From Betaproteobacteria bacterium (lineage in GTDB: Bacteria > Bdellovibrionota_B > Oligoflexia > Silvanigrellales > Silvanigrellaceae): a stretch of DNA of 64,000 nucleotides. The notes beneath the pieces were generated by a model, which was given only the letters and a program-made list of their open reading frames with translations, searched no databases and was not told where the DNA came from. The position numbers and the translations under genes are program-made. This document shows, piece by piece, positions 1-64,000 of the stretch. Numbering within the stretch: the stretch's first letter is position 1; the number at the start of each line of letters is the position of its first letter. Location of the stretch: assembly GCA_016868315.1 (NCBI GenBank), contig VGHE01000006.1:128797-192796 (forward strand), written 5' to 3'.

Positions 1-51
1 GCTGGCCTGTCACGCCGGAGGTCGCGGGTTCAAGTCCCGTCGCTCCCGCCA
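1..51 (+). tRNA. tRNA-Asp (GTC), 3' part; 5' end lies before the window
   Basis: The window opens in the anticodon arm of a tRNA. The loop reads CTGTCAC, giving anticodon GTC for aspartate. It is followed by a variable loop, a normal T arm with GGTTCAAGTCC, the 3' acceptor strand CGCTCCC, discriminator G and an encoded CCA. About 25 bases at the 5' end are missing because of the window edge. A terminator follows within 10 bases. Confidence 0.93.
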
Positions 52-58
52 TCCCCCT

Positions 59-90
59 AAAACCCTGATTCGCGAGAATCGGGGTTTTTT
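59..90 (+). terminator. Rho-independent terminator after tRNA-Asp
   Basis: AACCCTGATTC (61-71) pairs with GAATCGGGGTT (76-86) around a GCGA tetraloop, with one T-G wobble. AA at 59-60 can extend the stem into the following run of T (85-90). The position directly after the tRNA 3' end and before the next gene's ribosome binding site is what a tRNA operon terminator would show. Confidence 0.88.
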
Positions 91-155
91 ATTCCAAAAA
101 ACTCAAAAATGGACCCGATTCTTCCGATAAACTTTCAATTTCGTGGAGGGGTGCA

Positions 156-1763
156 ATGCTCACACCACATTACATGTTTTTGCTCATGATTGTTGTTGCC
201 CTCGGTTGTAGCGGTAAGCTCAAAAGCAACGGGGTTGTTGACCCTCAACGCGCCGGTGCTGGCGCTAAAAGTGCATGTGACACGGGAAAAGCTGTTGCCT
301 CGAATTTGAACTCAACAGCTCCGGATTCCACAACTCAGCTGAAATTGAAAAACCCAAATGATCCTTCGCTTGGCATTGGATACTGGGATGCCATCTCGAC
401 CTCAAAAGATGGCTCTTTGGTTTCGAGGCGGTGCACCATTAACCTTCAGCCACACCCCAGCAAATCCGACGTTATAAATGTCTACATCGCCAAACACTGT
501 GGCTATGCACCACAGAGCCATGAATTTGCGAACGCCCGCAACACGTTCAATGTCTGGGTCGACGGCGGCTATTTCAGCGTCGAAGCTCTTTTCGAAAACA
601 AGTCAGATTATGGAAGATTCGCGGCAGGAATTGAGCAATTTGCGGATTTGTTCGGAAAGGGAGCTGGAGTCACTGAGCAGTGGAACAGCAAAACTGTGAG
701 CAGCGGCACAAACGGATGTATTTCGGAAACAACCAACGCAAAGAGCAAAGTCATGCCTGGACACCGGCTGGCATGCGTTTCTGCCGCAGATCTCGTCATT
801 CTCGAAGCTCGAGTGAATGTGCCAGAAAAGTACAAACTTATTTTCGCAGAAATTTTAAACGCCGTGTCATCGCGAAGTAGCAATCTCTCAGGCATCAACG
901 CCCGCGATCGGGAATTACTTGTGGCTCTGCAGTCTGCAAAGAATGCTCAGCTCTTATTAGGTCATGCACTTCGAGAGTTAGCTTTTGGCTTCAATGCAAA
1001 CTTTTGTGCTGCGCCTGCAGGACACAAGGTGACTTTGCGAAAAGAAAACGACCCTCTCTGGCAAGGACCGTGGTGCAAGAATCCAACCGCGCGAGAATTT
1101 CTCATTGCCGATATTCGCCTCAGGCTTTCAGAAGAACTCTACACCGAGCACATGAAAAGCATCATCGAGATGCCAGCCTCAACGGACTACTCGGACAGCA
1201 GTGCAATTGTAGCCTTGCACGATCAAATCTGGGGATGTCACATCGAAAATTTGAACCAGATTCAGCCAAACAAAGCGGCAAGCCTGAACGCGTGCGACCG
1301 CGCAAGATTTAAACGACTGATGTGGCAAACCTGGATAGCAGAATACAAGACCCGGCTAGAAGATTTCCCCCAAGAAAAAAAGAACCTCTTCGGGCTAAAC
1401 ACGGCAACCTACTTCACACTGGGAGTAAACGCTCTTCCCAATCAGGCTGCCGTGGATGCTAACGATCATTCAAAAAGCCTGGCGAAAATCTTCACTCTGC
1501 CAACTGAGACTCGCTTTATTCAATCTGGATCCGGCGCACCTGAACAAACGCTTTTGCTTTCTTTTTCACCGGCATCCGAACAGATGTTTTTCACCAAGAA
1601 GGACAGCGGTTCGCTTCTCTCGGTTTTAGGCTCCGTGCCATTTGCCGCACTTTCTACGATTGATGGTGAAGCAACATCAGGTGGCGCATCAATTACACCG
1701 CTTCCAAAAGTCGAAGGCGATGAGGAGGAGGAGCTGCCGGCACGCCGCGCAGGCGGCTGCTAA
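156..1763 (+). CDS. Large putative lipoprotein of unknown function
   Basis: This 535-residue protein begins with a short hydrophobic segment ending in a lipobox-like VALGC (Cys near residue 18), so it is probably an envelope lipoprotein. The start is set by GGAGGGG a few bases before the ATG. A VYIAKHCGY stretch near residue 110 superficially recalls the His-Cys block of trypsin-like proteases, but I see no matching GxSG block, so I do not call it a protease. The body is mixed, with several cysteines (about 40, 93, 115, 187, 205, 285), and it ends in an acidic then basic tail. It stands alone between two tRNA genes. I do not recognise the family. Confidence 0.75.
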   Translation: MLTPHYMFLLMIVVALGCSGKLKSNGVVDPQRAGAGAKSACDTGKAVASNLNSTAPDSTTQLKLKNPNDPSLGIGYWDAISTSKDGSLVSRRCTINLQPHPSKSDVINVYIAKHCGYAPQSHEFANARNTFNVWVDGGYFSVEALFENKSDYGRFAAGIEQFADLFGKGAGVTEQWNSKTVSSGTNGCISETTNAKSKVMPGHRLACVSAADLVILEARVNVPEKYKLIFAEILNAVSSRSSNLSGINARDRELLVALQSAKNAQLLLGHALRELAFGFNANFCAAPAGHKVTLRKENDPLWQGPWCKNPTAREFLIADIRLRLSEELYTEHMKSIIEMPASTDYSDSSAIVALHDQIWGCHIENLNQIQPNKAASLNACDRARFKRLMWQTWIAEYKTRLEDFPQEKKNLFGLNTATYFTLGVNALPNQAAVDANDHSKSLAKIFTLPTETRFIQSGSGAPEQTLLLSFSPASEQMFFTKKDSGSLLSVLGSVPFAALSTIDGEATSGGASITPLPKVEGDEEEELPARRAGGC

Positions 1764-1772
1764 GAAAGCGAG

Positions 1773-1848
1773 TGGCAGGCCAGGAGGGATTCGAACCCAC
1801 AACCCGTTGATTTGGAATCAACTGCTCTACCGTTGGAGCTACTGACCT
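1773..1848 (-). tRNA. tRNA-Trp (CCA)
   Basis: On the minus strand a full 76-base cloverleaf is readable. The acceptor AGGTCAG pairs with CTGGCCT (one wobble), the D arm contains AGCTCCAACGGTAGAGC, and the anticodon loop is ATTCCAAAT with anticodon CCA. The T arm carries GGTTCGAATCC, and the discriminator G and CCA are encoded. It is antisense to, and ends 10 bases beyond, the stop of the preceding lipoprotein gene. Confidence 0.97.
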
Positions 1849-1943
1849 TCGCGTGACCATGGATGTAAGCTGGAAGGTCGCCTGTGGTCAAGCTTTGACG
1901 GCTTTAGCGAAACATGTTTTCGTTGCGGCGGAGGTCTCGCCGC

Positions 1944-2543
1944 ATGATTAAAAAGAAACTGATTTCCGCAACTGTTGCCGGCTTGGGAAGCCGCTTGATT
2001 CCGGGTGCCACGGCCAAGTTGAACCGTGCGCTGAAGAATCTACCTCTCGAGTTCAGCGGCGCACTGCCCATTCTTGGACTCGAGAATTCTCGTCCCGACT
2101 ACGACGCCCTTTGTGACATCAGTTATGCAACGGCGCTCTCCGCAGGCTTTGACCTCCGAGCCGCAGACGACGTGGTTATTCCGCCGGGTGAATGGCGTCT
2201 GGTGGATTCAGGGCTTCGGCTGGCTCCACAGACAAACAGGCCGTCTTTCCGCATCCGCCTCGGACGCACCGGATTCGACGTTGTCGCCGAATTGCAGATC
2301 CGCCCCCGCAGCGGATTGGCAGTCAAACGAGGAATCACCGTCCTGAATGCCCCGGGCACAGTGGATGCTGATTATGAGGGCAAAATCATGACCTGCCTGA
2401 TGAACCACGGCAGAGAAGACTTCCGTATTCGGCGCGGGGACAAAATCTCGCAAGGCGTCTTTGCCCTCGCAATTCGCCCTCACAGCCTTGAAGTTGCAGA
2501 TAAAACCCGCGGAGATGGCGGGTTTGGCTCAACTGGGCGCTAA
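1944..2543 (+). CDS. dut: dUTP diphosphatase (dUTPase)
   Basis: This enzyme hydrolyses dUTP to dUMP and pyrophosphate, keeping uracil out of DNA and feeding thymidylate synthesis. All five trimeric-dUTPase motifs are present in order: AGFDLRA, RPRSGLA, NAPGTVDADYEG, the RGDKISQGVF block and a C-terminal GDGGFGSTG arm. The protein is 199 residues against about 150 for typical bacterial Dut. The extra roughly 50 residues are a basic N-terminal extension before the core. I chose the ATG at 1944 because GGAGGT lies 8 bases upstream, while the in-frame ATG at 1914 has no binding site. The monocistronic position next to tRNA-Trp says nothing about function. Confidence 0.93.
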   Translation: MIKKKLISATVAGLGSRLIPGATAKLNRALKNLPLEFSGALPILGLENSRPDYDALCDISYATALSAGFDLRAADDVVIPPGEWRLVDSGLRLAPQTNRPSFRIRLGRTGFDVVAELQIRPRSGLAVKRGITVLNAPGTVDADYEGKIMTCLMNHGREDFRIRRGDKISQGVFALAIRPHSLEVADKTRGDGGFGSTGR

Positions 2544-2649
2544 TTGACTTAACGGCCAATCTTAGGCAGACTCCGAGACGAGCGCCATACACTGCAGCAC
2601 ATTTCTCCGTACCGTGCAGCAGACCTGGTGCCTATTTAGGAGCTGCCCA

Positions 2650-3003
2650 ATGGGCGATGCCAGTCAGGCAAAACGTTTTGGCCATGCGACGACTTCCGTT
2701 GCACACCCTGCTTTCGAAGACCACCTCGAGGTTGACTCCGAGGACACCCCAGCTCAGGAACGCATAGCGGTCATCTACTCGCACGATCCTGCTGTGAATA
2801 CACCCAAGGGCTTCTCGCCGGACACCGTTGTCTGCTTCTCGTTTGAACAGCTCTTGTTGCTGCTTGAAGGTGACCGAGTCGATGCCATCTTGTTCGATGC
2901 CACCGTGAGCCATCACGAGAAGGCCTACATCACTGGCTGGGCAAGAATATTCCGACCTACGCTCACTGCGCATAAATTGCCCACCGAAAACGTGGCAAAT
3001 TGA
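2650..3003 (+). CDS. Small unknown protein upstream of the pilus operon
   Basis: This is a 117-residue soluble protein with no signal peptide. The ATG at 2650 follows AGGAG by 7 bases and is preferred over the in-frame ATG at 2614. The middle and C-terminal parts alternate predicted strands and helices (VVCFSFEQLLLLLE, then DAILFDATV), and the Asp after a hydrophobic strand loosely resembles a response-regulator receiver. I cannot support that assignment. It ends 121 bases before pilM on the same strand, so it may be a pilus-associated regulator, but this rests only on position. Confidence 0.6.
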   Translation: MGDASQAKRFGHATTSVAHPAFEDHLEVDSEDTPAQERIAVIYSHDPAVNTPKGFSPDTVVCFSFEQLLLLLEGDRVDAILFDATVSHHEKAYITGWARIFRPTLTAHKLPTENVAN

Positions 3004-3124
3004 GCCTATCCTGCAGCCTCTGTCAGTGCTCTGACCGAGGCTGAAATCTTTTACATCAGTTCCTCGCGGCATTTCTTTCATCATGGGCATGGGCGCACGC
3101 TCGTGAAGAAAGGCTGCTCAAACA

Positions 3125-4219
3125 ATGTCTACGCCACTTTTTGGTTTCCTCCAGGGAACTAAAAACATTCAGCTCGGAATTGATGTCGGTGCATCTGCCG
3201 TGAAGGTTGTTGCGCTTGAAAACACATCGAAAGGAGCACGCCTGCTCGGACTCGGATGGGAAGAAACACCCCCTGGTGCTGTCGTAGACGGAAGCTTGAA
3301 TGACACCCGATCGATAACCCAGGTGGTCAAAGCAGCTCTTGAACAAACTAAAATTCGTTACAAAGGCTGCAACGCAACCGTTGGCCTGCGGGGAATTAAC
3401 GTCGTCTTCAAACGTATATCGGTGCCATTTCAGGGCAACATGGAACTACCCAGGCAAATTATTCTTGAAGCACAACAACACGTCGATTCAGATCTAGAAC
3501 AATGGCAGATCGATTACGAACCGATTGGTGCACCGAACTCCGAAGGGCAAATCTCAGTCCTTCTTGTCGCAGCTAAGAGAGCCGTGGTCGAACAATACGT
3601 TGAGCTTCTCAAACAAGTGGGGGTCAAGCCCTCTGTTCTCGACTGCGATGCTTTTGCAATTTCAAACTCATTCGAATTTGCGAGCCAGCAAGACAACCGA
3701 ACAAATCTTTGTATTGATGTTGGGCGCGACAGCACAAAAATTCATCTCACAATTAACGGTAATTCAAGCATCATCCGCAGTCTTCCTATCGGCGGATCGC
3801 ATTTCACAGATTTGATTTCACGCCAACTGAATATCAGCCACACAGAGGCGGAGACAATCAAATGGAGCGTTGCAAGCCCAGAGTTTGCAGCAGAGCATCC
3901 CGATGTCATAGCGGTATGCCAACAACACACCGAAGAGTTGTGTGATGAAATCAAGAAAACAATGGAATTCTACTCGGGCTACGAAGAGGGAACCGCAGTA
4001 AAAGCAATAGACTCGGTTGTGCTGTCTGGCGGGGGCTCCGTGGTACCAGGATTGAGTGCGGGGATAAGCACCCTGCTCAATGCAGATACTATCTACGCAT
4101 CTCCCTTCAAAGCCATGACAATCAACCCAAAAATAAACGAAAATGTAACCACCAGATATTCGCATCAATTTGCAGTGGCTGCTGGTCTGGCGCTGCGTAA
4201 ATCGGGGGATAAGGCATGA
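3125..4219 (+). CDS. pilM: Type IV pilus assembly protein PilM
   Basis: PilM is a cytoplasmic actin-like ATP-binding protein that docks on the N-terminal tail of PilN and couples the pilus motor to the inner-membrane alignment complex. The 364-residue length is normal. Nucleotide-binding blocks are visible: LGIDVGASAVKVVALE (about 17-32), LCIDVGRDSTKI (about 197-208) and VVLSGGGSVVPGL near 300. The start follows a GAAAGG site. It heads pilM-N-O-P-Q, and its last codons overlap the pilN start by 4 bases, indicating translational coupling. Confidence 0.95.
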   Translation: MSTPLFGFLQGTKNIQLGIDVGASAVKVVALENTSKGARLLGLGWEETPPGAVVDGSLNDTRSITQVVKAALEQTKIRYKGCNATVGLRGINVVFKRISVPFQGNMELPRQIILEAQQHVDSDLEQWQIDYEPIGAPNSEGQISVLLVAAKRAVVEQYVELLKQVGVKPSVLDCDAFAISNSFEFASQQDNRTNLCIDVGRDSTKIHLTINGNSSIIRSLPIGGSHFTDLISRQLNISHTEAETIKWSVASPEFAAEHPDVIAVCQQHTEELCDEIKKTMEFYSGYEEGTAVKAIDSVVLSGGGSVVPGLSAGISTLLNADTIYASPFKAMTINPKINENVTTRYSHQFAVAAGLALRKSGDKA

Positions 4220-4881
4220 TCCGAATAAACCTTGCTCCCGACGTCGCTGAACAAACACACCGCAGTGTTCTTGGGCGAGATGCACTGATTACTGCCGTAC
4301 TTTGCTTTGCCGTATTTCTAGCGGTTGAACATTATGCACTGAAGTTCGACGACAAAGTTATTGCAGTCGACATGAAACTCGAAGAGCAAAAAAGCATGCG
4401 CGCTCGCATGCAAAAAAACTTCGAAAAAGCCAAGCAGACACAGGATAGAGTCGAGGGAATCCGAAGCAAAGGCCGTAAGGTCTTGGCCTTGGGTGAAGGC
4501 AGAAAGATTCCTATTGTGCTCCTCGATAATCTGCAGATGCGACATCCAGAGCGCATGTGGTTCAACAAACTCACTTACTCAACCGTAACAGGTGTTGTAA
4601 CCCTGACCGGATATGCGCTCGACCACTCCGTGATTGCCGACTATCTCCGCCGTCTGAAGGAAATGGAAAAAATAGACTCATCGGCAATCGGTGAACTCAG
4701 GGAGTTCGTGCCTCAGCAACTTTTAAATTCAAGCCTCGCAGTCACTGCAAGTTCTCCTGAGGCATCAAAGAATGAAATCAAAGCACTCGAAAGCGTAACT
4801 CTCACCTCGCTTAAGAGCGAAGAAGTACAGGGTGTAACACTGCAGAAATTCGAAATCACAATCAAGATTCAGGTTGGTTAA
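4216..4881 (+). CDS. pilN: Type IV pilus assembly protein PilN
   Basis: PilN is a bitopic inner-membrane protein whose cytoplasmic tail binds PilM and whose periplasmic part pairs with PilO. The protein opens with MIRINLAP, a variant of the conserved INLLP motif that inserts into PilM. A single transmembrane helix follows (about 23-40), then a coiled-coil (about 50-90) and a small alpha-beta periplasmic domain. At 221 residues it is close to the usual length. It overlaps pilM by 4 bases and ends 3 bases before pilO. Confidence 0.93.
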   Translation: MIRINLAPDVAEQTHRSVLGRDALITAVLCFAVFLAVEHYALKFDDKVIAVDMKLEEQKSMRARMQKNFEKAKQTQDRVEGIRSKGRKVLALGEGRKIPIVLLDNLQMRHPERMWFNKLTYSTVTGVVTLTGYALDHSVIADYLRRLKEMEKIDSSAIGELREFVPQQLLNSSLAVTASSPEASKNEIKALESVTLTSLKSEEVQGVTLQKFEITIKIQVG

Positions 4882-4884
4882 CAG

Positions 4885-5676
4885 ATGGCAACACTCTCAA
4901 GCCAATATGAACAACTCCCACCGATAGCAAGGCTCGGCCTATCTCTGCTACTGATGGCCGTTGTGGCCTGGTACGTCTGGGATGACATGGTCATGCCAAA
5001 GCAGGAAATTCTCACAGCCAAGAATGACGAGCTCACCAAGATTGTGAACGAGCTCAGGGATTCCAACACGCTGGTTAGCCCGGTCAGCATGGAGGAGGAG
5101 CTCAACAAGGCTAACCGTGAATATAAAAAGATGATCGAGCTGCTCCCCGACGAGCCTGCAATAGAAAAGATACTCAACGACTTTGCGAGTCTATCGCGCC
5201 TGAGTGGTGTGGAGATTCGGGAGTTTATGCCAGTAACACCTCCATCTGCAGCCGCAGCTCAGGGTGCTCCAATCACAGGTGTGTCTGCACCAACAACAGA
5301 CCCTGCGCTCCTCCAGACTGTCAGCGTGGACGAAGACACCAGCTCAATCACCATTTCCGTTAAGCTGCAGGGAACATTCAGTTCAATGGTATCGTTCATG
5401 GATATGGCGATGAGTATACCACGCGTGATCCGCATTCAGGATTTTGAAATCCTCCATGAGGATCGTGAACTCAAGCTTGTTCAGCGTCCGAAATTATCTT
5501 TCACAGGAAAATTCACCGCGTACTTTCAACGTGGAACAAATACAAAGAGAAGCGTTGTTGCGGAAGTCAGCGACGGAAAAAAGAATTCGAACAAAGATTC
5601 AGTACCTGCAACTTTAATTGACATTAATTCTGCAATCGACAAATCATTTTCTGCCAAGGGGAGCACAGAACCCTGA
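4885..5676 (+). CDS. pilO: Type IV pilus assembly protein PilO
   Basis: PilO is the PilN partner in the inner-membrane alignment complex. The 263-residue protein has a short cytoplasmic N-terminus, one transmembrane helix (about 16-35, LGLSLLLMAVVAWYVW) and a coiled-coil with the signature ELLPDEPAIEKIL at about 90-102. A PilO-type ferredoxin-like domain follows, in which strands run to about residue 220. The tail after about 215 is charged and low in structure. The gene lies 3 bases after pilN and 2 bases before pilP, inside one operon. Confidence 0.93.
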   Translation: MATLSSQYEQLPPIARLGLSLLLMAVVAWYVWDDMVMPKQEILTAKNDELTKIVNELRDSNTLVSPVSMEEELNKANREYKKMIELLPDEPAIEKILNDFASLSRLSGVEIREFMPVTPPSAAAAQGAPITGVSAPTTDPALLQTVSVDEDTSSITISVKLQGTFSSMVSFMDMAMSIPRVIRIQDFEILHEDRELKLVQRPKLSFTGKFTAYFQRGTNTKRSVVAEVSDGKKNSNKDSVPATLIDINSAIDKSFSAKGSTEP

Positions 5677-5678
5677 TT

Positions 5679-6116
5679 ATGAACAGCTCAAAAACCTGTC
5701 AGAAAATCTGTTTCCTACTTATCGCGGCAAGCGCTTTCTTGCTCAGCTCTTATACGTATCGCCCTGAGGGAAAGACTGACCCATTTGCACCACTTTCTCT
5801 TATTCGCCCAACTCTATCTGGTGCAACACGACTCCAGCAACATGACATTTCTGAATTTGAATTGGTTGGAACGCTGTTCGGAAAAGAACCAACGGCGTTG
5901 CTCATGACGCCCGACCCGAAGCAGGGAGTGATTGCACGCGTCGGCGACAGAATTGGGAGGCATGGAGGCCGTGTTGTGTCGATCACACGTGATCGTGTCC
6001 TGACACGAGAACCCTCTGCCAACTCTGTGCCCGGCCAAGCTGTGCAGTTCAATGACATTGTCATACTTCTCTCAAAATACCGTCAACCAGAGGCACTCAA
6101 GGAGCTCAAGAAATGA
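5679..6116 (+). CDS. pilP: Type IV pilus assembly protein PilP
   Basis: PilP links the PilN-PilO complex to the PilQ secretin across the periplasm. This 145-residue copy has a hydrophobic N-terminal segment (about 8-26), then the family hallmark KTDPFAPL and ISEFELVGTLFG, and a C-terminal HR-type beta domain (VIARVGDRIGRHGGRVVSI). Canonical PilP is a lipoprotein. Here I see no lipobox cysteine after the signal segment, so it may be anchored by an uncleaved helix instead. Its stop overlaps the pilQ start by 4 bases. Confidence 0.9.
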   Translation: MNSSKTCQKICFLLIAASAFLLSSYTYRPEGKTDPFAPLSLIRPTLSGATRLQQHDISEFELVGTLFGKEPTALLMTPDPKQGVIARVGDRIGRHGGRVVSITRDRVLTREPSANSVPGQAVQFNDIVILLSKYRQPEALKELKK

Positions 6117-8230
6117 GAACGAATGTTATGAAACATCGTAAAGTTCACTCCTTGCTCCTCGGAGTCACCCCACTGCTTTCGTTACAGTTTGCCAATGCAC
6201 AGTTTAACGGATTCAATGCAGCTCCTCCGGTCAACGGAGCGGCGCCACTCAATTCGACAGGTCAATCGGTCATCCCGCCTCCCCCTTCAAACACTCAGAA
6301 TTTCGGGACGCAAAACACAAACAGTGCAACCGGAGCATCTGCTGTCGTTGGCGGCGCGAACAACACTGCAGCACCGGCAGCAACAGTCTCAAACACCGAT
6401 ACTACAGCAACCACCTCAACAAATGCAGCTCTTTCTGAGGCCGTGAATGCAGGATTATCCAACAACCAAACAGCGGAACAGAATGATCTGATTTCGCTTG
6501 AATACCGCAATGCACCACTGCTGGAAGTCATCCGCACACTCGCAGATGCAGCAAACCTCAACATCACACTTTCCTCTGATGTGGAGCGGGGAAGTCCAGT
6601 ATCAATTCGGTTGACAAAAGTTACCTATGAGCAAGCGCTGCGCGCAATTCTCGATACCTACAAATTCGGTGCGGTCCTCGAAAACGGCATTCTAAAAATT
6701 GATACAATTGCCAACTTGACCGCAGCACGCGAGGAAAAACTGAAGGAGAAGGAAGCTTTTTGGAAGAGCCAACCCTCCAAGCGCCTCGTTTGGCAAGTAA
6801 ATTACGCCAAGGCTACAGATCTTTCTGAGCTTTTGAAACCGATGCTCAAGGCCTACACAGTTGACCCACGCTTTTCAATTATTGCAGACAAGCGAACCAA
6901 CAAGTTGATTGTGGAAGGCATTGCAGATGCGCTGGTTGAGGCAAAGAGCATTCTAGAAAATCTAGACCGCCGTAAGCAGCAAGTTCTCATCGAGGCGCGA
7001 ATTGTTGAAGCGAGTAGTGAACTTTCTAAAACGCTGAGTGTCACCTGGGGAACCCGTTTCGGCTTTGAAGGCAACCGTGGGATGGCCAATGGATTGCTTT
7101 TTCCAAATTCGATTGTAGGCAGCGTGGGCGGAGCCGGCGCATTGGGCTCCTCAGCGCCAAACCCAATGGTTGGCCGGCAGGCGTCGCAGCTGGGAACCAT
7201 GCAATTTACAGTGGGCTCAATTAACAACCTGATAAACATTGACGCTATCTTGCGCGCCTACGAAACAGAGGCACTCGCAAACGTCATTGCTTCTCCACGC
7301 GTGGTTGTTCAGGATCAGGAACGTGCCACAATCAAGGAAGACATCACGCTTTCACGGCCTGTTTTGGGCGCAGAAGGAAAACCTGAAGGGCGGAACACGA
7401 TTGCAAACCTTGAACTTGTCGTTGCTCCGCAAATTACATCTGACAACACACTTGAACTCGACATTCAGGTTCAACGCCAAACACCAACCAACGCTCCGTC
7501 TGATCCGGTTCAAGGCTCAATCAAGCGCCAAGCCAATACCAAACTTATCGTTGCCAATGGCGAAACTGCGGTTATTGGTGGACTCTATCAAACACAGAAA
7601 TTTAAAGGTCAGGGGCGCATCCCTTTTCTCGGTCGCCTCCCCATCATTGGTGTTCTGTTCAGAACCAACGAAGAGCAGAGTTTCCGCTCGGAGCTCATGG
7701 TTCTTATCACCCCGCGGATCCTTCCGGGCGGCGGAGGCGGCGTGAGAACATCATCGAGAGCGGACTTGCCTATTGGAACTCCTGTGAATGGCAACGGGGG
7801 CAATAACTACAACAACAACAATTCCAGCAACAGCCTGCTCAACAACTCGGGCGGTGGTGGCGGAGGTGCACTGAATGCCCCAGCTCCTGTCGCGCCACCT
7901 GTTAACTCAACAAAATCAGCCAAGGGCACAAATGAATTCGGGAGTCCAACAAATTTTGGTGCCAACGGACTCGGTAATGCCGGCGGAAACAACGGCAATG
8001 GAAATGCCCTCGGCACATCAAATGAATTTGGCAACGCCGGCGGAGCCAACAACGGAAATGGTAACGCGAACTCCGAGGGAGATGATCTTAATAACATTGA
8101 CTCTGGCAACGCTCCCCAAAATGGCGGCAGCGGAGGAAATGGCAATTTCAATAATCTCGGAGCAAATAACGGCGGTGGAAACGGTGGCGGCAACGGGAAT
8201 CTGAACGACCTCAATGGAGGTGATCTGTGA
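6113..8230 (+). CDS. pilQ: Type IV pilus secretin PilQ with Gly/Asn-rich C-terminal tail
   Basis: PilQ forms the outer-membrane channel for the pilus. The start at 6113 follows AAGGAG by 8 bases. Order: signal peptide (to about 30), low-complexity Ala/Thr/Asn linker (to about 120), STN domain (about 127-197), N-domain ending in DKRTNKLIVEG and IEARIVEAS (about 225-300), secretin core (about 300-540) with PFLGRLPIIGVLFR and ELMVLITPRIL. After residue 540 comes an unusual tail of about 165 residues dominated by Gly and Asn. No AMIN domain is obvious at the N-terminus. The stop overlaps the next lipoprotein's GTG start. Confidence 0.95.
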   Translation: MRTNVMKHRKVHSLLLGVTPLLSLQFANAQFNGFNAAPPVNGAAPLNSTGQSVIPPPPSNTQNFGTQNTNSATGASAVVGGANNTAAPAATVSNTDTTATTSTNAALSEAVNAGLSNNQTAEQNDLISLEYRNAPLLEVIRTLADAANLNITLSSDVERGSPVSIRLTKVTYEQALRAILDTYKFGAVLENGILKIDTIANLTAAREEKLKEKEAFWKSQPSKRLVWQVNYAKATDLSELLKPMLKAYTVDPRFSIIADKRTNKLIVEGIADALVEAKSILENLDRRKQQVLIEARIVEASSELSKTLSVTWGTRFGFEGNRGMANGLLFPNSIVGSVGGAGALGSSAPNPMVGRQASQLGTMQFTVGSINNLINIDAILRAYETEALANVIASPRVVVQDQERATIKEDITLSRPVLGAEGKPEGRNTIANLELVVAPQITSDNTLELDIQVQRQTPTNAPSDPVQGSIKRQANTKLIVANGETAVIGGLYQTQKFKGQGRIPFLGRLPIIGVLFRTNEEQSFRSELMVLITPRILPGGGGGVRTSSRADLPIGTPVNGNGGNNYNNNNSSNSLLNNSGGGGGGALNAPAPVAPPVNSTKSAKGTNEFGSPTNFGANGLGNAGGNNGNGNALGTSNEFGNAGGANNGNGNANSEGDDLNNIDSGNAPQNGGSGGNGNFNNLGANNGGGNGGGNGNLNDLNGGDL
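7731..8227 (+). repeat. Low-complexity Gly/Asn coding tract at the end of pilQ
   Basis: The last 165 codons of pilQ encode runs of Asn and Gly, with imperfect repeats such as NEFG, NAGGANNGNGNA and NAGGNNGNGNA. The base composition is biased towards AAC, AAT and GGN codons. It follows directly after the last recognisable secretin strand and contains no stop or frameshift, so it is a real protein extension rather than a pseudogene. Confidence 0.85.
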
Positions 8231-8904
8231 AGAAGCGCGTGCGCAATTGGATTCGACCCCAGGTTCAGCTCTGTTTGGCACTGGCCACAATTATACTCCC
8301 AGCGTTGAGCTGCTCGCCTGTGGAAGGGGATGCGGGGCGGTGCAAGAAATTAACCGACCCTAAATACGTTGCTTCGATTTCAGACAGTGACGGCAAGCCC
8401 TGGAAGATTGAACTCATTCCAGAGGCAGCCGATCTCACATGTGACTATTCTCCAAGCCCAACGGAACCCACCAAAACCCGGCCTTCTGGAGAAATTGTGT
8501 TTTCAGCTCGCATCCTCGATAGCCAGGGTCAAACCAAACCCGGGCTGCGCGTGAGTGGGGACTTCTCCGGCGCAAGCACCAGCGATATCGACACACAGGC
8601 CGGTTTTTATCCGAACCCAAATAAGATTAAGGATGGCGACACGGATGACCTCAAGACGGATAAAGAAAGAAGAAAAGACAGGGTCGACGACGTGGCAACA
8701 GACGGCTGCGGGGTGGCGGTGTTTTATGTTAAATGGGTTTGCCCAGATCCCAAAAAGAGCATTGGTGGTTCCTTCTATGTGAAGAGCGGCCCACTGTTCA
8801 GCAAGCCTGTGAAGGTCACACTGGAAAACAGTGTCCAGCCGGATGTTGTCGCGGCAACTCCTGCTGCTGGGGCAGGTGGGGCAGGTGGGGCAGGTGGACC
8901 CTAA
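8227..8904 (+). CDS. Putative lipoprotein with Ig-like domain, coupled to pilQ
   Basis: A 225-residue exported protein. Signal peptide and lipobox (LPALSC, Cys near 29) indicate outer-membrane anchoring. The GTG start overlaps the pilQ stop (GTGA) and follows GGAGG, so it is translationally coupled. The middle part resembles a bacterial Ig-like (Big) sandwich (SGEIVFSARILDSQGQ, then DGCGVAVFYVKWVC, then KPVKVTLENS). Paired cysteines at about 154 and 166 could form a disulfide. The end is a run of Ala-Gly-Gly repeats. Family not recognised. By position it may be a pilotin or secretin-associated factor, which is inference. Confidence 0.8.
   Translation: MKKRVRNWIRPQVQLCLALATIILPALSCSPVEGDAGRCKKLTDPKYVASISDSDGKPWKIELIPEAADLTCDYSPSPTEPTKTRPSGEIVFSARILDSQGQTKPGLRVSGDFSGASTSDIDTQAGFYPNPNKIKDGDTDDLKTDKERRKDRVDDVATDGCGVAVFYVKWVCPDPKKSIGGSFYVKSGPLFSKPVKVTLENSVQPDVVAATPAAGAGGAGGAGGP
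8869..8895 (+). repeat. Three exact 9-bp repeats at the end of the lipoprotein gene
   Basis: GGGGCAGGT occurs three times head to tail, in frame, encoding repeated Gly-Ala-Gly units just before the stop. Exact short repeats of this sort can change copy number by slippage without breaking the frame. Confidence 0.9.
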
Positions 8905-9094
8905 CTCAAGTCGTGAAGCCTAAGATTGAAACAGGCAGACCGCGAGTTCCGAGCCGCACGAATCTCAAACACTCAGGCGCATTGGCCAAAAATCCAACCC
9001 CAGCCGCCAGACCAGCTTCTTGAATGCAAAGTGGTCTGCTAAACTGCACCGTATCCTGGCGTCACAACAGGCGAAGGTTTGGAAAGCGGGCAAC

Positions 9095-10399
9095 ATGGCA
9101 CTGAATTTCAAAAATCTTTGGGCACAGCTCAGCGGCCTGACTCCTCAGGAAAAAGAGCTCATTGCGCAATTCGAGAAGGAACCCAAAGCAACGAATTGCG
9201 TTGCTTCATCCGATATTCTCCGTAAGCGCGGCTATCTCGACGAATCAATAGTTCTACTCGAAGACACCGTTAGACGCTTCCCAAGCTACATGGCAGCGCG
9301 TGTGGCACTCGGACGTGACTATTACACACGAGGTCTTTTTAACGAGTCGCAACGCGAAATTGAATTGGCTCTCTCCCAAACAGTCGAAAATCTGATGGCA
9401 CAGAGACTTCAACTCAAACTCTCACTGCTCAATAATGAGATCCCAAAAATCAAGCAGGCCGTAGAGGTTTTGCGCGCACTCACACCCATGGATGATTTCA
9501 CCCGTGCGGCAAAAGAATATGTGGATTTGGGTGACTTTGGCTCGGCACGCAACATGGTGCTCGCAGAGTTGCGCAGGCTTGGAGTCGCACCTCCCGAAGG
9601 CTTGAACAATTCTCTAAGCGAGTCAACGCTCATTGTTCCCGACCCCTCACAAGCTTCTGCAAAGCTCGGTCAAGCAAACTCTTCAACAGCGCAAACGCAC
9701 GCCACCCCGGGCTCCTCTGCTCCGGAATGGCAAATCCCCGGAGCACCACAAGCAGCCGCAGAATCTTCAACAGGCCAGCAACAAAAGAAAAGCACTGACC
9801 CAGACGCACACTGGAATTTTGCAAGCAGAGGAATCAGCATTCAACCTCCTTTGCTCGACAACTCAGGTATTTTCTCTGACCTACCACCCTGGGTGAACGA
9901 ACAACTTCTGCCGGCGGCATTCACACCAGGAACGAGTCTGGGGCACGTCCGCGGTGATCTGGATCGTTACCTTCATCTGCGCGCCTTTAAGCTTATCACT
10001 TCGCCAGAGGCTTTCTCGCGCAAACGTGCTTTGCAACAAGCCTACAGCCTCGAGAGCACAACACTTGCAGACATCTACGCAAGTCAGGGGCACTATGAAC
10101 GGGCGATTGCAATCTACGAACGCCTCCTCAAAGACAACCCAGCTCAGATTTCTGTTCAGCAAAAACTCGTCGCCCTGCAGGATGAAGCGCGCAAGGCTTC
10201 GGCCGAACGCTTTGGTTCTAGCACGGCTGCCAGCAAGCCCGTTAATGCTGCACAGGCCGCAGCTCAAACAGAACGCGAAAGAAAACTCAAATTCCTTGAA
10301 GCTCTGCTGAAAAAAATGGAAGACAGGGTCACGAGCCACGCACCACAAACTTCAAGTCCCGAGTGGCCTGAATCGAACCCTGGAGAGTTTCACAAATGA
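9095..10399 (+). CDS. TPR-containing protein of unknown function
   Basis: 434 residues from the ATG at 9095, which follows GGAAAG by 8 bases. A longer TTG-started frame from 9020 has no binding site. There is no signal peptide, so it is probably cytoplasmic. N-terminal TPR-like helices (about 35-160, including ALGRDYYTRGLFNESQREI) are followed by a Ser/Gln/Ala-rich linker (about 185-255). A C-terminal TPR contains YASQGHYERAIAIYERLL (about 330-350), followed by a short coiled-coil. Its stop overlaps aroQ by 4 bases, so it leads the aroQ-manA-mglA operon. A scaffold for the MglA GTPase or the pilus is possible but unproven. Confidence 0.8.
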   Translation: MALNFKNLWAQLSGLTPQEKELIAQFEKEPKATNCVASSDILRKRGYLDESIVLLEDTVRRFPSYMAARVALGRDYYTRGLFNESQREIELALSQTVENLMAQRLQLKLSLLNNEIPKIKQAVEVLRALTPMDDFTRAAKEYVDLGDFGSARNMVLAELRRLGVAPPEGLNNSLSESTLIVPDPSQASAKLGQANSSTAQTHATPGSSAPEWQIPGAPQAAAESSTGQQQKKSTDPDAHWNFASRGISIQPPLLDNSGIFSDLPPWVNEQLLPAAFTPGTSLGHVRGDLDRYLHLRAFKLITSPEAFSRKRALQQAYSLESTTLADIYASQGHYERAIAIYERLLKDNPAQISVQQKLVALQDEARKASAERFGSSTAASKPVNAAQAAAQTERERKLKFLEALLKKMEDRVTSHAPQTSSPEWPESNPGEFHK

Positions 10400-10878
10400 T
10401 CAAAATCCTGCTCATTCATGGACCAAATTTGGGTTTACTCGGTCGCCGCGAACCTCAAATCTACGGCACAGAAACCCAGGAAGACCTGCTCGAACGAGTC
10501 AAACGTGAGTGTCCTTCCAACTACGAGGTCGAATTGGTTCAATCGAACCACGAGGGAAACATCCTCGATGTCCTGAACGTCATCGTCCGTGACCACAATG
10601 CCGGCAGTACGGTGGTGGGTGGAATTCTTATCAACCCAGGAGCCTGGACACACACAAGCTTGGCTCTGCGTGATGCACTCGCAATGGTGCGAGATACGGG
10701 AATTCCGGTCATCGAAGTGCATCTCAGCAACACTGCCGCACGCGAAGAATTTCGGCACGTCTCGATGGTTGCACCCGTGGTCACAGGCGGTGTTGTCGGT
10801 CTGGGAGCTGCAGGATATACAGCAGCAGCGCGGGCGCTTGTTGAGCTTGTTCAAAAAAAATCAAAAACCAGAGCTTAA
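10396..10878 (+). CDS. aroQ: 3-dehydroquinate dehydratase, type II
   Basis: AroQ converts 3-dehydroquinate to 3-dehydroshikimate in the shikimate pathway. The family pattern is complete: HGPNLGLLGRREPQIYG with the catalytic Tyr, QSNHEGNILD, INPGAWTHTSLALRDAL with the catalytic His, and IEVHLSNTAAREEFRHVS. The expected 160-residue length for the dodecameric enzyme is met. The gene overlaps the TPR gene's stop and lies 2 bases before manA. AroQ is a housekeeping enzyme, so its place beside a polarity GTPase looks like operon reuse rather than a pathway link. Confidence 0.97.
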   Translation: MIKILLIHGPNLGLLGRREPQIYGTETQEDLLERVKRECPSNYEVELVQSNHEGNILDVLNVIVRDHNAGSTVVGGILINPGAWTHTSLALRDALAMVRDTGIPVIEVHLSNTAAREEFRHVSMVAPVVTGGVVGLGAAGYTAAARALVELVQKKSKTRA

Positions 10879-10880
10879 GT

Positions 10881-11978
10881 ATGCCATCAGAGTTCCTGAA
10901 ATTTGATCCTTATAACTTTGTACCGCTCAGCCGCACTCCGTGGGGTGGCGAGCTGATTGTCAAAACCAAAAAACAAATCCTGCGTGGCCCCGAGAGCGGT
11001 TGGCCTGAGCGCATTGGTGAAAGCTGGGAGATCTCAACCGATGCAGCTTTTCCATCGCGTGTGCGCAACCTAAAAGATGTTCAAGGCAAAGCCCCCCTGT
11101 TCACTGAGGTTCTGAATGAATCTGCTGAACACTTTCTCGGCCGCACTCTCTCGAGAAAATACGGTGCGCATTGCCCACTTCTATTAAAGTGGTTGAGCGC
11201 GAGCGATCCGCTCTCTGTTCAGGTTCATCCGCAACACACACACCCCGCTCTCAAACCCGATGAATGTGGAAAACCTGAAAGCTGGCTTGTGCTCTCAACA
11301 CAGCCTGGCGGACACGTCTTTTTAGGATTCAAAGAAAAAATCAGCGAAAGCGATATTATTGAGGCACTCAAAAGCGACAGAGCCGCTGAAGTGATGCACG
11401 TTTTTGAACCCCGCGCGGGCGATTATATCGCCATTCCACCAGGCTGCGTGCACGCCACGGGGCCTGGCGTTCTTATTGCTGAACCGCAATATGTGCTGCC
11501 CGGACGCTCGGGAAAAACCTGGCGCCTCTCAGATTGGGGACGCCGCTACAACGAAAAAGGCGAGCGCGATCCAAACGGTAAACCGCGCGAGCTGCATGTT
11601 GATGCTGCGCTGAGTGCAATCAATTGGAATCTTCCGCGCGGCAAATCCGTGGAAACACTCCTTGTGCGTTCACTCAAACACAAAGAGCACCTTCCCGCCG
11701 ACGACTACAACCCCTTTCCGGTTCAGTATTTTGCGCAAGCTGGTTTGTATTCGTACAAACCTCTTGTTGCGGGACAATTCTCTCTGGTGACCTGCTGGCA
11801 GGGTCAACTACAGCTCATTTCTCGGAGCAAAGAGAGTTTGGTTTTGAATGCCGGAGAAAGCGGTTTGATTTCTGCGGCAGCAGGAGAAATCGAAATAGCA
11901 CTCGCACGAACCGAAGCTGGACTTGAGCCAGGTGCTGCATTTTTTGGATTTGTTGCTTCTGATCTTCAAGGAGTTTGA
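10881..11978 (+). CDS. manA: Mannose-6-phosphate isomerase, class I
   Basis: A zinc enzyme that interconverts fructose-6-phosphate and mannose-6-phosphate, supplying mannose for glycans. Metal-site blocks are present: LSVQVHPQH (Gln and His ligands), GKPESW (Glu) and IPPGCVHA (His), followed by the sugar-phosphate region around PGRSGKTWRLSDWGRR. At 365 residues it belongs to the shorter Bacillus/Bacteroides-like branch of class I. It sits 2 bases after aroQ and 2 bases before mglA. Its product could feed the surface glycosylation suggested by the glycosyltransferase at 54-56 kb. Confidence 0.92.
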   Translation: MPSEFLKFDPYNFVPLSRTPWGGELIVKTKKQILRGPESGWPERIGESWEISTDAAFPSRVRNLKDVQGKAPLFTEVLNESAEHFLGRTLSRKYGAHCPLLLKWLSASDPLSVQVHPQHTHPALKPDECGKPESWLVLSTQPGGHVFLGFKEKISESDIIEALKSDRAAEVMHVFEPRAGDYIAIPPGCVHATGPGVLIAEPQYVLPGRSGKTWRLSDWGRRYNEKGERDPNGKPRELHVDAALSAINWNLPRGKSVETLLVRSLKHKEHLPADDYNPFPVQYFAQAGLYSYKPLVAGQFSLVTCWQGQLQLISRSKESLVLNAGESGLISAAAGEIEIALARTEAGLEPGAAFFGFVASDLQGV

Positions 11979-11980
11979 AG

Positions 11981-12586
11981 GTGGCTATTATCAATGAAGA
12001 GACCAATGAAATCCACTTGAAGATTCTTCTGGTAGGGGCGCAAGGATGTGGGAAGACCACCAATCTGCAGAGCCTTTACAAGCAAACAGCGGGCGACCTT
12101 GCAACGCGGCTTTTCGACCTGCACGGCATGTCGGCGCGCAATGCCTTTTTTGATTTTTTGCCACTAACACTTGGAAAACATCAGAATCACGATGTCCGCG
12201 CGCACCTCTACACACTTCCCCATCACACTATGCTCCCCTCTATGAACCAAGCTCTACTCGCTGGTGCAGATGGCGCAATTTTGGTCGTCGATAGCCGCCT
12301 CGCCAAACTTCCTCAGAGTGAAGAGCAATTTGTCCGGATGAAAGATTTGGTGCGCCTGGCGCATAAAAATATTCACGACTTTCCAGTCGTGATCCAATTC
12401 AATCACCGCGACGACCCGCAGGCCGTGCCGATGGAAGCACTTCGTCTTGCATTCCACCTCGAAAATTCACCCACAGTTGAATCTGTCGCGGTGCAAGACA
12501 TCGGAACAGTGGAATGTCTAGACGCGTTGGCAGACATGATACTTAACCAGATGGAAGTGCCTGCTCCACTCGATGCGCCTGTCTGA
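11981..12586 (+). CDS. MglA-family small GTPase with altered catalytic residues
   Basis: MglA is a Ras-like switch that sets cell polarity and type IV pilus or gliding motility. The GTG at 11981 is chosen because AAGGAG lies 7 bases upstream and because the reading then begins like MglA. The P-loop is GAQGCGKTTN (19-28). FFDFLPLTLG (56-65) with the intrinsic arginine (R53) and the LYTLPHH switch (76-82) follow, and the base motif is NHRD instead of NKRD. From memory of Myxococcus MglA, positions 21, 81 and 82 are G, G and Q. Here they are Q, H and H, so GTP hydrolysis is probably lost or changed. No mglB is adjacent. 201 residues. Confidence 0.88.
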   Translation: MAIINEETNEIHLKILLVGAQGCGKTTNLQSLYKQTAGDLATRLFDLHGMSARNAFFDFLPLTLGKHQNHDVRAHLYTLPHHTMLPSMNQALLAGADGAILVVDSRLAKLPQSEEQFVRMKDLVRLAHKNIHDFPVVIQFNHRDDPQAVPMEALRLAFHLENSPTVESVAVQDIGTVECLDALADMILNQMEVPAPLDAPV

Positions 12587-12601
12587 AAGAATTCATTTCT
12601 G

Positions 12602-13855
12602 TTACGGGTGAAGCAACGAAGAAACATGCACCGCCCAGGAGTCGCCGCGAAGTTTCTCGGCTGGAGAAAGGCGCAGATGGGTGACGGTACGCTCGAGAAA
12701 TCCCGATGCAAGCGCGCGACAAATGCGGGCATCCTGCCACAGACTCTCGAGAACCTGATTCGGATACACAGCGTTGAGCCAAGCCAAGGGAAGACCTGAC
12801 TGCGTGCGCAGCAATGTGAGAATCATTTCCTGAAGAGCATCTGAACGCGTGCGTTGCTCTTGAGCCCAAACAATTTCAAAGAGCCTTTCAGAATCTTCAC
12901 GAAACGACAACGCATCGTCGCCGGCCTGGCTCCGTGGCTGCAATTGCCCCACTTGATAACGTCGGCCCAAGGGATGTTCGGGAGTGGGAGGCAAAAGACC
13001 ATGAGCGCCCGTTCCGAGTCCGAGGTAAGGGAGTCCATACCAGTACAAACGATTGTGCCTCGAGGCGGTTCTCGAGAAATTGCTCGTTTCGTGCTGCGCA
13101 AGTCCTAAACGCGCACAGGTCTGTGAAATGTACTCGTACTCTGCCACCACGGCCTCATCACTTGCATTTTCTTCGGCGCGGAAGGCCGTGCTCTCCTCGA
13201 TGGTCAATAAATAGCAGGACACCCCACTGGCACCGCTCTGAACCAGTTTTTCGATTTCGGAAACGATGTTTCTTTGCTGCTGCAGTGGCCTGATTCCAAA
13301 AATCAAATCCACCTGAATATTCTCAATGCCTGCGGCTCGTGCCGAGAGAATATTTTGCACAACCTGCTCGGGTGAGTGCTTGCGCCCCAGGTAATTCAAC
13401 ACAAGCGGATTCAACCCCTGTGCTCCCAGAGTGATGCGATCTACGCCAAGCTCGAACATCTCTTTGAAATGCTTTTCGACATTCGAGAATGGATTACTCT
13501 CGACAGTAAACTCTTCAATTTCGAAGCGTGCACGAATTTTTTCGACCAGAGGCTTGTACCGCGCCGCAGGAAAAAGACTGGGCGTTCCACCTCCGAAATA
13601 CAAAGTCGCAACCCGTATGTGCTCTGGTACAGAGGCAAGCAACAGATCGAGCTGTGCCGGCAAAGCAGCAAAGAACGCGTCGACATCGGCCTTTGTGAAG
13701 CGTGCTGTTTTAACGAAATCACAATACGGACAGATGTGCGGACAAAAAGGAACATGAACATAAATTCCAAGCCTCGCTCGGGCTGCAAAATCGGCAGCCA
13801 GACCCGAGGCCTGAAAAAAATGCTCCTTCATCAGCTCCTGGCTTGGGATAATCAC
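12602..13855 (-). CDS. hemW: HemW-like radical SAM protein
   Basis: HemW is a radical SAM haem chaperone, often mis-annotated as oxygen-independent coproporphyrinogen oxidase. The N-terminal YVHVPFCPHICPYCDF block carries the CxxxCxxC 4Fe-4S motif. YFGGGTPSL and VESNP follow, then LGLGTGAHG in the C-terminal part. At 417 residues it is slightly longer than usual, with an N-terminal extension. The GTG at 13855 starts 9 bases after the upstream tldE stop. An ATG at 13831 is an alternative with AGGAG too close. Third gene of tldD-tldE-hemW, it converges with mglA. Confidence 0.92.
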   Translation of the reverse strand: MIIPSQELMKEHFFQASGLAADFAARARLGIYVHVPFCPHICPYCDFVKTARFTKADVDAFFAALPAQLDLLLASVPEHIRVATLYFGGGTPSLFPAARYKPLVEKIRARFEIEEFTVESNPFSNVEKHFKEMFELGVDRITLGAQGLNPLVLNYLGRKHSPEQVVQNILSARAAGIENIQVDLIFGIRPLQQQRNIVSEIEKLVQSGASGVSCYLLTIEESTAFRAEENASDEAVVAEYEYISQTCARLGLAQHETSNFSRTASRHNRLYWYGLPYLGLGTGAHGLLPPTPEHPLGRRYQVGQLQPRSQAGDDALSFREDSERLFEIVWAQEQRTRSDALQEMILTLLRTQSGLPLAWLNAVYPNQVLESLWQDARICRALASGFLERTVTHLRLSPAEKLRGDSWAVHVSSLLHP

Positions 13856-13864
13856 ACCAAAGGC

Positions 13865-15208
13865 TCAGCCTTCACATGTAATGGAAAGCGACGACACAGC
13901 CACAGGAGGACAAACACCTGCCGATGTGCGTTCTTGCTTTTTATCAATAGCAACAATCGATTTGAGCAGAGTCAGGATGTCGCCTGCAACCGTCACGCCT
14001 TCAAGGCTGGATTTCTTTCCATTTTCGATGCGGAAGCCTTTGAATGGCAGCGAGAAGGAGCCCTGCAGCGCATTGACACCGGCATGCAGAGCCTCAACGT
14101 CATCAACCCAAATACAATTCTCTGCAATGCTTCCAAGGCCATTGCCTGCAGCGACGTTGTAGAACCAAGAACCAACAGTCATTTTCGCACCCACGCGCGC
14201 ATGACCGGTGGATTGTGTGCCAAAGCTTCTGGCAGTGACCGAATGATGCCATAGCCCTTTGAGAACTCCTTTTTCGACCAGCGCTGTTTTGCGCACGGCG
14301 GTTCCTTCACCATCAAATAGCGCGGGAGCAACGCTCCATTCGTGAAACGGATCATCTGAGAGACTCAGGAGTTCGCTTGCCATCGTCTGCCCGAGCGATT
14401 CACGTGTGTGCAGTGATTGCTTATCGAGAATATTCTGCGCACTGAACAGATTTCCAAATGCACCAAGCAAATCTAAGAACGCTTGGCCAGAGAAAATCAC
14501 AGGATACTGCCCCGAGGGGATCTTGATGGGATGCAGATGTGCCACCAGAGTTTCGCCGGCCACCTGAACAACATCGTCCATCTTCAGTTTCTCAAAAGCA
14601 TCTTCTTCGCCCCAGTGACCAGCTGCACGTGAACTCTTCCCTTGTGCTTGCCCAACGGCATAAAGGTAAGTGGACACAACACTGCTGGCCTGTGTGCGCA
14701 TCAACCCACGCGTGTTGGCATAGAAGCGCTCCACCGCGCGTTGAGTGAGTGCATTGTAGGGCACCCCCTGAATATCTGGATGAAACTTTTTGAGCTGCTC
14801 AACAGCTGTTTTTAATTTCTCAGCCATCTTTTCAATAGACGCAGGCTGTGCCGTTGCACCCGAGCGAGCTGATGCGGAGGAATTTACGTCGCCTGCATCT
14901 GCAGCCAGTGGCAAGCGCGGAAGATCTTCAGACGGACCAAGTGGTGCTGCCTCGAGTGCAACATCTACTGCTGCGAGCAGCTCATTAAAATCAAGCGACG
15001 TGAGCTGAACAACTCCTATGCGTTTGTCAGAGTTCCAGACCCTCAAAGTCACGCCCGTGCGCTGTGATGCACTTTGATCGAGAGTGTTTGACTCCTTCAC
15101 CTTAACCGTTTGATCGGCAACGCTGCTTCCCGAGAGATCAAGCTCAATGCCGGGGCGCGCGCTTTGAATTTTTGACAGAAGAGTTTTGATTTCATCCGTA
15201 TGCAACAT
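13865..15208 (-). CDS. pmbA: TldE/PmbA-family metalloprotease subunit
   Basis: The TldD-TldE pair degrades unfolded peptides and matures modified peptides such as microcin B17. The TldE subunit lacks the zinc site. This 447-residue protein has the family's N-terminal domain (VTLRVWNSDKRIGVVQL), a DDPFHEWSVAPALFDGEGT block and a C-terminal GDILTLLKSIVAIDKK. No HExxxH is present, as expected for the E subunit. The ATG immediately follows the tldD stop (TAAATG) with GGAGG 10 bases upstream, so the two subunits are translated together. Confidence 0.9.
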   Translation of the reverse strand: MLHTDEIKTLLSKIQSARPGIELDLSGSSVADQTVKVKESNTLDQSASQRTGVTLRVWNSDKRIGVVQLTSLDFNELLAAVDVALEAAPLGPSEDLPRLPLAADAGDVNSSASARSGATAQPASIEKMAEKLKTAVEQLKKFHPDIQGVPYNALTQRAVERFYANTRGLMRTQASSVVSTYLYAVGQAQGKSSRAAGHWGEEDAFEKLKMDDVVQVAGETLVAHLHPIKIPSGQYPVIFSGQAFLDLLGAFGNLFSAQNILDKQSLHTRESLGQTMASELLSLSDDPFHEWSVAPALFDGEGTAVRKTALVEKGVLKGLWHHSVTARSFGTQSTGHARVGAKMTVGSWFYNVAAGNGLGSIAENCIWVDDVEALHAGVNALQGSFSLPFKGFRIENGKKSSLEGVTVAGDILTLLKSIVAIDKKQERTSAGVCPPVAVSSLSITCEG

Positions 15209-16684
15209 TTAAGCACGTCCTCCGACAGTGATGTTGTCGACCTTAAGATGTGGCTGCCCAACGGTCGTGTAGATTGTGCCACTGACGGAACCACAAAAAC
15301 CCGGAGCCAACTCGATATCATTGGCGCAGGCGGAAATCTTTTTCATAATATCCACAGCAGTTCCAATTAAGGTTGCGCCCTTGACGGGCTTTGTGAGTTT
15401 ACCTTTTTCAATTAAGTAGGCTTCCCCAACAGCGAAGTTGAATTCGCCCGTGGCTCCCACACTTCCTCCACCCATTTTTTTGCAGTAGAGACCCGTTTCG
15501 CAGCTTGCAATGAGTTCTTCCGGAGTGAATTTTCCGGGTGCAATGAATGTATTGCGCATCCGGCTCGCTGGAGCAAACGCGAAGTTTTGCCTTCTGCCGC
15601 TTCCGGAACGGGGATGACCGAAGCGCATCGATCCTGCGCGATCAACAATAAAGTTACGCAAGATTCCATTTTCAATAAGAAGCGTGGATTGTGCGGGCAT
15701 GCCTTCGTCGTCCATATCAGTGGAACCAAAGGCACCTTCAGTCACGCCCTCATCCCAGGCCGTGAGACTTTCATGGGCAATTTGCTTTCCAAGCGAGTCA
15801 GCAAAGGGAGTCGTCTTGCGCTCGATTTGTGTTGTCTCGAGCAAATGGCCGCACGCCTCGTGAAAAATCACGCCACCAAAGCGATTGGCCATGACCAGCG
15901 GATACTGCCCTGCACTCACGTAATCGGCACGGAGCATGACTTTGGCCGACGCAGCGATTTCATCCACAATCGGGTTCAAATCGACCTCTTCGAGGAAGCG
16001 TGGCTGTCCTGTGGAGGCGCGTTGCTCGTGCAACGATGTGCGGTGTGTTCCGTCAACACAATTCACTCCCGCACGAGCTAGCTGATGCAGGCGAATATCG
16101 CGCGCAAACACACCATCCGATGCCGCTACGAGAACCTCTTGCCAGTCGCGGAAAGCCGAAGTTTGGTCGCTCTGCAAATGGGCAACGTTTTTGTTCAGCG
16201 AGGAAGACATTGCCAAGAGCCGCTCCGACAACGCGCCCACCCCCGCACAAGCAGCCAACCACTCATCCTTGCGTTTCAATACAGCAAAATCTCGCAACGG
16301 CTCAAGCTGTACGTCGCGTCCAATCGAGGAGAGCATACGGCTGCTACAACCCAGCATGCCGAGCGCCTGGTCAACCGCCCAGCGCAACCCTTCACGTGAG
16401 AGATCATTGGTGCTGACGTAGACATCTTGCGAGCCCTTGAAACAGCGCACGCCAGCTCCCAGGGAGAACGACGGAGCAACAGAGGTCACTTTGCCGTTTT
16501 CAGTGGAAACCCGCAGGGTATTTCGCTTCTCGAGGAAAATTTCTGAGAAATCGGCGCCGGAGCGACGTGCATGTCCCAGGAGCAGCGACAACAGGGGGCG
16601 CCAGGACTCCCCAAATGAGCCGTCTTGAGCGGCTCGAACGCTGGCAAAGCTGCTATCGAAATCTCGTTCCAACAATGGTCTCAT
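15209..16684 (-). CDS. tldD: TldD-family zinc metalloprotease subunit
   Basis: TldD is the catalytic half of the TldD-TldE peptidase. The zinc signature HEACGH is present in GGVIFHEACGHLLE, followed by GSTDMDDEGMPAQSTLLIENG and the C-terminal GTAVDIMKKISACAND block. I chose the ATG at 16684 (491 residues, near the usual 480), with an AGGGGAAAGG site about 8 bases upstream. The frame is open further back to 16852, but this would overlap the divergent aspS start. It heads the tldD-tldE-hemW operon and shares a 130-base promoter region with aspS. Confidence 0.93.
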   Translation of the reverse strand: MRPLLERDFDSSFASVRAAQDGSFGESWRPLLSLLLGHARRSGADFSEIFLEKRNTLRVSTENGKVTSVAPSFSLGAGVRCFKGSQDVYVSTNDLSREGLRWAVDQALGMLGCSSRMLSSIGRDVQLEPLRDFAVLKRKDEWLAACAGVGALSERLLAMSSSLNKNVAHLQSDQTSAFRDWQEVLVAASDGVFARDIRLHQLARAGVNCVDGTHRTSLHEQRASTGQPRFLEEVDLNPIVDEIAASAKVMLRADYVSAGQYPLVMANRFGGVIFHEACGHLLETTQIERKTTPFADSLGKQIAHESLTAWDEGVTEGAFGSTDMDDEGMPAQSTLLIENGILRNFIVDRAGSMRFGHPRSGSGRRQNFAFAPASRMRNTFIAPGKFTPEELIASCETGLYCKKMGGGSVGATGEFNFAVGEAYLIEKGKLTKPVKGATLIGTAVDIMKKISACANDIELAPGFCGSVSGTIYTTVGQPHLKVDNITVGGRA

Positions 16685-16814
16685 GGCAATGCCTTTCCCC
16701 TTGACGCGGTCTTCTTGTCTCGCAGGTTTGCTGTGATAGACAAAGAAGGCCATTGAGCGTGCTTGAAGCAGGAAAGATGGCGCAAACTCCGACTCAAGAC
16801 AAGGACTGCACACC

Positions 16815-18590
16815 ATGAAAGCTCTGCGTAGCCACACCTGCGGTGAACTCAATGCTCAGGCCATTGGCCAAGACGTCCGCCTGATGGGCTTTGCGCATGC
16901 CGTGCGCAACCTCGGCGGCCTACTGTTCATCGATCTACGCGATCACCATGGAATCACTCAGGTTATTATCCATCCTGAGCAGTCATTCTTTGCTGCAGCC
17001 AGTGACCTGCGCTCGGAATCGGTCATTGCCATTGAAGGCAAAGTACGGCGCCGCGAGTCGGTGAACAACAAAATCCCAACCGGTGAGATTGAGGTCATTT
17101 GCTCGCATTTTGAGCTCGAATCACCCTCAGATATTCTGCCTTTTCCGGTGGCTCATAACCCCAAAGAAGAGAGCGAAGACACGCGGCTCAAATACCGTTT
17201 CCTCGACCTCCGCACCGAAAAAATGCACCGCAACATCATCTTCCGCTCACAGTTTATCCATTACCTGCGCAACAAAATGGTCGACCTCGGATTTTTGGAA
17301 TTCCAAACCCCCATACTCACCAGCAGCTCTCCCGAAGGCGCACGTGACTTCCTTGTGCCGAGCCGCCTTCACCCCGGCCATTTCTACGCCCTTCCGCAAG
17401 CGCCACAGCAGTTTAAGCAACTTTTGATGTGCTCTGGTTTCGATCGCTATTTCCAAATTGCACCCTGCTTTCGCGACGAAGATGCACGCGCCGACCGCAG
17501 CCCAGGTGAGTTCTACCAGCTCGATGTTGAGATGGCCTTTGCAACACAAGAGGAAATTTTCACCGTTATTGAAAAGCTGATGGTGGATTTGTTCACACGC
17601 TTCTCCGATCGCCCTATTCTTGAAAATCCCTTCCCGCGCATCCCGTATCGAACCGCACTTGAAAAGTATGGCTCCGACAAGCCTGACTTGCGCTTCGGGC
17701 TCGAGATGGTGGACGTCAGCACGATTTTCGCAAGCTCAAACTTCGAGGTTTTCCAAAAAACACTGCAGGCAAAACGCGGCGTGCTGCGCGCCATCCACTT
17801 GCCACAGGGAGCCGCACAGAGCCGCAAGTTTTTCGACGATGCCCAAGCCCAGGCACGCGCCTTCGGCCTCGGTGGCTTGCCGTATCTGTCACTCAAAGAT
17901 GGTGAATGGAAAGGAAGCCTGCAAAAGCAAACAACCGACACTGAGCGCGCTGCACTTTCTCAAGCAATGAATCTAGAAAATGGCGATGCCGTGGCGTTCA
18001 TCGTAGGCGAAGACTCACGCACAGTGCTTGGCTTGGGCGGAAAAATGCGCTCTTGGCTTGCAGAAACACTCAAGGTCGAAAAAAAGCACGGCTGGGCCTT
18101 CTGCTGGATTGTCGATTTCCCCTTCTACGAGTGGAACGAAGACGAGCAGAAAATCGACTTCTGCCACAATCCTTTTTCCATGCCCCAAGGTGGCCTAGAC
18201 GCTCTCAATGGCCAAGATCCTCTCGACATCCTTGCCTACCAATACGACATTGTCTGCAATGGCGTGGAGCTTTCTTCGGGAGCCATCCGCAACCATCGCC
18301 GCGACATCATGAAGCGTGCATTTGAACTCGCCGGCTACACCGAAGACGACATCCAAACGCGCTTTCCTGCACTGTGGAACGCCTTCAGTTACGGTCCACC
18401 GCCACATGGCGGCATTGCGCCCGGCGTTGACCGCATGATCATGCTTCTCTTGGATGAGCCCAACATTCGTCAGGTGATTGCGTTCCCGCTCAATCAAAAA
18501 GGCCAGGACTTGTTGATGAATGCCCCTTCCTCGGTCAAAGAGAAGCAGCTCCAGGACGTCCATATTTCTCTGCGAGGCACGTCAAAATAG
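16815..18590 (+). CDS. aspS: Aspartyl-tRNA synthetase
   Basis: AspRS charges tRNA-Asp, and if it is non-discriminating also tRNA-Asn. The 591-residue bacterial form is visible: N-terminal OB-fold (to about 105), class II motif 2 around CFRDEDARADRSPGEFYQLD, a GAD insertion (about 290-420), and motif 3 within GGIAPGVDRMIMLL. I cannot tell the discriminating from the non-discriminating type by eye. The gene is monocistronic and divergent from tldD. A tRNA-Asp gene also lies in this window, at its left edge. Confidence 0.96.
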   Translation: MKALRSHTCGELNAQAIGQDVRLMGFAHAVRNLGGLLFIDLRDHHGITQVIIHPEQSFFAAASDLRSESVIAIEGKVRRRESVNNKIPTGEIEVICSHFELESPSDILPFPVAHNPKEESEDTRLKYRFLDLRTEKMHRNIIFRSQFIHYLRNKMVDLGFLEFQTPILTSSSPEGARDFLVPSRLHPGHFYALPQAPQQFKQLLMCSGFDRYFQIAPCFRDEDARADRSPGEFYQLDVEMAFATQEEIFTVIEKLMVDLFTRFSDRPILENPFPRIPYRTALEKYGSDKPDLRFGLEMVDVSTIFASSNFEVFQKTLQAKRGVLRAIHLPQGAAQSRKFFDDAQAQARAFGLGGLPYLSLKDGEWKGSLQKQTTDTERAALSQAMNLENGDAVAFIVGEDSRTVLGLGGKMRSWLAETLKVEKKHGWAFCWIVDFPFYEWNEDEQKIDFCHNPFSMPQGGLDALNGQDPLDILAYQYDIVCNGVELSSGAIRNHRRDIMKRAFELAGYTEDDIQTRFPALWNAFSYGPPPHGGIAPGVDRMIMLLLDEPNIRQVIAFPLNQKGQDLLMNAPSSVKEKQLQDVHISLRGTSK

Positions 18591-18663
18591 TTTCGCCTAC
18601 GTCGGCAGCACGCTGGCCCACGGCGTAGAATATAAGCGTGAACTGCTGCTCTGGAGTGGCGCA

Positions 18664-19590
18664 ATGAATTTGCACAAATCCGCACCCTTTAAAGCCGCGA
18701 TGCTGGCGCTCCTGCTCCTGTGCAGAGGACGTGCCGATGCTGCTGCATTTTGGTATGACCAAGCCGAGCGGCTACAGCTTGTCAGTGCGACTTTGCTCGA
18801 TGGTGTGCCCATTTCAGAGCCGGTTCCGACCACCGGTCACTTGGGCTTCCGCCTGCTGACGAGTCTGCTGCCCAAACCCAATCCCAAGGTTGGCGACAAA
18901 GCTGAGAAGGTTCCGGCAGCACCTCTGCACACCATACCGACCATTTCGGGTGGTTATCCTTTTGCACGTTCAGGCAGGTACACCTTGGTTGGAACCGCTT
19001 GGACTGGTTATCTGCCACTAGCCAAATCCATGGCCAAAAAGATTCGCGTGGATGCCTCCATCAACCAATATATTTTTGGTGCAAGTCTCGAGAATATTTT
19101 TCGTCACCCGCGCATGTTTCTGATTACAAGCATCGGGGTGCAATACGGCAAAGCACAGGTGCTTGGTGCCATCACGGAAGATAAGGTGAACGATAAATTT
19201 GATACAGCACTGACCAGTGCCTACATCGCCCAAACCGTCCAGGGGCGACGCGTGCCGATGTGGATCAATGGCATGTTGGTTTTTAGGCGAGGCAAATCGA
19301 CGTTTCTCATTGAGAAAGAAAAGACCGAATTTGAGCGCTCAGAAACCATGTCTGACGCGCCGGTGCCGTTTGCCTTTCAGTTTGGTATTGGATTGACCAT
19401 AAAGAAGTCGATTCATTTGGCAATTTCGGAGTACATTGTTCCTAACCGACTGATTATGCCTCGCATCAGCCTTGCGTATCAGTATGCCTTCGGCAAACAA
19501 TCCAACGAAAAAGAGCTCACTCCAGCTGAAAAATCACGAACCAGCAAAAAGTCGCGCAAGCGCAAACCCAAAAAACAAAAAATCGAGTGA
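18664..19590 (+). CDS. Exported protein of unknown function, possibly outer membrane
   Basis: 308 residues from the ATG at 18664 (GGAG 8 bases upstream), ignoring an open extension back into aspS. A signal peptide with a clear hydrophobic core (AAMLALLLLC) ends near Ala-Asp-Ala-Ala. The mature part is rich in beta-strand patterns (GRYTLVGTAWTGYLPL, MFLITSIGVQYGK, RISLAYQYAFGK), consistent with a small outer-membrane barrel or beta-sandwich. The last 30 residues are very rich in Lys and Arg, which is unusual after a barrel. It lies 24 bases before the cytochrome lipoprotein gene, so the two may be co-transcribed. Confidence 0.75.
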   Translation: MNLHKSAPFKAAMLALLLLCRGRADAAAFWYDQAERLQLVSATLLDGVPISEPVPTTGHLGFRLLTSLLPKPNPKVGDKAEKVPAAPLHTIPTISGGYPFARSGRYTLVGTAWTGYLPLAKSMAKKIRVDASINQYIFGASLENIFRHPRMFLITSIGVQYGKAQVLGAITEDKVNDKFDTALTSAYIAQTVQGRRVPMWINGMLVFRRGKSTFLIEKEKTEFERSETMSDAPVPFAFQFGIGLTIKKSIHLAISEYIVPNRLIMPRISLAYQYAFGKQSNEKELTPAEKSRTSKKSRKRKPKKQKIE

Positions 19591-19614
19591 ATGAATAAAA
19601 GGGGATGACGCAAC

Positions 19615-20517
19615 ATGGTGAAAAAGAGCATGCTCCGAATCCTTGAAATCACGTTTATATCTTCTCTGTGCCTCCTCATGTCTGCGTGTGCTGCTTACGA
19701 CTTGGGAAATGAAGGGAAGAAAGTTTTTCCTCCAGAGAACGTTGAGAATCCAATTTGGGAAGACAACATTAAAAATATTGTTGAGTTCAAATGTGCCAGC
19801 TGCCATACCCCAAAGGAGCCCTGGTACAAGCCCAAAAACACCCCCCCAGAACGCAACGCTGAAAATCCAAACTTCAGCCTCGAAAATATCGCTCTACAAG
19901 CCTTTTTTGACCAGAGAAATCAGGAGATGATGAGAAAGGTAAAGCAGTGCATTGAAAGTATCTGCGGCAAAGACGGTATTCCGATGCCACCGAAATACGC
20001 CACTCCTTTGGATGAAAAGGAAAAACAGGGACTTTTGAATTTTGTTTCACAATTCATTGTTCGAGCGCCTTCAACACTCAGTCAATTTTTCCAATCAAAG
20101 TGCGCCACATGCCACGGCGACGATGGCAAATCAAAGTCTCCTTCAACCTCAAACAAAGCTATCGGTGAAAGCCAATCAGATACGTTTGCCAAATATCAAA
20201 ATGCCTACAAGACTCTGCAGGCCATGGAACCCTACCGCACCGGTTACACCGATGAAGACGCTCTGGCAGACTGGAACAAAATCACCGGTAAAAGCCTAAG
20301 TTCCTTCTTCACCAGCAAATGTGCACTCTGTCATGGTGACAACGGCAGTGCCAAGAGCAATTCCACAAGCAACAAGAAGATTGGTGAAAGCCAGTCGGAC
20401 ACCTTCGACAAATACAAGAATGCCTATAGCACGCTGCCTGCGATGGCAGCCTACCGCACCGGTTACACCGATGAGGACGCTCGCAAAGACTGGCAATTTA
20501 TTACCGGAAAACAATGA
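19615..20517 (+). CDS. Triheme c-type cytochrome lipoprotein with duplicated domain
   Basis: This is a 300-residue lipoprotein (lipobox LMSAC, Cys25) with three haem-binding CxxCH motifs: CASCH (60-64), CATCH (163-167) and CALCH (236-240). The first domain is longer and ends near residue 150. The second and third are near-copies of 73 residues each (154-226 and 227-299), sharing IGESQSDTF and YRTGYTDEDA. Probably an outer-membrane or periplasmic electron carrier. The neighbouring genes give no redox partner. The haem motifs and anchor are seen directly; electron transfer is inferred. Confidence 0.9.
   Translation: MVKKSMLRILEITFISSLCLLMSACAAYDLGNEGKKVFPPENVENPIWEDNIKNIVEFKCASCHTPKEPWYKPKNTPPERNAENPNFSLENIALQAFFDQRNQEMMRKVKQCIESICGKDGIPMPPKYATPLDEKEKQGLLNFVSQFIVRAPSTLSQFFQSKCATCHGDDGKSKSPSTSNKAIGESQSDTFAKYQNAYKTLQAMEPYRTGYTDEDALADWNKITGKSLSSFFTSKCALCHGDNGSAKSNSTSNKKIGESQSDTFDKYKNAYSTLPAMAAYRTGYTDEDARKDWQFITGKQ
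20074..20511 (+). repeat. Tandem duplication of a 219-bp cytochrome c domain
   Basis: 20074-20292 and 20293-20511 encode two 73-residue domains that align without gaps. Identity is high at protein level (identical IGESQSDTF, PYRTG or AYRTG, GYTDEDA, ITGK) and clear at DNA level, for example CCTACCGCACCGGTTACACC in both. This points to a fairly recent internal duplication. Confidence 0.9.
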
Positions 20518-20545
20518 GACCGCAGGGCGGCTGCGGCAATCTCGC

Positions 20546-21844
20546 TCAGGCGTTCACGAGATCCGCAGCCTGAACCACGCTCCGCACCTCGCCGAAGCCA
20601 ACACGCACGCCATCTTTCTCAGCCCAGCCTTTCATGATGACTGTGTCGCCATCCTCAATGAACTTACGTTGCGTGCCATCGGGCAGCTCGAGAGGCTTGG
20701 TACCCTTCCAACACAGCTCGAGCATTGAACCATAGCTGTCAGGGGTTGGGCCGCTGATTGTGCCCGAGCCATAGACATCGCCAATCTCGATGTTGGTGCC
20801 ATTGGAAGTCATGTGCGCCAACTGCTGCGCCATACTCCAATACATATGCCGGAAGTTGGTGCGGCAAATCTTCAGGGGCGCGTCCATTTTTGCGGACTGC
20901 AACCACACTTCCAAATGAATATCGTAAGTCTGTGCACCCTGAGTTTGCAGATACGGCAGAACGGGCACGGTTTGCTCGGGTCCGCTCACACGAAAGGGCT
21001 GCAACGCATCAAGTGTTACAACCCAAGGAGACATGCTGGTTGCAAAAGTCTTGGCCAAGAATGGACCCAGCGGCACATACTCCCAACGCTGGATGTCTCG
21101 TGCAGACCAATCGTTGAGAAGAGTCATTCCAAAAATGTAGTCATCGGTAGATGAAGTAGAAATGCGTTCGCCAAGTTGAGTATTTCGACCGGTGATAAAT
21201 GCCATTTCAAGTTCAAAGTCCAACTGCTTGGACGGGCCGAAAGTCGGCGCGGGATCCGCATCGTTCTTCAATTGCCCAAGCGGGCGCTTGACCGCTATCC
21301 CAGAGGGAATAATCGAACTACTGCGTCCGTTGTAGCCGATGGGAATATGCAACCAGTTCGGCAAGAGGGGATTTTGTGGGTCGCGGAACATTGCTCCCAC
21401 ATTCGATGCATGTTCCCGGCTCGAATAAAAATCAACGTAGTTTCCAACTTTGGTAGGAAGGCGCAGCTGAGCCAGATTCTGCTTCACCAGAGCACGTGCG
21501 TGCAGATCTGGATTTTGCAAGAGTGTCTGATTTCCCGCAGTGAACAGCTCTGCAATGCGCAAACGTAGCCCGCGCCACGTCTCAGGCTCTTGAGCCAACA
21601 GAGCATTGAGAGATGATGCGCGCAAATGCTCGCGCGAGAGAGAATTTACTCCCTGAAGAAGACCTGCGTCGAAGAGAGCAAGAGTGTCGACAACGGAATC
21701 ACCCAACGCCAAACCAATCCGCGCTTCGGGAAATTTGTCGCTTGTGAACACCCCAAAAGGCAGATTCTGAAGTGAGAAGTCGGAATCAGATGCAATGTTC
21801 AGCCAACTGCGCTGAGTTGCTGGAATGGTCGAAAATTGCTGCAT
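20546..21844 (-). CDS. fahA: Fumarylacetoacetase
   Basis: The last step of tyrosine breakdown, splitting fumarylacetoacetate to fumarate and acetoacetate. Family blocks are seen: the N-terminal SH3-like domain (ARIGLALGDSVVD), DFYSSREHASNVGAMFR with the Asp, Tyr and His ligands, FELEMAFITG, LLNDWSARDIQRWEY, and a C-terminal GTISGPTPDSYGSMLEL. At 432 residues from the ATG at 21844 (GAGGA 8 bases upstream) the length fits. It starts 11 bases after the upstream unknown gene, so both form an operon. The other tyrosine-catabolism genes are not in this window. Confidence 0.95.
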   Translation of the reverse strand: MQQFSTIPATQRSWLNIASDSDFSLQNLPFGVFTSDKFPEARIGLALGDSVVDTLALFDAGLLQGVNSLSREHLRASSLNALLAQEPETWRGLRLRIAELFTAGNQTLLQNPDLHARALVKQNLAQLRLPTKVGNYVDFYSSREHASNVGAMFRDPQNPLLPNWLHIPIGYNGRSSSIIPSGIAVKRPLGQLKNDADPAPTFGPSKQLDFELEMAFITGRNTQLGERISTSSTDDYIFGMTLLNDWSARDIQRWEYVPLGPFLAKTFATSMSPWVVTLDALQPFRVSGPEQTVPVLPYLQTQGAQTYDIHLEVWLQSAKMDAPLKICRTNFRHMYWSMAQQLAHMTSNGTNIEIGDVYGSGTISGPTPDSYGSMLELCWKGTKPLELPDGTQRKFIEDGDTVIMKGWAEKDGVRVGFGEVRSVVQAADLVNA

Positions 21845-21855
21845 GGTCATGTTCC

Positions 21856-22821
21856 TCAATTGAGAAGTTGGAGCTGAATAAGATCTTCGACCGGCTCACG
21901 AAAACTGCAGGAACCAAAGCTCCTCAAACCAGCCGTGCGCACTTGTCGAATGTCTGCGATGCTCGCACGGTGATTCTTCCAAGCCAATCCGGCGTGCGTG
22001 AACTGAAAATCCTGCAACGACTTTTGCTCGAGCATCAGCTGAATTTCGGTTGCCGACAACTGAGCCGTCCAAGCCAACACCGCGGCGCTGAAAACGTTGA
22101 TAAACCCAAAAACATCCGTACCCACTGCCGGATCGTAATGACGCAAGGCCAAATGAAGCCCTGCCGTCAGTTTGAAGGGAAGTCGGTGCTGCGCAGTCAA
22201 GTGAAGAGCATGCGCCAGCTTCTCGGGAGAGGGAATGGCCGCAGGAACGAGTCCGCCTGTGCGAAACTTGAGGCACGCTCGCCCCGGGTCGTGCAGGTTG
22301 AGGTGGTAGGCCGCTCGGGCAATGTGCTCGAAGGACTTGTTCAAGTTCACTTCCCAAAAGATGGGTAGCTTCAAATGAAATTCATCGAATATTTTGTATG
22401 CTTGCTGGAAGAAACTGCGCACCAGTTCTTGATCGTGGCTGCTCAGAATTTCATCGGGCAGTGGCATCTCGAAAGAATCCAGAACCACCGCCTCGGGATG
22501 CGAATCCAACACACCTCTCAGAAGCTGGCAGTCGCTTCGAACGAACTCAAGAGCCTCGCCTATAGACTGCCCCGAACGCACAAGAGCGGTCAGGTGCCAG
22601 GGACGATGCGCCTCAGCAGCAGCAGCAAGCTGCAACCGCGCCTCTTGAGCGAACTCTCCGGAACGAGCTGCAGGAAGCACAAACCGCACGAGAAACCACT
22701 CGTGCGGATCGGTGCGGAGTGCATCGAACTCCGCTATTGCACTATTGAGTGGCAATTTAGCCGGAGGGAAGAGGCCTGCATAATCCAATGACCGCGACAT
22801 CAAAGCCCTGAGAGCATCCAC
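21856..22821 (-). CDS. Conserved-looking protein of unknown function, coupled to fahA
   Basis: A 321-residue cytoplasmic protein. The GTG at 22821 follows AGGGG by 7 bases. A distinctive N-terminal LDYAGLFPPAKLPL motif is followed by WFLVRFVLPA, then FWEVNL, and a FKLTAGLHLALRH block near residue 220. The alternation of strand and helix segments suggests a TIM-barrel-like fold, but I do not recognise a named family. It precedes fahA on the same strand with 11 bases between them, so a role in aromatic amino-acid breakdown is possible. This is inference from position only. Confidence 0.75.
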   Translation of the reverse strand: MDALRALMSRSLDYAGLFPPAKLPLNSAIAEFDALRTDPHEWFLVRFVLPAARSGEFAQEARLQLAAAAEAHRPWHLTALVRSGQSIGEALEFVRSDCQLLRGVLDSHPEAVVLDSFEMPLPDEILSSHDQELVRSFFQQAYKIFDEFHLKLPIFWEVNLNKSFEHIARAAYHLNLHDPGRACLKFRTGGLVPAAIPSPEKLAHALHLTAQHRLPFKLTAGLHLALRHYDPAVGTDVFGFINVFSAAVLAWTAQLSATEIQLMLEQKSLQDFQFTHAGLAWKNHRASIADIRQVRTAGLRSFGSCSFREPVEDLIQLQLLN

Positions 22822-22999
22822 TTCAAGTCCCCTCTACAAATATAGGCTCTTCTAACCCGTCCTGCCCCCAGGTTCAAATGCTGGGACTCTTGGTTTCGAG
22901 GCAACAGGACACAAAATCTTCGAGACAATTGCATCTGTGAGCGTCGATGGTAGTCTCGGGCGTTCGTCGCCCCAAGGCGCGAGATCCGGGAGGTTTTGC

Positions 23000-24655
23000 A
23001 TGAAAATTTCAGCCCAATCCATACTCACTCTGAGTCTCCTGAGCTTAACTGGTGTCTCAGCATCGGTTGCAACTCTCACTCCAACAGCCGCTTATGCCAA
23101 CGCTGAGCGCACGGGAACTTTCGTTGAAAGCGTCTCGGCAAATCCAACCAGCCTCTTTCCGCTGACCGACAACGATGGCGAGGCATCAGCCGTTCAAAAT
23201 ATGTTCTTCGAATCCCTTGCTGACCGCCACTGGGACACCTTCGACTGGCTCCCAAGCCTCGCGTCAAAGTGGGAAATATCTAAAGATGGCAAGCAATTTA
23301 CATTTACACTCAACAAGAGTGCGAAATTCTCGGACGGAACACCGGTCACAGCAGAAGACGTGAAATTCAGCTATGACGTGATTTTCATGAAAGGCGTAAT
23401 GACCGCGCACCTGCGCCCGTACTACTCCGCAATCAAAAAAGTTGAAATTTTGAGCCCCGACAAAGTCCGCTTCACAACAGGCGATGTCTACTACAAAAAC
23501 TTCGACGTTGTGGCTGGTCTCACAGTGTTTCCCAAGAAGCACTATATGAAGCTCTACGCGAAGGATAACAGCATGACCAAAGCGGAAGCGACACGCGACC
23601 CGCTCGGCTCAGGCATGTGGTTGCTTGAAAAATGGGATGGCAACCAACAAATTATTTTTAAACGCAATCCCAATTATTGGAACAAAGAAGAGCTCGTAAA
23701 AACCGGTCGCTGGAACTACGACCGCTATATTTACAAGGTCATTCCTGAAGAAAACGTTGAGTTTGAGATGTTCCGCAAAGGTGATTTGAGCTTCAAGGGT
23801 CTCATCCCCAAGCAGTGGGCACGCCAAACCGACGGCCCTGAATTCAAGTCGAAACTGGTGAAGGTCAAAACTGTCAACAAAGCGCCTGTGGGCTATAGTT
23901 ACATTGGCTGGAACCAGAAGAATCCGCTCCTCGCAAGCAAAGATGTCCGCTGGGCACTTTCGCACGTTGCGGATTTGAATACCTGGATCAACAAAATCGA
24001 ATACGGAATGCATGAACCTACCGTGGGTCCTTACAGCGTTAAGAGCGAGCAACATAATCCTTCACTCAAAGCCGTAGAATTCGATCTTGATAAAGCACGC
24101 GCGCGCCTCAAGGCAGCAGGCTGGACGAAAGCAGGTAAAGGCGGAGTGCTCGAAAAAGACGGCCAGCGTCTCGAGCTCACTATTATTTATCCTCAGCAAT
24201 CAAAGGAAACCACCGAGCCCAAACTCGTGGACTTCAAGCAAAAGGCTGCGAAAGTCGGAATCGCCATCAATCTCAAAGCAATCGACTGGACCACGTTCAC
24301 CAAGCTTCTCGATGATCGCAAGTTCGATGGAGCTGCACTGGGGTGGAGCCGCGCAGCTGACGGCGACTTGAAGCAAATCTGGCACTCAGACTCCATCAAC
24401 AACAAAGGTAGCAACTTCATCAGCTACTCGAACAAGGAAGTTGATCAACTGATTGACCAGCACCGCATGACTCTCGACAAAAACAAGCGCAATGAGCTCG
24501 CCCGGAATCTGCAAAAGATTATTTACGAAGATCAGCCCTACACATTTCTGACCGAGCGTCTCTACACCTTGTATGCGCACCAAAAGAACATCAAAAAAGA
24601 AAAAGACACATACGCGTACACAATCGGTCAGTCGTTCTGGCAAATCCAGAACTAA
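23000..24655 (+). CDS. Peptide ABC transporter, periplasmic binding protein (OppA/YejA class)
   Basis: 551 residues from the ATG at 23000, with GGGAGG 6 bases upstream; the open frame back to 22937 is ignored. The signal peptide ends near AAYANA. The SBP family 5 fold is clear: LASKWEISKDGKQFTFTL, FSDGTPVTAEDVKFSYDV, DPLGSGMWLLEKWD, IIFKRNPNYWN and a C-terminal QIIYEDQPYTFLTERL. Two Yej-type permeases follow 29 bases downstream. The ligand is probably a peptide or peptide-like compound. The substrate cannot be read from sequence. Confidence 0.92.
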   Translation: MKISAQSILTLSLLSLTGVSASVATLTPTAAYANAERTGTFVESVSANPTSLFPLTDNDGEASAVQNMFFESLADRHWDTFDWLPSLASKWEISKDGKQFTFTLNKSAKFSDGTPVTAEDVKFSYDVIFMKGVMTAHLRPYYSAIKKVEILSPDKVRFTTGDVYYKNFDVVAGLTVFPKKHYMKLYAKDNSMTKAEATRDPLGSGMWLLEKWDGNQQIIFKRNPNYWNKEELVKTGRWNYDRYIYKVIPEENVEFEMFRKGDLSFKGLIPKQWARQTDGPEFKSKLVKVKTVNKAPVGYSYIGWNQKNPLLASKDVRWALSHVADLNTWINKIEYGMHEPTVGPYSVKSEQHNPSLKAVEFDLDKARARLKAAGWTKAGKGGVLEKDGQRLELTIIYPQQSKETTEPKLVDFKQKAAKVGIAINLKAIDWTTFTKLLDDRKFDGAALGWSRAADGDLKQIWHSDSINNKGSNFISYSNKEVDQLIDQHRMTLDKNKRNELARNLQKIIYEDQPYTFLTERLYTLYAHQKNIKKEKDTYAYTIGQSFWQIQN

Positions 24656-24684
24656 CGGCTGAGGCATTTTGAAGAACCGGAGCC

Positions 24685-25752
24685 ATGACTCTTTCAGCTT
24701 ATATACTGCGTCGACTTCTTCTGATGATTCCGACTTTCTTCGGAATCACCATTGTTTGCTTTGGTATATTTCAGATCGCCCCGGGCGGTCCCGTGGAAAC
24801 CTACCTCGCCAAGGTGAGGTTCGCTGGGGGTGCCGGTGATTCTCGAGCAAGCTCGAGTCAGTCTGCAGGAGGAAGCAGCTCTGCCACGAATAAGTCGGTG
24901 ACCGATGAAGTGGTTGAAGAACTCAAGAAGCGTTACAATTTCGATAAGCCCATTCACATCCGTTATTGGCTGTGGTTGAAAGATGTTGTGCGCCTTGAGT
25001 TCGGCTATTCACACACCAAAGGTGAACCCGTCCTGGATGTGATTGCCTCGAAATTGCCCGTGTCTGTAACGTTTGGCGTCACGAGTTTTATTCTGACTTA
25101 CTTGATCTGCATCCCTCTCGGCATTCTCAAGGCCGTCCGCGATGGCAGCCGATTTGATGTCGCGAGCAGCGCGGGTCTTTTCGTTGCGTACAGTATCCCC
25201 GAGTTCATGCTTGGAATTCTGCTCATCCACTTCTTCGCGGGCGGGCAATTCTTTGAATGGTTTCCGATTCAGGGTCTGACCTCGCTCGATTCTGAGAATT
25301 GGCCGCTTTGGCAACGTTTCCTCGATGCTGCATGGCACATGGTACTGCCGCTGACGTGCTACATGATTGGTGCCTTCACCATGATGACCATGCTGATGAA
25401 GAACTCAATCATTGAACAAATCAAGCAAGACTACGTGCGTTCAGCGCTTGCCCGAGGCGTCTCGCGGCGCGTTGCTATCTTAAAGCACGCCTTGAGAAAC
25501 GCACTTCTCCCTCTCGCAACAGGCTTCGGGGGAATTCTCACCCTGGCATTCGCGGGCAGCATTATCATTGAGCGCATCTTCAATCTCGATGGAATTGGCC
25601 GCCTCTCATATGAGGCAACACTCCAACGCGATTATCCGATTCTCATGGCATCTATCACCATCGCTTCTATTCTGGGCTTGTTGGGTCAGCTCGTCTCTGA
25701 CCTTCTCCTGCGCGTCATCGATCCTCGGATCGATTTCTCGGAGCGAGACTGA
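24685..25752 (+). CDS. Peptide ABC transporter permease (YejB/OppB-like)
   Basis: 355-residue inner-membrane permease. It opens with AYILRRLLLMIPTFFGI and IFQIAPGGPVE, the YejB/OppB N-terminus. A Ser/Gly-rich insertion (about 50-75) follows, then six transmembrane helices. The EAA loop, which contacts the ATPase, is visible (RSALARGVSRRVAILKHALRNALL). It ends DLLLRVIDPRIDF, matching YejB. The gene sits between the binding protein and the second permease, 8 bases before the latter. Confidence 0.92.
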   Translation: MTLSAYILRRLLLMIPTFFGITIVCFGIFQIAPGGPVETYLAKVRFAGGAGDSRASSSQSAGGSSSATNKSVTDEVVEELKKRYNFDKPIHIRYWLWLKDVVRLEFGYSHTKGEPVLDVIASKLPVSVTFGVTSFILTYLICIPLGILKAVRDGSRFDVASSAGLFVAYSIPEFMLGILLIHFFAGGQFFEWFPIQGLTSLDSENWPLWQRFLDAAWHMVLPLTCYMIGAFTMMTMLMKNSIIEQIKQDYVRSALARGVSRRVAILKHALRNALLPLATGFGGILTLAFAGSIIIERIFNLDGIGRLSYEATLQRDYPILMASITIASILGLLGQLVSDLLLRVIDPRIDFSERD

Positions 25753-25760
25753 GGTTCTTT

Positions 25761-26756
25761 ATGTCACCAGATTTTCATCGCCGCCTTGCAATCTTCAAAA
25801 AGTCACGACGCGCCGTGGTTGCGTTGTTCATCATGGCACTGATGCTCCTTGCCGGGCTCGGGGCAGAGCTTATCAGCAACTCATCCCCATTGGTTGCACG
25901 CATCAACGGCAAGACCCTCTTTCCAGCCTATGTGGAATACGACAGGGAGTCTCTCGGGCTCGAAGATGCTGGAATCATCGACTACCGCGAACTCAGCTCA
26001 CAGTTTGAATGGGCGATTTGGCCACCCCTCAAGTGGGATCCCTTTGAAATTGACAGCGAACAAATGGAATATCTCTCATCACCGAGCACAAACCACCTGA
26101 TGGGCACGGATGTGGCGGGACGCGATGTGTTTGCACGCTTGTTGTACGGCACACGCATTTCACTGCTCTTTGGAGTCGGTTTCTGGATCATCACTTACAT
26201 CGTGGGCACAGTGACCGGGCTCTTTATGGGCTTTGTTGGGGGTCGAGTAGACCTCTACGGCCAGCGTTTTATGGAAATCTTCGGCTCCATCCCGAGCCTC
26301 ATGCTTCTGCTCTTTATTGCCTCGGTCATTACCCCCGGTCCTATTCTTTTGTGCCTTTTCGTTTGCGTCTTCGGCTGGATGGGTATCGCCCAGTTCATGC
26401 GCGCGGAGGCACTCCGGAATCGTAACCTGACGTTCACAGAAGCCGCCTTTTCCTTGGGCGCGAAGCGCTCGCGGCTGCTCTTCACCCACGTTTTGCCCAA
26501 CAGCCTGGTTCCCATCATCACCTTTTCGCCTGCGGCCGTCATTGGTGGCATCTCCATACTAACAGCTCTCGACTTTCTGGGCTTTGGGGTTCCTCCCCCC
26601 ACCCCGAGCTGGGGGGAATTGCTCGACCAAGCACGCGCCAATTACCAAGTGGCTTGGTGGCTGGCTGTCTTCCCGAGCCTTTTTCTCTTCATCACAATCC
26701 TGTGCCTCAATTTCATCGGCGAAGCCGTTCGAAAGGCATTCGATCCTCGCGCGTAA
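25761..26756 (+). CDS. Peptide ABC transporter permease (YejE/OppC-like)
   Basis: 331-residue inner-membrane permease. The long periplasmic loop after the first helix (residues about 35-115, including GKTLFPAYVEYDRE and WPPLKWDPFEID) is typical of YejE rather than OppC. LGTD-like LMGTDVAGRDVFARLLYGTRISL follows, then the EAA loop (AAFSLGAKRSRLLFTHVLPNSL) and GFGVPPPTPSWGELL. The usual downstream ATP-binding gene (yejF) is missing: the next gene is a secreted protease. The ATPase must come from elsewhere in the genome if the transporter works. Confidence 0.92.
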   Translation: MSPDFHRRLAIFKKSRRAVVALFIMALMLLAGLGAELISNSSPLVARINGKTLFPAYVEYDRESLGLEDAGIIDYRELSSQFEWAIWPPLKWDPFEIDSEQMEYLSSPSTNHLMGTDVAGRDVFARLLYGTRISLLFGVGFWIITYIVGTVTGLFMGFVGGRVDLYGQRFMEIFGSIPSLMLLLFIASVITPGPILLCLFVCVFGWMGIAQFMRAEALRNRNLTFTEAAFSLGAKRSRLLFTHVLPNSLVPIITFSPAAVIGGISILTALDFLGFGVPPPTPSWGELLDQARANYQVAWWLAVFPSLFLFITILCLNFIGEAVRKAFDPRA

Positions 26757-26927
26757 TCGCCCGTAAATCCAGCCCTTCTTTCTAGAAGAAAAAAAACTGG
26801 CCAGTCGGCTTGCGTACCCCGGTCCCATTTTGTAGGGTGCGCATCAGTTAGAACGACATGGCTCAACATGCAGGTCATTCGCCCAGGGTGGGCTTGGTTT
26901 ACCCTCTTCATGAAGAAAGGGAGCAAT

Positions 26928-28106
26928 ATGACTCGAGGCCAACAAAATAGATTTGGACTTGGCACCTCGCTCATTGCTGCTGCGTTCGCATTCAATGCCT
27001 GTGGCACGGATTCCACAGATCGCAGTATCCGCCGTATCGACGGCCCGAACGGTGCCATCACGTACGTTTCTTCTTTCGTGAATCCCGATCAGGTCGAGAA
27101 AATCATCGGCGAGAACGACCTCACCCCCGTCATCAATGACGGCGCAAACATACCTGAAAAATACCGGCCGCTGATTGACGCCTTCGGAAAAATTTCCATG
27201 GGCTGTACAGCAACTCACATCGGCAATGGTCTTGTGATTTCTGCAGGCCACTGCTTTGATGCACCTGAAAAGCGCATCAATAACAAACCCTGCGATCGCA
27301 TCACGGTCGACTGGGGCTACAGAAAAGACAAAGCACCCTACTTGAAGTCAAAGTGCGTCACCGTGCTCGCAGCCGAACTCAATGACGATCGCGACTACGC
27401 AATTTTCAAAGTCGACGTAGCTCCAACAGCTCAGGTCGAACTCGACCTGAGCGCACGTCCTAAGCTTGGTGCTGCTGTAACTATCTTTGGCCACCCGCAA
27501 TTGCGTCCATTGGAGTGGTCAAAAACATGCGTTATTGAAGAAGGCACAAAGGGCGGCTGGGGAGTTGATCAATTCAGCCACCAGTGCGACACCGAGCCCG
27601 GAAACAGCGGCAGCACAATCATCGATGACACCACTCTGAAAATCATTGGCATCCATGATGGCGGCCGTGTTCCTTGGAACTACGGAACGTTCATCACCAA
27701 CACACCTGTGGCTGAATTCCTGGGCGGTGCAACACCAACGAATCCCGTTCCACCTGCGCCCCCTGGTCAACAGCCCGGAAGCCCCGATCAATCGATCGTG
27801 AAACTGCCCAACCAGCTGTTTGGTCCATTTCGGAACAACCAAAAGTCAGTTCTTACGACCTTTGGACGTGACTTGGGTGAGTACATTGATTTCGACGTGC
27901 TCATCGACCTCGAGGAAGGCCGTGACTTCGTCGTGATCGAACACGGCGACCGTCAGCGTGTTGAGCTTTCGGGAGTCAACCGCCGCCGCTTCTCGCGCCT
28001 ACAGTTGCCCGTCACTGTTTCGTTCCGTTCGAATAGCTTCATCCGGTCGAACAACGTTATTTTGCAGGACATCAAAGTTTACAAATCGGTTATACCGAAC
28101 CCGTAA
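26928..28106 (+). CDS. Secreted trypsin-like serine protease with C-terminal beta domain
   Basis: The chymotrypsin-fold triad is visible: VISAGHC (His), DDRDYAIFKV (Asp) and EPGNSGST (Ser), so the protein is likely active. A signal segment ends in FNACG, a possible lipobox. A Pro/Gly-rich linker (about 265-285) joins a C-terminal beta-rich domain (about 290-390) that recalls a CUB or P-type accessory domain, not identified further. The ATG at 26928 (392 residues) has GGGAG close upstream. Likely target of Sec export followed by outer-membrane anchoring or type II secretion. Role unknown. Confidence 0.88.
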   Translation: MTRGQQNRFGLGTSLIAAAFAFNACGTDSTDRSIRRIDGPNGAITYVSSFVNPDQVEKIIGENDLTPVINDGANIPEKYRPLIDAFGKISMGCTATHIGNGLVISAGHCFDAPEKRINNKPCDRITVDWGYRKDKAPYLKSKCVTVLAAELNDDRDYAIFKVDVAPTAQVELDLSARPKLGAAVTIFGHPQLRPLEWSKTCVIEEGTKGGWGVDQFSHQCDTEPGNSGSTIIDDTTLKIIGIHDGGRVPWNYGTFITNTPVAEFLGGATPTNPVPPAPPGQQPGSPDQSIVKLPNQLFGPFRNNQKSVLTTFGRDLGEYIDFDVLIDLEEGRDFVVIEHGDRQRVELSGVNRRRFSRLQLPVTVSFRSNSFIRSNNVILQDIKVYKSVIPNP

Positions 28107-28141
28107 GCTTTTCCTTTGGAAGAGCTTACGAGCCCTCCTCA

Positions 28142-28172
28142 CCGCATTGCGTTTCCCGCTTTGCGGTTTTTT
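28142..28172 (+). terminator. Rho-independent terminator after the protease gene
   Basis: CCGCATTGCG and CGCTTTGCGG form a 10-position stem with two T-T mismatches around a TTTCC loop, followed by six T. It lies 36 bases after the protease stop and before nfeD, on the same strand, so it separates the two units. Confidence 0.75.
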
Positions 28173-28220
28173 CTTGTCCCTGCCATTATGCTCCAGTCTC
28201 AACGCACGTGAGGTTCGCGA

Positions 28221-28661
28221 ATGGCAAATTATCAGTTGTATCTGGTTCTAAGCATCCTCCTGATTTTGGGTGAGCTGTTTGTGCCGGGTTTCATTCTTCT
28301 TCCACTCGGACTCGCTGGATTGCTGACCTCTTTGGTGGCTTATTTTCGGCCAGAGATGTGGCTGCACGCAGTGTTCTTCATTTGTGGCAGTGGCTTTGCT
28401 CTGCTCGCACTTTCACGCTTCAAAGACAGCCAGAGAAAGGAAAGCACCCCTGGTGCAGGCGGTGAAGGTCTGATCGGACAAGTGGGTACGGTCGTTTCCC
28501 ATCCGGAAGCAGGGGGGCCTCCGCGTGTAAAAATTTATGGCGACGTGTGGGACGTGGTTGAGGGTTCGGTCAGTGCGAGCGAAATGGCAGCCATAACGGC
28601 CGGCAGTAAAGTCAAAGTCACCGGAGTTTCAGGCAATAAAATTACGATAGAACGCTTTTAA
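28221..28661 (+). CDS. NfeD-like membrane protein, short form
   Basis: 146 residues. Two or three N-terminal transmembrane segments (about 5-75, including LYLVLSILLILGELFVPGF) are followed by a C-terminal OB-fold domain (about 85-146, LIGQVGTVVSHPEAGGPPRVKIYGDVWDV), the NfeD-C signature. The long-form ClpP-like protease domain is absent. NfeD proteins partner with SPFH/stomatin proteins in membrane quality control, and the next gene 16 bases downstream is such a protein. Confidence 0.92.
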   Translation: MANYQLYLVLSILLILGELFVPGFILLPLGLAGLLTSLVAYFRPEMWLHAVFFICGSGFALLALSRFKDSQRKESTPGAGGEGLIGQVGTVVSHPEAGGPPRVKIYGDVWDVVEGSVSASEMAAITAGSKVKVTGVSGNKITIERF

Positions 28662-28677
28662 ACAGGGAGCTGAGAAC

Positions 28678-29682
28678 ATGGAATTTCTGAGCATTTTAGC
28701 CATTGGTTTGGCCATCATCGTTATCTTTGCCGTCATCCGCGGTATCTACGTCATCCGCCAACAGGAGTGCATTATTGTTGAACGTCTCGGTCGCTTTCAT
28801 GCCATTTTGAACTCAGGACCACAGTTGATCGTTCCTTTCATCGACCAACCTCGGCAAATGCTCTGGATACGTAACGGAGTTATTCTGCCCGTTGAACGCA
28901 TTGACCTGCGTGAAGTTGTTCTCGACATTCCAGAACAACGCGTGATCACCAAAGACAACGTCGGCATCACAGTCGACGCGCTCATTTATACTCAAATCAC
29001 GGACGTCAGACGTGCGGCCTACGAGATTCAGTCGTTGCCCTTGGCTATTGGTCAGCTCACACAAACAACACTGCGTAATTTGATTGGTGAGCTCGAGCTC
29101 GACCATACGCTTTCGAGCCGTGATGCTATCAACAATCGCCTCAAAGCCATTCTCGATGATGCTGCCGACAAATGGGGACTCAAGGTCAACCGTGTGGAGC
29201 TCCGCAACATCACACCACCCATGGAAGTTCAGCAAGCCATGGAAAAACAGATGCAAGCTGAACGTGAACGCCGCGCACAGGTTCTTTCGGCAGAGGGCTC
29301 AAAGCAGAGTCGCATCCTTGATGCAGAAGGTGAGAAACAAAGCCGTATCGAGCGTTCACAAGGTGAACAGCAGGAAAAAATCAACCAAGCTCTCGGTGAT
29401 CGCGATGCCATCATTGCCCGTGCAGAAGGCGAGGCACGCGGAATTGAGGCTGTGGCACGCGCGCAGGCAACTGCTATCAGTAACGTTCGTGATGCCTTTG
29501 GAAATGCTCACGTGGCTGCGCAGTATTTGGTGGCGATGGAATATCTCAAACGCTTTGGCGACATGACGACCAAACAGACCGACAAAGTCTTCATTCCATA
29601 CGAGGCTTCCGGCGTGCTCAGCTCACTGGGTGGAATTAGCGACCTGCTCAAAAAAGCAGGCAGCGCCAGCACTCATTCCTGA
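28678..29682 (+). CDS. qmcA: SPFH/Band 7 protein (QmcA/stomatin family)
   Basis: A membrane-anchored scaffold of lipid domains. N-terminal transmembrane helix (about 3-27), then the SPFH core (QQECIIVERLGRFHAIL, FIDQPRQMLW, VITKDNVGITVDALIYTQI, LRNLIGELELDHTLSSRDAIN). A long coiled-coil rich in Glu and Arg (about 185-260, AEGEKQSRIERSQGEQ pattern) and a short tail follow. 334 residues. The upstream nfeD gene forms the usual pair. The gene's 3' end overlaps the convergent yebC gene by 10 bases. Confidence 0.93.
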   Translation: MEFLSILAIGLAIIVIFAVIRGIYVIRQQECIIVERLGRFHAILNSGPQLIVPFIDQPRQMLWIRNGVILPVERIDLREVVLDIPEQRVITKDNVGITVDALIYTQITDVRRAAYEIQSLPLAIGQLTQTTLRNLIGELELDHTLSSRDAINNRLKAILDDAADKWGLKVNRVELRNITPPMEVQQAMEKQMQAERERRAQVLSAEGSKQSRILDAEGEKQSRIERSQGEQQEKINQALGDRDAIIARAEGEARGIEAVARAQATAISNVRDAFGNAHVAAQYLVAMEYLKRFGDMTTKQTDKVFIPYEASGVLSSLGGISDLLKKAGSASTHS

Positions 29683-30386
29683 ACATCAAAGTTGTGATAA
29701 ACGGCCTGAACGTCGTCTTGCTCCTCAAGCTTCTCAATCAACTCCAGAGCATTTTGGGCGTTCTCACCATTCAACGAAATGCGGGTATCGGGCACCAGTT
29801 CGAGACCCGCTTTTTCAAACTTGATCCCGGCCGTAACCAAGGCATCCCGCACTGCCGCAAAATCTGCGGCAACCGTATAAATTGTTGCGAAACCCTCTTC
29901 CACGACCACATCTTCTGCGCCTGAATCGAGTGCCAATTCCATGATGCGATCTTCGCTCACTGCACCCAGTTCAACATCCAGTACACCCTTCTTCTTGAAC
30001 ATCCACGCAACCGATCCCATTTCCCCCATGTTGCCGCTGTTCTTTGTGAAGATCTTGCGCAGTTCTGGATTTGTGCGATTGCGGTTGTCGGTGAGCACTT
30101 CAACGAGAATTGCAGAACCGCCAGGTCCATAGCCTTCGTAGGTGATCTCCTCGAAGGTCATACCCTCGAGCTCGCCTGCACCTTTTTTGATGGCACGCTC
30201 AATCACATCTTTTGGCATGTTGTTGTCGCGAGCACGGTCGACAGCCAGGCGCAATTTGGAGTTGAAGTTGGGATCGCTTCCGGTGCGGGCAGCGACCATG
30301 ATTTCGCGCGCCAGCTTCGTAAAAACCCTTCCACGCGCGGCAGCACTTGCTGCCATTCGACCTGCGACAGTTGCGTGACGACCCAT
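29673..30386 (-). CDS. yebC: YebC/PmpR-family regulator
   Basis: A cytoplasmic protein of 237 residues. Most family members begin MAGHSKWANIKHRK; here the equivalent is MGRHATVAGRMAASAAARGR. The conserved interior is intact: FTKLAREIMVAARTG, NMPKDVIERAIKKGAGE, EITYEGYGPGG, TDNRNRT, MGEMGSVAWMFKKKG. The family acts as a transcriptional regulator or, as shown more recently, a translation factor helping ribosomes at proline runs. That would suit a genome with proline-rich proteins such as the one at 63.5 kb. GGAAGG lies 7 bases before the ATG. Confidence 0.95.
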   Translation of the reverse strand: MGRHATVAGRMAASAAARGRVFTKLAREIMVAARTGSDPNFNSKLRLAVDRARDNNMPKDVIERAIKKGAGELEGMTFEEITYEGYGPGGSAILVEVLTDNRNRTNPELRKIFTKNSGNMGEMGSVAWMFKKKGVLDVELGAVSEDRIMELALDSGAEDVVVEEGFATIYTVAADFAAVRDALVTAGIKFEKAGLELVPDTRISLNGENAQNALELIEKLEEQDDVQAVYHNFDVQE

Positions 30387-30527
30387 AGGACAACCTTCCT
30401 TTGATACTTTTTAAAGCACTTACACTCACAACGGTTGCACTTTTTGCGACCGTCTCAAATTTGGCTCATATTTGTTACAGCGATGAGCGCGATCTGCCAA
30501 GAGAGCGACTTTGCCCCTTGCATAAGT

Positions 30528-30555
30528 TCCGATAATCTTTATCGGACTGTTTTTT
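30528..30555 (+). promoter_or_regulatory. Terminator-like hairpin in the fadI leader
   Basis: TCCGATAA (30528-30535) and TTATCGGA (30539-30546) form a perfect 8-bp stem with a TCT loop, followed by C, T, G and six T. It lies 33 bases before the fadI ATG, in the 202-base gap between yebC and fadI. It could be an attenuator, or the end of a short leader transcript. A GATAAT sequence inside it could instead be a -10 box, in which case it is not transcribed whole. Confidence 0.5.
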
Positions 30556-30588
30556 CAAGACAGCACCGTATCAAATTTGGGGGGCAAC

Positions 30589-31932
30589 ATGGCGCAGAAG
30601 AAAAGCCGTTCACACTCGGAAAATGCAGAGCACAGTCAGGGAACTCCAGGGCGTGTTGCCTTGATTGGTGCAGTACGTACCCCGTTTGTTCGATCCTTTG
30701 GGGTTTTTGAACGCGAGACTCCGCTGAGCCTAAGCATACGCCCTGCCACAGAGGTGATTGCACGCACGGGAGCCAACGCCTCCGACATTGATGAGGTGAT
30801 TTGGGGGGCAGTTGTTCCACAAACCAAGAACCCCAACATCGCGCGCGACATTGCGCTGTTTGCGGGTCTGCCCAAATCCATTCCCGGCTACACCCTCAAC
30901 CGCGCTTGCGCGAGCTCGCTTCAAACCGTGCAGCTTGCTGCCGATGCTATTGCTGCTGGCCGCAACAGAATGGTTCTTGCTGGTGGTGTTGAAGTTCTCT
31001 CCGATGTTCCGATCACCTTTTCAGACGAAGCGCGCCGTTTCCTGACACGTCTTTCGCGCACCAAGACGCTGAAAGAGAAATTAATGATGCTTTCGGACTT
31101 CAATCCAAAAGCATTTCTACCCAAGCCACCTGCACTCGCCGAACCTTTCACTGGATTCACAATGGGAGAGCATGGCGAACAGATGGCCGTCAAGAACGAC
31201 ATTTCCCGCGACCGCCAAGATGAACTCGCCATGCGCAGCCATCACCGTGCTACTACAGCCATTGAAAAAGGCTATCTGAAAGAGGAGATTGTTCCGGTAT
31301 GGTCGGGTGTCGCAAAAGAGAATTTTGTGGATGCCGACAACCTCGTACGCGGTGACACTTCTATTGAAGCTCTCTCCAAATTGAAGCCCGCGTTCGACAA
31401 GCGCAATGGAACTCTCACTGCGGGTAACTCAAGTGCGCTGACCGACGGAGCCTCAGCTGTTCTGCTCGCAAGCTCCTCCTACGCAGAGGAACATGGACTT
31501 CCCATCATGGGCTATGTTGTCGACTCTGTGACCGTTGCAGTGGACCCACGCGATCAGCTCCTCATTGGTCCTGCTTATGCGATTCCAAGGCTTCTTCAGA
31601 AACACAATCTGAAGCTCTCGGATGTTGGTGTCTATGAAATTCACGAAGCCTTTGCTGCCCAGGTGCTCAGCTGCCTTGATGCCATGTCCAACACACGCTT
31701 CTGTCAGGAGAAACTCGGACTCGACGGTGCGTTCGGAGTGGTGGATCCTGCCCGCATGAATATCGACGGCGGTTCAATCGCCTATGGACACCCCTTCGGT
31801 GCAACCGGCGGACGCCTCGTTGGCCGTGCACTGCGCATCGCACAACGCACAGGCTCGCGTTACGCGGTCGTAGCCATCTGTGCGGCAGGTGGAATGGGTC
31901 AGGCCATGCTTCTTGAAGCTCCTCAACACTGA
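30589..31932 (+). CDS. fadI: Acetyl-CoA acyltransferase (3-ketoacyl-CoA thiolase)
   Basis: The thiolase splits 3-ketoacyl-CoA in the last step of beta-oxidation. Catalytic Cys lies in NRACASSLQT, the His block is EIHEAFAAQ, and the C-terminal Cys is in AICAAGGMGQA. The ATG at 30589 follows a run of six G; the frame is open to an upstream TTG. 447 residues, close to trifunctional-protein-beta type FadI, whose region LAEPFTGFTMGEHGEQMA is present. The fadJ partner starts 13 bases downstream. Confidence 0.94.
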   Translation: MAQKKSRSHSENAEHSQGTPGRVALIGAVRTPFVRSFGVFERETPLSLSIRPATEVIARTGANASDIDEVIWGAVVPQTKNPNIARDIALFAGLPKSIPGYTLNRACASSLQTVQLAADAIAAGRNRMVLAGGVEVLSDVPITFSDEARRFLTRLSRTKTLKEKLMMLSDFNPKAFLPKPPALAEPFTGFTMGEHGEQMAVKNDISRDRQDELAMRSHHRATTAIEKGYLKEEIVPVWSGVAKENFVDADNLVRGDTSIEALSKLKPAFDKRNGTLTAGNSSALTDGASAVLLASSSYAEEHGLPIMGYVVDSVTVAVDPRDQLLIGPAYAIPRLLQKHNLKLSDVGVYEIHEAFAAQVLSCLDAMSNTRFCQEKLGLDGAFGVVDPARMNIDGGSIAYGHPFGATGGRLVGRALRIAQRTGSRYAVVAICAAGGMGQAMLLEAPQH

Positions 31933-31945
31933 AGGAAAGACAACC

Positions 31946-34147
31946 ATGAATACTTCAATCACATCTGTGACAAAAACACTGCGCGTCTCTTGGCAAGATT
32001 CCGTCTGCATCATCGACTTCCACGACGAATCAAAATCGATGAACGCATTTTCGCGTGATATTCTTACAGATCTCGACAAGGTCGTTTCTCAGGCACTCGC
32101 TGTGCCAGGTCTTGCGGGTATCGTCATGACCTCATCGAAACCAGGGTGCTTTGCTGCGGGTGTCGACATCAGCATCTTCGACTCTCTCACAACCCAGGCA
32201 GCTGGCGAGGAAGCTTCCGCAACCTTGCATGCCCTTTTTCAGAAGTTTGCTGACGCTGAGGTTCCCACAGTCGCTGCCATCAATGGTGTTTGTTTGGGCG
32301 GTGGTCTTGAGCTCTCGTTGGCCTGCCACTACCGCATCTGCAGTTCGCACGCGAGCACTCAACTTGGGCTCCCAGAAATCCAACTCGGCCTGCTCCCTGG
32401 AGGCGGTGGCACACAGCGCTTACCACGCGTGATTGGCGTTGCACCAGCGCTCGATTTGATTCTGACGGGCAAGAAAGTTGATGCAAAGAAGGCATTAAAG
32501 CTCGGACTTGTCAGCGAGGTGGTACCAGAGAATCAACTCCTGCAACGTGCTGTCCAGCTGTGTAAAACAAACCCACCAGTCGCGCTCGAGAAAAGGAAGA
32601 CGGGATTTGGAATGCTCGGACAGGTGCGCGCGAAGGAACTCGCGGGTATCGACGTGCAAAAACTTGCGCTCGAAACCAACCCCATCGGGCGCAGTATCAT
32701 TGAGCGAAAAACTCTCGAGCAAATTGAAAAGAACACGAAAGGCTTTTATCCCGCCCCCAAGAAAGCTCTTGAAGCATTGATGAAGGGACTTTCCCGCCCC
32801 TTGGCAGAGGGGCTCAAGATTGAAGCCAAGCTATTCGGTGACCTGGTCGTTACGCCCGAAAGCCGCTCACTTGTCCATATTTTTCGGATTGTCACGGCTG
32901 CAAAGAAGAACCCGTTTGACGCTGACGCTCAGAAAGCTGCGCGTGAGCAGGTTATCAATCCGCTCCTCTCTGGTGATACGTTTGTCGGAATGCTGGGTGC
33001 AGGATTGATGGGAAGCGGCATCGCGACTGTTCTCTCCGACAAAAACATCCGCTGCGCTTTGCTCGACAGAGACGGAACAGGCGTGCAACGCGGCCTGAAA
33101 AATGTTCAGTCTTACTTTGATGAACGTCTCAAGAAACGCCGCATCAAGAAATTCGATCGCGATGCAGCAATGGGACGCATCGTACCCTCGGTGGATCTCT
33201 CAACCTTTGCCGCCACACCGATTGTGGTCGAGGCGGTCTTCGAAGATCTCGCCGTGAAACATGACATGCTCAAACGCTGTGAGGCTGCCATCCACAACGA
33301 AGATTTCATCTTCGCTTCCAACACATCGAGTCTGCCCATCGGTAGAATTGCAGCAGCAGCCAAAAAGCCAGAGAACGTTGTGGGCATGCACTTCTTCTCA
33401 CCTGTTCCGAAAATGCCTCTTGTAGAGATCATTACAACCGAAAAAACCTCATCCAAAGCCGGATCTGCTGCATTCGACCTGGCTGCAAAAATGGGTAAGA
33501 ACATCATTGTCGTAAAGGACGGGCCAGGCTTTTATACCACCCGCATCCTCGCTTTCCTCATTGCCGAAGCACTGAATATCCTGTCCGAAGGAGCGAGCAT
33601 TGAGGCGATTGATAAGGCTCTCGAAAAATTCGGAATGCCTGTGGGTCCTATCACGCTGCTCGACGAAGTTGGCATCGATGTCGGCGCGCATATCATCACA
33701 GTGCTGAAAGATGCCTTTGCAGAGAGAATTGTCATACCTGCTGAACTCGAATCCATTATCGCTGAAGATCGCAAGGGCAGGAAAAATGGGCGCGGCTTCT
33801 ACACCTACGTCGAAGGCAAGAAAGACAAACCCGATACAGGCATCTACAAACATCTCAAGCATGGCGATGACAGAAAACACTTCGACATGAAGGATATTGC
33901 CGACCGCTGCATGTACGTGTTCATGAATGAGGCGGCGCGCTGTCTGGATGAGGGCATTATCGACTCAACTGCCACAGGTGACCTTGGTGCTATCTTTGGT
34001 TTGGGCTTCCCTCCCTTCCTCGGCGGTCCGTTCCATCACGCACAGCAGCTTGGGTATGCAAGGGTTGTTCAGACCTTAGACGAGTTGGCCGGACGCTATG
34101 GCGCGCGTTTTGCCCCGGCAGCACACTGGAAAAATTCTGCACGTTGA
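31946..34147 (+). CDS. fadJ: Fatty acid oxidation complex alpha subunit (FadJ-like)
   Basis: A bifunctional enzyme for beta-oxidation: enoyl-CoA hydratase (about 1-190, with AAINGVCLGGGLELSLACHYRI) and 3-hydroxyacyl-CoA dehydrogenase (from about 345, GMLGAGLMGSGIATVLSDK, then SNTSSLPI and GMHFFSPVPKMPLVEI, and C-terminal domain ending near 730). The 733-residue protein starts at the ATG 31946 with an AAGGAAAG site. Together with fadI it forms the two-gene beta-oxidation complex. No fadR-like gene is near. Cytoplasmic. Confidence 0.95.
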   Translation: MNTSITSVTKTLRVSWQDSVCIIDFHDESKSMNAFSRDILTDLDKVVSQALAVPGLAGIVMTSSKPGCFAAGVDISIFDSLTTQAAGEEASATLHALFQKFADAEVPTVAAINGVCLGGGLELSLACHYRICSSHASTQLGLPEIQLGLLPGGGGTQRLPRVIGVAPALDLILTGKKVDAKKALKLGLVSEVVPENQLLQRAVQLCKTNPPVALEKRKTGFGMLGQVRAKELAGIDVQKLALETNPIGRSIIERKTLEQIEKNTKGFYPAPKKALEALMKGLSRPLAEGLKIEAKLFGDLVVTPESRSLVHIFRIVTAAKKNPFDADAQKAAREQVINPLLSGDTFVGMLGAGLMGSGIATVLSDKNIRCALLDRDGTGVQRGLKNVQSYFDERLKKRRIKKFDRDAAMGRIVPSVDLSTFAATPIVVEAVFEDLAVKHDMLKRCEAAIHNEDFIFASNTSSLPIGRIAAAAKKPENVVGMHFFSPVPKMPLVEIITTEKTSSKAGSAAFDLAAKMGKNIIVVKDGPGFYTTRILAFLIAEALNILSEGASIEAIDKALEKFGMPVGPITLLDEVGIDVGAHIITVLKDAFAERIVIPAELESIIAEDRKGRKNGRGFYTYVEGKKDKPDTGIYKHLKHGDDRKHFDMKDIADRCMYVFMNEAARCLDEGIIDSTATGDLGAIFGLGFPPFLGGPFHHAQQLGYARVVQTLDELAGRYGARFAPAAHWKNSAR

Positions 34148-34248
34148 TCTGCAAGTCTGACGGAATCCGGAAAATGAGCTCAGTTCCAGGTGTCTGGGCT
34201 CCGATCCCCAGCAAGGCCACTTGATGGTTTAAAGAGGAAGTGGAACAG

Positions 34249-35265
34249 ATGGTCAGGTTATTTGGCCTGAAAACTGAAGCAGATTATCTCGCTCGTGTGA
34301 TGCCAGTTTGCGCATCGTTGGCTTTCATTGCCTGCGAAACTTCGCCCCCTCAAGTGCGCACGGCTGTGCCCATCACCTGGGGAGAATCCAACACACTGCA
34401 GCTCTCCTCTCAAACGGACGCCATGACTCAGCCCTGGCGCAAGATCGTCGTCTTGACCAGGGGTGTGCTAACCATAGGACTACAGTCCAACAGCGACGCC
34501 AGCCGGATGCGCCTCAATGTGAAAAACGAGACTGGCAAGCGCAGCATCTTTCAAAAAGATATCGAACTTGCTCCGCGCTCGCCTTTGAACATCACATTGA
34601 ATGTGGATGCCGGCACCTACTACATGGTGCTCGAACCTCTCGAGGGACAAGCAGTCAACGCAGCTTTGGCAGCACGCTTTCAGCCCGAAGACCCTGATGC
34701 ACTCTCCGGTGCCGACAAAGGCAGAGAGGGCGCGCAGCAACTCGTAACCGCTCAGGCCAAAGAGGGAGCGGTCAGCTTCCGCGACGGTAACCGCACCGAC
34801 TGGTTCCGCTACGATGCGAGCACTGCAGAGACGCTGCAAATCCGCTTTCAAACCATCGATCAAGCCAAAGGGGTGAAGGCTGAATGCATCACCCCAACAG
34901 GCCTGAGTTTCGAATTGACGGGTCAGGACAAGCTCGTTTTGCGGGAAGCAGGGACAGTGTGGTTCCGTGTGTTCGCAGATCAAGCCGATTCCGGTGGTGG
35001 CTATAAACTCACGACCTTTAGCTCACCTTTTCTTGGGACAGAGCGAAAAGGATTGATTCTGAAATTCAACGGGCAGAATGCGACCATTAATATGGGAACC
35101 GAGGACGGCGTGCGCGAGGGACTTAAGGGTTACATCCAACGCCCGGATGGCACACTGGTGGACTTTGTTATCGACAAAGCCCTCCAGCGGAGTTCCTCTG
35201 CAAAGTCGGCAACCACGTTCAAACAAATGGATTTGAACCTGACTGTGCACTTCGAGCGCAAGTGA
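34249..35265 (+). CDS. Putative lipoprotein with repeated beta domains
   Basis: 338 residues from the ATG at 34249, with AGAGGAA 8 to 9 bases upstream. The N-terminal hydrophobic stretch carries LAFIACE, a lipobox-like sequence at about residue 27-33. Two beta-sandwich-like blocks follow, the second (DWFRYDASTAETLQIRFQT) looking like a PPC (bacterial pre-peptidase C-terminal) domain. A last part has GTEDGVREGLKGYI, a motif seen at the start of small barrel domains in envelope proteins. It is monocistronic. Function unknown. Confidence 0.7.
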   Translation: MVRLFGLKTEADYLARVMPVCASLAFIACETSPPQVRTAVPITWGESNTLQLSSQTDAMTQPWRKIVVLTRGVLTIGLQSNSDASRMRLNVKNETGKRSIFQKDIELAPRSPLNITLNVDAGTYYMVLEPLEGQAVNAALAARFQPEDPDALSGADKGREGAQQLVTAQAKEGAVSFRDGNRTDWFRYDASTAETLQIRFQTIDQAKGVKAECITPTGLSFELTGQDKLVLREAGTVWFRVFADQADSGGGYKLTTFSSPFLGTERKGLILKFNGQNATINMGTEDGVREGLKGYIQRPDGTLVDFVIDKALQRSSSAKSATTFKQMDLNLTVHFERK

Positions 35266-35270
35266 AGATT

Positions 35271-35936
35271 TCACTCTGCCTTGGCTGATTCAATCACGAT
35301 AGACTTCATTGGAACATCTTTGTGCATTCCAAACGAACCCGTCTTGGTCGTTGCGATGTCGTCGACAATATTCATACCTTCAACAATCTTGCCAAAAACC
35401 GTGTAGCCACCGCCGTTGGGGTAATCGAGGAAAGAGTTGTCTGTGTGGTTGATGAAGAACTGTGCCGTGGCAGAGTTCACATCTGAGGTGCGTGCCATCG
35501 CAACTGTGCCGCGCAGATTCTTAAGTCCATTGCTGGCTTCAGATTTGATGGGTGCTTTGGTTGGCTTTTGAGTCATCTTTTCATCAAAACCGCCACCTTG
35601 GATCATGAACTTGTCGATCACGCGGTGGAAAATTGTTCCATTGTAATGACCCGACTTCACATAGCTGAGAAAGTTCTCGACCGAGATGGGAGCTTTCTCT
35701 TTGTCGAGCTCGATTTTGATTGTGCCCTTGTTGGTCACCATGGTCACAACGACTGCATTGGCATTCATCTTCTTTACCTCTTTGGTGGCTGTTTTTTCTT
35801 TCTTGGTTTCTTTCTTTTCAGTTTTCTTGGCTGCTGCTGCATCTGTCTTTTGCTCGGCTGCCGCATAACCCGTGCTGGCCAGCAAAATTCCGCCAACGAC
35901 AGCCAAAGAACGAACAAAAATCTTCTGAAATTTCAT
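35271..35936 (-). CDS. Periplasmic cyclophilin-type peptidyl-prolyl isomerase
   Basis: A proline isomerase that helps exported proteins fold. The ATG at 35936 follows GGAGG by 5 bases (221 residues). A signal peptide (to about residue 28) is followed by a Lys/Glu-rich linker (about 30-60) that resembles a flexible spacer. The cyclophilin core has [38 protein letters not shown] and [17 protein letters not shown]. It is the last gene of a minus-strand run after thrS, but 81 bases separate the two. Confidence 0.93.
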
Positions 35937-36017
35937 GAAATCCTCCGTGGTTTTCACTCAAATGGTTCATACCTTTTCGGGCCGGTTCGAGAATCCTCAC
36001 GAATCCGACCAAAACAA

Positions 36018-37964
36018 TCAATGCTGGTTAACATCGAGACCCCAAAAAACTCCACACTCCTCTTTCACAAGTGCTGCAAATTGAGCTGGAGTCATGGGTT
36101 CACGGTTCTTGCCGTCGCGGTAGCGCGGAGTCAGTGTGCGGTTCTCAACTTCCTTATCACCGATAACAAGCATGTAAGGAATTTTGCTGACCTGAGCGTC
36201 ACGCACTTTTGCCGAGAGCGTATCGTTGCTAAAATCAGTGTCCACGCGCAGACCTGCTGCGAACAGTTCGGCACGCACCTTTTCGCCCCATTCAACACAC
36301 GTTTCTTTCACGGTGACGATGCGCGCCTGCACAGGGCAAAGCCCGAGCGGGAAATGTCCTGCCGTGTGCTCAATGAACACGCCCATGAAACGCTCAACAG
36401 AGCCAAGCACAGCGCGGTGAATCATCACCGGAACCTCAGGCTTATTGGCAGCCGAGACGTACGATGCACCCAAGCGAGCTGCTGTCTGGAAGTCGAGCTG
36501 GATCGTTGCACACTGGTGGAAACGACCGATAGCATCTTTGACCTTGATATCGATTTTAGGACCGTAGAAAGCGCCGTCGCCTGGGTTCAAAATAAAGTCG
36601 ATACCCTCCGACTTCAAAGCCTCAAACAACGCAGTTTCTGCCGTGTCCCACAATTCCTCTGCACCCACTCGCTTTTCCGGGCGAGTGGAAAGATAAAAGC
36701 GCACCTCTTCGAACGTGAGATCGCGATACGCCTCGCGCACAAAACGCAGTGCCAGTTTCATTTCGGTTTGGATTTGGTCGGGTGTGCAGAAAATATGGCC
36801 GTCATCTTGAGTGATACGACGCACGCGCGTCAGGCCATGAACCGTCCCGCTCAGCTCGTTACGGTGAACCACCCCAAATTCGGCATAGCGCATGGGCAGC
36901 TCGCGATAACTGCGCAAGCCGGTTTGGAAGACCTTCACGTGCGCCGGGCAGCTCATCGGCTTAATGGCGTATTGTTGTTCGTCGACCTCGGTGAAGAACA
37001 TGTTTTCACGATAGTTGTCGTAATGGCCACTCATCTTCCACAAATCAACGTTCATAACCTGGGGAGTGTGGATCTCACGAAAACCGAATTCAGCCTGCTT
37101 GCGTCGAATATAGTTTTGCAACAACACAAACAGCTTTGCGCCGTTGGGAAGAAAGAATGGTGCACCTACGGCAGACTCAGGAATCAGCGTGAACAATTCG
37201 AGCTGCTTTCCAAGCAGCACATGGTCGCGCTTTTTAGCTTCCTCGAGCATATGCAAATACGCGTCGAGATCTTTTTTGTTCGCCCAGGCTGTTCCGTAGA
37301 TGCGTGTTAGCTGATCGTTATCTTTGTTGGCGCGCCAGTACGCTCCTGCGATGCTCATCAACTTAAAGGCACCGAGCTTGCCGGTGCTCGGAACGTGCGG
37401 ACCGCGGCACAAGTCGCCCCAGCCACCCATCTCGTAGATTTTGATGTCTTCGCCTTCAGGAATATCGGTCACGATCTCGGCTTTGAATTTTTCGCCGATG
37501 CCTCTGAAATGCGAGATTGCCTCCGAACGCGACACCACACGCGGTGTCACCTTGAAGTCTTTGCTCACAATCTCGGTCATCTTTTTCTCGATGGATTCAA
37601 AATCATTCGAGCTGATTTTTATTCCCTCGGGAGGTTTAACATCGTAGTAGAACTGATTCTCCACAACGGGTCCAAAAGTGATTTGGGTTCCGGGGAAAAC
37701 ATCTTGAATTGCCATGGCCATCAGGTGAGCCGTCGAGTGGCGAATGACCTCGAGCCCTGCAGCTGAATTTGCAACGATGATTTCGATCTTCTCACCGCCC
37801 TTCAATTCCGCGCTGAGGTCGCTCAACTTGCCATCGATTTTTCCGGCCACTGCGCTTTTAGCAAGTCCTGGGCCGATGTTGAGTGCCAAGTCTGCCAATG
37901 TGCAAGGAGGGGTCAAAGTGCGGGTGGAACCATCGGGCAAAGAGACGCTAACTTGTGAACTCAA
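36018..37964 (-). CDS. thrS: Threonyl-tRNA synthetase
   Basis: 648 residues, full length. N-terminal TGS domain (about 1-65), editing domain with HSTAHLMAMA (His pair), GGWGDLCRGPH and LMSIAGAYWR, class II core with ELPMRYAEFGVVHRNELSG, RRITQDDGHIFC and LGSVERFMG, then the anticodon-binding domain. The start is a TTG at 37964: GGAGG lies 8 bases upstream, and the ATG at 37971 is out of frame. The Nudix gene lies upstream on the same strand. Confidence 0.96.
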   Translation of the reverse strand: MSSQVSVSLPDGSTRTLTPPCTLADLALNIGPGLAKSAVAGKIDGKLSDLSAELKGGEKIEIIVANSAAGLEVIRHSTAHLMAMAIQDVFPGTQITFGPVVENQFYYDVKPPEGIKISSNDFESIEKKMTEIVSKDFKVTPRVVSRSEAISHFRGIGEKFKAEIVTDIPEGEDIKIYEMGGWGDLCRGPHVPSTGKLGAFKLMSIAGAYWRANKDNDQLTRIYGTAWANKKDLDAYLHMLEEAKKRDHVLLGKQLELFTLIPESAVGAPFFLPNGAKLFVLLQNYIRRKQAEFGFREIHTPQVMNVDLWKMSGHYDNYRENMFFTEVDEQQYAIKPMSCPAHVKVFQTGLRSYRELPMRYAEFGVVHRNELSGTVHGLTRVRRITQDDGHIFCTPDQIQTEMKLALRFVREAYRDLTFEEVRFYLSTRPEKRVGAEELWDTAETALFEALKSEGIDFILNPGDGAFYGPKIDIKVKDAIGRFHQCATIQLDFQTAARLGASYVSAANKPEVPVMIHRAVLGSVERFMGVFIEHTAGHFPLGLCPVQARIVTVKETCVEWGEKVRAELFAAGLRVDTDFSNDTLSAKVRDAQVSKIPYMLVIGDKEVENRTLTPRYRDGKNREPMTPAQFAALVKEECGVFWGLDVNQH

Positions 37965-38018
37965 AACTCATTCCTCCACATAAAGGCAAAACGTGCGCCC
38001 GCTGTATTTATTCCAGCG

Positions 38019-38528
38019 TCAGGGGTGACGCAACACATCGGTGAGCAAGATGCGGTGACGCTCGAGAATACCCTCCAGCCCCGCCAACTCTTCAAAACTG
38101 AACCAAGCAATCTCTTCGATTTCGGACTCTTGCATCTTCCAGTGAGCTATTTCTGAGCTATTCGCAACACCCTGGAGCTCGAAGACCAGCTCGAGGAGGG
38201 CAAACCGCTCGCTTTGAAGGGTGTGCCTTAGAGTAAAAGACCGCTGCGAGACAATGACCCAGTCCAGTTCCTCGCAGAGCTCCCGCAAAAGAGCACATTC
38301 AGGTGACTCGGGCCAGGCAGCCAAGCCACCCGGCAGTCCCCATGGTTTGACCCTGCCCTTATGCCTGAGAAGACAGACTCTTCCCTGGGCATCGCGGATG
38401 ACTGCGAGCACCCCAACGTTCCAGCGAGGCGCAAAAAAACGGAGCCAGAAACGAACAATGAGCATCCTCACGCGCACTGCCCAAACGTGGGCACGCTTGC
38501 CCTCCTGCCTTTGTTCCGTGTAAGTCAT
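38019..38528 (-). CDS. Nudix-family hydrolase
   Basis: 169 residues. The Nudix box is readable as GGLAAWPESPECALLRELCEEL (Glu, Arg-Glu-Leu and Glu-Glu in the right spacing), preceded by WGLPGGL. Substrate not determinable; such enzymes hydrolyse a nucleoside diphosphate linked to another moiety. The N-terminal 45 residues contain an amphipathic basic stretch (MLIVRFWLRFFAP) that may shift the start. It is divergent from fabD and 54 bases upstream of thrS. Confidence 0.88.
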   Translation of the reverse strand: MTYTEQRQEGKRAHVWAVRVRMLIVRFWLRFFAPRWNVGVLAVIRDAQGRVCLLRHKGRVKPWGLPGGLAAWPESPECALLRELCEELDWVIVSQRSFTLRHTLQSERFALLELVFELQGVANSSEIAHWKMQESEIEEIAWFSFEELAGLEGILERHRILLTDVLRHP

Positions 38529-38567
38529 CGGTCTTGCCCATTGTTGAGCGAGAAAGGTGAGTTACAT

Positions 38568-39521
38568 ATGGACGTTTCGAACATCGTCATGCTTTTTCCC
38601 GGACAAGGAAGTCAAAGTGTCGGTATGGGCCGTGAGCTCGCCGAGAATTTCTCCGAATATCGCCAGGCGCTCGCGGAAGCCTCCGATGCGTTGGGCTTCA
38701 ATATGGAGAGGCTCTGCTTAGAAGATCCACAACAGCAACTCAATCTGACAGAATACACACAACCTGCCCTGCTTGCGAGCAGCGTAGCAACACACCGTGT
38801 GCTCAGTTCGCGTGCGAACCTCAAAGGTGTGAGCACGGTTGCTGGGCATAGCTTGGGCGAATATTCGGCTCTGGTGTGCTCGGGATCACTGAATTTCGCC
38901 GACGCCCTCAAGGCTGTGCGGTTCCGCGGACAGGCGATGCAGCGAGCCGTGCCTGTGGGCGTCGGAGCTATGGCTGCCTACGTCGGAACCCAGGTCGAAA
39001 AGGTGGTGGCGTTGTGCAAGGAGCTCAGTAGCCCCCATGCAAGCGTTGAACCTGTGAATTTTAACTCGCGCACTCAAGTTGTTCTCAGTGGACACAAGGC
39101 AGCCGTAGACGCTGCGGTCAGCCGGATTGCAGCTGAGAAACTCGGACGCGGCATTCCGCTTTCCGTAAGCGCCCCCTTCCATTCCAGCCTGATGCAACCT
39201 GCAGCTCAGGAAATGGCAAACTACCTTGAAAGTGTTGCCATGAAACCTTTGAACCTGCCCATCTACGCCAACGTCGATGCTCAGAAATACGCAGCTGTCG
39301 CCTACACCAAGACTCAACTTGTGCGGCAAATCGCAAGTGCCGTGCTGTGGACACAAACACTCGATGCCATTCAGTCCAGCGAGAAGCCAACCCTTTGGCT
39401 GGAAGTTGGAACAGGAAGTGTGCTGCAAGGACTCGTAAAGAAAACACTCGACAACAGCGCCTGCGCAGGTACACAGGATGTTGAGTCGATGAAAAATATC
39501 CTCAACGCACTGGGAGCATGA
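38568..39521 (+). CDS. fabD: Malonyl-CoA-acyl carrier protein transacylase
   Basis: Loads malonate from malonyl-CoA onto acyl carrier protein for fatty acid synthesis. FPGQGSQSVGMG, the GHSLGEYSALVCSG catalytic Ser block, RFRGQAMQ with the Arg, and APFHSSLM with the His are in order. The ATG at 38568 follows GAAAGG. The frame is open far upstream, but this would run into the Nudix gene. 317 residues, normal length. map follows after 4 bases. No other fab genes adjoin. Confidence 0.95.
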   Translation: MDVSNIVMLFPGQGSQSVGMGRELAENFSEYRQALAEASDALGFNMERLCLEDPQQQLNLTEYTQPALLASSVATHRVLSSRANLKGVSTVAGHSLGEYSALVCSGSLNFADALKAVRFRGQAMQRAVPVGVGAMAAYVGTQVEKVVALCKELSSPHASVEPVNFNSRTQVVLSGHKAAVDAAVSRIAAEKLGRGIPLSVSAPFHSSLMQPAAQEMANYLESVAMKPLNLPIYANVDAQKYAAVAYTKTQLVRQIASAVLWTQTLDAIQSSEKPTLWLEVGTGSVLQGLVKKTLDNSACAGTQDVESMKNILNALGA

Positions 39522-39525
39522 GCGG

Positions 39526-40344
39526 GTGGCGAAACTCAAATCTTCAGATGACATTCAAATGATGCGCGCAGCCGGCCGATTGGCTGCCGAGACCCTGCGT
39601 CATGTGGGGCAATTCGTTCGCCCCGGAATCTCCACTGAAGAAATCAACACTATCGTGCATACCTATATTGTTGAGCGCGGCGCCTATCCAAGCCCACTCA
39701 ATTACAAGGGCTTTCCAAAGTCTGTGTGCACCAGCATCAACGAGGTTATCTGCCACGGAATTCCACACCCGGACGTCAAATTGCGTGATGGTGACATCAT
39801 CAATATCGACGTGACCGTAACCCTCAACGGCTATTTCGGTGATACCTCGCGCACCTTTTATGTCGGCACCGACATTCCCTCCGAACGACGTCTCGTGACA
39901 GAAACAGCCGAGGAGTCGCTGGCACGGGCTCTGGCGGTGTGTGAACACGGCATGCGTATTGGCGACATTGGTCATGCCATTCAAAGCTATGCAGAAGCTC
40001 GCGGTTGCAACGTAGTGCGTGATTTTGTGGGGCATGGCATCGGCAAAGTTTTTCACGAAGAGCCCGCCATCACGCACTACGGTCGCCCGGGAACGGGCAA
40101 CAAGCTCGTGCGCGGCATGTGTTTCACCATTGAGCCCATGATCAACGGCGGCGATTGGCGAAGCAAACTCCTGAAAGACGGTTGGACGGCAATCACTCCA
40201 GACGGCAAGCCTAGCGCGCAATTCGAGCACACAATTGCACTGGTTGGTGATGGAATCGAAATTCTCACCGCACTCCCAGACGACCCCATCGCTCTGCGTG
40301 CCCGGGAACTTGGGGCAAAAATCCTCTGGCCTGAGCTCGCCTGA
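39526..40344 (+). CDS. map: Methionine aminopeptidase, type I
   Basis: Removes N-terminal methionine from new proteins using a dinuclear metal centre. Ligands are visible in HGIPHP, NIDVTVTLNGYFGDTSRTF (both Asp), GHGIGKVFHEEP (His), CFTIEPMI (Glu) and FEHTIAL (Glu). 272 residues. The GTG at 39526 is supported by GGAG 9 bases upstream and by the fit to the family N-terminus. It follows fabD by 4 bases. A short basic or zinc-ribbon N-terminal extension, as in eukaryotes, is absent. Confidence 0.96.
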   Translation: MAKLKSSDDIQMMRAAGRLAAETLRHVGQFVRPGISTEEINTIVHTYIVERGAYPSPLNYKGFPKSVCTSINEVICHGIPHPDVKLRDGDIINIDVTVTLNGYFGDTSRTFYVGTDIPSERRLVTETAEESLARALAVCEHGMRIGDIGHAIQSYAEARGCNVVRDFVGHGIGKVFHEEPAITHYGRPGTGNKLVRGMCFTIEPMINGGDWRSKLLKDGWTAITPDGKPSAQFEHTIALVGDGIEILTALPDDPIALRARELGAKILWPELA

Positions 40345-40419
40345 TTCAGTCCGCTCCAAAATAAATCTCCTGCCAGAGAGATCACTGCAGCCTTACTTTT
40401 TAATCAAACAAATGCTCTC

Positions 40420-40440
40420 GTGCGTTCATCCTGAGCGCAC
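40420..40440 (+). promoter_or_regulatory. Inverted repeat upstream of hsp20
   Basis: GTGCGTTCA and TGAGCGCAC form a 9-bp near-perfect inverted repeat (one T-G) separated by TCC. It lies 39 bases before the hsp20 ATG, in the 134-base intergenic gap after map. It could be an operator or a leader stem. It does not match the CIRCE consensus. Confidence 0.55.
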
Positions 40441-40444
40441 TACT

Positions 40445-40472
40445 CTCCTCTGCAGTCTGCAATTCAAAGGAG
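40445..40472 (+). promoter_or_regulatory. Possible RNA thermometer over the hsp20 ribosome binding site
   Basis: The strong AAAGGAGG site (40466-40473) can pair with an upstream CTCCT (40445-40449), with a small TGCA/TGCA inner hairpin in between. Melting on heat shock would free the site. This fits the small heat-shock gene that follows, but it is a short stem drawn by eye and untested. Confidence 0.4.
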
Positions 40473-40478
40473 GCCAAC

Positions 40479-41024
40479 ATGAGCAGCAACATCGATCTCT
40501 GGCGCAATCGTGGTGTCGTCCCCTCAAAATTCTGGAATGCACCCCTCTCTTCGAATTTTTTTAGACGCATGGATCGCCTGTTCGAAGACGTGATGAACGA
40601 ATTTTCTGACTTCGGAACACGCGAGAGCGCGCTCCAAGGCTATGAGCCTGCATGTGATTTGATTGAGCGTGACAATGAATTCATGTTGTACATCGACCTT
40701 CCCGGGATGCACTCAAAAGACGTCAATTTGGAAATCGTGGGCAACACGCTTGTTATTTCGGGTGAGCGTAAATTTGAACGCAAGGAGGAAAAAGCAGGCA
40801 CGCATTACCACGAGCGTCGGATTGGAGCCTTCGAACGTAGAATTAATTTGCCCGAAAACATCAGTCCGGAGAAAATCCAGGCCAATTTTGATTCTGGCGT
40901 ATTGACCCTCACATTACCCAAGACGGGTCAATCGCAGCGACACAAGATCAACATTCACGAGAATCAGAGCGCATCAGGTGAAGTGAAAATCGAAGGCAAA
41001 ACAGAGCACAAAAGGTCAGCTTAA
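40479..41024 (+). CDS. Small heat-shock protein (Hsp20 family)
   Basis: A 181-residue ATP-independent holdase. The alpha-crystallin domain runs from about residue 57 to 150: NEFMLYIDLPGMHSKDVNLEI, GNTLVISGERK, GAFERRINLPENI, FDSGVLTLTLPK. An IXI-like KINIHE follows, then a Lys/Glu-rich C-terminal tail longer than usual. The N-terminus contains FRRMDRLFEDV, as expected for oligomer formation. A strong AAAGGAGG site precedes the ATG. Stress regulation is likely. Confidence 0.95.
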   Translation: MSSNIDLWRNRGVVPSKFWNAPLSSNFFRRMDRLFEDVMNEFSDFGTRESALQGYEPACDLIERDNEFMLYIDLPGMHSKDVNLEIVGNTLVISGERKFERKEEKAGTHYHERRIGAFERRINLPENISPEKIQANFDSGVLTLTLPKTGQSQRHKINIHENQSASGEVKIEGKTEHKRSA

Positions 41025-41042
41025 AGATAGGAGAGTGCACCC

Positions 41043-41672
41043 ATGACAGCTGCCCCAAAGCGCCTGACCACGGCAACACTTTTTGTCGCTACCGCTCTGG
41101 GCGGCTGTCAATCGACAGCTCAGGCAGAGAAAAACGCACAACAACCCGAGGCTGCAAAACCGATTGCAGTTACCCCTACTCCAATGCCTGAGCCCGCTCA
41201 GGGAATGCGTCCCATGATGGGCGGATGGCATCACCGTTCGCCCTACGGACAACTCTATCTTGCGGGAAAGGCTGTCGTCGTCGAAGGAGAAATTCTCAAA
41301 ACAACAACGACAGTTCCCATGCCACAAATGGCTCAGGGCATTCAGGTGATCCTAAAAACCTGCGACGGTGAAAAAACCATCCACCTGGGTCCTTCCTGGT
41401 TCATTGACCCGCAGGAGTTCACGCTGACTCCCGGAGACAAACTCAAAGTCGAGGGTCGTGCAGTGACTCTCGGGCAAGAGACGATCATAATGGCTCAAAG
41501 AATCCAGAAGGGGAGCCAGAGCCTCGTGTTGCGCGACGAGAGCGGTTTTCCATTCTGGGCTGGAGGGCGAATGATGATGGAGCAGCACAAAAGCAAAGCC
41601 CGCCCCCCCTTCCCGGCCTTAACGCTCAATCTCAAACCCCTGGAATCGCGTTGTTTTAAAAATCTGCTATAA
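41043..41672 (+). CDS. Putative lipoprotein with OB-like domain
   Basis: 209 residues, with a signal peptide ending in a lipobox (ALGGC, Cys near 22). The linker up to 75 is Pro/Met/Gln-rich. The core (about 75-180) includes KAVVVEGEILK, LGPSWFIDPQEFTLTPGDKLKVEGRAV and LVLRDESGFPFW, a small beta-barrel pattern seen in several hypothetical envelope proteins I cannot name. It lies 18 bases after hsp20 on the same strand with its own GGAGAG site, so it may be co-transcribed and stress-linked. Confidence 0.75.
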   Translation: MTAAPKRLTTATLFVATALGGCQSTAQAEKNAQQPEAAKPIAVTPTPMPEPAQGMRPMMGGWHHRSPYGQLYLAGKAVVVEGEILKTTTTVPMPQMAQGIQVILKTCDGEKTIHLGPSWFIDPQEFTLTPGDKLKVEGRAVTLGQETIIMAQRIQKGSQSLVLRDESGFPFWAGGRMMMEQHKSKARPPFPALTLNLKPLESRCFKNLL

Positions 41673-41684
41673 ATTATTCAAAAG

Positions 41685-41711
41685 AAGCCCATTGACTCCA
41701 CTTATGGGCTT
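41685..41711 (+). terminator. Probable terminator hairpin after the lipoprotein gene
   Basis: AAGCCCAT (41685-41692) and ATGGGCTT (41704-41711) form an 8-bp stem with an 11-base loop. The following T-run is short (TGTT), so termination strength is uncertain. It lies 13 bases after the stop codon. Confidence 0.5.
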
Positions 41712-41785
41712 TGTTAGCCCAACAGTCGGTCGGTGTGTGTCATTTCGACAATCCAATCGGCTTCTCAGCAGTCCGGAGGTTTCGC

Positions 41786-43090
41786 ATGTTTTCATGGCGT
41801 CCTAGCAACCTGTTTAGAAACCCGATAGCCGCCACCGCACTGATCCTCACCACCGCATCCTTGGCAAACGTGGCTCCTGCCTTTGCGCAGCGGAACTCTC
41901 GCAACCGCCCAGGGCGCCCGACTCCCGTAGCCCAACCCAAGCCGCCGCAGCAGGGAAATCCCTCGAACAACGCACTTGGCAAAGCCACTCCCGACAACGC
42001 CCTCGTGAGCAAATCAACTCGCGGATGTGCCGCGGGGAGTCTTGTGACTGTGGCGACCTACAATGTTGAAAACTTCTGGGACGACGTTGAAGAGAACTCA
42101 GGCAGCAACAACTACGACGAATACAAAAAAGGTGGTTCGAACTGGTACGCCGAGCAAATGTATATCAAGAAGGCCATTAACTTTGCGGACGCGATCCGCA
42201 TGGCAGGCGCCCCTGATATCGTCGCAATGCAAGAAATTGAGAGTGCGAACAACACAAGCCGCACACTTGAAATCATGAAACCTTACGTTGAGAGCATGGG
42301 CTACAAATACTTTGCTCTCGGTCAACAGAACTCAAAAAATCCGGTCTCCGTAACGACTGCTGTCATGAGCAAGTACCCTATCAAATCGAACATGAATCTC
42401 GACTTCAACATGTCAGAAGGCGGCAGCGCCTCGACTGGCTCTCAAGAAGACGGCGTGATGCAATCGAGCTCGTCAGCTCGCGATCCACAGGTGGTTACCA
42501 TCGACGTCAATGGCAACCCACTGCGTCTTTACACCGCACACTTCAAGAGCCGCCGCGGTGTTTTTGCTGTCGGTGAAAGAATGCGCGTTGCTGCAGCAGA
42601 ACTCATCAAAAAAGACATCGAAAAACAGGTTCAATCGACTCCCTCTCTCGATGTACTGGTGATGGGTGATTTCAACGCCAACGAAAACGAGAGACCACTG
42701 ACCGAAGCACTGATGGCCATCGATGACAAAAATGTCTTCAAGCGCAATATCAGTGACGACCGCATGTACAATTTCTGGTTCGAGCTTCCCGCCGCCGAGC
42801 GCTGCTCCTACATGCATGGTGGCGCACTGCAGTGCCTCGACCATATTCTTTCCACAGCGTCTTTGTTCGACGGCAAGGGCTTGGATTTCGTGGAAGGCTC
42901 CTTCCAAGTTGTTGGCCACAATGGCGGCGAGGCTGCAAGCAAACTTGTGAAGTCTGACGGACTCACACCCTACCGTTGGGGAATGCAGAAGTCTGACCGT
43001 GGTTCACGCTTTACCGGCACCGGCTATTCCGACCATCTCCCGCTCGTTGCTACCCTCAAGATTGCAAGCCGCTGCAAGACGGTGCGCTAA
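41786..43090 (+). CDS. Secreted endonuclease/exonuclease/phosphatase-family protein
   Basis: 434 residues from the ATG at 41786 (GGAGG 6 bases upstream). A signal peptide ends near APAFAQ. A Pro/Arg-rich linker leads to the EEP domain (about 95-430). Catalytic blocks are VATYNVENFW (Asn), AMQEIES (Glu), HFKSRR (His), VMGDFNANENERP (Asp, Asn) and TGYSDHLPLVATL (Asp, His). Similar enzymes are secreted DNases or phosphatases. The substrate is not decidable. A strong terminator follows. Confidence 0.9.
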   Translation: MFSWRPSNLFRNPIAATALILTTASLANVAPAFAQRNSRNRPGRPTPVAQPKPPQQGNPSNNALGKATPDNALVSKSTRGCAAGSLVTVATYNVENFWDDVEENSGSNNYDEYKKGGSNWYAEQMYIKKAINFADAIRMAGAPDIVAMQEIESANNTSRTLEIMKPYVESMGYKYFALGQQNSKNPVSVTTAVMSKYPIKSNMNLDFNMSEGGSASTGSQEDGVMQSSSSARDPQVVTIDVNGNPLRLYTAHFKSRRGVFAVGERMRVAAAELIKKDIEKQVQSTPSLDVLVMGDFNANENERPLTEALMAIDDKNVFKRNISDDRMYNFWFELPAAERCSYMHGGALQCLDHILSTASLFDGKGLDFVEGSFQVVGHNGGEAASKLVKSDGLTPYRWGMQKSDRGSRFTGTGYSDHLPLVATLKIASRCKTVR

Positions 43091-43118
43091 CGCTAAAAAC
43101 AAAGTTCATTTTACAAAG

Positions 43119-43171
43119 CTGCGCAGTCCGATTATGCATTGTCGTAAGAGGGCTGCGCAGACGCTTTTTTT
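43119..43171 (+). terminator. Rho-independent terminator after the EEP-family gene
   Basis: CTGCGCAGTCC (43119-43129) pairs with GGGCTGCGCAG (43150-43160) over 11 positions with one wobble, around a 20-base loop. Seven T follow at 43165-43171. It lies 28 bases after the stop codon, a clear transcription end. Confidence 0.82.
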
Positions 43172-43255
43172 GTGTCACGAATGAATCCTTGCTCCGACGG
43201 CTCCTTCTCTTTGTTTGCAACCAGCAGCAGAAGAAACCAGCGGGAGGATTCAGCC

Positions 43256-43441
43256 ATGCGCAAAAAACCACGCAAAATTGCCAGCCGCAAACGTAAAAAG
43301 AAACGCGAAAATTACACCGACGACGAAACACCCACGCCAGACTCACTGGAGCGACTGCCTCCCATCAATCGCAGGGATGTTCCGTCGAATATCGATCCTG
43401 GAGTTGCACATTGTCCGAAAGCCACGAAGAAGAGCTCCTGA
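43256..43441 (+). CDS. Small basic protein of unknown function
   Basis: 61 residues from the ATG at 43256, with GGGAGG 8 bases upstream; the frame is open back to 43172. The first 20 residues are almost all Lys and Arg, so it probably binds nucleic acid or ribosomes. The second half is Pro/Asp-rich. It overlaps the next gene by 31 bases in another frame. I do not recognise it. Existence rests mainly on the binding site and on the paired downstream gene. Confidence 0.55.
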   Translation: MRKKPRKIASRKRKKKRENYTDDETPTPDSLERLPPINRRDVPSNIDPGVAHCPKATKKSS

Positions 43442-43656
43442 AAATCGTTGAAGTGTCTGAGGCGAAGACTTGCCCGTGCGGAAACAACCACCGCAGCCAT
43501 TATGTTAGCCAAATCGGGGAATATACCGGTTGGGGATGGTTCTGGGTGCTCTTTGGAGTGACCACCGAACCCGTGCGAGTCAAGTTTGTGTGCCGCAAAT
43601 GCCAGACCATTGTGGGAGTAAGCGAAGATAAACGCATTCTTCGGCGGGACGTTTAA
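43411..43656 (+). CDS. Small zinc-ribbon-like protein of unknown function
   Basis: 81 residues. The TTG start at 43411 has GGAG 7 bases upstream and lies inside the preceding gene. Two cysteine pairs, CPCG (about 21-24) and CRKC (about 61-64), suggest a zinc ribbon. A tryptophan-rich hydrophobic segment (TGWGWFWVLFGV, about 39-50) lies between them and could contact the membrane. Its stop shares bases TTAA with the convergent photolyase gene. Family not recognised. Confidence 0.65.
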   Translation: MSESHEEELLKIVEVSEAKTCPCGNNHRSHYVSQIGEYTGWGWFWVLFGVTTEPVRVKFVCRKCQTIVGVSEDKRILRRDV

Positions 43657-45203
43657 AGCTCACCTGCGCTCGCACGCGTTCTCAACTCGGCTGCCTTCTT
43701 GCGGATGGCTAGTTTCTCATCCTCGCTTTTTTTCTCCCAGACACTCCACATCATTCCCATACGGCGGGCAAATGAGGGTCGATGCGCCTGATTTTGTTTG
43801 GTGGTCGCGATAAAATCCCAGTACAGGGCATTGAACGGACAGCCATCACTTTCGAGTGTTTTCTTCGGATCAAACGCACAGGACTTACAGAAAAGACTCA
43901 TTTTGTTGATGTAGTTCGCACCAGAAACATAGGGTTTAGTAGCGAAAACTCCGCCGTCTGCAAACTGACTCATTCCCAACACATTGGGTGTCACAACCCA
44001 TTCGTACGCGTCGAGATAAACAGCCCAAAACCAATGATTCACCTCGTGCGGGTTAACATGAGCCAAAAGTGCAAAGTTACCTAACACCATCAGGCGTGTA
44101 ATGTGATGCGAGTAAGCATGCTGCTCAACATGCTTGACGACCGACGAAAGACAATTCATGCGAGTCGGATGACCCCAGTAAAGTGGCGGTAATTTTTCAC
44201 CGAAACCAAAGAAATTTGCTGTCTGATAGTCGGCACGGTGACGCCGATAAATAAGTCTCAAAAACTCTCGCCATCCAAGAATCTGGCGAATGAACCCCTC
44301 TCTTGAAGCCAGCGGAACTTCAGCCGGCGCTGCCTCGGCAGCCTGCAGAATTTCCTGTGGAGACAAAACCTGGAGGTTCATCAGCGGCGACAAGCCCGAG
44401 TGAAAAAGCCCCACCGAACCAGCCACCATGGCATCTTCATATGGACCAAATTGATCGAGTCTTTTAGTAATAAACTCTCTCAGAAAAACCCGCGCTGACT
44501 TGAGATGCGTTGGGAGATTCGGCCTTTGAAAAGCTCCAAATCGATCAGAAGGCAAGTGCTCTCGCAAACGCGTCTCTACCTGCGCATAGATATCGAGATC
44601 AACTTTATCGCACCAATCTTTTTCCAGGAAGTCCGCAGGAGGCTGCTTATCCCATGCAGAAAGAGGAGGCCGACGATTGTCCTCGTCGAAATTCCACTGC
44701 CCACCCAACGGCTTACCCTTCTCCATGAGAATTCCATGTTTCGTGCGCATCGCACGATAGAAAGTCTCCATGAGATAAGGTGGCTTCGCCGGCAGCATGC
44801 TGTCGTCAGCCAGAAAAAAAACATTCGGGTGAACCACACATTTACTCTTCAAATCAGCCTTCAGCCAATCGAGTGCACGTGGCTCGCTTGGCTCAACCAC
44901 ATGCACTTCAGCGGCGCCGAAAGAATTGACCACTTCAGTGAAGGTGTGCGGTGAGAACTCTACGTATTCGAATAACGTGGGTAGTTTCTTTTTTTTCATC
45001 TCAATCGCAAAGCGGCGCATACAGGCAAAAACATACATGAGCTTCTGTGGGTGATACGGAAGCCAATCCGCGCGAGGCAGAGATTCAATCATCAAAAGGA
45101 GGTCGCTCTCTGAACTCAGTTTCATCTCTAAAAATGGATGAGACTCGCTCAATTGATCGCCCAAAATGAGAAAAATGCGTTTAACACTGTTTTTCTTTTG
45201 CAT
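43653..45203 (-). CDS. FeS-type cryptochrome/(6-4) photolyase (PhrB-like)
   Basis: This flavin repair enzyme belongs to the FeS bacterial cryptochrome/photolyase class. The N-terminal RIFLILGDQLSE is typical, and the four cluster cysteines are seen in TRMNCL, FCKSC and DGCPFN. HAYSHHITRLMVLGNF, VNPHEVNHWFWAVYLDAYEWV and LGMSQFADGG match the family's FAD site. The ATG at 45203 (516 residues) has GAGGA 5 bases upstream; an open frame back to 45299 lacks a site. Expected activity is (6-4) photoproduct repair using light. No lumazine gene lies in the window. Confidence 0.93.
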   Translation of the reverse strand: MQKKNSVKRIFLILGDQLSESHPFLEMKLSSESDLLLMIESLPRADWLPYHPQKLMYVFACMRRFAIEMKKKKLPTLFEYVEFSPHTFTEVVNSFGAAEVHVVEPSEPRALDWLKADLKSKCVVHPNVFFLADDSMLPAKPPYLMETFYRAMRTKHGILMEKGKPLGGQWNFDEDNRRPPLSAWDKQPPADFLEKDWCDKVDLDIYAQVETRLREHLPSDRFGAFQRPNLPTHLKSARVFLREFITKRLDQFGPYEDAMVAGSVGLFHSGLSPLMNLQVLSPQEILQAAEAAPAEVPLASREGFIRQILGWREFLRLIYRRHRADYQTANFFGFGEKLPPLYWGHPTRMNCLSSVVKHVEQHAYSHHITRLMVLGNFALLAHVNPHEVNHWFWAVYLDAYEWVVTPNVLGMSQFADGGVFATKPYVSGANYINKMSLFCKSCAFDPKKTLESDGCPFNALYWDFIATTKQNQAHRPSFARRMGMMWSVWEKKSEDEKLAIRKKAAELRTRASAGEL

Positions 45204-45411
45204 CTGGGTCCTCGTCTTTTCTTGGGTCGAATCTGTGTTCGATGAGTTTGATGCGGGAATCTTTTTTTTCCAAATCCTGTTCAAGAAAAAAGCATTCATT
45301 CATTTCAACAAGAGATGAACGCTTAAATGGAAGTGTCTCCATCCTGGTCGTAACATGCCGAGGAGATGCGGGTTTTTAGCTCGACATCTTACGAGGAAGG
45401 GAGGAAAACTC

Positions 45412-45834
45412 ATGAGCACTCAGGAGCACGAAGGCAAAGAGCACACTCGCACAGATGTGAGCAAACGTCCCTCAGGAAAAATGACAGTCGAGGAAGCGGG
45501 ACGCAGAGGTGGTGAACGCACGGCACAAACGCGCGGCCACGAGTTCTATCAGTCTATTGGCCGTAAAGGCGGCGAGGTTGTCAGCAAAGACAAACAGCAC
45601 ATGGCAGCCATCGGTCGAAAAGGGGGAGAAGCCGTGAGCCGGGATCGGGCTCATATGGCTCTCATTGGTCAAAAAGGAGGCGAGGCACGCAGCCGACACT
45701 TCAAGCAACGGCAGGTCGAAAAAAAGAAAATGCAAGAAGCTCCTGAGAAAACACAATCGGTCAAACCCGGCGAAGCTGCATCTGCTTCTGATTTTAGCAA
45801 GCTGGCTGCAAGTGAACAGGAAAAAGCCGGCTGA
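45412..45834 (+). CDS. KGG-repeat stress protein (YciG-like)
   Basis: 140 residues from the ATG at 45412, with GGGAGG 7 bases upstream. Four KGG or RGG repeats (EAGRRGGERT, GRKGGEVVSKDK, GRKGGEAVSRDR, GQKGGEARSR) match the general stress protein family, which is induced by starvation or desiccation in other bacteria. The protein is highly hydrophilic and basic, probably disordered. It is divergent from the photolyase gene across 208 bases, which hints at shared stress control but is not proof. Confidence 0.9.
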   Translation: MSTQEHEGKEHTRTDVSKRPSGKMTVEEAGRRGGERTAQTRGHEFYQSIGRKGGEVVSKDKQHMAAIGRKGGEAVSRDRAHMALIGQKGGEARSRHFKQRQVEKKKMQEAPEKTQSVKPGEAASASDFSKLAASEQEKAG

Positions 45835-46041
45835 CACCGACTTGACGCCATTAGCGCGGCTCGTGCAAAAAAATGGCCTATTGACCAATATTAAAGAGCT
45901 CTTCGGTTGCTGAAATCGCCCTCGGGCTGCTTTGCAGTTTGGGGCTAATTGCGTTACCGTTCCGCGCAGTTCGCACACCACAATCCGTGGTGGCAAACGC
46001 AAGAACAGACAGATTTCCAGCAATGGTGGAGACCCTATCCC

Positions 46042-49000
46042 ATGGCAAGTTCTGCTACTCTCTCGAAAGCTTGGCTGAGCGAAGTCGAGCTTCTAGACCT
46101 CGCACTTGAGAAACCTGAACAAAGCACTTCAAGCTTGGCCTCACCAGGCACCGAGTCCTCGCCGCCCACATCCGCCTTGGGCAGCGGCAATGTCGAACAG
46201 CAGATTCAACAGGGTCTGATGTCTACTTTGCGCGGCGGTCTGGATGCAGCCGTGCCATGGTTCCTGGGTCAAATGCCACCCTTGTATCAATTCATCACAC
46301 CACGCGATGAGCGTCTCGAACACCTGACTGAAATCGTGTCGGGAAAAGTTCTGACACACGGCCAGCAAATGGAACGTTGGAATAGCCAGAATAGTACATC
46401 AACAATCATCGCCTCCGGTGAAGACGGACACGCGGCCGTGCGCCTTGCTCCACGGCTCGGACGCGAGCAAGCCAAGTACGTGTCCTATTTCCTCTCCAAC
46501 GACAAACGCGTCGCCATCTGCTCTACTGTGCAGTCGGCCTACAAATCAGGAGCCCAGTGGGGAACTCCCGAACGGCAGCAAAAGAAAACAGCTGTCTTGC
46601 ATGCACTTTCGATGAAGCCAGATGGTGAGGTCGAAAATTATCTGAACTGCATCGACTCCGACACCCTCGAGCGTACGACAGCCAAAATGCTCGCAATTGG
46701 GTTTTCGGCGCTCAAGTATTGTCAGGAAAATGAAAATGCCTACGTCAACTTGACCACTCTGAATGACGCTAAGGAAACATGCTTCCGTGTTGACATCGGC
46801 CTCAAAGGCTTCCCCCTGACAGCTGGCCTCGAGAATGTCATCGGTATTTTCAACCGCTACAGTTTCAACGTGCGCCGATCGCTCGGATTCGAGGTTCGCC
46901 TCCAGGACAACCAACAATTCGCAGTCTTGCAAATCGTTGCTGCAGCTCAATCAGGCGAGAAGGTCGATCCCAACTCCACCCCCTGGGGTCGGGTCATGAA
47001 AGCCCTCAAGGCTTTGAATTATGTCGACCACGGTGATGAATTCTCCGCCCTCATGCAAGGCAGCAACCCGCGCAGCCTGAACGAAACAAACCTTATCCGC
47101 GCCATCGCAAACTGGGCTCACATCTTTCTCACAAAGGTCAACCCCTACTACTATGCGCTTGATCGAGTCTCGAAGGTTATCGTGCGCAACGAAACATACA
47201 TGGAACAGTGCATCCGCTTTTTCCGAGCTCGTTTCGACCCGCGCTTCGATGGCGATCGCAAGGGCCGTTCAGCAGAAGTCTCGCGCATTATTGAGGGTAT
47301 GCTGGTTGACATCCAGGATGACGTCGAACGCAATATTCTGCGCGAAGGTTTCAACTTCATGCAGAACGTCCTCAAAACCAACTACTTCCTTATTTCGAAG
47401 GGTGGTCTCTCGTTCCGCGTTGATCCCAAATGCCTCAACAAGGATTTTTATCCAGAATCCCCCTACGGAATCTTCTTCATCATTGGTCGTGACTTCCGTG
47501 GATTCCAGGTGCGTTATCGCGACATCGCTCGCGGTGGCGTGCGCGTGGTCATGCCGCGCACACCTGCCGACTACGACAACGCTCTCGCCGGCGTGTTCGA
47601 TGAAGTAAATGGCCTTGCGTATGCGCAGCAAATGAAAAACAAGGACATCCCCGAGGGCGGCTCGAAGGCCGTGTTTGTGGTTCGGCCGGGTGGAAATCGC
47701 CACCTCGCTGTGAAGGCAGCGGTCTCTGGTCTCCTCGACCTCATCACACTGGATGCAAAAACTGGAAAGTTAGCTGCTGGAATCATCGATTATCTTGGTC
47801 AGGAAGAAATCATTTATCTTGGTCCCGATGAAAACATGACCGACGACCTCATCGTGTGGGTCATCGAGCACGCGCTTTATCGCGGCTATAAATATGCCTA
47901 CGCTTTTATGTCGAGTAAGCCTGATTTCGGTATCAACCACAAAACCTACGGCGTGACTTCTGAAGGGTTGAACGTCTACCTCGACAACGTTTTGCAATAC
48001 CTTAAGCTCAACTCTCCACAATCGACCTTCCGCGTTAAAATGACCGGTGGTCCCGACGGTGACGTGGCAGGAAACGAATTGAAAATCCTACATCGTGAAT
48101 ACGGAGAGCGCGCGCGCGTGGTGGCTGTAGGTGATGGCTTCGGTGCAGCATTTGACCCAAGCGGCCTGAACTGGGAGGAACTGCTTCGCCTTGTGCGTGA
48201 GAGCAAGTCGATTGTCGAATTCAGCAAATCGAAGCTCAGCGGCGATGCTAAGGCGTTTGTGATTTCTGCAGACACCAAGGAAAATATCAAAGTCCGTGAC
48301 AACCTCTACGCCAACGTTGAGGCAGAGATTTTCATTCCAGCAGGGGGCCGCCCATACACAGTAAAAGAGTCCAACTGGCAGCGCTTCCTCAAGGCCGATG
48401 GCTCACCAAGCTCGCTTGCCATTGTTGAAGGTGCCAACATCTTCTTCACCGCTGATGCGCGCAAGAAACTTGTTCAGAGTGGCGTTGTGGTTATCAAAGA
48501 CAGCTCTGCTAACAAAGCAGGCGTGATCTGTTCTTCGTATGAAATAATTGCTTGCCTTACGCTTTCACCCGAAGAATTCGCAGCCCTGAAAACCACCTAC
48601 GTGAATCAGGTTGTGCAAATTCTGCGCGACAAAGCCGACAAAGAGGCGAAGTTGTTGTTCCGTGAATGGCAGAAGCGCGGTCAGGAAACCAACCTGGTTG
48701 ACCTGAGCTATGAAGTATCCGCTGAAATCAACAAGGCGAAAGACATTACCCGTGAACGTCTGAACCGCCTGTCAGATTCCGAGCTCTCTGCAGAGAAATT
48801 CAACTTCATTCTCTACCAACACTGCCCACAGATTTTGGTCGAAAAATACCGCGACCGAATCGTTTCGCGTCTGCCGCGCGCGCACAAAATTGCAATCATG
48901 AGTGCGTACATGGCCAGCCATCTTATTTATAAAGAAGGTCTTAAGTGGCTCGATACTCTCGACTCCGAGCAAGTCTTTAAAATGGCACTCGAGTATATCG

Positions 49001-49125
49001 ATGCAGAGCAAGCAGTTGATCGAATGATCATTGATGTCAGCAACAGCACACTGCCTGAAAAGGATAAGCTGCTTGCGATTCTCAAGGGTGCAGGTGCAAA
49101 ACAACTTGCAGCCAGCCGGATCTGA
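46042..49125 (+). CDS. NAD-specific glutamate dehydrogenase, large form
   Basis: Converts glutamate to 2-oxoglutarate and ammonia with NAD. The 1,027-residue length fits the 115-kDa class, shorter than the 180-kDa form. Recognisable blocks are RDIARGGVRVVMPRTPADY, QMKNKDIPEGGSKAVF, YGVTSEGLNVYL and MTGGPDGDVAGNELKIL. The ATG at 46042 has GGAG 10 bases upstream. The frame is open to a TTG at 45949, which is possible but unsupported. The N-terminal regulatory region is degenerate, so allosteric control is uncertain. It suits growth on amino acids. Confidence 0.95.
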   Translation: MASSATLSKAWLSEVELLDLALEKPEQSTSSLASPGTESSPPTSALGSGNVEQQIQQGLMSTLRGGLDAAVPWFLGQMPPLYQFITPRDERLEHLTEIVSGKVLTHGQQMERWNSQNSTSTIIASGEDGHAAVRLAPRLGREQAKYVSYFLSNDKRVAICSTVQSAYKSGAQWGTPERQQKKTAVLHALSMKPDGEVENYLNCIDSDTLERTTAKMLAIGFSALKYCQENENAYVNLTTLNDAKETCFRVDIGLKGFPLTAGLENVIGIFNRYSFNVRRSLGFEVRLQDNQQFAVLQIVAAAQSGEKVDPNSTPWGRVMKALKALNYVDHGDEFSALMQGSNPRSLNETNLIRAIANWAHIFLTKVNPYYYALDRVSKVIVRNETYMEQCIRFFRARFDPRFDGDRKGRSAEVSRIIEGMLVDIQDDVERNILREGFNFMQNVLKTNYFLISKGGLSFRVDPKCLNKDFYPESPYGIFFIIGRDFRGFQVRYRDIARGGVRVVMPRTPADYDNALAGVFDEVNGLAYAQQMKNKDIPEGGSKAVFVVRPGGNRHLAVKAAVSGLLDLITLDAKTGKLAAGIIDYLGQEEIIYLGPDENMTDDLIVWVIEHALYRGYKYAYAFMSSKPDFGINHKTYGVTSEGLNVYLDNVLQYLKLNSPQSTFRVKMTGGPDGDVAGNELKILHREYGERARVVAVGDGFGAAFDPSGLNWEELLRLVRESKSIVEFSKSKLSGDAKAFVISADTKENIKVRDNLYANVEAEIFIPAGGRPYTVKESNWQRFLKADGSPSSLAIVEGANIFFTADARKKLVQSGVVVIKDSSANKAGVICSSYEIIACLTLSPEEFAALKTTYVNQVVQILRDKADKEAKLLFREWQKRGQETNLVDLSYEVSAEINKAKDITRERLNRLSDSELSAEKFNFILYQHCPQILVEKYRDRIVSRLPRAHKIAIMSAYMASHLIYKEGLKWLDTLDSEQVFKMALEYIDAEQAVDRMIIDVSNSTLPEKDKLLAILKGAGAKQLAASRI

Positions 49126-49149
49126 GCTTTTCATATTGAGGCGATTAGA

Positions 49150-50289
49150 ATGCGTTCGAACGAGGAAGTTACTACTGTTTCCGAGAATTTCACAGTTCTG
49201 AAATCGACACTGCGTCCTCGTTTATTCTTTCTCTTCTGCAGTTTCGCGACAGCCTGGGTGCTCTTCCCCATGCTTCCGCCCCTGCTCACGGGTGCTGTGC
49301 TCGCGTTCTTAAGTGAGCCAAGCACGCGCTGGTTGCACCGCCGTTTCAATGCACGCCGCGGTTCCCTGAGAGCCACAAGTCTCTCGCTTCTCACCATTCT
49401 TTTGATAGCGGGCTTGTTTCTCCTTCCTTTCATCGTCGTGGTTATCGGAACTCTCGAGCGCATCTCCGAGAGTGTTCGTGCTCTTGCGGGTGAGGGCTCG
49501 ATCAACGGCCTCATCCAGAGCTGGATTCAACATCTTCGCGTTCTTCCGGAGCGGTTTGCTTTGCCTGTTGAACCCGAGCAATTGAGCAACCTTCTCACTC
49601 AGGCTGCACAGACAGCTCTTGGCTGGCTCGGGAACACAACCGGTGGACTTGTGGCTCAGGCACCCTCTGCAGTGTTTTTTGCGACCCTTGCGCTCGTCAG
49701 CTGGGGCTATTGCCTGTGGAAGGGGCGTTCGCTGCGCATTCAGGTGCTCCGCTTTCTCTTGCCTTTTGCCGAAGAGCGGAAGACTTTGCGGCTCACCTTT
49801 GCAGCTATGCTGAAATCACTCGTGGCAGCCAACATTCTCGTTTCACTTATCCAGGCTGCAATCATCGGCCTTTTTCTGGCCTTTACTGGGGTTCCCCATG
49901 CGTTCCTGTGGACCTCTTTGGCCTTCTTCGCATCCTTCATTCCGGTTGTCGGCACTTTGCCTGTAACTCTGGGAGGAGCGTTGTGGTGCTGGACCGTGGC
50001 GGACAGCCTTCCCAAAACGATTGCGCTGGTGGTGTGCACCTTTGTAGCCGGCACAGCGGACAATCTGCTGCGGCCGCTGCTCGCGCGCGGCGCTGGGGCT
50101 CTCGATTCATTCTGGCTCTTTTTGGCGATATTGGGTGGCCTTGCGCAATTTGGAGTTGCAGGATTCATCCTAGGGCCGTTGGCGCTCGCACTGTGCCTAG
50201 CGTCAGCCGTAACCCTCCGGCAAAAACTGAAACCAAATTTGAGTGAAACACCCTCATGCGCAACCTCAGAGAATTCATCGCAGCCTTAA
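49150..50289 (+). CDS. AI-2E family transporter (PerM/YdiK-like)
   Basis: 379-residue inner-membrane protein with about eight transmembrane helices: two near 15-50, one near 75-95, a larger soluble stretch (about 100-170), then five more from about 180 to 355. The ending GFILGPLALALCLA is typical. Functions range from autoinducer-2 or anion export to unknown. Nothing here identifies the substrate. It follows the glutamate dehydrogenase by 24 bases, and its last 34 bases overlap the ubiD gene. Confidence 0.88.
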   Translation: MRSNEEVTTVSENFTVLKSTLRPRLFFLFCSFATAWVLFPMLPPLLTGAVLAFLSEPSTRWLHRRFNARRGSLRATSLSLLTILLIAGLFLLPFIVVVIGTLERISESVRALAGEGSINGLIQSWIQHLRVLPERFALPVEPEQLSNLLTQAAQTALGWLGNTTGGLVAQAPSAVFFATLALVSWGYCLWKGRSLRIQVLRFLLPFAEERKTLRLTFAAMLKSLVAANILVSLIQAAIIGLFLAFTGVPHAFLWTSLAFFASFIPVVGTLPVTLGGALWCWTVADSLPKTIALVVCTFVAGTADNLLRPLLARGAGALDSFWLFLAILGGLAQFGVAGFILGPLALALCLASAVTLRQKLKPNLSETPSCATSENSSQP

Positions 50290-52013
50290 GGAAACGTGGT
50301 GAAGTTCAGGATATCGACGTTGAAGTCGACCCTCATCTCGAACTCGCCGAAATTCATCGCCGCGTCATAGAGAACAACGGCAAGGTTCTTTTTTTCAAAA
50401 AAGTAAAAGGGAGCCCATTTCCGGTTGTCACCAACCTTTTTGGTAATGTATCGCGCATTGAACTAGCCTTTGGCGATCGCCCTGAAAAATTTGTTCAGCG
50501 CGCTGCTGACCTGGTGCATCATGCGCTGCCGCCGCGGCTGAGCACCTTCTGGGGCGCGCGCGATTTGGCTTTCGATGCCCTCAAAATCGGACTCAAGAAA
50601 AAAAGAAATGCGCCCGTTTTCGAAGTTGAAAGTCCGCTCATTCCGGGACGTGGACTCGATGAACTCCCTGCGCTTGTCCAGTGGCCTGAAGACGGCGGAC
50701 GTTTTGTGACCTTGCCGCTGGTTTATACGCAGCACCCCGACTCCGGCAAACACAACCTCGGCATGTACCGCATTCATATCTACGATGAAAAAACCACCGG
50801 AATGCACTGGCAAATCCACAAGGGTGGTGGCTTTCATTACGCAGCAGCGCAAGCTCAAAACAGAAGTCTGCCCGTCAACCTTCTGATTGGCGGCCCCCCT
50901 GCACTCATGCTCTCGGCAATCGCGCCACTGCCCGAGGACATTCCGGAGCTGATGCTCTGCAGTCTTCTGCTCGGCGAAAAACTCCCACTGACATCGCGCG
51001 ATGACCTCCCCTACCCCGTGGTGAGTGAAGCAGAGTTCGCCATTGTGGGTGAAGTGCCACCGCATGTGCGCCGATCGGAAGGCCCATTCGGCGATCACTA
51101 CGGCTATTATTCACTTGCGCACGACTACCCCGTCTTTAATGTGAAGCGGATGTTCCATCGCAAAGACGCCATCTATCCGGCAACTGTGGTGGGTAAACCA
51201 CGTCAAGAAGATTTTTATATCGGCGATTATCTCCAAAAGCTTTTGTCACCGCTCTTTCCAATCGTCATGCCGAGCGTCATTGAGCTCAAAACCTACGGGG
51301 AAACGGGCTTCCATGCACTCGCTGCTGCACGTGTCAAAGACCGCTACGAGCGTGAGGCCATCTCGAGTGCACTTCGCATTCTCGGAGAAGGACAACTCTC
51401 ACTGCAAAAGTTTTTGATGCTCACTGACGGAACGGTGGATCTCAACAACTTCAAAGAGACCTTGGTTTACTTTTTGGAGCGCTCCAACTGGGAGAAAGAT
51501 CTGTTTGTCATCAGCAACGTCAGCCAAGACTCACTCGATTACAGTGGCCCAAAAGTGAACGAAGGGAGCAAGGGAATTTGGTTGGCTCTGGGACCTGCAA
51601 AACGAAAACTTTATGCTGAGCCGCCGACACAGCTCCCCTCGGGCATCCGCAATGCCAAAGTCTTTGTTCCGGGCTGTCTTGTGGTGAGTGGTCCGGCATA
51701 CAAAGATGCCAAGAACTTTGTCAGCGAAATTGCAAACCATCCGTCACTCGCACCGTATGAATTGGTTTTGGTTGTCGACGATGTTGAAGAGGCAACACAA
51801 AATGAAGAAAAATTCCTGTGGAGCTGGTTCACACGTTTTGAACCTGCGGCTGATATTCATGCCGCAGAGATGACCCATAAACGCTTCCACACGGCACTTA
51901 AGGCGCCTGTGTTTTTCGATAGCCGGATGAAACCTTGGTATCCCGGCACTGTAGAACCACACCCGGATACAGTGAAGCTAGTGGACAACCGCTGGAGCCA
52001 GTATTTTAGCTGA
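50256..52013 (+). CDS. UbiD-family decarboxylase
   Basis: A prenylated-flavin-dependent decarboxylase. The signature EGPFGDHYGYYS and the block QWPEDGGRFVTLPLVYT are present, together with GMYRIHIYDEKTTGMHW and the acid residue pair in the E-x-P region. 585 residues, longer than UbiD (about 490) and near the MqnL/phenylphosphate type. Substrate not determined: quinone precursor or aromatic acid. No UbiX-like prenyltransferase gene lies in the window. It starts inside the AI-2E gene with an only weak binding site, so translation may be coupled. Confidence 0.88.
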   Translation: MRNLREFIAALRKRGEVQDIDVEVDPHLELAEIHRRVIENNGKVLFFKKVKGSPFPVVTNLFGNVSRIELAFGDRPEKFVQRAADLVHHALPPRLSTFWGARDLAFDALKIGLKKKRNAPVFEVESPLIPGRGLDELPALVQWPEDGGRFVTLPLVYTQHPDSGKHNLGMYRIHIYDEKTTGMHWQIHKGGGFHYAAAQAQNRSLPVNLLIGGPPALMLSAIAPLPEDIPELMLCSLLLGEKLPLTSRDDLPYPVVSEAEFAIVGEVPPHVRRSEGPFGDHYGYYSLAHDYPVFNVKRMFHRKDAIYPATVVGKPRQEDFYIGDYLQKLLSPLFPIVMPSVIELKTYGETGFHALAAARVKDRYEREAISSALRILGEGQLSLQKFLMLTDGTVDLNNFKETLVYFLERSNWEKDLFVISNVSQDSLDYSGPKVNEGSKGIWLALGPAKRKLYAEPPTQLPSGIRNAKVFVPGCLVVSGPAYKDAKNFVSEIANHPSLAPYELVLVVDDVEEATQNEEKFLWSWFTRFEPAADIHAAEMTHKRFHTALKAPVFFDSRMKPWYPGTVEPHPDTVKLVDNRWSQYFS

Positions 52014-52058
52014 GTCGCACTCAAGCGGCTCAGTGTGCAAACTCAACCTGAGTGCACT

Positions 52059-53318
52059 TCAAGCGCGCCCAAGCTCAACGATGGTGTAATCTTTCTTGCC
52101 TTTCCGAATGAGTAGACCACCGCACTCGTGGTCAAAATCTTTGAGTTGCACCTTGTAGGCGACGTCGGTGCACTTCTCGCCATTGAGGAGAAGCCCGTTA
52201 CCCTGCACAATGCGGCGCGCATCACTCTTGCTCGGACACACACCGACCTTTGCCAAAAGCGAAATCACGTCGATACCAGCTTCGATTTCTGCGGCAGCGA
52301 TAGCCACGCGCGGTGCAGCAGAAAGGTCGCCGCCACCCTCGAAAAGAGCGCGTGCAGCAGCAAGCGCCTTGTCAGCTTCTTCCTGACCATGCACCAGCTG
52401 AGTGACCTCCCAAGCCAGACGCTCTTTGGCCTTGTTGGGATTGCTCTCTGGTGAACACAACTCGCGAATTTCAGAAAGTGGCAAAAACGTTAGCTGTCGC
52501 AGAGTCTGCTCAACATTTTCGTCGGGAATATTCCTCAAATACTGAAAGAAGTCGTAGGGCGAGGTCATCGATGGGTCGAGCCAAATGGCGTTCCCGGAGG
52601 TTTTTCCAAGCTTGCGACCCTGCGAATCAACAATCAGCGGCTGCGTAAAACAAAACGCCTGCTTATGCTCAACCCGACGAATCAGATCCACGCCCCCCAA
52701 AAGATTAGACCATTGGTCATTACCACCCGTTTGAAGGAGGCAATTGTGGGTTCGGAAGAGCTCCAAGAAGTCATACGACTGCAACAGCTGGTAGCCCATC
52801 TCCATGAAGGTCAAACCATGCTCGAGTCGTGATTTGTTCACATCCGCTGAGAGAAGTTTGGCAACCGTGAAGTGAACCCCGACATTGCGCGCGAAATCAA
52901 GCCAGCTCATAGGCCCAATCCAATCAATGTTGTTCACAAACAGCGGTGCATTCGGAACGTCGAATCGGAAATAGCGCTCCACGAGCTTCGTGAAGTTGGC
53001 AATGTATCCCTTAATGTCATCTTTGGTGTTCATGGGACGCATGTCGGTGCGCCCGGTGGGGTCACCAATCAGACCGGTCGCACCGCCAAAAAGCACAATA
53101 GGGCGCAGGCCGTGATCTTGGGCACGACGCAAACCCAGCAATGGCACCAAATGTCCGAGGGTAAGGCTTTTAGCCGTTGGATCGAAACCACAATACACAC
53201 CCGGATAAACACGAGGACTGCTTGCGGCCGCCGTTTGCAGCGACTGCACGAGCGCAGCGCCATCATTGGTCTGCTCAATCAGGCCGCGTTCTTGCATGTG
53301 TGTAAAAAAGTCCAACAT
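52059..53318 (-). CDS. tyrS: Tyrosyl-tRNA synthetase
   Basis: Class I synthetase, 419 residues. The HIGH-like SLTLGHLVPL, the KMSKS-like GRKLGKTSGN, LLQTGGNDQWSNLL and a C-terminal S4 domain (about 340-419) are visible. The ATG at 53318 follows GGGGAGAGG and fits the family length; an open frame extends upstream to 53498 without support. Charges tRNA-Tyr. It is divergent from the FliT-like gene across 227 bases, and convergent with ubiD. Confidence 0.96.
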   Translation of the reverse strand: MLDFFTHMQERGLIEQTNDGAALVQSLQTAAASSPRVYPGVYCGFDPTAKSLTLGHLVPLLGLRRAQDHGLRPIVLFGGATGLIGDPTGRTDMRPMNTKDDIKGYIANFTKLVERYFRFDVPNAPLFVNNIDWIGPMSWLDFARNVGVHFTVAKLLSADVNKSRLEHGLTFMEMGYQLLQSYDFLELFRTHNCLLQTGGNDQWSNLLGGVDLIRRVEHKQAFCFTQPLIVDSQGRKLGKTSGNAIWLDPSMTSPYDFFQYLRNIPDENVEQTLRQLTFLPLSEIRELCSPESNPNKAKERLAWEVTQLVHGQEEADKALAAARALFEGGGDLSAAPRVAIAAAEIEAGIDVISLLAKVGVCPSKSDARRIVQGNGLLLNGEKCTDVAYKVQLKDFDHECGGLLIRKGKKDYTIVELGRA

Positions 53319-53545
53319 CTTCCTCTCCCCAACACCACCTAGTTCCAACGACGTATCATTAATATCGAAGTCCATTCTTGGCAAAGCCGGCATTTTTTTC
53401 CGCAACCTGAAGCCCAAAAAATTGAACCTGAGCCCGATACGACAAGCTTTCTTTCTGCGCCTGTCGCACTTCTGACCCCCTGCAGAAATTGAGCTCATGT
53501 GAGTCGCCTGGATAGGTCATCCTCACACCGGAGGGTTCTGAACTC

Positions 53546-53983
53546 ATGAATCCGCAGGCGCTCGAGTCAGACTACATGACCCTGTGTCAGACGCTGGAAG
53601 CGAAGGTCACCGGGCTCGTAGCTCTTTGCCCTGCGATTCAAGGATTTTGGACTCTCTGGTGCAAGGAGCATCGGAACGTCGCGCAGGGCATGGGCTCGCG
53701 TGAGCTCAGCCAGAGCCGGAGTCAGGAAGCTGATCCACGCTGGGCGGAGTTCATGAAACGGCGACAACGGATGGTTTCGGCGCTTGGACAGGGTCTGAAG
53801 TCTTCAGGCACCTCCGAGGAACTGAGGCAATCTGTGCAACAGCTTCTTGCCGAACATGATCGGTGTTTTGTGGACTTGCTTCAGAAGGAATTGGAGCGAG
53901 TCAAAGTACAAATGACAGCCGCATTTGCAGTGAAACGAACAGTCTCTGCGTATGCACAAACGGCTCAATTCCGGGGAGAGTAG
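53546..53983 (+). CDS. Helical protein, FliT/FlgN-like length and pattern; function unknown
   Basis: 145 residues, almost entirely helical, with heptad-like spacing in the second half (about 85-140, LLAEHDRCFVDLLQKELERV). It has no signal peptide. Size, helical hairpin and the aromatic-ending last helix recall flagellar export chaperones of the FliT/FlgN type, but I see no sequence identity that proves it. It ends 2 bases before the glycosyltransferase-TPR gene. The ATG has GGAGGG 10 bases upstream. A role as chaperone for the downstream pair is inference. Confidence 0.7.
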   Translation: MNPQALESDYMTLCQTLEAKVTGLVALCPAIQGFWTLWCKEHRNVAQGMGSRELSQSRSQEADPRWAEFMKRRQRMVSALGQGLKSSGTSEELRQSVQQLLAEHDRCFVDLLQKELERVKVQMTAAFAVKRTVSAYAQTAQFRGE

Positions 53984-53985
53984 GG

Positions 53986-56160
53986 ATGCTGAAGGTGGAT
54001 AAGAAAAACCAGACGGCTCAGAAGGCAAACAGCGCTGCTGCCACTGCGGAGAAAAAGGATAACGGCCAGAAAAAAGCTGCTCCTGCACCTCGTCCCTCTA
54101 AGCTGGACACACTGAAGGTGAATCCAAATATCGACAAGCTTATCGACATCATCGAGCGCATGAAACAACATCCTGATCAGAGCCAACCAGCCAAGCAGAA
54201 TGCGAGCCGAGTGTCGCAGATGGGTAAGAAGGTAGCATTCGTTGCGCCGCTCCTGCCACACCACTGCGAGCTTGAGATCTGGAACGCGGTTGTGCGTGAA
54301 ACTGGCGTTTCGGGCGTCATTATTACTGCAAATCAGGAAGAGCGCTCGTTTCAAACTTTCGTTGAAACATGCAACCTGGCGAATATTCCAGTGGCGCTGA
54401 CCTGCAAAGCACTCGAAACAACCCTGGAAAACAAATCCTTCCTCGGTGGTCTCGAGAACGAAATCCGCGATGCGGAGGTCGTTGTTGCCGTGGGTGAAGC
54501 ATCTCTCTCAACTTATCAGGCACTCAAGGCGCGACGCTCGCTACAAAACAGACTGCTCGTCTGGCAAAACGCGCCCCGTCCTCCCGCAACTCTCGGTCTG
54601 TGGCGTGCGACCCCATTCGCTGCTCTCCCTCCGCAGATGACTCGCGAAAAAACCATCCGTCGTGAGGTTCTGAGAACCTGCGATGCAATCATTTCTCTCG
54701 ACAAGGAAGGTGCATCGTGGGCTTACCTTGAGGAGGTTAATCCTCAGCGTATCCGCCGCATCAACCGCGGAGTGAACACACAAATTTTCAATCTGGAAAA
54801 GTGGGATGCGAACAAACGAGACATCCGCAAGGCTCTCGGAATCGCAGCCAACGACTTCATCTTCCTCCAGACAGGACCATTGGAAGTCGACTCCGGAGCT
54901 CTTGATACAGTTTATGCATTCAAGAGTCTGCTGCAGAGCCACAATAAACTCGTCGGCAAGGTCAAGCTATTGTTCTGCAGCACGGGTTCCGCAAGTGCAG
55001 ATGTGCGCCAAGCGATTGTTGACCTGCAGATTGAAGACCATGTCTTCTTCCTAAACCCGAGCGATTCGGGCAACAAGCTGTTGGTCGGAAACCAGCTCTC
55101 ACCCTTGATTGCTGCGTGCGATGTTTTGATTCACAGCCCCGTTGCACCGAGCAACGGTAGTCCACATCGATTCCTCGACACCACCTACGACATCCTCTGT
55201 GGCATGGCTTGTGGCGTAACGATTGTGTCAAATGGCTTTGGTTGGGTTGGCGAATTTGCAGGCCGCTTCTACAAAACATTCGCAGGCGGCAACATCCACA
55301 GCCTTTCACGAACAATGTTTGAGTCGATCGAAAAACGTGAAAAGCTTACCAACGTCAGACGTGCAGCATTCAAGGCCGTTGAGAACGAACTCAACTTCCA
55401 ACAAGCTGCCGATGAATTTGGTAAAATTATTGTCAATGCACTTTCAGGACCGCAGCTGCAGGACAACAATTCAGCCGACGCAGTTTTCGACCAAATCGAA
55501 AAAACCATTCAGGGCAAGCAGTATCTTGATGCCATCGTTCTCATAAACAAAGCCTTTAGCATCAATGAAATTACCACCACACAGCGTGCGAACCTGTTCC
55601 GCCACATCGGCGACTGCTTCACCAAGCTCGGTGATCTGGAAAACGGCACAGCAAACTACACGCGCGCATTGGAACTTGATCCCTACTGTGCAAAATCACT
55701 GATTGGCCTTGGAACCATTGCTCTTCAGCAGCACAACTACAACGTTGCGGTTCCTCAATTCCAGAAGGCTGTAGGTCTCTCGCCCCGCGATGATATGGCT
55801 AGCCTTGGTCTGGGCCTCGCATTCGAAGGACTCGGTGAACTCGAGGAAGCACGCCGCTGGACAAGCCGCGCTTGCAATCTGAACATCGAGAACACAGTTG
55901 CGATCTTCAACTTGGTCAAGCTCGCTTACGACACAGAAGTTTTCGCTGAGGCAGAAGAGGTCGTTTCCCGCCACGTCGGCCAGCATCCGCACGATATCAA
56001 CATGATATTCACGCTCGGAGGACTCGCCTTCCGTGGAGGAAAATTCGATGAGGCAACTAAGCTCATGGAAAACATTCTGCTGCTTGACCCAATGAACAGC
56101 CGAGCACACGGATTGATCGCTCAGATTCAAAGAAAAAACGAGACTCGTCGCCAGGCCTGA
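53986..56160 (+). CDS. Family-4-type glycosyltransferase fused to TPR domain
   Basis: 724 residues from the ATG at 53986, 2 bases after the preceding stop. Residues 1-75 are Lys/Ala-rich and disordered. A GT-B glycosyltransferase part follows (about 77-525), with RINRGVNTQIF, NDFIFLQTGPLE and a FAGRFYKTFAGGN-like donor site region. TPR repeats occupy about 530-720, for example GDLENGTANYTRALELDP and GKFDEATKLMENILLLDP. Such fusions often glycosylate proteins, including flagellins. The acceptor is unknown. No sugar-nucleotide genes are adjacent except manA, 42 kb away. Confidence 0.85.
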   Translation: MLKVDKKNQTAQKANSAAATAEKKDNGQKKAAPAPRPSKLDTLKVNPNIDKLIDIIERMKQHPDQSQPAKQNASRVSQMGKKVAFVAPLLPHHCELEIWNAVVRETGVSGVIITANQEERSFQTFVETCNLANIPVALTCKALETTLENKSFLGGLENEIRDAEVVVAVGEASLSTYQALKARRSLQNRLLVWQNAPRPPATLGLWRATPFAALPPQMTREKTIRREVLRTCDAIISLDKEGASWAYLEEVNPQRIRRINRGVNTQIFNLEKWDANKRDIRKALGIAANDFIFLQTGPLEVDSGALDTVYAFKSLLQSHNKLVGKVKLLFCSTGSASADVRQAIVDLQIEDHVFFLNPSDSGNKLLVGNQLSPLIAACDVLIHSPVAPSNGSPHRFLDTTYDILCGMACGVTIVSNGFGWVGEFAGRFYKTFAGGNIHSLSRTMFESIEKREKLTNVRRAAFKAVENELNFQQAADEFGKIIVNALSGPQLQDNNSADAVFDQIEKTIQGKQYLDAIVLINKAFSINEITTTQRANLFRHIGDCFTKLGDLENGTANYTRALELDPYCAKSLIGLGTIALQQHNYNVAVPQFQKAVGLSPRDDMASLGLGLAFEGLGELEEARRWTSRACNLNIENTVAIFNLVKLAYDTEVFAEAEEVVSRHVGQHPHDINMIFTLGGLAFRGGKFDEATKLMENILLLDPMNSRAHGLIAQIQRKNETRRQA

Positions 56161-56199
56161 GTGCTGGCGTTCAGGCGGAAAAAAGGGAGGGGAGCAAAT

Positions 56200-56901
56200 A
56201 TGGCTGATGTGCGCATCAATGGACGACGTCTGGTTCTCCTGCAGCAGGAAAGAAACATCCAGTCGTTGGTCGACAAGCTCGACAACATGGCAACTAGAAG
56301 TAACAGCTGCCTCACGGCGCTTCACGTGAACGGCAACGAAATCGACCTCGACGACACCGCAACTATTGCTGGCTCTGAGCTCGGCGAAGCTGATGTTGTC
56401 GATGCTCGCATTGAAAACACGGCTCAACTGGCATTTGAAAGCCTCCAAGTCGCACAGGAGATGGCTGAGCTTTTGGTGTTCGATATTAAAGTCACCACAT
56501 TGAAGCTTTGGGACTCAAATACCTTTGCTGAAAAAGAGATGGACGCGCTGCTCAAGGACTGCCACACATTCCTCACACTTGGTGCTCATCCTCTCGACCT
56601 GCTGCAACGTTCACCTCTTGAGCTCAGCGCAACAGCACAAGAATGTTTGCGTGAGCTCGACAAAATTGCGCAGAACATTGAGGACGCAACCTTGCTGGCA
56701 GTTCACATGCAACTCAAAGACACCTGCCATGTGCTGGTCGGGCGCGTTATGCCGTGCATCGAGCGCTGGCTGGGTCTCACAGCTGCATTTGCCAAAGAGC
56801 TGGAAATCGACCGGCTTGAACGCCCGAACCTCGGAGAAGCTTCCGAAGTCGTGCCCTTTAGGCCTATTCCAGGCCAAGTACCCGTTATCGTAACGCGCTG
56901 A
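56200..56901 (+). CDS. Unknown two-domain protein (beta-grasp-like N-terminus)
   Basis: 233 residues. The ATG at 56200 follows GGGGAG. The first 85 residues alternate strands and one helix, with RINGRRLVLLQQERNIQSLV and LHVNGNEIDLD, in the order expected of a beta-grasp (ThiS- or ubiquitin-like) fold. No C-terminal Gly-Gly ends it. The remainder is helical (about 95-205) with conserved-looking Cys residues. The tail after 215 is Pro-rich. It is the third gene of the module and precedes a good terminator. I do not recognise a family. Confidence 0.7.
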   Translation: MADVRINGRRLVLLQQERNIQSLVDKLDNMATRSNSCLTALHVNGNEIDLDDTATIAGSELGEADVVDARIENTAQLAFESLQVAQEMAELLVFDIKVTTLKLWDSNTFAEKEMDALLKDCHTFLTLGAHPLDLLQRSPLELSATAQECLRELDKIAQNIEDATLLAVHMQLKDTCHVLVGRVMPCIERWLGLTAAFAKELEIDRLERPNLGEASEVVPFRPIPGQVPVIVTR

Positions 56902-56938
56902 TTTAGCAATAGTAAATTGAGCGCACAGGATGCAAGCG

Positions 56939-56968
56939 GGCTTCCTTGACGGGGAGCCTCTTTTTTTT
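56939..56968 (+). terminator. Rho-independent terminator after the glycosyltransferase module
   Basis: GGCTTCC (56939-56945) pairs with GGGAGCC (56952-56958), one wobble, around a TTGACG loop. TC and eight T follow (56961-56968). It ends the three-gene unit 53546-56901. Confidence 0.8.
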
Positions 56969-57018
56969 GCTCGAACCGCCGATCTACTGTCCGAGGAGTC
57001 GCGTTCTGCGGAGGACTC

Positions 57019-58140
57019 ATGCGTGTTGCTCTAAATTATATAAGGTTGCGCAGCCTGGCCAGCGCAGCAGCTGTTTGGACAGTTGCAGGCTCGAGCCATG
57101 GAGTCGCGGCAGAACTGCAGCGTGAATACGTGTCCGCTCCTCTGCTCGGATCCGGCAACGCGGGAACGACCGATGTCTACGGACTGGATTCATTGTTCTA
57201 TAACCCTGCCAACTTGGCGCGCACTCCGAAAGTTGTCGGTGATGTGGTTCTTGTCAGTCCTCACATCGAGGCGAGCCAGAATGGCTTGAGCCTTTATAAA
57301 GACATCCAGTCCAATAAAAACATGCTCGACGTTGTGGGTGGTGCGGTTGGACGCCCCGTTTCACTGGCGTTGCAAAACGCAACAGGTGCCAGCTTCCGAC
57401 GCACGGCGTTTGCGCTCTTCCAACGTGCTGATCTCGACATTGCGGTGAAGAATAATCCTATTTCGGGAATACCTGTTGCGACAGCGGCATCGGCAGTACG
57501 CGCAGGTGTCGCCTTCGGCCTCGGTCGCAGCTTTTCAGGGAATGCACTCCATTTCGGGGTTACGGGACTCATCGTTCAAAAGGCAGAGGCACAGCTCGAG
57601 GTGTCAGCACTCGATGCACAAACGAAACTCGGAAAATCGGGTGGCAAAAGTGTTTTGGATGATGCGGTAAAACGCGGCGTTGGTGTTGGTGCACATGCGA
57701 GTTTAATGCTCACCCCTGGTGGTGCATCTTCGCCTGAGTTTGTGCTCGTCGCGCGAAACCTGGGGTTAAGTTATGGCGTCGGCGGCAAACCCTCGAGTGA
57801 GCAACCCAGTGCTGAAATCCAGACCATAGATTTCGGATTTTCACTCCAACCAGGTACAAAAAAAAGCCGCTCGAGAATCTCACTCGACCTCGACGACGTA
57901 CTCAACAAATCAAAGCAGAATATCTACAAAAGACTACACATGGGCGCGGAAGTTACATTCTCCGAGATTCTTGGTGTCCTTGGTGGATTGAATCAAGGTT
58001 ATTCGACCTACGGCATCTTCATCAACAGCAAAATTATTCGTATCGACGCAGGTCTCTTTGCTGAGGAGATGGGAAAATATCCAGGTGATAGCAAAAACCG
58101 AAGTTACTACGGACGCGTCAGCGTGGGGTGGGCGAAATGA
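57019..58140 (+). CDS. Predicted outer-membrane beta-barrel (FadL/PorV-like)
   Basis: 373 residues. A signal peptide ends near HGVAAE. The N-terminus GSGNAGTTDVYGLDSLFYNPANLA is the hallmark seen in FadL/PorV-type barrels, where a hatch region precedes the strands. Alternating polar and hydrophobic strands continue to the C-terminus, which ends SVGWAK rather than a terminal Phe. Likely an outer-membrane channel or docking protein. It overlaps the downstream lipoprotein by 4 bases, suggesting joint function. Confidence 0.78.
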   Translation: MRVALNYIRLRSLASAAAVWTVAGSSHGVAAELQREYVSAPLLGSGNAGTTDVYGLDSLFYNPANLARTPKVVGDVVLVSPHIEASQNGLSLYKDIQSNKNMLDVVGGAVGRPVSLALQNATGASFRRTAFALFQRADLDIAVKNNPISGIPVATAASAVRAGVAFGLGRSFSGNALHFGVTGLIVQKAEAQLEVSALDAQTKLGKSGGKSVLDDAVKRGVGVGAHASLMLTPGGASSPEFVLVARNLGLSYGVGGKPSSEQPSAEIQTIDFGFSLQPGTKKSRSRISLDLDDVLNKSKQNIYKRLHMGAEVTFSEILGVLGGLNQGYSTYGIFINSKIIRIDAGLFAEEMGKYPGDSKNRSYYGRVSVGWAK

Positions 58141-58841
58141 GAATGCTAACGATCAGCATTGCGGCCTGCATGTTTCTGAGTTCAGCACAATTTATTGTTG
58201 CATGCGGGAGCGGAAACGTCTTCGAAAAGGCTGTTCAGCGCAGCGAGGCCGAAAAAGCACAAGCAGCGCTTGAATCCGGTGACGTCGATTCGGCAATTTC
58301 CACTCTGGAAGAATATCTCAAGAACAACCCAAACGATTCCGCTGCGCGTTCAATGCTGGCCAATGCATATCTTAAGAAGTCTGGTGTTGACCTGCTTAAG
58401 ATTGGCAGCTCGGTATCAAGTGGCACAGAGGGCAAATCGGATTGGTCGACTGTCAGTGGCGTGCTCCCCAGCGGCACAGCTGCCAATGTGGACAATATGA
58501 AGGCCGCAGTTGATGCTCTGAAAAGCATTCCTCCAGCGCAACGAACCGACGAACAAAATTACCAACTTGCAATTGCGCAAACAACACTTGCAATAACGGT
58601 TGCAAAGAAGGCCTCTGGCGACGAAAGTGGCCAGCTCACCGATGAGAAAGTCGATCAGATGAGTGACAGCGACGCAATGACGATCTACAACGCTCTTCAG
58701 GGAAGCAAAGAGGCTTCAGGAGCGATGCAGACTCCGAATGATGGGCTGAGCAAAGTCGGTTCTTTTGCCGACAAGGTCGAACAGCAACCGGGCAGCACAC
58801 CTGAAGAACGCTTGCGAAACTTTTTGAAGTCACAAAACTGA
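58137..58841 (+). CDS. TPR-containing lipoprotein, coupled to the barrel gene
   Basis: 234 residues. ATG at 58137 overlaps the barrel stop (ATGA); GTG at 58128 and ATG at 58143 are alternatives. A signal peptide with lipobox (FIVACG) is followed by a TPR-like pair (AALESGDVDSAISTLEEYL and NNPNDSAARSMLANAYLKK, about 35-85). A low-complexity Ser/Thr stretch and further helices come next. By pattern it is a BamD-like or pilotin-like accessory, but not assigned. It lies 12 bases before the amidase gene. Confidence 0.78.
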   Translation: MRMLTISIAACMFLSSAQFIVACGSGNVFEKAVQRSEAEKAQAALESGDVDSAISTLEEYLKNNPNDSAARSMLANAYLKKSGVDLLKIGSSVSSGTEGKSDWSTVSGVLPSGTAANVDNMKAAVDALKSIPPAQRTDEQNYQLAIAQTTLAITVAKKASGDESGQLTDEKVDQMSDSDAMTIYNALQGSKEASGAMQTPNDGLSKVGSFADKVEQQPGSTPEERLRNFLKSQN

Positions 58842-58853
58842 ATCGAGCGTTTC

Positions 58854-59687
58854 ATGAAAATCAATTGTCTTCAGACCAATCCTGGTCTCAGTCTTGAAAA
58901 AAACATGTCTGAACTCGAAAGTATGCTTGCCTCACTCATGCTTGAGCCTGGGCAGGCGAATGTTGCGGTGCTGCCCGAGGTCTTCGCTGTCATGGGCAGC
59001 GATGAACTCCGACGCTCCTCGGCGAACAATCTGGGTGATGGTGTTTTTCGCACCCTCTCGGGGTGGGCAAAGCGAACTGGTCAATATCTCGTTGCCGGAA
59101 CGCACGGAGAGATTTCTCAACAACCAGGTAAGGTCTACAACACCGCTACTGTTTTTTCGGCACAGGGTGCGCTGATGGATGTCTACCGCAAGATTCATCT
59201 CTTCAACCTCAAGGACGCAAACGGTACGCCTCTCTACTGCGAGTCCGATGTCTTTGCTGAAGGCCAAGAATCAAGCACATTTTGGATAGAATCCGGAACC
59301 GAGAAATGGCACTGCATGACCATCGTTTGCTATGACCTTCGCTTTCCTGAGATCGTTCGCCGCGAAATCAGCCGCTCTGGTCCGCTCGATGTTCTTTTTG
59401 TGCCTGCAGCGTTTACACACCAAACAGGCAAGGATCACTGGGAGGTTCTTCTGCGCGCGCGCGCAATCGAAAATCAGTGTTATGTGGTTGCTTGCAACCA
59501 AACTGGCTTCCACACGGAAGGACGCAAACGCAATTGGGGTCACAGCATGGTTGTTGATCCGTGGGGACAGCTCGTAAATCAGCTGGGAGAGGAGGTGGGC
59601 GTGCTGCAAACCACTCTCTCAAAGGAAATCATTCAATCGGCGCGTGTGCGGTTGCCAGCTCTTCAAGATAGAGTCTTCAAGTCCTAA
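58854..59687 (+). CDS. Carbon-nitrogen hydrolase (Nit-family amidase)
   Basis: 277 residues. The catalytic Glu-Lys-Cys set is visible: AVLPEVFAV (Glu42), YRKIHLFNL (Lys) and IVCYDLRFPEIVR (Cys). YVVACNQTG and HSMVVDPWG complete the family. Closest in pattern to Nit1/Nit2 (deaminated glutathione amidase or omega-amidase), which clear damaged glutathione or keto-acid amides. Substrate not proven. Third gene after the barrel-lipoprotein pair, 12 bases downstream, so the operon link may be loose. Confidence 0.9.
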   Translation: MKINCLQTNPGLSLEKNMSELESMLASLMLEPGQANVAVLPEVFAVMGSDELRRSSANNLGDGVFRTLSGWAKRTGQYLVAGTHGEISQQPGKVYNTATVFSAQGALMDVYRKIHLFNLKDANGTPLYCESDVFAEGQESSTFWIESGTEKWHCMTIVCYDLRFPEIVRREISRSGPLDVLFVPAAFTHQTGKDHWEVLLRARAIENQCYVVACNQTGFHTEGRKRNWGHSMVVDPWGQLVNQLGEEVGVLQTTLSKEIIQSARVRLPALQDRVFKS

Positions 59688-59736
59688 AAAGTGCCCGCAT
59701 CTGCGTGCGCTCATTGAGCTCGCAATCATCACCTGT

Positions 59737-60876
59737 TCAGGTACAGGTCCGAGCCAACAGGTTCCCACTAATCTCAACTTCCATTTTTCCATCAACGAAC
59801 TTCGCTGGGTCGCAGCCCATACTCACAGGGAGAATGGTTTTATAATTCTCCTCAAGCTTACCTTTGAGAGAGAGTCCGAGGTTAAGCTTCACGTCGGTCA
59901 CATCCATCATGTCAGATATGCTCAAACGACCCGACAGATTCAAACCCAAATCAGTTGCAATAAACTTGGTCTCTGGAAGAATGTCGAGCGACTTCTTAGC
60001 CAGCTTTATTTTGATGCGAGCGTCGGTGAAATCCTGACGCGGAATGGGCAGAGTCTCATTCTTCATTTCCAGGTAAGCCTTCTGAATCTTCAGATCGACA
60101 TCTGCATTGAGCTTCTCGAGTGAATCAGTTGTGGCGTTCATGTCAACCTTTAATTTACCGTTGAGCTGGCCACCAATTTCAGTGCTGAGAAACGGAAGAA
60201 TGGTCTGCAATGAGGGGTCGTTGCTTGTGCGGTAGTAGGTCATGAAGTTGCTGACCAGTGGCCGCAAATCGAAGCGCACAAAATCCAATTCAACCGTGCC
60301 CTTTGGAATCATCATTGCGCGCCGAGAGTTCCCCAGGGAAATAAGATCAGCTATGCCATGACTGGTTTCAAGTTCAAAGTTTCCACCCGACTGCTCAACA
60401 CGAACCTGTGCAGATAACTTGCCCACAAACAATGACAGCGGCGAGAGTGATACAGTCGCTTTACCGAGTTTGAGCACCGATGATGGGTCGTTCACATTGG
60501 TGAATTGGATGTCCTCAAAGCTCAAACCCACAGGCAACTTTATTTTGAAGTTTCCGACGGTCAGACGGAGCCGCACGGAATTTTGCATGAACGTATCGTT
60601 CACTTTCCCAATCAGCACTTCTTTAACCACATTGAATGGAAAAGACAGATACAGAAAAAGAATAAAGGAAGACAACCCGACCAGAGAGTATGTCAGAATT
60701 GTCTTGAGTCGTCGCCCCTTCTTAACGCGCGGCGACGTATTGTCGACCCACACATCAGACGAAAAAAGACTCGTTTTTCGACCAACGGTAGAGGGGACCT
60801 CTTCCGATTCATCCTCGGGTCTGAGGACAGGCATATCCTCGACTATCAGACTGCTGCGCCGCTGCGACTTGTCCAT
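59737..60876 (-). CDS. gspN: Type II secretion system protein GspN
   Basis: 379 residues. An acidic N-terminal cytoplasmic part (about 1-55) precedes a transmembrane helix (about 60-82, LKTILTYSLVGLSSFILFLY) and a long beta-rich periplasmic domain (AsmA/GspN-like) with repeated strands such as VRLRLTVGNFKIKLP. This is the GspN form of delta-proteobacteria and relatives. It lies 17 bases after gspM. GspN is an accessory part of the inner-membrane assembly. Confidence 0.88.
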   Translation of the reverse strand: MDKSQRRSSLIVEDMPVLRPEDESEEVPSTVGRKTSLFSSDVWVDNTSPRVKKGRRLKTILTYSLVGLSSFILFLYLSFPFNVVKEVLIGKVNDTFMQNSVRLRLTVGNFKIKLPVGLSFEDIQFTNVNDPSSVLKLGKATVSLSPLSLFVGKLSAQVRVEQSGGNFELETSHGIADLISLGNSRRAMMIPKGTVELDFVRFDLRPLVSNFMTYYRTSNDPSLQTILPFLSTEIGGQLNGKLKVDMNATTDSLEKLNADVDLKIQKAYLEMKNETLPIPRQDFTDARIKIKLAKKSLDILPETKFIATDLGLNLSGRLSISDMMDVTDVKLNLGLSLKGKLEENYKTILPVSMGCDPAKFVDGKMEVEISGNLLARTCT

Positions 60877-60893
60877 AAGGAATCCCCAGAATG

Positions 60894-61571
60894 TTATTTT
60901 TTAGATTCAAATCCATCGACCGCAAAGGAGGCATCAAAAAACAATTTGTTTTGGTAGAGCCCTTTGACGCGCAAATCATTCACTCGAAGTAACTTTTTGT
61001 TATCTGATTCAACTGCAACAACAAAATCGATGATTTTTCTCAAGCTCACGTTGGAAACACGAAACTCAGCTCGCGTTGACTTATATTTATCCTTCAGAGG
61101 GCTTTCACGAACGAAATCTTTTTCGTTGGAGGGTTTGTCATTCTTGTTGTTACCGCTGATCTGCAATTCAAGAGATTTAGCCTTATCCTCGAGGAGCGTA
61201 AAAATCTGAGTCCCCTGGGTCGCATCCTCAATGCGGCGATCCAGCTCTTCAAATTTCTTCTTCGTGATCTCATACTCGACCCTTTTTACACGAAGCTTAT
61301 TTACAGCTAGAAACGACTCATCCAACCGTGCCTGCAATCCACTCAGCGCGCTCAGATAGAGAGCAATGAATCCTGTGACTAGAAGGATTGCAAAAAGAAT
61401 ACCTCCTGCTACTACAGCCGTGCGACCCTCCGGAGGAAGCTTAAAATAGCTATCCATGAAGTATTCAATGCGTTCATTTTGCTTGCCAAAAACAAACTCG
61501 CGCACGGGAAGCAGCCAGCGTGGAATGCCGTTCTGTGAACCATCTTGAAGTTCGGCAGCTTCGGTATTCAT
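60894..61571 (-). CDS. gspM: Type II secretion system protein GspM
   Basis: 225 residues. A cytoplasmic N-terminus with FMDSYFKLPPEGRT, a transmembrane helix (about 50-72, AVVAGGILFAILLVTGFIAL), a coiled-coil (about 75-130) and a small alpha-beta domain fit GspM, the PilO counterpart. The start overlaps nothing: the gspL stop is 1 base upstream, with GAGGTG 7 bases before the ATG. Follows gspL and precedes gspN. Confidence 0.88.
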   Translation of the reverse strand: MNTEAAELQDGSQNGIPRWLLPVREFVFGKQNERIEYFMDSYFKLPPEGRTAVVAGGILFAILLVTGFIALYLSALSGLQARLDESFLAVNKLRVKRVEYEITKKKFEELDRRIEDATQGTQIFTLLEDKAKSLELQISGNNKNDKPSNEKDFVRESPLKDKYKSTRAEFRVSNVSLRKIIDFVVAVESDNKKLLRVNDLRVKGLYQNKLFFDASFAVDGFESKK

Positions 61572-61572
61572 A

Positions 61573-63273
61573 TCAGTTCACCTCTTTAATGTTTGCACTG
61601 ATGCTGAACTTAACTTTATCAGAGCCCGGAATGCGTTCGGGGTCGTTCATTTTTATGCCCTGAAGACTCTGAATATTTTTGACCAGGGACTCAATTTTAT
61701 CTGCAGTCGCCAGATCGACCGTTTCACCTTCTATAGTCACTGCTCCTGTAGAGCGGACGTGAAAGTTGGTCAGATCCAACGTGATAGTTTTATCGATTCC
61801 CTCAGAAACATCTTTCAATACTTTCAGGGGCACAGCGCTCTTCATTCCGATGAAACTGTCAATAGCTATCTTCTTCTGCTTGGAGTCTTCATCCATGAGC
61901 TGAAAAGCTTTGTCTGAATAGCGTTTCAAACTCCAATTGCGCTCGGCTGAAATATTTTTCAAAGCTGCCGGCTCATCTCCCAAAGTGGTTCTAATCTCTT
62001 TTTGGAACTGCTTTTTGAGCGCTTCAATTTGATCTGTGTAGAGCCACCAACGCAAGCCATAGCTTCCCGCAAGGCAAAGCACGAGTCCTACTGTTAACAA
62101 TGTTATGTTTGAAATCTGTTTGAAGACGGCGTCGTAACTTCCAACGAGAGCCAGTTCGCCCTTTCGCAGGTTAATCTGCGACTGAGTCTTGTTCGGCACA
62201 CCCCGCAATGCGATAGCTAATGCCTGGGATAGAATCGGCGTCCGCTCTGCATCTCCATCGTCAATCATCAGCCGTTCAGCATCGAAGCTCAAAAGCTTGA
62301 TAGGTAGCTCTATTGAATCGTTCAGAAAGGGAACAATATTCCGAATACACGCTGTTCCACCAGTCACAAGGATTTGAGACGGTACCAGTCTCTCTTGCGC
62401 CTTGAAGGAATGGAGTGTGCGGATGATTTCCTTGACAAGGTCTGTCGCTGCCAAGCCCATTTGTTGCGCAACCAAGAACTCCTGCTCTCTGCCGGGCATG
62501 GGCTTCGCATCGGGCTTATATTCAAGGTAGCTGACAGTGTGCTTTAGGCGTTGTGCCTCGCCATACGTGACATCGAGTCCCTTGGCGAGCATTTCGGTAA
62601 TGTAACGACCACCCATCCGAATTGTACGAGCCGAGACAAACCTGTTGTTGTTCACAAGTATCATTGCTGTCTTCATGTGGCCGATATCGAGAATCAGCTT
62701 ACAATCCTCACCGTAGTCATGAATCGGCAGACGGTTTTCCTCGCTCACCTCAGTCTGCAGAGGGATTTCCGACTCCACGAACGGCATGATGTTCATAAAT
62801 GTCAGGTAGTCGACGTCGATTACTTTGGGTTCGAGTTCGAGTTCCTTCAGCGCATTAAGGAAGGCCTCGATGTTTTCCTTGCGACACATCGCAGACAGGA
62901 CACTTGTCGTGCCATTCACCGACTCTAGAACCTGTTGGTCGATGATGCTTTCCTCGAGGCTGAACGGCGCACTTGCCTCGAGCTCATTCTCGACAACAAG
63001 CGGAACGTCACGCTTTTTTACATTTTGAAAGCTGAACGTTCTAGTCGAGACCATCAACCCGTTCATGGCGGTGAAGATTCGGTCGACCTCAATCGAATTT
63101 TCATTAAATAGCTGACGAATCGCTGTGTACTCGACCAGCTCAGGATCCAGTCCCTCAATTTCAGGGACGGCGACTTCATAGAAGCGCTCCACCTTGTATG
63201 CATTGAAGGTGTGCGTAATCTCGAGCGCCTTGATGCTGTAGCTACCAAAATCGAGACCTAATATTTTTTGCAT
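61573..63273 (-). CDS. gspL: Type II secretion protein GspL, PilM-plus-PilN type
   Basis: 566 residues. The first 330 form a PilM-like actin fold with nucleotide blocks LGLDFGSYSIKALE (5-18), LILDIGHMKTAMIL (193-206) and LVTGGTACIR (312-321). An INLR motif (367-370) matching the INLLP tail of PilN follows, then a transmembrane helix (about 388-412) and a coiled-coil and alpha-beta domain, the PilN-like part. In T2SS, GspL links the GspE ATPase to the platform. Here the whole PilM-N pair is fused in one chain. It is divergent from the proline-rich protein. Confidence 0.9.
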   Translation of the reverse strand: MQKILGLDFGSYSIKALEITHTFNAYKVERFYEVAVPEIEGLDPELVEYTAIRQLFNENSIEVDRIFTAMNGLMVSTRTFSFQNVKKRDVPLVVENELEASAPFSLEESIIDQQVLESVNGTTSVLSAMCRKENIEAFLNALKELELEPKVIDVDYLTFMNIMPFVESEIPLQTEVSEENRLPIHDYGEDCKLILDIGHMKTAMILVNNNRFVSARTIRMGGRYITEMLAKGLDVTYGEAQRLKHTVSYLEYKPDAKPMPGREQEFLVAQQMGLAATDLVKEIIRTLHSFKAQERLVPSQILVTGGTACIRNIVPFLNDSIELPIKLLSFDAERLMIDDGDAERTPILSQALAIALRGVPNKTQSQINLRKGELALVGSYDAVFKQISNITLLTVGLVLCLAGSYGLRWWLYTDQIEALKKQFQKEIRTTLGDEPAALKNISAERNWSLKRYSDKAFQLMDEDSKQKKIAIDSFIGMKSAVPLKVLKDVSEGIDKTITLDLTNFHVRSTGAVTIEGETVDLATADKIESLVKNIQSLQGIKMNDPERIPGSDKVKFSISANIKEVN

Positions 63274-63474
63274 ATCGCTGCCTACCTCTGACCTGCGGAA
63301 CGAGCGTCATTCCGCTCACGCAGGTTGAATGGAAACTGACCGAGTCATTGTAACCGATCCAACCAGACCACCTCGATGCCAATTCAATGGCTGATCGAAT
63401 CCTCAGGTGACAAATCAACAACTCTGTCCAGGATTTCACATTGTCAATCAGACCGGCAACTTGCTACTCTGTTG

Positions 63475-63498
63475 CTGGCTCCTGGAGTGAGCCAGGAG
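63475..63498 (+). promoter_or_regulatory. Hairpin touching the ribosome binding site of the proline-rich gene
   Basis: CTGGCTC (63475-63481) and GAGCCAG (63489-63495) form a perfect 7-bp stem around CTGGAGT. The binding site AGGAG (63494-63498) shares two bases with the 3' arm, 11 bases before the ATG, so the stem could reduce translation. It may equally be incidental. Confidence 0.4.
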
Positions 63499-63509
63499 AA
63501 ACCGCAGCA

Positions 63510-64000
63510 ATGCATCGACAGCCCGAGCGACGAGAATCTGAAGAGCTCATTCTGCGGCGTATCGCTCGCCGACTCGACCGTTACCTTATTGAAATGGAAC
63601 GGAGCCTCCAACCGCCTCCCGAATCCATAACCGGCGAGACAACGGCAATACTTCCAATGCCCGGTCGCACAGCAGTGCCTGAATCCTCAATGCGCCCCCT
63701 GCAGAGCAAACTCTCAGTTCCGCCTGTCTCTAAAGAAGGGCCCGTGGGCATGGAATGGGATTTACCGCCATTGTCGGAGGCGGACGCCTCCGCGACCGCT
63801 GAACTCCCGGCTCCGCCTGCACCGCCGCCTGCGCCACCACCTGCGCCACCGGCTGCTCAAGCTGCACCAACACCACCGACTCCGCCTGCGGCGCCAAAGC
63901 CTCCCGCTCCGCCTGCGCCACCACCTGCGCCACCGGCTGCTCAAGCTGCACCAACACCGCCCACTCCGCCTGCGGCGCCAAAGCCTCCCGCTCCGCCTGC
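63510..64000 (+). CDS. Proline-rich repeat protein, 3' end outside the window
   Basis: An open frame of 163 codons from the ATG at 63510 (AGGAG upstream) to the window edge, without a stop. Residues 1-30 are charged and helical (ERRESEELILRRIARRLDRYL). Then a Pro/Ser/Gly linker leads, from about residue 100, to Pro-Ala-rich sequence with a 28-residue repeat containing APPPAPPAAQAAPTPPTP. No signal peptide or transmembrane segment is seen so far. It may be a cytoplasmic protein with a long flexible spacer before a further domain. Divergent from gspL across 236 bases. Confidence 0.75.
   Translation, partial: MHRQPERRESEELILRRIARRLDRYLIEMERSLQPPPESITGETTAILPMPGRTAVPESSMRPLQSKLSVPPVSKEGPVGMEWDLPPLSEADASATAELPAPPAPPPAPPPAPPAAQAAPTPPTPPAAPKPPAPPAPPPAPPAAQAAPTPPTPPAAPKPPAPP
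63822..64000 (+). repeat. 84-bp tandem repeat, at least two copies, continuing past the window
   Basis: The stretches 63822-63905 and 63906-63989 match with few differences over 84 bases (28 codons), and a third copy begins at 63990. The unit encodes Pro-Ala-rich residues with one AAQAA and one Lys. Near identity at DNA level suggests recent expansion. Confidence 0.88.

Follow-up and report, generated by a model that had tools for sequence, protein, structure and literature searches.

A Conserved Three-Gene Locus Encoding a Predicted Glycosyltransferase-TPR Fusion Protein Co-occurs with Flagellin

Gene Content of the Locus

The window analyzed here, a 64,000-nucleotide stretch of a 3.2 Mb genome, contained a run of three genes (the trio g1, g2, and g3) on the forward strand. 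The first, g1 (53546..53983, +), encoded a protein of 145 aa that was FliT/FlgN-like in its length, its position, and a weak profile score. It was followed by g2 (53986..56160, +), which encoded a 724-aa glycosyltransferase (GT)-TPR protein, as indicated by Pfam and by structure comparison of the predicted model; its predicted parts were a low-confidence N-terminus (residues 1-79), a GT4-type GT-B domain (about 80-489), and a TPR array (about 497-720). The third gene, g3 (56200..56901, +), encoded a 233-aa protein that was predicted to consist of a beta-grasp-like head (1-73) and a four-helix bundle (74-200), with a tail (212-233) that formed a low-confidence part of the model. The stop of g1 and the ATG of g2 (53986) were 2 bases apart, and the stop of g2 and the own ATG of g3 (56200) were 39 bases apart, as a first-pass annotation of this DNA had described for the open reading frames of the run. 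The terminator that it had placed behind the run was also found, as an intrinsic-terminator-like hairpin with a 9-pair stem and a T run behind it (56938..56959, +). This hairpin was the strongest among the 9 terminator-like sites of the window, for which shuffles expect 4.5. Orthologues within the genus shared identities of 51-59% for g1, 83-89% for g2, and 69-79% for g3. Because these orthologues exist and the gene order was constant wherever the family locus was assembled, g1, g2, and g3 are considered real genes. A search of NCBIfam returned no name for any of them.

Conservation of Gene Order and Surroundings

Within the family, the three genes were adjacent, in constant order and on the same strand, in all 11 relatives with an assembled locus (G001-G004, G006-G010, G012, and G013), and two further genomes (G005 and G011) contained g1 and the beginning of g2 at a contig end. 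Adjacency was thus retained in relatives, as expected of the module that the first-pass annotation had proposed. A phylum sample of 58 genomes was searched with g2 and g3 profiles, and homologues of both occurred throughout the sample in the same order, g1-g2-g3. The distant g3 matches, with identities across the class of 12-20%, were located just downstream of g2 and on its strand. Nearly all of the 20 class loci that were read had g2 and g3 directly preceded by a small gene of about 125 aa; by position, these small genes correspond to g1, with identities of 9-17%.

Most of the 20 class loci contained gspJ, gspK, g9 (PilM/GspL-like), g8, and g7 (GspN-like) directly upstream of the trio and on the same strand, the names gspJ and gspK being assigned from position and sequence appearance. 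In the window, the type II secretion system (T2SS) genes g7, g8 (in the GspM position), and g9 were found about 3 kb downstream of the trio, inverted and in convergent orientation (59737..63273, -), which is a rearranged form of the class neighborhood. In genus g5, the trio was oriented divergently from two genes, one thyX-like and one for flagellin, and was located away from the T2SS genes. In the genus of the window, it came after genes for an AI-2E-type permease and UbiD. A tyrosyl-tRNA synthetase (TyrS) gene (52059-53498) separated UbiD from g1 in the window; in two congeners (L016 and L017), g1 directly followed UbiD with no TyrS gene between them, and the TyrS gene was therefore moved in or rearranged in the window lineage. 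Downstream of the trio came a gene pair (57019-58841) whose products were a protein of 373 aa that belongs to no known family and a TPR protein of 237 aa; it was followed by a carbon-nitrogen hydrolase gene, and the pair was kept behind the trio within the genus. In several class loci, another TPR protein, about 410-450 aa long, was encoded near g3 (L103:2448-3806, and similarly in L104, L117, and L118). No sugar-biosynthesis genes were seen adjoining the trio.

The Small Proteins g1 and g3

Neither g1 nor g3 reached any Pfam cut-off, in agreement with the first-pass annotation, which had recognized no family for either. For g1, the FliT family (PF05400) scored 14.7 bits in the window copy vs. 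a cut-off of 29.5. FliT was the recurring sub-threshold Pfam family, appearing in 5 of the 11 g1 members, with 19.8 bits in the best class member and E-values of 0.0015, 0.012, 0.11, and 0.18 in class members and 0.056 in the window g1. A search of PDB sequences with the g1 profile gave chance-level matches only. The earlier description of g1 as a FliT/FlgN-style protein is consistent with the recurrence of FliT at E-values of 0.0015 to 0.18, but the cut-off was reached by none of the members, and the resemblance is a weak one.

For g3, no relative was found in Pfam, NCBIfam, or the PDB sequences, where a profile search gave chance-level matches only. The predicted model had a mean pLDDT of 83. 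In residues 1-73, the order of the elements fits beta-beta-alpha-beta-beta-alpha-beta (pLDDT blocks of 76-88), and the fold search was filled by bundle matches. Four long helices follow this head in the model, and the matches of the bundle were generic helical bundles (FAT domains and designed bundles) with Z-scores of 11-13, in the uninformative range. In its order of elements, the predicted structure is compatible with the ubiquitin-like N-terminus and helical body that had been proposed from the sequence. The idea that g3 substitutes for FliS was considered and rejected, as FliS was present in 48 of the 58 genomes alongside g3.

The Glycosyltransferase and TPR Parts of g2

The TPRs of g2 scored far above the Pfam cut-off. 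The GT4 signal stayed below the cut-off in the window copy (E = 0.019) but exceeded it in a relative from the class (E = 1.7e-11); the Maf domain (PF01973) was not among the Pfam matches. The predicted model of g2 had moderate pLDDT in the GT half and good pLDDT in the TPR half. Residues 79-489 of the model matched the GT4 structures of BshA (Z = 25.3), MshA (24.4), HepE (24.3), and WaaG (23); the match with BshA (6n1x) covered residues 79-488, with 350 aligned residues and an rmsd of 3.9 in a part where the model is only moderate. Residues 482-724 of the model matched consensus TPR and O-GlcNAc transferase TPR superhelices with Z-scores of about 20. Pfam and the structural matches agree, therefore, that g2 is probably a GT4-type GT-B fold joined to a TPR array, as the first-pass annotation had read it.

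The donor site of this predicted fold departs from that of GT4 enzymes. In a profile alignment, the G-R..K-G loop of MshA corresponded to G-P/S..S-G in the order and mostly to G-Q..E-x in the class, and the diphosphate-binding arginine and lysine of the loop were not conserved in the g2 sequences aligned to MshA. The arginine column contained P298 in the window, P or S in the order, and Q, P, or N in the class, and the lysine column contained S303 in the window, S or A in the order, and 19 E and 1 K in the class. The columns of the E-X7-E motif were L397 and C405 in the window; E, D, or Y was found at the first place in the class, where the alignment of the first glutamate is uncertain, and the glutamate of the second place was absent throughout the order and class sequences aligned. 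Contacts to the nucleotide in WaaG come from a lysine and a glutamate (PMC10579960), and these residues appear to correspond to the g2 columns compared here. Either the donor site of g2 has been remodeled or catalysis has been lost.

Identity between the order and the class was 23% in the GT half and 46% in the TPR half, which indicates weaker constraint on the GT half of g2. In the class, the GT domains kept a distinct set of invariant polar residues, such as G-K-H-R-x-D-F/Y. In G020 (L154:1132-2346), a g2 homologue with the GT domain had lost the whole TPR array and was still located between g1 and g3, and the GT domain therefore seems to be selected in its own right; the converse reading of this short gene, that it had lost the GT domain, was rejected. 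In two flagellated genomes, G022 (L133:7557-8667) and G014 (L027:9301-10382), g1 and g3 were adjacent with no g2 between them.

Co-occurrence with Flagellin

Flagellin_N was detected in 50 of the 58 genomes and was missing from eight (G015, G016, G019, G023, G037, G038, G039, and G040), which represent seven genera in four families; one of these, family f4, includes both flagellated and non-flagellated genera. A g2 match at the strict threshold was found in 44 genomes, and g3 was found in 46. Flagellin was present in every one of them (44/44 and 46/46, respectively), and both g2 and g3 were missing from all eight flagellin-less genomes (Fisher p = 1.6e-6 for g2 and 2.6e-7 for g3, n = 58, with relatedness ignored). 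FliS was missing from the same eight genomes. At least part of the trio was present in 48 of the 50 flagellated genomes, and the other two (G042 and G025) had no assembled locus: the trio locus of G042 runs off the contig, and G025 yielded no match even for g9. In G017, the end of g2 was located at a contig edge and fell below the strict count.

The T2SS gene g9 was present in all eight flagellin-less genomes. Their T2SS loci were read and contained no g2 or g3 behind the T2SS genes, G016 and G019 having little sequence past them. Because g9 was kept while g2 and g3 were gone, the trio follows the flagellum and not its T2SS neighbors. The first-pass annotation had also allowed for pilin or another surface protein as the acceptor, and this distribution, which tracks flagellin and not the adjoining T2SS gene, speaks against it; the flagellar link that it had proposed is, in turn, strongly suggested by the co-occurrence. 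The trio is very probably tied to the flagellum, and its flagellar role is well supported by correlation. This co-occurrence is correlational, and the trio may have been lost in the course of a wholesale reduction. The flagellin-less genome G038 contained a 94-aa g1-like remnant behind its T2SS genes (L130:7001-7285).

The Maf domain (PF01973) was found in only three of the 58 genomes and was absent from the window genome, which leaves the role of a flagellin modifier vacant. Genome G000 contained eight Flagellin_N matches, several of which were flagellin genes scattered singly or in pairs and not in a single cluster. A gene of about 300 aa was located beside fliD on the opposite strand (L164:4697-5635, L165:4089-5006, L167:3669-4598, and L168:8093-9004); it was conserved across class loci and, in three of these four, separated fliC from fliD.

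Proposed Role and Alternatives

The leading account, to which we give about an even chance, is that the class-wide trio glycosylates flagellin before export. The trio would be a flagellar accessory module that acts in the cytoplasm on flagellin or another exported filament subunit. The C-terminal TPR array of g2 would recognize the subunit, and its N-terminal GT4-fold domain would most likely attach a sugar; g1 would escort that subunit or a partner of it in the manner of FliT, and g3 might be a structural adaptor that brings the modified subunit to g1 and g2 or to the export gate. In Caulobacter crescentus, FlmG is a TPR and GT-B fusion that binds and glycosylates several flagellins in the cytoplasm, with the TPR part as the flagellin binder (PMC7591256), and in Aeromonas a glycosyltransferase hands flagellin over to a chaperone before export (PMC4065374). 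The glycosylation account leads because the ingredients of the trio match these schemes and the genomes concerned contain several flagellin-type genes and hardly any Maf. Against it stand the loss of the GT4 donor-site signature, the lower constraint on the GT half, the two lineages with g1 and g3 but no adjacent g2, and the lack of sugar-biosynthesis genes seen by the trio. We know of no flagellin glycan in these organisms, and the literature searched contained no paper on flagellin glycosylation in Oligoflexia, no listed title about this module, and no described system with this gene set. Of the dedicated protein-glycosylation system envisaged in the first-pass annotation, the flagellar link was thus retained, but glycosylation itself is set back by the donor site and by the two lineages without an adjacent g2. 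Tentatively, g2 may found a new flagellin-modifying family, with a GT4-derived domain, a remodeled donor site, a flagellin-binding TPR array, and two partners, that replaces Maf class-wide.

The main rival of this account takes g2 to be a pseudo-glycosyltransferase: its GT-B part would now serve for binding or as a scaffold, and the trio would form a flagellar chaperone or handover complex for flagellin or for cap- or hook-associated proteins. The donor-site residues were gone in all sequences examined, the TPR half was more strongly conserved, and g1 and g3 persisted in G022 and G014. On the other hand, the invariant polar residues of the class GT domains and the retention of the GT domain in G020 point to a conserved ligand or catalytic site, and we consider this reading unlikely. 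Glycosylation of another flagellar acceptor, such as the FliD cap, a hook-associated protein, or a sheath protein, is improbable. FliT escorts FliD in enterobacteria and g1 resembles it, and no separate FliT-like gene was located directly beside fliD-fliS in the loci examined; however, the trio adjoins a flagellin gene in genus g5, and flagellin is the target of the GT-TPR and Maf systems that are known (PMC7591256, PMC4065374).

The position of the trio directly downstream of gspJ-K-L-M-N in most class loci prompted a further reading, in which it modifies or escorts pseudopilins or secreted proteins of the T2SS or a pilus. This very improbable role was rejected because the flagellin-less genomes keep the T2SS without g2 and g3, and the trio of genus g5 stands apart from T2SS genes. 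That three unrelated housekeeping genes are adjacent by chance is scarcely credible: g1 and g3 belong to no known family and g2 can be lost while they remain, but the order is class-wide and constant through rearranged surroundings, and all three genes share the flagellin-linked distribution, except for the g1 remnant of G038.

Several model species depend on flagellin glycosylation to assemble their filaments, and most of what is known about it comes from Maf and a small number of other enzymes. In a class with several flagellin-type genes per genome and almost no Maf, a conserved GT-TPR module that vanishes with flagellin is a candidate for an independent system that can be tested directly. 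If g2 is non-catalytic, a GT-fold protein that has turned into a flagellar chaperone or scaffold would also be unusual.

Comparison with Known Systems

Maf is the usual flagellin glycosyltransferase and shares with g2 the proposed role in the cytoplasm, but it belongs to another family and is rare in the sample. The likeness of g1 to FliT/FlgN consists of its small size, a C-terminal segment ending in A-Y, and the sub-threshold FliT scores, whereas its scores stay below the Pfam cut-off and its 145 aa include an insertion in the order. O-GlcNAc transferase and SPINDLY (GT41) combine a TPR superhelix with a GT-B fold, as g2 is predicted to do; in GT41, however, the TPR is at the N-terminus, and the other domain of g2 is GT4-like. 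The GT4 enzymes BshA, MshA, HepE, WaaG, and PimA/B' share the GT-B fold with residues 79-489 of g2 (Z = 20-25, with a profile alignment to MshA), but g2 lacks their conserved donor-site arginine and lysine and the E-X7-E glutamates, and is fused to TPRs. The nearest known system is FlmG, which likewise joins a TPR array and a GT-B fold in one polypeptide and comes from a genome that encodes several flagellins and lacks Maf. It is set against the trio by its domain order, with the TPR first and the GT last, whereas g2 has the GT4-like domain first and the TPR array last, and by the partner genes g1 and g3 that accompany g2.
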